Assembly: GCA_943325435.2 (NCBI GenBank)
Contig: CALPPK020000070.1
Coordinates: forward strand, 1-6,639
Source of the DNA: Bifidobacterium breve
Lineage (GTDB): Bacteria > Actinomycetota > Acidimicrobiia > Acidimicrobiales > Ilumatobacteraceae
Reading direction: 5' to 3'
DNA: 6,639 nucleotides
The notes beneath the pieces are model-generated. The model saw only the letters and a list, made by a program, of their open reading frames with translations. It had not been told where the DNA came from and ran no database searches. The first letter of the stretch is position 1. Each line of letters opens with the position of its first letter. The position numbers and the translations under genes are program-made. Shown here piece by piece: positions 1 to 6,639 of this stretch.

Positions 1-16
1 CATAAGGAAACACGTA

Positions 17-1369
17 ATGAATTCACCAATCCCTTTTTGTGATGCCAAAGCGTGTGCTGCAGCAGGTTGTACCGCAACTGTTTGTCGCGGCGTCGGGCTT
101 GCTTCTAACCAAGTTTTGTTTGATCGTTCCGCACAAGTGATTCCTGGTGGTGTCAACTCTTCCATTCGTGCGTTCAAGGCAGTTGGCGGAACACCATACG
201 TTGTGTCTCGTGCTGAAGGTGCGTTTGTGTACGACGTTGAAGGAAACGAACTCATTGACTTGGTGCAGAGTTACGGCGCCATCATTCTTGGACACGCACA
301 TCCAAAAGTAACTGAAGCAATTCGCAGTGCGGCCGGAGACGGGACTTCTTACGGAGCACCGACTCCTCGAGAAATGAAATTAGCAGAAGCAATTTCAGAA
401 CGTGTTCCTTCGTGTGAACGTGTTCGATTTATGAACAGTGGAACAGAAGCAACAAGTACTGCAGTGCGCTTGGCACGTGGTGCAACCGGACGTAAGCGCA
501 TTGTTACTTTTCATGGCAACTTTCACGGGGCTACTGATGCGTTGTTGGCCGCAGGTGGAAGCGGATTAGCAACACTTGGATTACCGGGCACAGCTGGTGT
601 GCCCGAAGAAGCAGTTGCAAATACATGGGTACTTCCATACAACGTTGTGCCAAAACTTGATAACGATGTTGCCGCAGTTTTTGTAGAACCAGTTGCTGCA
701 AACATGGGATTAGTTTCACCCGCTCCAGGATTTCTTGAAGGGCTTCGTGCAGAGTGTGACCGCGTTGGCGCGCTACTTGTGTTTGATGAAGTGATCACAG
801 GATTTCGTCTTGGTTCTGGTGGAGCTCAAGCAAAATACGATGTGAAGCCAGACCTCACATGTTTTGGAAAAGTAATTGGCGGCGGATTACCAATTGGTGC
901 AGTTGGTGGTCGACGCGACATTATGGAAAATCTCACACCGCTTGGTTCTGTTTTTCATGCAGGAACACTTGCAGGGAATCCGCTTGCAACTGCGGCAGGT
1001 CTTGCAGCGCTGAATGAGTTATCTGACGACGTATACATGGAATTGTCAGCACGTGCGCGTTTTACATCCGCCATGTTGCGTGATGCATGTAGTGATGCAG
1101 GAATACCCGCACAGTTTCCAGTTGTTGGAACTTTGATCGGAATGTATTTTGGAACTGAACTTGGAACAAAAACTCCGACGAATTTTGCAGAGGCTCAAAC
1201 AACTGATGAAGCGTTGTATGCCAAAGTATTTCATGCGTTGTTGCGCGGGGGCGTTGCATTGGCCCCCGGAGCATATGAGGCTGTATTTGTTGGTCTTTCT
1301 CACACCGATTCGGTTCTTGACCAACTTGCAGTTCGTGTATCTACGGCACTGAAAGGCCTCATGAATTGA
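17..1369 (+). CDS. hemL: Glutamate-1-semialdehyde 2,1-aminomutase
   Basis: This PLP enzyme converts glutamate-1-semialdehyde to 5-aminolevulinate, the last step of the C5 route to tetrapyrroles, in the cytoplasm. The 450-residue product is class III aminotransferase-like along its length. Visible motifs are the family opening IPGGVNS (residues 42-48), GHAHP (92-96), SGTEAT (141-146, cofactor phosphate region), VEPVAANMG (223-231), DEVITGFR (257-264, Asp257 contacting the PLP pyridine nitrogen), FGKVIGGGLPIGA (283-295) with Lys285 as the Schiff-base lysine, and GTLAGNP (316-322). These separate it from ordinary acetylornithine or GABA aminotransferases. The ATG at 17 has a good ribosome site (AAGGA at 4-8). 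This start adds about 28 residues before the normal family start, and they contain four evenly spaced cysteines (8, 13, 18, 23). It overlaps the next gene by 4 bp. Identity is secure; only the N-terminal extension is uncertain. Confidence 0.96.
   Translation: MNSPIPFCDAKACAAAGCTATVCRGVGLASNQVLFDRSAQVIPGGVNSSIRAFKAVGGTPYVVSRAEGAFVYDVEGNELIDLVQSYGAIILGHAHPKVTEAIRSAAGDGTSYGAPTPREMKLAEAISERVPSCERVRFMNSGTEATSTAVRLARGATGRKRIVTFHGNFHGATDALLAAGGSGLATLGLPGTAGVPEEAVANTWVLPYNVVPKLDNDVAAVFVEPVAANMGLVSPAPGFLEGLRAECDRVGALLVFDEVITGFRLGSGGAQAKYDVKPDLTCFGKVIGGGLPIGAVGGRRDIMENLTPLGSVFHAGTLAGNPLATAAGLAALNELSDDVYMELSARARFTSAMLRDACSDAGIPAQFPVVGTLIGMYFGTELGTKTPTNFAEAQTTDEALYAKVFHALLRGGVALAPGAYEAVFVGLSHTDSVLDQLAVRVSTALKGLMN
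1351..1356 (+). promoter_or_regulatory. Ribosome binding site for the TTG-start gene
   Basis: GAAAGG inside the last codons of hemL, nine bases before the TTG at 1366. It is the main reason for accepting a TTG start that overlaps the hemL stop. Confidence 0.5.
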
Positions 1370-1965
1370 GTCGGCGAATTCTTGCCGTTCTTCTTGCAGT
1401 GCTTGTCGCAGCGATTGTTCTTTTCGCTACACGTGAATCGTCTTCAGAAATTTCCGTGACTCAAACTCTTCGTAAAGTTGATTTAGTTGCGAGTGTTAAT
1501 TCAATCAATGTTGATTCCGGATGGTCACAAGAAAACGGTGTTACTCATGGTGGCGCTATGCGGATGTCTCTTGATGACTTGCGTGTATTGACAGTGCAGG
1601 AAGGAACCTTGGCTGCAGATTATGGTTCATCATCAGCATGCACAGATTTTGTGAAATCAAATGCATGCGTACTTTTGGCAGACATGTTGGGAGATGCTGT
1701 TGTCTGGTTTGCACTTGTGCCGTCAGATGTACTTGCTGGTCGTGAGTTTCTAACTTTGCCAGGCCTTGTAGACATGCAAGCAAACGGAGATGAAGGAATA
1801 CTTCGTAATGGTTGGGTTGTAAAACTGGCGACCCCAGTGAAAAGAGAATGTGGTGATTCTGTTACATCTTCACTGCGTGACTTCATCACGCGCTTTCCTG
1901 ATCAACTCAGTAAGTCAATTGTGAATCTCACCACAGACAACGTTGTGTCTGTGAAGTGCAAATAG
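1366..1965 (+). CDS. Unrecognised membrane-anchored extracytoplasmic protein
   Basis: I do not recognise the family. The 199-residue product begins MSRR followed by a single hydrophobic helix (about residues 4-21), which looks like an uncleaved signal anchor or signal peptide. The remaining ~175 residues are soluble-looking and would lie outside the membrane. That part has exactly four cysteines (92, 101, 162, 198), enough for two disulfides, and no heme or metal motif that I can see. The chosen start is TTG at 1366: it overlaps the hemL stop (TTGA, 4 bp) and has GAAAGG at 1351-1356 about nine bases upstream, which suggests translational coupling to hemL. The reading frame stays open for 199 codons with the same base usage as its neighbours, so it is very likely a real gene. 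A role in heme or cytochrome maturation is suggested only by position. The stop at 1963-1965 abuts the stop of the convergent cytochrome c gene. Confidence 0.75.
   Translation: MSRRILAVLLAVLVAAIVLFATRESSSEISVTQTLRKVDLVASVNSINVDSGWSQENGVTHGGAMRMSLDDLRVLTVQEGTLAADYGSSSACTDFVKSNACVLLADMLGDAVVWFALVPSDVLAGREFLTLPGLVDMQANGDEGILRNGWVVKLATPVKRECGDSVTSSLRDFITRFPDQLSKSIVNLTTDNVVSVKCK
1932..1953. terminator. Possible bidirectional hairpin terminator inside the 3' end of a CDS
   Basis: CACAGACA (1932-1939) and TGTCTGTG (1946-1953) form a perfect 8-bp stem with a 6-base loop. The hairpin lies within the last eleven codons of the + strand gene, just before two convergent genes whose stops touch. Since there is no intergenic space, a terminator would have to sit inside coding sequence. 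Neither side has a strong T-run (the + side has only an AT-rich stretch around the stop), so it is not a classical intrinsic terminator. Confidence 0.3.
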
Positions 1966-2778
1966 TTATTTACTGATTGCAGCGCGAGGTTCTGTGCCCA
2001 CGGCACCAGGTTTTGCAGCAAGCATGGCAAAGTCTTTTTCAATGGTGTCGAAGTTTGAACTTCCAGCTTCTAACGCCTTAAAGATTTCCGATTCTGGTGA
2101 ACACCAAGTTTCGTATTCTTCTTTCCACTCTTCGCTCGCAGGGTCTGCGCCAGAAGTTGTGTAGCGCACGTGGCAAACAACTGAGAGAATTTCTGCTTCG
2201 GTAAGAGCTCCGCCCGCTTTTTCACCTTGCATTGGCATTGGGTTTCCGTTGTATGACAATGGTGCATGTGCACCACCCTCACGCTCTGGATTGCCGTAGA
2301 GCTTGAGGTCAGCAGCGACAAACTTCTGACTTCCGGTGTAGACAAAGTTCAACATGTCTTCGATATGAGGGAATGTCTTTAGGACTTCACCTTGATACAG
2401 AACGCGACCTGCTCCACCAGGACCATCTGCACCATGGCAACCTGCACAGGAACCGAAGGTGGTTGCACCAATCGCCAATGGGCCAGCGACTACTTTTTCG
2501 GCTGGTTTCAGCGCGATGAGATACAACAATGCCCACGCGGGAAGAAGAGCCAAAGTCGTCATTGCCCAGAACGGAATCTTCTTGCGTGTCTTTGCAGCAA
2601 CAACATAGGCAGGGTCTTGTGCAACGGCTTTAGGGGCCGGAGCTTCTTTGGCCTTTGCTGGTGCAGCTGACGCGGCGGGTGTTGCGACTGCTGGTGTGCT
2701 GTCACTAGTGCTGTCGCCAGACGCTTCTGAACGTCGTGCTTTAGAGCGATTCAGTAGGTGCTCGGGAATCTCGGTCAC
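1966..2778 (-). CDS. Membrane-anchored monoheme cytochrome c
   Basis: The product is a class I-type cytochrome c of 270 residues held to the outer face of the cytoplasmic membrane. In order it has a 13-residue tag IPEHLLNRSKARR (4-16), an Ala/Pro/Lys-rich low-complexity linker (about 20-60), one transmembrane helix (about 68-90) and the heme domain. CAGCH at 111-115 is the CxxCH heme c site, with His115 as proximal ligand. Met181 or Met183 in NPMPM is the likely sixth ligand. Cys202 and Cys226 could form a disulfide. There is only one CxxCH. The start is GTG at 2776-2778, supported by GAGAGG at 2787-2792 on this strand with 8-base spacing, and by the match of the tag and ribosome site to the gene at 4815. 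It is transcribed away from the bc operon, from a shared control region, and is the obvious candidate for electron acceptor or c1-like partner of the Rieske protein. Confidence 0.9.
   Translation of the reverse strand: MTEIPEHLLNRSKARRSEASGDSTSDSTPAVATPAASAAPAKAKEAPAPKAVAQDPAYVVAAKTRKKIPFWAMTTLALLPAWALLYLIALKPAEKVVAGPLAIGATTFGSCAGCHGADGPGGAGRVLYQGEVLKTFPHIEDMLNFVYTGSQKFVAADLKLYGNPEREGGAHAPLSYNGNPMPMQGEKAGGALTEAEILSVVCHVRYTTSGADPASEEWKEEYETWCSPESEIFKALEAGSSNFDTIEKDFAMLAAKPGAVGTEPRAAISK
2731..2778 (-). repeat. N-terminal tag copy 1 (cytochrome c)
   Basis: Encodes the first 16 residues of the cytochrome c. Residues 4-16, IPEHLLNRSKARR, match the tags at 4824-4862 and 4917-4955 in the subunit IV-type gene, with nine of thirteen positions identical in all three copies. 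Residues 1-3 (MTE) and the upstream GAGAGG are also shared with the copy at 4815. Confidence 0.75.
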
Positions 2779-2909
2779 TGCGCTTACCTCTCGGGGAGAC
2801 CTGTCAGGCCTCTAAGAAGGCGGGATGCCCTCAGATGCAATGCCTGACCCCTCCACGATAGACAAACATCCCCTCGTGTGAGTAATCATCTGCCAAAAGT
2901 CGAGAAGTT

Positions 2910-2922
2910 TGTTCCGGGAACA
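2910..2922. promoter_or_regulatory. 13-bp perfect palindrome, candidate operator
   Basis: TGTTCC-G-GGAACA is a perfect inverted repeat with a one-base centre, sitting near the middle of the divergent region. The size and symmetry suit a homodimeric regulator. The regulator is unknown, and the assignment rests only on symmetry and location. Confidence 0.4.
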
Positions 2923-3004
2923 CAATCGAAAGCCCCAATGAAAAATGCACAATGGCACAACCTCGGCGTAAAGATCCGGTCAGAAATCACGGGAATTCGT
3001 CACA

Positions 3005-3034
3005 TTGAGAAAATGGGACTTCTGCCTCTGTGAT
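3005..3034 (+). promoter_or_regulatory. Weak candidate promoter for the bc operon
   Basis: TTGAGA (3005-3010) and TGTGAT (3029-3034) with an 18-base spacer resemble a -35/-10 pair, with four of six matches in each box. This would give a 5' leader of roughly 70 bases before the ATG at 3109. Weak, by-eye assignment. Confidence 0.2.
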
Positions 3035-3090
3035 GACTAGTCTTCTAAGTGCTTAGGCACCTGCCCCATGACACAACCGTCACCAGGACC

Positions 3091-3100
3091 GGAGAAGAAG
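3091..3100 (+). promoter_or_regulatory. Purine-rich ribosome site deciding the ATG at 3109
   Basis: GGAGAAGAAG ends eight bases before the ATG at 3109. The longer in-frame GTG start at 3049 has no such site, and its extra residues (including a run of charged and Thr/Ser residues) look like translated leader. Confidence 0.5.
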
Positions 3101-3108
3101 AATCGTCC

Positions 3109-3585
3109 ATGCTCTCGATTGACATACTCAGATGGCCAGGAGTTAACCAGGCTTTTTTGTTTTCCTTTGGCATCACAACTGTGATGGCCCTTATCGTCAT
3201 CCCTTTCGGTAAACGACGCCCTGTCGGATCAGACACAACATGGGGTGAAGCCATGATTGGCTCCGTCTACACATTCTTTGTTCTGTTTCTTGCATTTGGT
3301 GTTGTACCTCACCAGTTCCTTGACCATGCAGACAAAGACCTCGGTTGGCGTAAAGACAAACTGCTGCTCGGACCTTTTGACATCTTGAAGCCAAAGGCTT
3401 TTGGCGGAAATTTCCCCATGACAATTAGCTATGAAGCAGTTCGTGACATCTTGACCGTTGTCATTCACGTCTACTTCATCGCACTCATGATCTTCCTGTT
3501 TGTCTGGTGGCAAAAGCGCGGCGAGCGCGGCGCGAAAGAAATCGAAGTGTCAACGTACGGCCGTCCTTTGGTGAAGAAAAGCTAA
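3109..3585 (+). CDS. Unrecognised three-helix membrane protein at head of bc operon
   Basis: I cannot assign this 158-residue protein to a named family. It has three predicted transmembrane helices, at about residues 14-33, 46-68 and 110-134. Positive residues after helix 1 (KRR at 35-37) and at the C-terminus (QKRGER region) suggest N-out, C-in topology, with an external loop of about 40 residues between helices 2 and 3 (69-109). His68 (end of helix 2) and His120 (within helix 3), plus His73 in the loop, are potential cofactor or quinone ligands, but nothing proves that. A GTG at 3049 would add 20 residues; the ATG at 3109 is preferred because of its ribosome site. The stop is only 6 bp before the ferredoxin-like gene, so the two are almost certainly co-transcribed. 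The best guess is a membrane anchor or quinone-side subunit for that ferredoxin-like protein, docking it to the bc complex. Confidence 0.8.
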   Translation: MLSIDILRWPGVNQAFLFSFGITTVMALIVIPFGKRRPVGSDTTWGEAMIGSVYTFFVLFLAFGVVPHQFLDHADKDLGWRKDKLLLGPFDILKPKAFGGNFPMTISYEAVRDILTVVIHVYFIALMIFLFVWWQKRGERGAKEIEVSTYGRPLVKKS

Positions 3586-3591
3586 AAACCC

Positions 3592-4005
3592 ATGGCACGT
3601 ACAGACGCAAACCCACCAATGCCCGAATGGTCAACTGAGTATCAACTCGTTGAGGTGGATGCTGATTACCTTGGCAAGGCAGTAAAGCCAAAGCAGTTCA
3701 TTCATATTGATCAAAGTGAATGCATCATGTGTGAAGGTTGCGTTGATATTTGTCCGTGGAAGTGCATCCACATGGTGACGCCAGATGCAATCTCGGAGGC
3801 GCAAGATACCGAAATGCCCGGTTCAGACCCGTCTGACAACGTTCTTTTCATCATCGACGATGATGTGTGCACTCGTTGCGCACTCTGTGTCGACCGTTGC
3901 CCAACAGGAGTAATCATCTTGGGCAAAGTTGGCGCACCAGATCCAGATGGTGACAGTCATATCCGAACTAACAATCATGGCTACGGCTATGGAATGCGAC
4001 TCTGA
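3592..4005 (+). CDS. 2x[4Fe-4S] ferredoxin-like subunit in bc operon
   Basis: The 137-residue soluble, cytoplasmic-looking protein has two classic 4Fe-4S motifs: CIMCEGCVDICP with Cys44, 47, 50 and 54, and CTRCALCVDRCP with Cys93, 96, 99 and 103. The spacing CxxCxxCxxxCP in both is typical of low-potential bacterial ferredoxin domains. The two motifs are about 39 residues apart, longer than in small clostridial-type ferredoxins, with an acidic insert (about 67-90). An extra Cys58 follows the first motif. The N-terminal 36 residues and the Gly/Tyr/His-rich C-terminus (126-137) have no recognised function. There is no signal peptide or membrane helix. It sits 6 bp after the three-helix protein and 11 bp before cytochrome b. 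Standard bc complexes lack such a subunit, so the context suggests an electron input or output module on the cytoplasmic side. The ferredoxin fold is secure; the partner is inferred. Confidence 0.93.
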   Translation: MARTDANPPMPEWSTEYQLVEVDADYLGKAVKPKQFIHIDQSECIMCEGCVDICPWKCIHMVTPDAISEAQDTEMPGSDPSDNVLFIIDDDVCTRCALCVDRCPTGVIILGKVGAPDPDGDSHIRTNNHGYGYGMRL

Positions 4006-4016
4006 GGTAAAGGCCC

Positions 4017-4799
4017 ATGGCAAAAGTTCTTGACAATCCACGTCCAACTCTCAAAGAGCGGGCAGCAAAATTAGGCAATCAAATGCAGGGAAGTCAGGCA
4101 TGGAATGCAATTTTCCGTCCTGGTTCAATCTTCCGTAAGGGCTACACAGACAGCCCGCGTAACCGCTCGTACGTCATCATGAACTCGGTGCTTTATCACT
4201 TGCACCCAGTCAAGGTAAAGCGTCACGCAGTCAAGGTCAGTTACACCTTGTGCCTTGGTGGTCTCAGCTTCTTCTTGTTCATTTTGCTAACAGTTACGGG
4301 CATTTTCTTGATGTTCTTCTACCGACCAACTGGTGCTGCAGCATGGCAAGACATTCAAACGTTGCAGACTTCTGTGACGTTTGGTCTTCTTGTTCGAAAC
4401 ATGCACCGATGGGGAGCACACCTCATGGTGCTTTCAACATTCCTTCACATGTCTCGCGTGTTTTACCACGGTGCATACAAAGCTCCGCGTGAATTCAACT
4501 GGGTTATTGGTGTTGTGTTGTTAACACTTACGTTGCTCCTTTCTTTCACTGGTTACTTGTTGCCATGGGACCAGTTAGCTCTATGGGCTGTAACCGTGGG
4601 TACCAACATGATGGGCTACACACCTGTATTTGGATCGCAAGTGCGATTCGTGTTGCTAGGTGGAGTTGAAATTGGTTCTGAAACTTTGCTTCGTTGGTAC
4701 GTGTTGCACGTACTTCTACTTCCATTCGTCATCGTTATCTTTATGGCCATCCACTTCTGGCGTGTTCGTAAAGACGGCGGAATTTCCGGACCTTTGTGA
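4017..4799 (+). CDS. Cytochrome b6-type subunit of the bc complex
   Basis: This is the N-terminal, four-helix half of cytochrome b (260 residues), binding two b hemes across the membrane. Helices lie at about residues 76-103, 126-148, 163-183 and 228-248. The heme histidines are His130 and His144 (13 residues between) in helix B, and His231 and His246 (14 residues between) in helix D. The 14-residue interval is the b6f / Gram-positive pattern, not the mitochondrial 13. GYLLPWDQLALWA (179-191) is the conserved Qo-side segment, and the end RKDGGISGPL is typical of b6-type chains that stop here. Cys79 in LCLGG aligns with the cysteine that binds heme c-i covalently in b6f and Bacillus b6c complexes. 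A polar N-terminal extension of about 60 residues precedes the core. The ATG follows AGG at 4011-4013. Its partner half is the next gene, 15 bp on. Confidence 0.95.
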   Translation: MAKVLDNPRPTLKERAAKLGNQMQGSQAWNAIFRPGSIFRKGYTDSPRNRSYVIMNSVLYHLHPVKVKRHAVKVSYTLCLGGLSFFLFILLTVTGIFLMFFYRPTGAAAWQDIQTLQTSVTFGLLVRNMHRWGAHLMVLSTFLHMSRVFYHGAYKAPREFNWVIGVVLLTLTLLLSFTGYLLPWDQLALWAVTVGTNMMGYTPVFGSQVRFVLLGGVEIGSETLLRWYVLHVLLLPFVIVIFMAIHFWRVRKDGGISGPL

Positions 4800-4814
4800 T
4801 CGAGAGGACATCTA

Positions 4815-4862
4815 ATGACTGAAATCCCTGAGCATCTTTTAAAGCGCGCAAAAGCTGCACGC
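4815..4862 (+). repeat. N-terminal tag copy 2 (subunit IV-type protein)
   Basis: Encodes MTE plus IPEHLLKRAKAAR, residues 1-16. The DNA also resembles the cytochrome c gene just upstream (CGAGAGG before both starts), which fits duplication of a gene start rather than chance similarity of peptides. Confidence 0.75.
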
Positions 4863-5543
4863 GATAAGGCAGCTGACGATGCCGCTGCACCGGCTGCAGA
4901 CGCAGGCGACTCTCGTATCCCTGACCACCTACTCGAGCGCAGCAAAGCGGCGCGTGGAGACGGCGGCGCAGTAGCAGTCGCAGATAAAGCTTCAGCAGTT
5001 GTTGCTGCAACCCCTTCAGCTGGATTGCCAGTTGGAGCTGGTCCTGGCGGACACACACAACGTTTGTTGACTGTTGTTAAGTCTGGTTCTATTCAAGAAA
5101 CTAAAGCAGCACCAGTTGACAAAGTTCATACGTGGCCTCACTTGTTGGCAGTCGAATTTGTTGCAGGTCTTGCCTGTACAGCTTTCTTGTTTGTCTTCTC
5201 GTGGGTTGTTAACGCACCACTTATGCATGCAGCAGACTTCAACAAAACCCCGAACCCTTCAAAGGCGCCGTGGTACTTCCTCGGTTTGCAGGAACTTCTC
5301 ACTATGTTCCACCCGATGATTGCCGGTGTAACGCTTCCAGGAATGGGCCTTGTTGTTCTTATCTTGGCGCCATTCGTTGACAAAAATCCTTCGAACAGGC
5401 CAGAAGATCGCAAGTGGATGACATCAATGTTCACCTTGTTCCTTATGTTCTGGGCAGTTCTCGTAATTATCGGTTCTTTCTTCCGCGGTCCCGGATTCAA
5501 CTTCACCTTCCCATGGCGTGACGGAATCTTCTTCGAATTGTGA
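4815..5543 (+). CDS. Cytochrome b C-terminal (subunit IV-type) protein with tagged extension
   Basis: This is the second half of a split cytochrome b (242 residues), completing the quinol oxidation (Qo) site. The membrane part has three helices at about 108-134, 170-187 and 203-224. TPNPSKAPWYFLGLQELL (145-162) is the Qo-site segment, in which the usual PEWY reads A151-P152-W153-Y154, so the conserved glutamate is missing. The end RGPGFNFTFPW (224-234) is typical of these chains. An unusual hydrophilic N-terminal region of ~105 residues, rich in Ala, Asp and Val, carries two copies of a tag: IPEHLLKRAKAAR (4-16) and IPDHLLERSKAAR (35-47). The same tag starts the divergent cytochrome c. ATG 4815 has AGAGGA at 4803-4808, 6 bases upstream. 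In plain b6f subunit IV (about 160 residues) there is no such extension. Confidence 0.93.
   Translation: MTEIPEHLLKRAKAARDKAADDAAAPAADAGDSRIPDHLLERSKAARGDGGAVAVADKASAVVAATPSAGLPVGAGPGGHTQRLLTVVKSGSIQETKAAPVDKVHTWPHLLAVEFVAGLACTAFLFVFSWVVNAPLMHAADFNKTPNPSKAPWYFLGLQELLTMFHPMIAGVTLPGMGLVVLILAPFVDKNPSNRPEDRKWMTSMFTLFLMFWAVLVIIGSFFRGPGFNFTFPWRDGIFFEL
4917..4955 (+). repeat. Tag copy 3, internal (subunit IV-type protein)
   Basis: Encodes IPDHLLERSKAAR, residues 35-47, exactly 31 residues after the same position in copy 2. The linker between the copies is Ala/Asp-rich. This is a tandem in-protein duplication of the tag. Confidence 0.75.
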
Positions 5544-5611
5544 TGAAGACAATGAATACCCCCAACAACATTCGACGTAACAACACAGAAGCAAGGAACG
5601 AACAGTCATGA
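5543..5611 (+). other. Possible 22-codon mini-ORF filling the gap before the Rieske gene
   Basis: The ATG at 5543-5545 overlaps the stop of the upstream gene (TGATG) and the frame runs 22 codons to a TGA at 5609-5611, which overlaps the Rieske start (ATGA). The encoded peptide is polar and Asn/Arg-rich, starting MKTMNTPNN. It could be a coupling leader peptide, or chance. No independent ribosome site was seen, and the frame is short enough to be open by luck. Confidence 0.25.
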
Positions 5612-6453
5612 GCACCGGAATTGTCATCGCAATCGTTGTTATTGCAGCGATCATCTTTGGTCTGATTGTTGTTCTTACAACTTCGCGCACTTCAGAAGTT
5701 CGCGGCGCAGGCGCATTGTCACGCGAGACTCGTTCTCGCAACACGAAGGCGAACATCTCAGATGCCGCACCAACTGGCCGTGAAGTTGAAGCACAAGCTT
5801 CTGTTCGTTCGACATCTCTTGTCAAGGCCGCACCTGTTGAAGTGGCCCCGTGGGTTGCTCCAGATGAAGAAGCACTCGGCGTCTCGCGTCGTATGTTCTT
5901 CAACCGCGCAACCGTTACCTTGCTGTCAGTCAGCGTTGGTGCCTTCGGTGCTTCGGTAGTTGGTTTTCTTTGGAAAGGCGCTGAAGGCGGCTTTGGTTCC
6001 AAAATCAATGCCGGAAAAATTGATGACGTTATTCAGTTGATTCGCCAGAACAAAGGTTTCTTGTACTTGTCAGAAGCTCGTGCTTGGGTGACCGAGTATC
6101 CAAAAGATGCTCTCGGAAAAGGTCAAGCTGTTTATGGAGGTCAGGCTCCGGTGTTTTCTGGAATGCAGGCAGGCATTGTTGCGCTGTACCAGAAGTGCCC
6201 TCACCTCGGATGTCGTGTTCCTGAGTGCAAGAGTTCGCAATGGTTTGAATGCCCGTGCCATGGTTCGCAGTACAACCGCGTCGGTGAAAAAAAGGGTGGG
6301 CCAGCTCCACGCGGAATGGATCGTTTCGGAGTGGGCATTACGAACGGTGTTCTCACAATTGACACTGGCGCAGTATTCGCAGGGCCGTCAATTGGTATCA
6401 ACACCACTGGACAAGAAGCTGAAGGACCTCACTGTGTCGGCGGAGGGCACTAA
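5608..6453 (+). CDS. qcrA: Rieske [2Fe-2S] iron-sulfur protein of the bc complex
   Basis: This subunit takes one electron from quinol at the Qo site and hands it to a c-type cytochrome, outside the membrane. In the 281-residue product the cluster motifs are CPHLGC (197-202) and CPCHGSQY (215-222). Cys197, His199, Cys215 and His218 are the ligands, and Cys202 and Cys217 form the family disulfide. Ser220 and Tyr222, which hydrogen-bond the cluster and raise its potential, are both kept. There are two membrane helices: residues 5-24, and 101-122 preceded by the twin-arginine motif SRRMFF (93-98). The basic loop between them should be cytoplasmic. This matches the mixed Sec/Tat insertion known for actinobacterial Rieske proteins, which usually have three helices rather than two. 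An extra Cys207 lies between the cluster motifs. AAGGA at 5593-5597 supports ATG 5608. The next gene starts 2 bp after the stop. Confidence 0.96.
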   Translation: MSTGIVIAIVVIAAIIFGLIVVLTTSRTSEVRGAGALSRETRSRNTKANISDAAPTGREVEAQASVRSTSLVKAAPVEVAPWVAPDEEALGVSRRMFFNRATVTLLSVSVGAFGASVVGFLWKGAEGGFGSKINAGKIDDVIQLIRQNKGFLYLSEARAWVTEYPKDALGKGQAVYGGQAPVFSGMQAGIVALYQKCPHLGCRVPECKSSQWFECPCHGSQYNRVGEKKGGPAPRGMDRFGVGITNGVLTIDTGAVFAGPSIGINTTGQEAEGPHCVGGGH

Positions 6454-6455
6454 TC

Positions 6456-6639
6456 ATGTTTGCATCAACTAGTACCTCTATTGCCTGGGTGATTCTTCTC
6501 ATCTCGCTTGCGGGATGGGCGTTTTACGCGTTCTCCAACATTCGGTCATCACGTTCCGAAATCGGTTCCGAGCAAAAACTTGCTGCTAACCGTAAGCCCT
6601 ACTACGACGATGAAATTCTTGAAGGTCCGCGTCTTGAGC
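6456..6639 (+). CDS. Start of a membrane protein, possibly a membrane-bound cytochrome c (runs off window)
   Basis: Only the first 61 codons are present. The ATG at 6456 has a strong ribosome site (GGAGGG, 6442-6447) with 8-base spacing and begins 2 bp after the Rieske stop, so this is the next operon gene. Residues about 8-27 form a membrane helix, followed by a basic segment (NIRSSRSE) and a polar stretch, NRKPYYDDEILEGPRLE, to the window edge. The extracytoplasmic-in N-terminus followed by a basic stretch suggests a helix with its C-side in the cytoplasm, so at least one more helix should follow. From family memory, similar starts occur on two-helix cytochrome c proteins next to actinobacterial bc genes. 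No CxxCH lies in the visible part, so the product is an inference. Confidence 0.6.
   Translation, partial: MFASTSTSIAWVILLISLAGWAFYAFSNIRSSRSEIGSEQKLAANRKPYYDDEILEGPRLE

What the first reader, a model, noticed from the sequence alone, without database searches (positions are those of the whole stretch)
3109..4799. A three-helix protein and a 2x[4Fe-4S] ferredoxin built into a cytochrome bc operon
The sequence shows an unknown membrane protein, then a double 4Fe-4S ferredoxin-like protein, then cytochrome b, with gaps of 6 and 11 bp. Standard bc1, b6f and actinobacterial bcc complexes have no ferredoxin-type subunit. The hypothesis is that the pair is a cytoplasmic-side module exchanging low-potential electrons with the Qi side of cytochrome b (ferredoxin:menaquinone reduction, similar in spirit to the proposed ferredoxin input into b6f), or that it senses or regulates the complex. 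His68 and His120 of the three-helix protein could bind a cofactor.
Basis: partly seen in the sequence, partly recalled or inferred. Interest (0 to 1): 0.72.

Follow-up and report, generated by a model that had tools for sequence, protein, structure and literature searches.

The report
Ferredoxin-carrying cytochrome bc complex
In many sampled actinobacteria, genes of the respiratory cytochrome bc complex sit next to genes for an unknown small membrane protein and usually a two-cluster ferredoxin, which suggests that this energy machine has an extra port for electrons on its inner, cytoplasmic side.

Summary
TH (3109-3585), Fd (3592-4005) and split cytochrome b (4017-4799) sit with 6- and 11-bp gaps in a b6f-type bc operon of an Acidimicrobiia bacterium. 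The 80 closest loci all keep the trio. In 396 sampled Actinomycetota genomes, 110 of 111 Fd homologues lie directly upstream of this cytochrome b; one contig ends too soon. A TH-like protein precedes 162 of 165 such loci (3 cut by contig ends). Fd is missing in seven loci, with at least four changes on the tree. A paralogous complex has the order small TH-like protein, flavoprotein fused to Fd, cytochrome b, which ties this Fd to electron exchange. Closest published kin: anammox Rieske/cytochrome b complexes with a NAD(P) oxidoreductase. Heme c_n Cys, a candidate Glu ligand and a basic cytochrome b tail are conserved; Fd is acidic. Best reading: Fd is an accessory n-side subunit passing low-potential electrons to heme c_n/menaquinone. 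Binding, direction and donor are unproven.

The parts
3109..3585 (+). TH: small membrane protein, three predicted helices, uncharacterised family; proposed constant subunit
   Evidence: TH-like ORF directly upstream of Fd or cytochrome b in 162 of 165 loci, 3 cut by contig ends; groups linked by profile-profile comparison; AF2 pLDDT 82.7; no known family
3592..4005 (+). Fd: 2x[4Fe-4S] ferredoxin-type protein, net charge -13; proposed accessory n-side subunit
   Evidence: Pfam Fer4 families; 110 of 111 homologues precede this cytochrome b
3721..3765 (+). First cluster motif CIMCEGCVDICP plus ninth Cys (Cys58 in CPWKC)
   Evidence: These Cys invariant in 33 aligned Fd
3868..3900 (+). Second cluster motif CTRCALCVDRC
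   Evidence: These Cys invariant in 33 aligned Fd
4017..4799 (+). Split, b6-type cytochrome b; His130/144 and His231/246 have the spacing of b6 heme ligands (spacing rule recalled)
   Evidence: PF00033; NF040969 306.1 bits, cut-off 290; positions
4017..4241 (+). Basic N-terminal extension of cytochrome b (residues 1-75, +11), candidate Fd docking site, with His61, His63, His70
   Evidence: Seen in Fd-linked rows, not in the four canonical rows L172, L174, L176, L178; charge
4251..4253 (+). Cys79, predicted covalent ligand of heme c_n (c_i)
   Evidence: Cys in 116 of 116 resolved (118 named) Fd-linked and 7 of 7 Fd-less main-clade loci; not Cys in 8 of 8 flavoprotein-Fd paralogues
4815..5543 (+). 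Subunit IV, with PWYF motif
   Evidence: PF00032
5154..5156 (+). Glu114 of subunit IV, candidate axial ligand of heme c_n
   Evidence: Glu in 113 of 113 resolved of 133 Fd-linked loci; His in 4 of 4 resolved of 8 paralogues; role by analogy with PMC12954380 and recall
5608..6453 (+). Rieske [2Fe-2S] protein, CPHLGC / CPCHGSQY (Ser and Tyr)
   Evidence: PF00355; SxY in 106 and SxF in 2 of 108 resolved of 133
6456..6638 (+). Small ORF after the Rieske gene, runs off the window
   Evidence: Matched in 67 of the 80 closest loci
1966..2778 (-). Cytochrome c with one CxxCH, divergent; proposed c subunit of the complex
   Evidence: PF00034 20.5 bits, cut-off 21.3; shares the IPEHLL tail motif with subunit IV
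2752..2769 (-). IPEHLL tail motif of cytochrome c
4824..4841 (+). First IPEHLL tail motif of subunit IV
4917..4934 (+). Second tail motif (IPDHLL) of subunit IV

Best explanation
This is a b6f-type menaquinol:cytochrome c complex with two extra subunits. TH is a constant small membrane subunit of unknown role. Fd is an accessory cytoplasmic (n-side) subunit whose two [4Fe-4S] clusters sit over cytochrome b and hand low-potential electrons from a cytosolic donor (a soluble ferredoxin or a reductase) to heme c_n and the n-side menaquinone site, so that the complex doubles as a ferredoxin:menaquinone reductase. Shown: gene order, conservation, lineages without Fd, the same order with a flavoprotein-Fd fusion in a paralogue, the heme c_n residues, opposite charges. 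Inferred: physical binding, electron transfer, its direction and the donor.
For: Trio kept in 80 of 80 closest loci. Of 111 Fd homologues in 396 sampled genomes 107 have cytochrome b next downstream, three more show its start at a contig edge, one contig ends. TH-like ORF next upstream in 162 of 165. Paralogue: flavoprotein with a C-terminal Fd domain directly before cytochrome b in the 6 loci where it could be read in full (Pfam on 3 of them), with a small TH-like ORF at its start. Heme c_n Cys 116 of 116 and Glu 113 of 113 resolved. Fd -13, cytochrome b residues 1-75 +11. His61-like residue in 116 of 122 Fd-linked, 6 of 7 Fd-less and 8 of 8 paralogue loci, 0 of 10 others by the pattern (L170 has a similar stretch by eye). 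Fd is nearly as conserved as cytochrome b (medians 85% and 90%; loci picked by Fd). A POR gamma domain, mark of enzymes that make reduced ferredoxin, in 93 of 109 Fd-bearing genomes (hand count). Heme c_n is proposed as the entry for ferredoxin electrons in plant-type b6f (PMC9342900, passages).
Against: Fd is missing in seven loci with the rest kept, at least four changes on the tree, so it is not needed for the core reaction, and those members keep the heme c_n Cys (7 of 7). The POR domain is also present in 7 of 7 Fd-less genomes and missing from 16 of 109 Fd-bearing ones, so it does not explain the pattern. No contact was modelled; the Fd model was poor (pLDDT 44.1). The paralogue that carries the flavoprotein lacks the heme c_n Cys, so its electron path must differ.
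Confidence: 0.45

Rival explanations
1. Reverse direction: menaquinol is bifurcated at the p-side site; the high-potential electron goes through Rieske towards oxygen, the low-potential one through the b hemes to Fd, so the complex makes reduced ferredoxin, in the manner proposed for NAD(P)H in anammox complexes.
For: Rieske has the Ser/Tyr pair (SxY 106 and SxF 2 of 108 resolved of 133). Kuste4569, which has both residues, was measured at +303 mV, and its authors argue that such a potential would allow a very low-potential b_p heme (PMC12954380, sections read). Where resolved, canonical split complexes of the phylum have GxF (4 of 10 loci resolved).
Against: Heme c_n Cys and candidate Glu are intact, so the n-side quinone site would drain the electrons; ferredoxin lies lower than NAD(P)H; a high-potential Rieske may be expected simply for aerobic chains; the Fd-less loci have SxY as well (5 of 5 resolved); no potentials are known here.
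Confidence: 0.15
2. Fd is a structural or regulatory subunit: its clusters stabilise the n-side or sense redox state or oxygen and gate the n-side site, without electron flow in turnover.
For: Absence in several lineages with everything else kept; PetP, a regulatory n-side subunit of cyanobacterial b6f, binds at the proposed ferredoxin-FNR site (PMC9342900, passages).
Against: All eight cluster Cys and a ninth are invariant in 33 aligned Fd with identities to the window down to 25%; the flavoprotein fusion of the paralogue points to electron transfer.
Confidence: 0.22
3. TH and Fd are assembly factors, for instance for heme c_n attachment or cluster insertion, and not subunits of the mature complex.
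For: Cytochrome c biogenesis-like membrane genes lie upstream in several lineages (named by eye).
Against: Fd-less loci keep the heme c_n Cys (7 of 7); the Fd domain is part of a large flavoprotein in the paralogue; conservation of Fd is close to that of cytochrome b.
Confidence: 0.1
4. Fd is an ordinary soluble ferredoxin that is merely co-transcribed with the bc genes.
For: Motifs are those of ordinary 2[4Fe-4S] proteins.
Against: Linkage in 110 of 111, own signature CPWxCI, fusion in the paralogue.
Confidence: 0.06

Closest known systems
Anammox Rieske/cytochrome b complexes Kuste4569-4574 and Kustd1480-1485 (PMC12954380)
   Same: b6-like split cytochrome b, subunit IV-like protein, Rieske, and an Fe-S bearing protein likely on the n-side; there a NAD(P) oxidoreductase with a chain of clusters leading to cytochrome b in the authors' AlphaFold3 models
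   Different: The window operon has a stand-alone 2x[4Fe-4S] Fd and no flavoprotein, a cytochrome c with one CxxCH instead of hexa/octaheme cytochrome c, plus TH. The flavoprotein-Fd paralogue of the phylum is nearer to the anammox design but lacks the heme c_n Cys. Anammox sequences were not compared here.
Cytochrome b6f with ferredoxin/FNR in cyclic electron flow (PMC9342900, passages; PMC10931702, abstract in listing)
   Same: Split cytochrome b, heme c_n residue, proposed entry of ferredoxin electrons from the n-side
   Different: There the ferredoxin is soluble and 2Fe-2S (recalled) and the enzyme is called unidentified; here a two-cluster ferredoxin gene is built into the operon
ExtP/ExtQ cytochrome b pair (NCBIfam NF040969, NF040970)
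   Same: Window cytochrome b passes the ExtP cut-off (306.1 against 290 bits)
   Different: Subunit IV is under the ExtQ cut-off (54.1 against 150); no other ext family among the listed hits of the seven proteins scanned
Actinobacterial bcc complex (QcrB, NF050120)
   Same: Rieske/cytochrome b complex of the same phylum
   Different: Cytochrome b 117.8 bits against a cut-off of 500; split cytochrome b, extra Fd and TH
NuoI
   Same: Two-cluster ferredoxin motifs
   Different: 37.9 bits against the NuoI cut-off of 113.05

Membership tests
b6f-type Rieske/cytochrome b complex | Cytochrome b split into a b6-like part and subunit IV | tested here: met
   PF00033 on 4017-4799 and PF00032 on 4815-5543
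b6f-type Rieske/cytochrome b complex | Cys for covalent heme c_n | tested here: met
   Cys79; Cys in 116 of 116 resolved Fd-linked loci. Heme attachment itself not testable
b6f-type Rieske/cytochrome b complex | Rieske protein with both cluster motifs | tested here: met
   PF00355, CPHLGC and CPCHGSQY
b6f-type Rieske/cytochrome b complex | Cytochrome f | tested here: not met
   No cytochrome f family on the nine window proteins scanned; a cytochrome c lies divergently instead
2[4Fe-4S] ferredoxin | Two CxxCxxCxxxCP motifs | tested here: met
2[4Fe-4S] ferredoxin | Two low-potential clusters present | not testable with these tools
   Needs EPR
Anammox-type complex with NAD(P) oxidoreductase | Flavoprotein gene in the operon | tested here: not met
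   No such domain among the nine window proteins scanned; a gene beyond 6639 is not excluded. In the paralogue: met
Anammox-type complex with NAD(P) oxidoreductase | n-side Fe-S clusters next to cytochrome b | tested here: inconclusive
   Gene linkage and charge only
Anammox-type complex with NAD(P) oxidoreductase | Multiheme cytochrome c | tested here: not met
   One CxxCH in the window's cytochrome c
NuoI | Passes the NCBIfam cut-off TIGR01971 | tested here: not met
   37.9 against 113.05 bits
Actinobacterial bcc (QcrB) | Passes NF050120 | tested here: not met
   117.8 against 500 bits

The most novel reading that the evidence does not exclude
In a broad set of actinobacteria the bc complex is a two-way hub between the quinone pool and the cytosolic low-potential pool: through Fd it can take ferredoxin electrons into menaquinone at heme c_n or, driven by oxygen through a high-potential Rieske, push bifurcated quinol electrons out as reduced ferredoxin. 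That would be quinone-based bifurcation making ferredoxin-level reductant in aerobes.
Probability: 0.13. Interest if true: 0.9.

Novelty: new variant of a known kind. Interest (0 to 1): 0.66.

Why it matters
Which enzyme passes ferredoxin electrons to quinone in ferredoxin-dependent cyclic photosynthetic flow is still called unidentified (PMC10931702, abstract), and heme c_n is a proposed gate (PMC9342900, passages). Here is a b6f-type complex with a ferredoxin gene in its operon, spread over divergent lineages of a phylum, with natural variants that are ready controls: Fd present, Fd missing, and Fd fused to a flavoprotein with the heme c_n Cys lost. It also offers a possible exit for reduced ferredoxin in aerobes, and an uncharacterised membrane subunit family, TH.

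Tried and rejected

Other phyla: untested. Of the 120 rows listed in the third protein search only three name an organism: two Actinomycetota and one MAG named Acidobacteria, whose contig length (102841) equals that of L148's contig in a genome drawn as the window's phylum. The plasmid search gave 97 records, all under 60% identity, none covering 80% of the query; their neighbours were not looked at.

That was the wrong place. Searches found a small two-helix TH-like ORF at the start of the flavoprotein gene.

Weak points of the TH survey: the alignment held a wrong row (L125, a cytochrome biogenesis protein) and a bad row (L126); still holds L126. The search uses a loose pattern with W, P, D/E and Q/G/N/E, so conservation at those places is partly imposed there, and the profiles were built from its picks; one search did not use the pattern. 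Controls for the pattern: 8 of 317 random anchors, 1 of 50 upstream of HemL, 0 of 91 upstream of CytC, but 121 of 153 upstream of SubIV and 54 of 119 upstream of Rieske, where other membrane proteins of the operon lie.

Papers: ten searches of the held open library; two of them found no paper and a third none either (50); no title or abstract in the other listings spoke of a ferredoxin subunit in an actinobacterial bc complex. Subscription papers such as ten Brink et al. 2013 on multiple Rieske/cytb complexes (seen only in a reference list) were not read, so a claim of absence from print is weak. Seen: PMC12954380 abstract, introduction, section 3.3 and discussion; passages of PMC3578206, PMC13053071, PMC4683180 and PMC9342900; PMC10931702 only as the start of its abstract in a listing.

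Full report
Observation. The window (6639 bases) is from an Acidimicrobiia bacterium close to MAGs named Ilumatobacteraceae or Acidimicrobiaceae (L001-L004 match its Fd at 99-100%). Gene order: hemL 17-1369 (+), an unknown ORF 1366-1965 (+), cytochrome c 1966-2778 (-), TH 3109-3585, Fd 3592-4005, cytochrome b 4017-4799, subunit IV 4815-5543, Rieske 5608-6453, a small ORF from 6456 (hemL by recall from its Pfam family). The 6- and 11-bp gaps are right. Fd carries two CxxCxxCxxxCP motifs and a ninth Cys in the signature CPWxCI; these nine Cys are invariant in 33 aligned homologues. TH has no known family.

Near relatives. Matches to subunit IV were found in 73, Rieske in 71, the small ORF in 67, cytochrome c in 72, hemL in 45; some contigs end early. 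Median identity to the window: cytochrome b 90, Fd 85, hemL 78, subunit IV 76, Rieske 66, TH 65, cytochrome c 64. The loci were picked by Fd similarity, so they are close kin and favour Fd.

Whole phylum. In 396 genomes drawn evenly from the phylum, 109 have an Fd homologue at E <= 1e-20, 111 in all. 107 of 111 have cytochrome b next downstream on the same strand. Of the other four, three show the start of cytochrome b at a contig edge and one contig ends 165 bases after the Fd match. Fd identity goes down to about 32%. Among the loci held (near and far, overlapping in part) 165 have this cytochrome b at 330 bits or more; a TH-like ORF lies directly upstream of Fd, or of cytochrome b if Fd is missing, in 162, and the three others have under 300 bases before Fd. 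TH profiles of six lineage groups match one another at 94.95-99.51% probability, against 0.05-2.58% for a cytochrome b membrane segment as control (picks made with the pattern). In an alignment chosen without that pattern Trp45 (50 of 50), Pro67 (48), Asp113 (46) and Gln135 (44) stand out (two bad rows among the 50). His68 and His120 do not.

Fd is optional. I compared 137 of the cytochrome b rows listed with the Fd rows; 30 had no Fd hit before them. Of these 30, four have a more distant or partly masked Fd (L158, L159, L162, L165); seven have TH and no Fd (L155, L156, L157, L160, L161, L163, L164); four start at contig ends or were not fetched (G028:C130); twelve belong by score to the paralogue below, eight of them fetched; three are other types (L170, L172, L176). 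On a 72-row cytochrome b tree the seven Fd-less rows need four changes, all forced by well supported branches, inside a clade otherwise made of Fd carriers. Since the next clade also has an Fd domain (that join has support 91/48 only, with the long row L170 just outside), I read these as losses; the tree itself does not tell gain from loss.

The paralogue. In some genomes a second split cytochrome b (about 50% identical) has directly before it a gene of 605-694 aa: a flavoprotein with Fer4_20 and Pyr_redox_2 (GltD-like by recall) and a C-terminal 2x[4Fe-4S] domain (six loci read in full; Pfam on three). Five of the six share the CPxxCI signature. At the start of the flavoprotein gene lies a small two-helix ORF with the TH pattern W..A..VP..RD..Q: in six loci, and in L183 before its Fd-cytochrome b pair; L181 has only 347 bases before cytochrome b and cannot be judged. 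A single TH profile gives E 2.3e-7, 1.7e-5, 8.9e-5, 1.4e-4, 0.0026, 0.011 and 0.28 for the seven; the best of 29 other short membrane-like ORFs of these loci gives 0.11. Profile against profile: 96.0% with all TH together, 56-92% with the six groups, 0.08% with the control. So the order TH, Fd, cytochrome b is likely common to both clades. The paralogue keeps the His61-like residue (8 of 8) but not the heme c_n Cys (0 of 8), and subunit IV has His in place of Glu where resolved (4 of 8). Other split cytochrome b of the phylum (L172-L180) have no Fd and keep the Cys (8 of 8); the four shown lack the extension.

How it may work. The Fd-TH loci keep the heme c_n Cys (116 of 116 resolved of 118) and the candidate Glu (113 of 113 resolved of 133; 14 unresolved are short of sequence and six were missed by the pattern). 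Fd is acidic (-13; -2 to -14 in 33 rows) and the cytochrome b extension basic (+11). So n-side docking with electrons passing to heme c_n and menaquinone is the most direct reading. The published anammox case has a similar layout with a NAD(P) oxidoreductase and four clusters; AlphaFold3 placed an extra b heme at the dimer interface, held by a His of cytochrome b (His43/His62) (PMC12954380). Whether that His equals His61 here was not tested. Heme c_n is the suggested gate for ferredoxin electrons in cyclic flow, and a regulatory subunit binds within 16 A of it (PMC9342900). Direction is open: the Rieske has Ser and Tyr (SxY 106, SxF 2 of 108 resolved of 133), a pair linked to high potential, whereas canonical loci have GxF (4 resolved of 10). 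But the Fd-less loci have SxY too (5 of 5 resolved of 7) and the paralogue SxF 4 and SxY 3 of 7 resolved, so the pair does not follow Fd. A high Rieske potential would make the bifurcating reading possible; I rank it lower because the n-side quinone site looks intact. The POR gamma domain is present in 93 of 109 Fd-bearing and 7 of 7 Fd-less genomes (counted by hand), so it neither supports nor excludes the input reading.

Known or new. The complex is a b6f-type Rieske/cytochrome b complex without cytochrome f in the window. An Fe-S module on the n-side is known from anammox bacteria; a stand-alone ferredoxin gene plus TH, conserved over divergent lineages of Actinomycetota, did not come up in ten searches of the open library, but key subscription papers could not be read. 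I call it a new variant of a known kind. The tail motif shared by the cytochrome c and subunit IV suggests that the divergent cytochrome c belongs to the complex too.

Noticed in passing
2752-2769 (-), 4824-4841 and 4917-4934 (+): A short tail motif, IPEHLLxR[SA], begins the cytochrome c and, once or twice, subunit IV. In three whole genomes the pattern gave 5 hits, all at the places of these two genes (reversed control 0). In the 80 near loci 68 of 69 cytochrome c and 62 of 69 subunit IV that could be judged carry it, 23 with two or more; 11 further hits look like starts of the same two genes that the sorting missed. Perhaps a shared docking tail.
   Followed up: partly
L166, L167, L168, L169, L171, L182: A second bc complex in the phylum has a flavoprotein with a C-terminal ferredoxin domain directly before cytochrome b, a small TH-like ORF before that, and no heme c_n Cys.
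   Followed up: partly
L186 about 16988-17123, L187 about 17505-17640: A second pair of 4Fe-4S motifs, NuoI-like by eye, lies about 13-14 kb downstream of the bc operon in two genomes, so complex I genes may be near.
   Followed up: no
L112-L125, upstream of TH: Cytochrome c biogenesis-like membrane genes, and in other lineages thioredoxin-like genes, stand upstream of TH (named by eye).
   Followed up: no
L004, L006, L053, L066, L068: Records titled Bifidobacterium breve carry this locus at 82-99% Fd identity; the titles look wrong.
   Followed up: no
1366-1965: Unknown 199-aa ORF overlapping the end of hemL by 4 bases, no Pfam match, matched beside hemL in many relatives.
   Followed up: no
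L170: A cytochrome b joined in frame to subunit IV, with part of the extension, Gly in place of the heme c_n Cys, no Fd motif, on a very long branch next to both Fd-linked clades.
   Followed up: no
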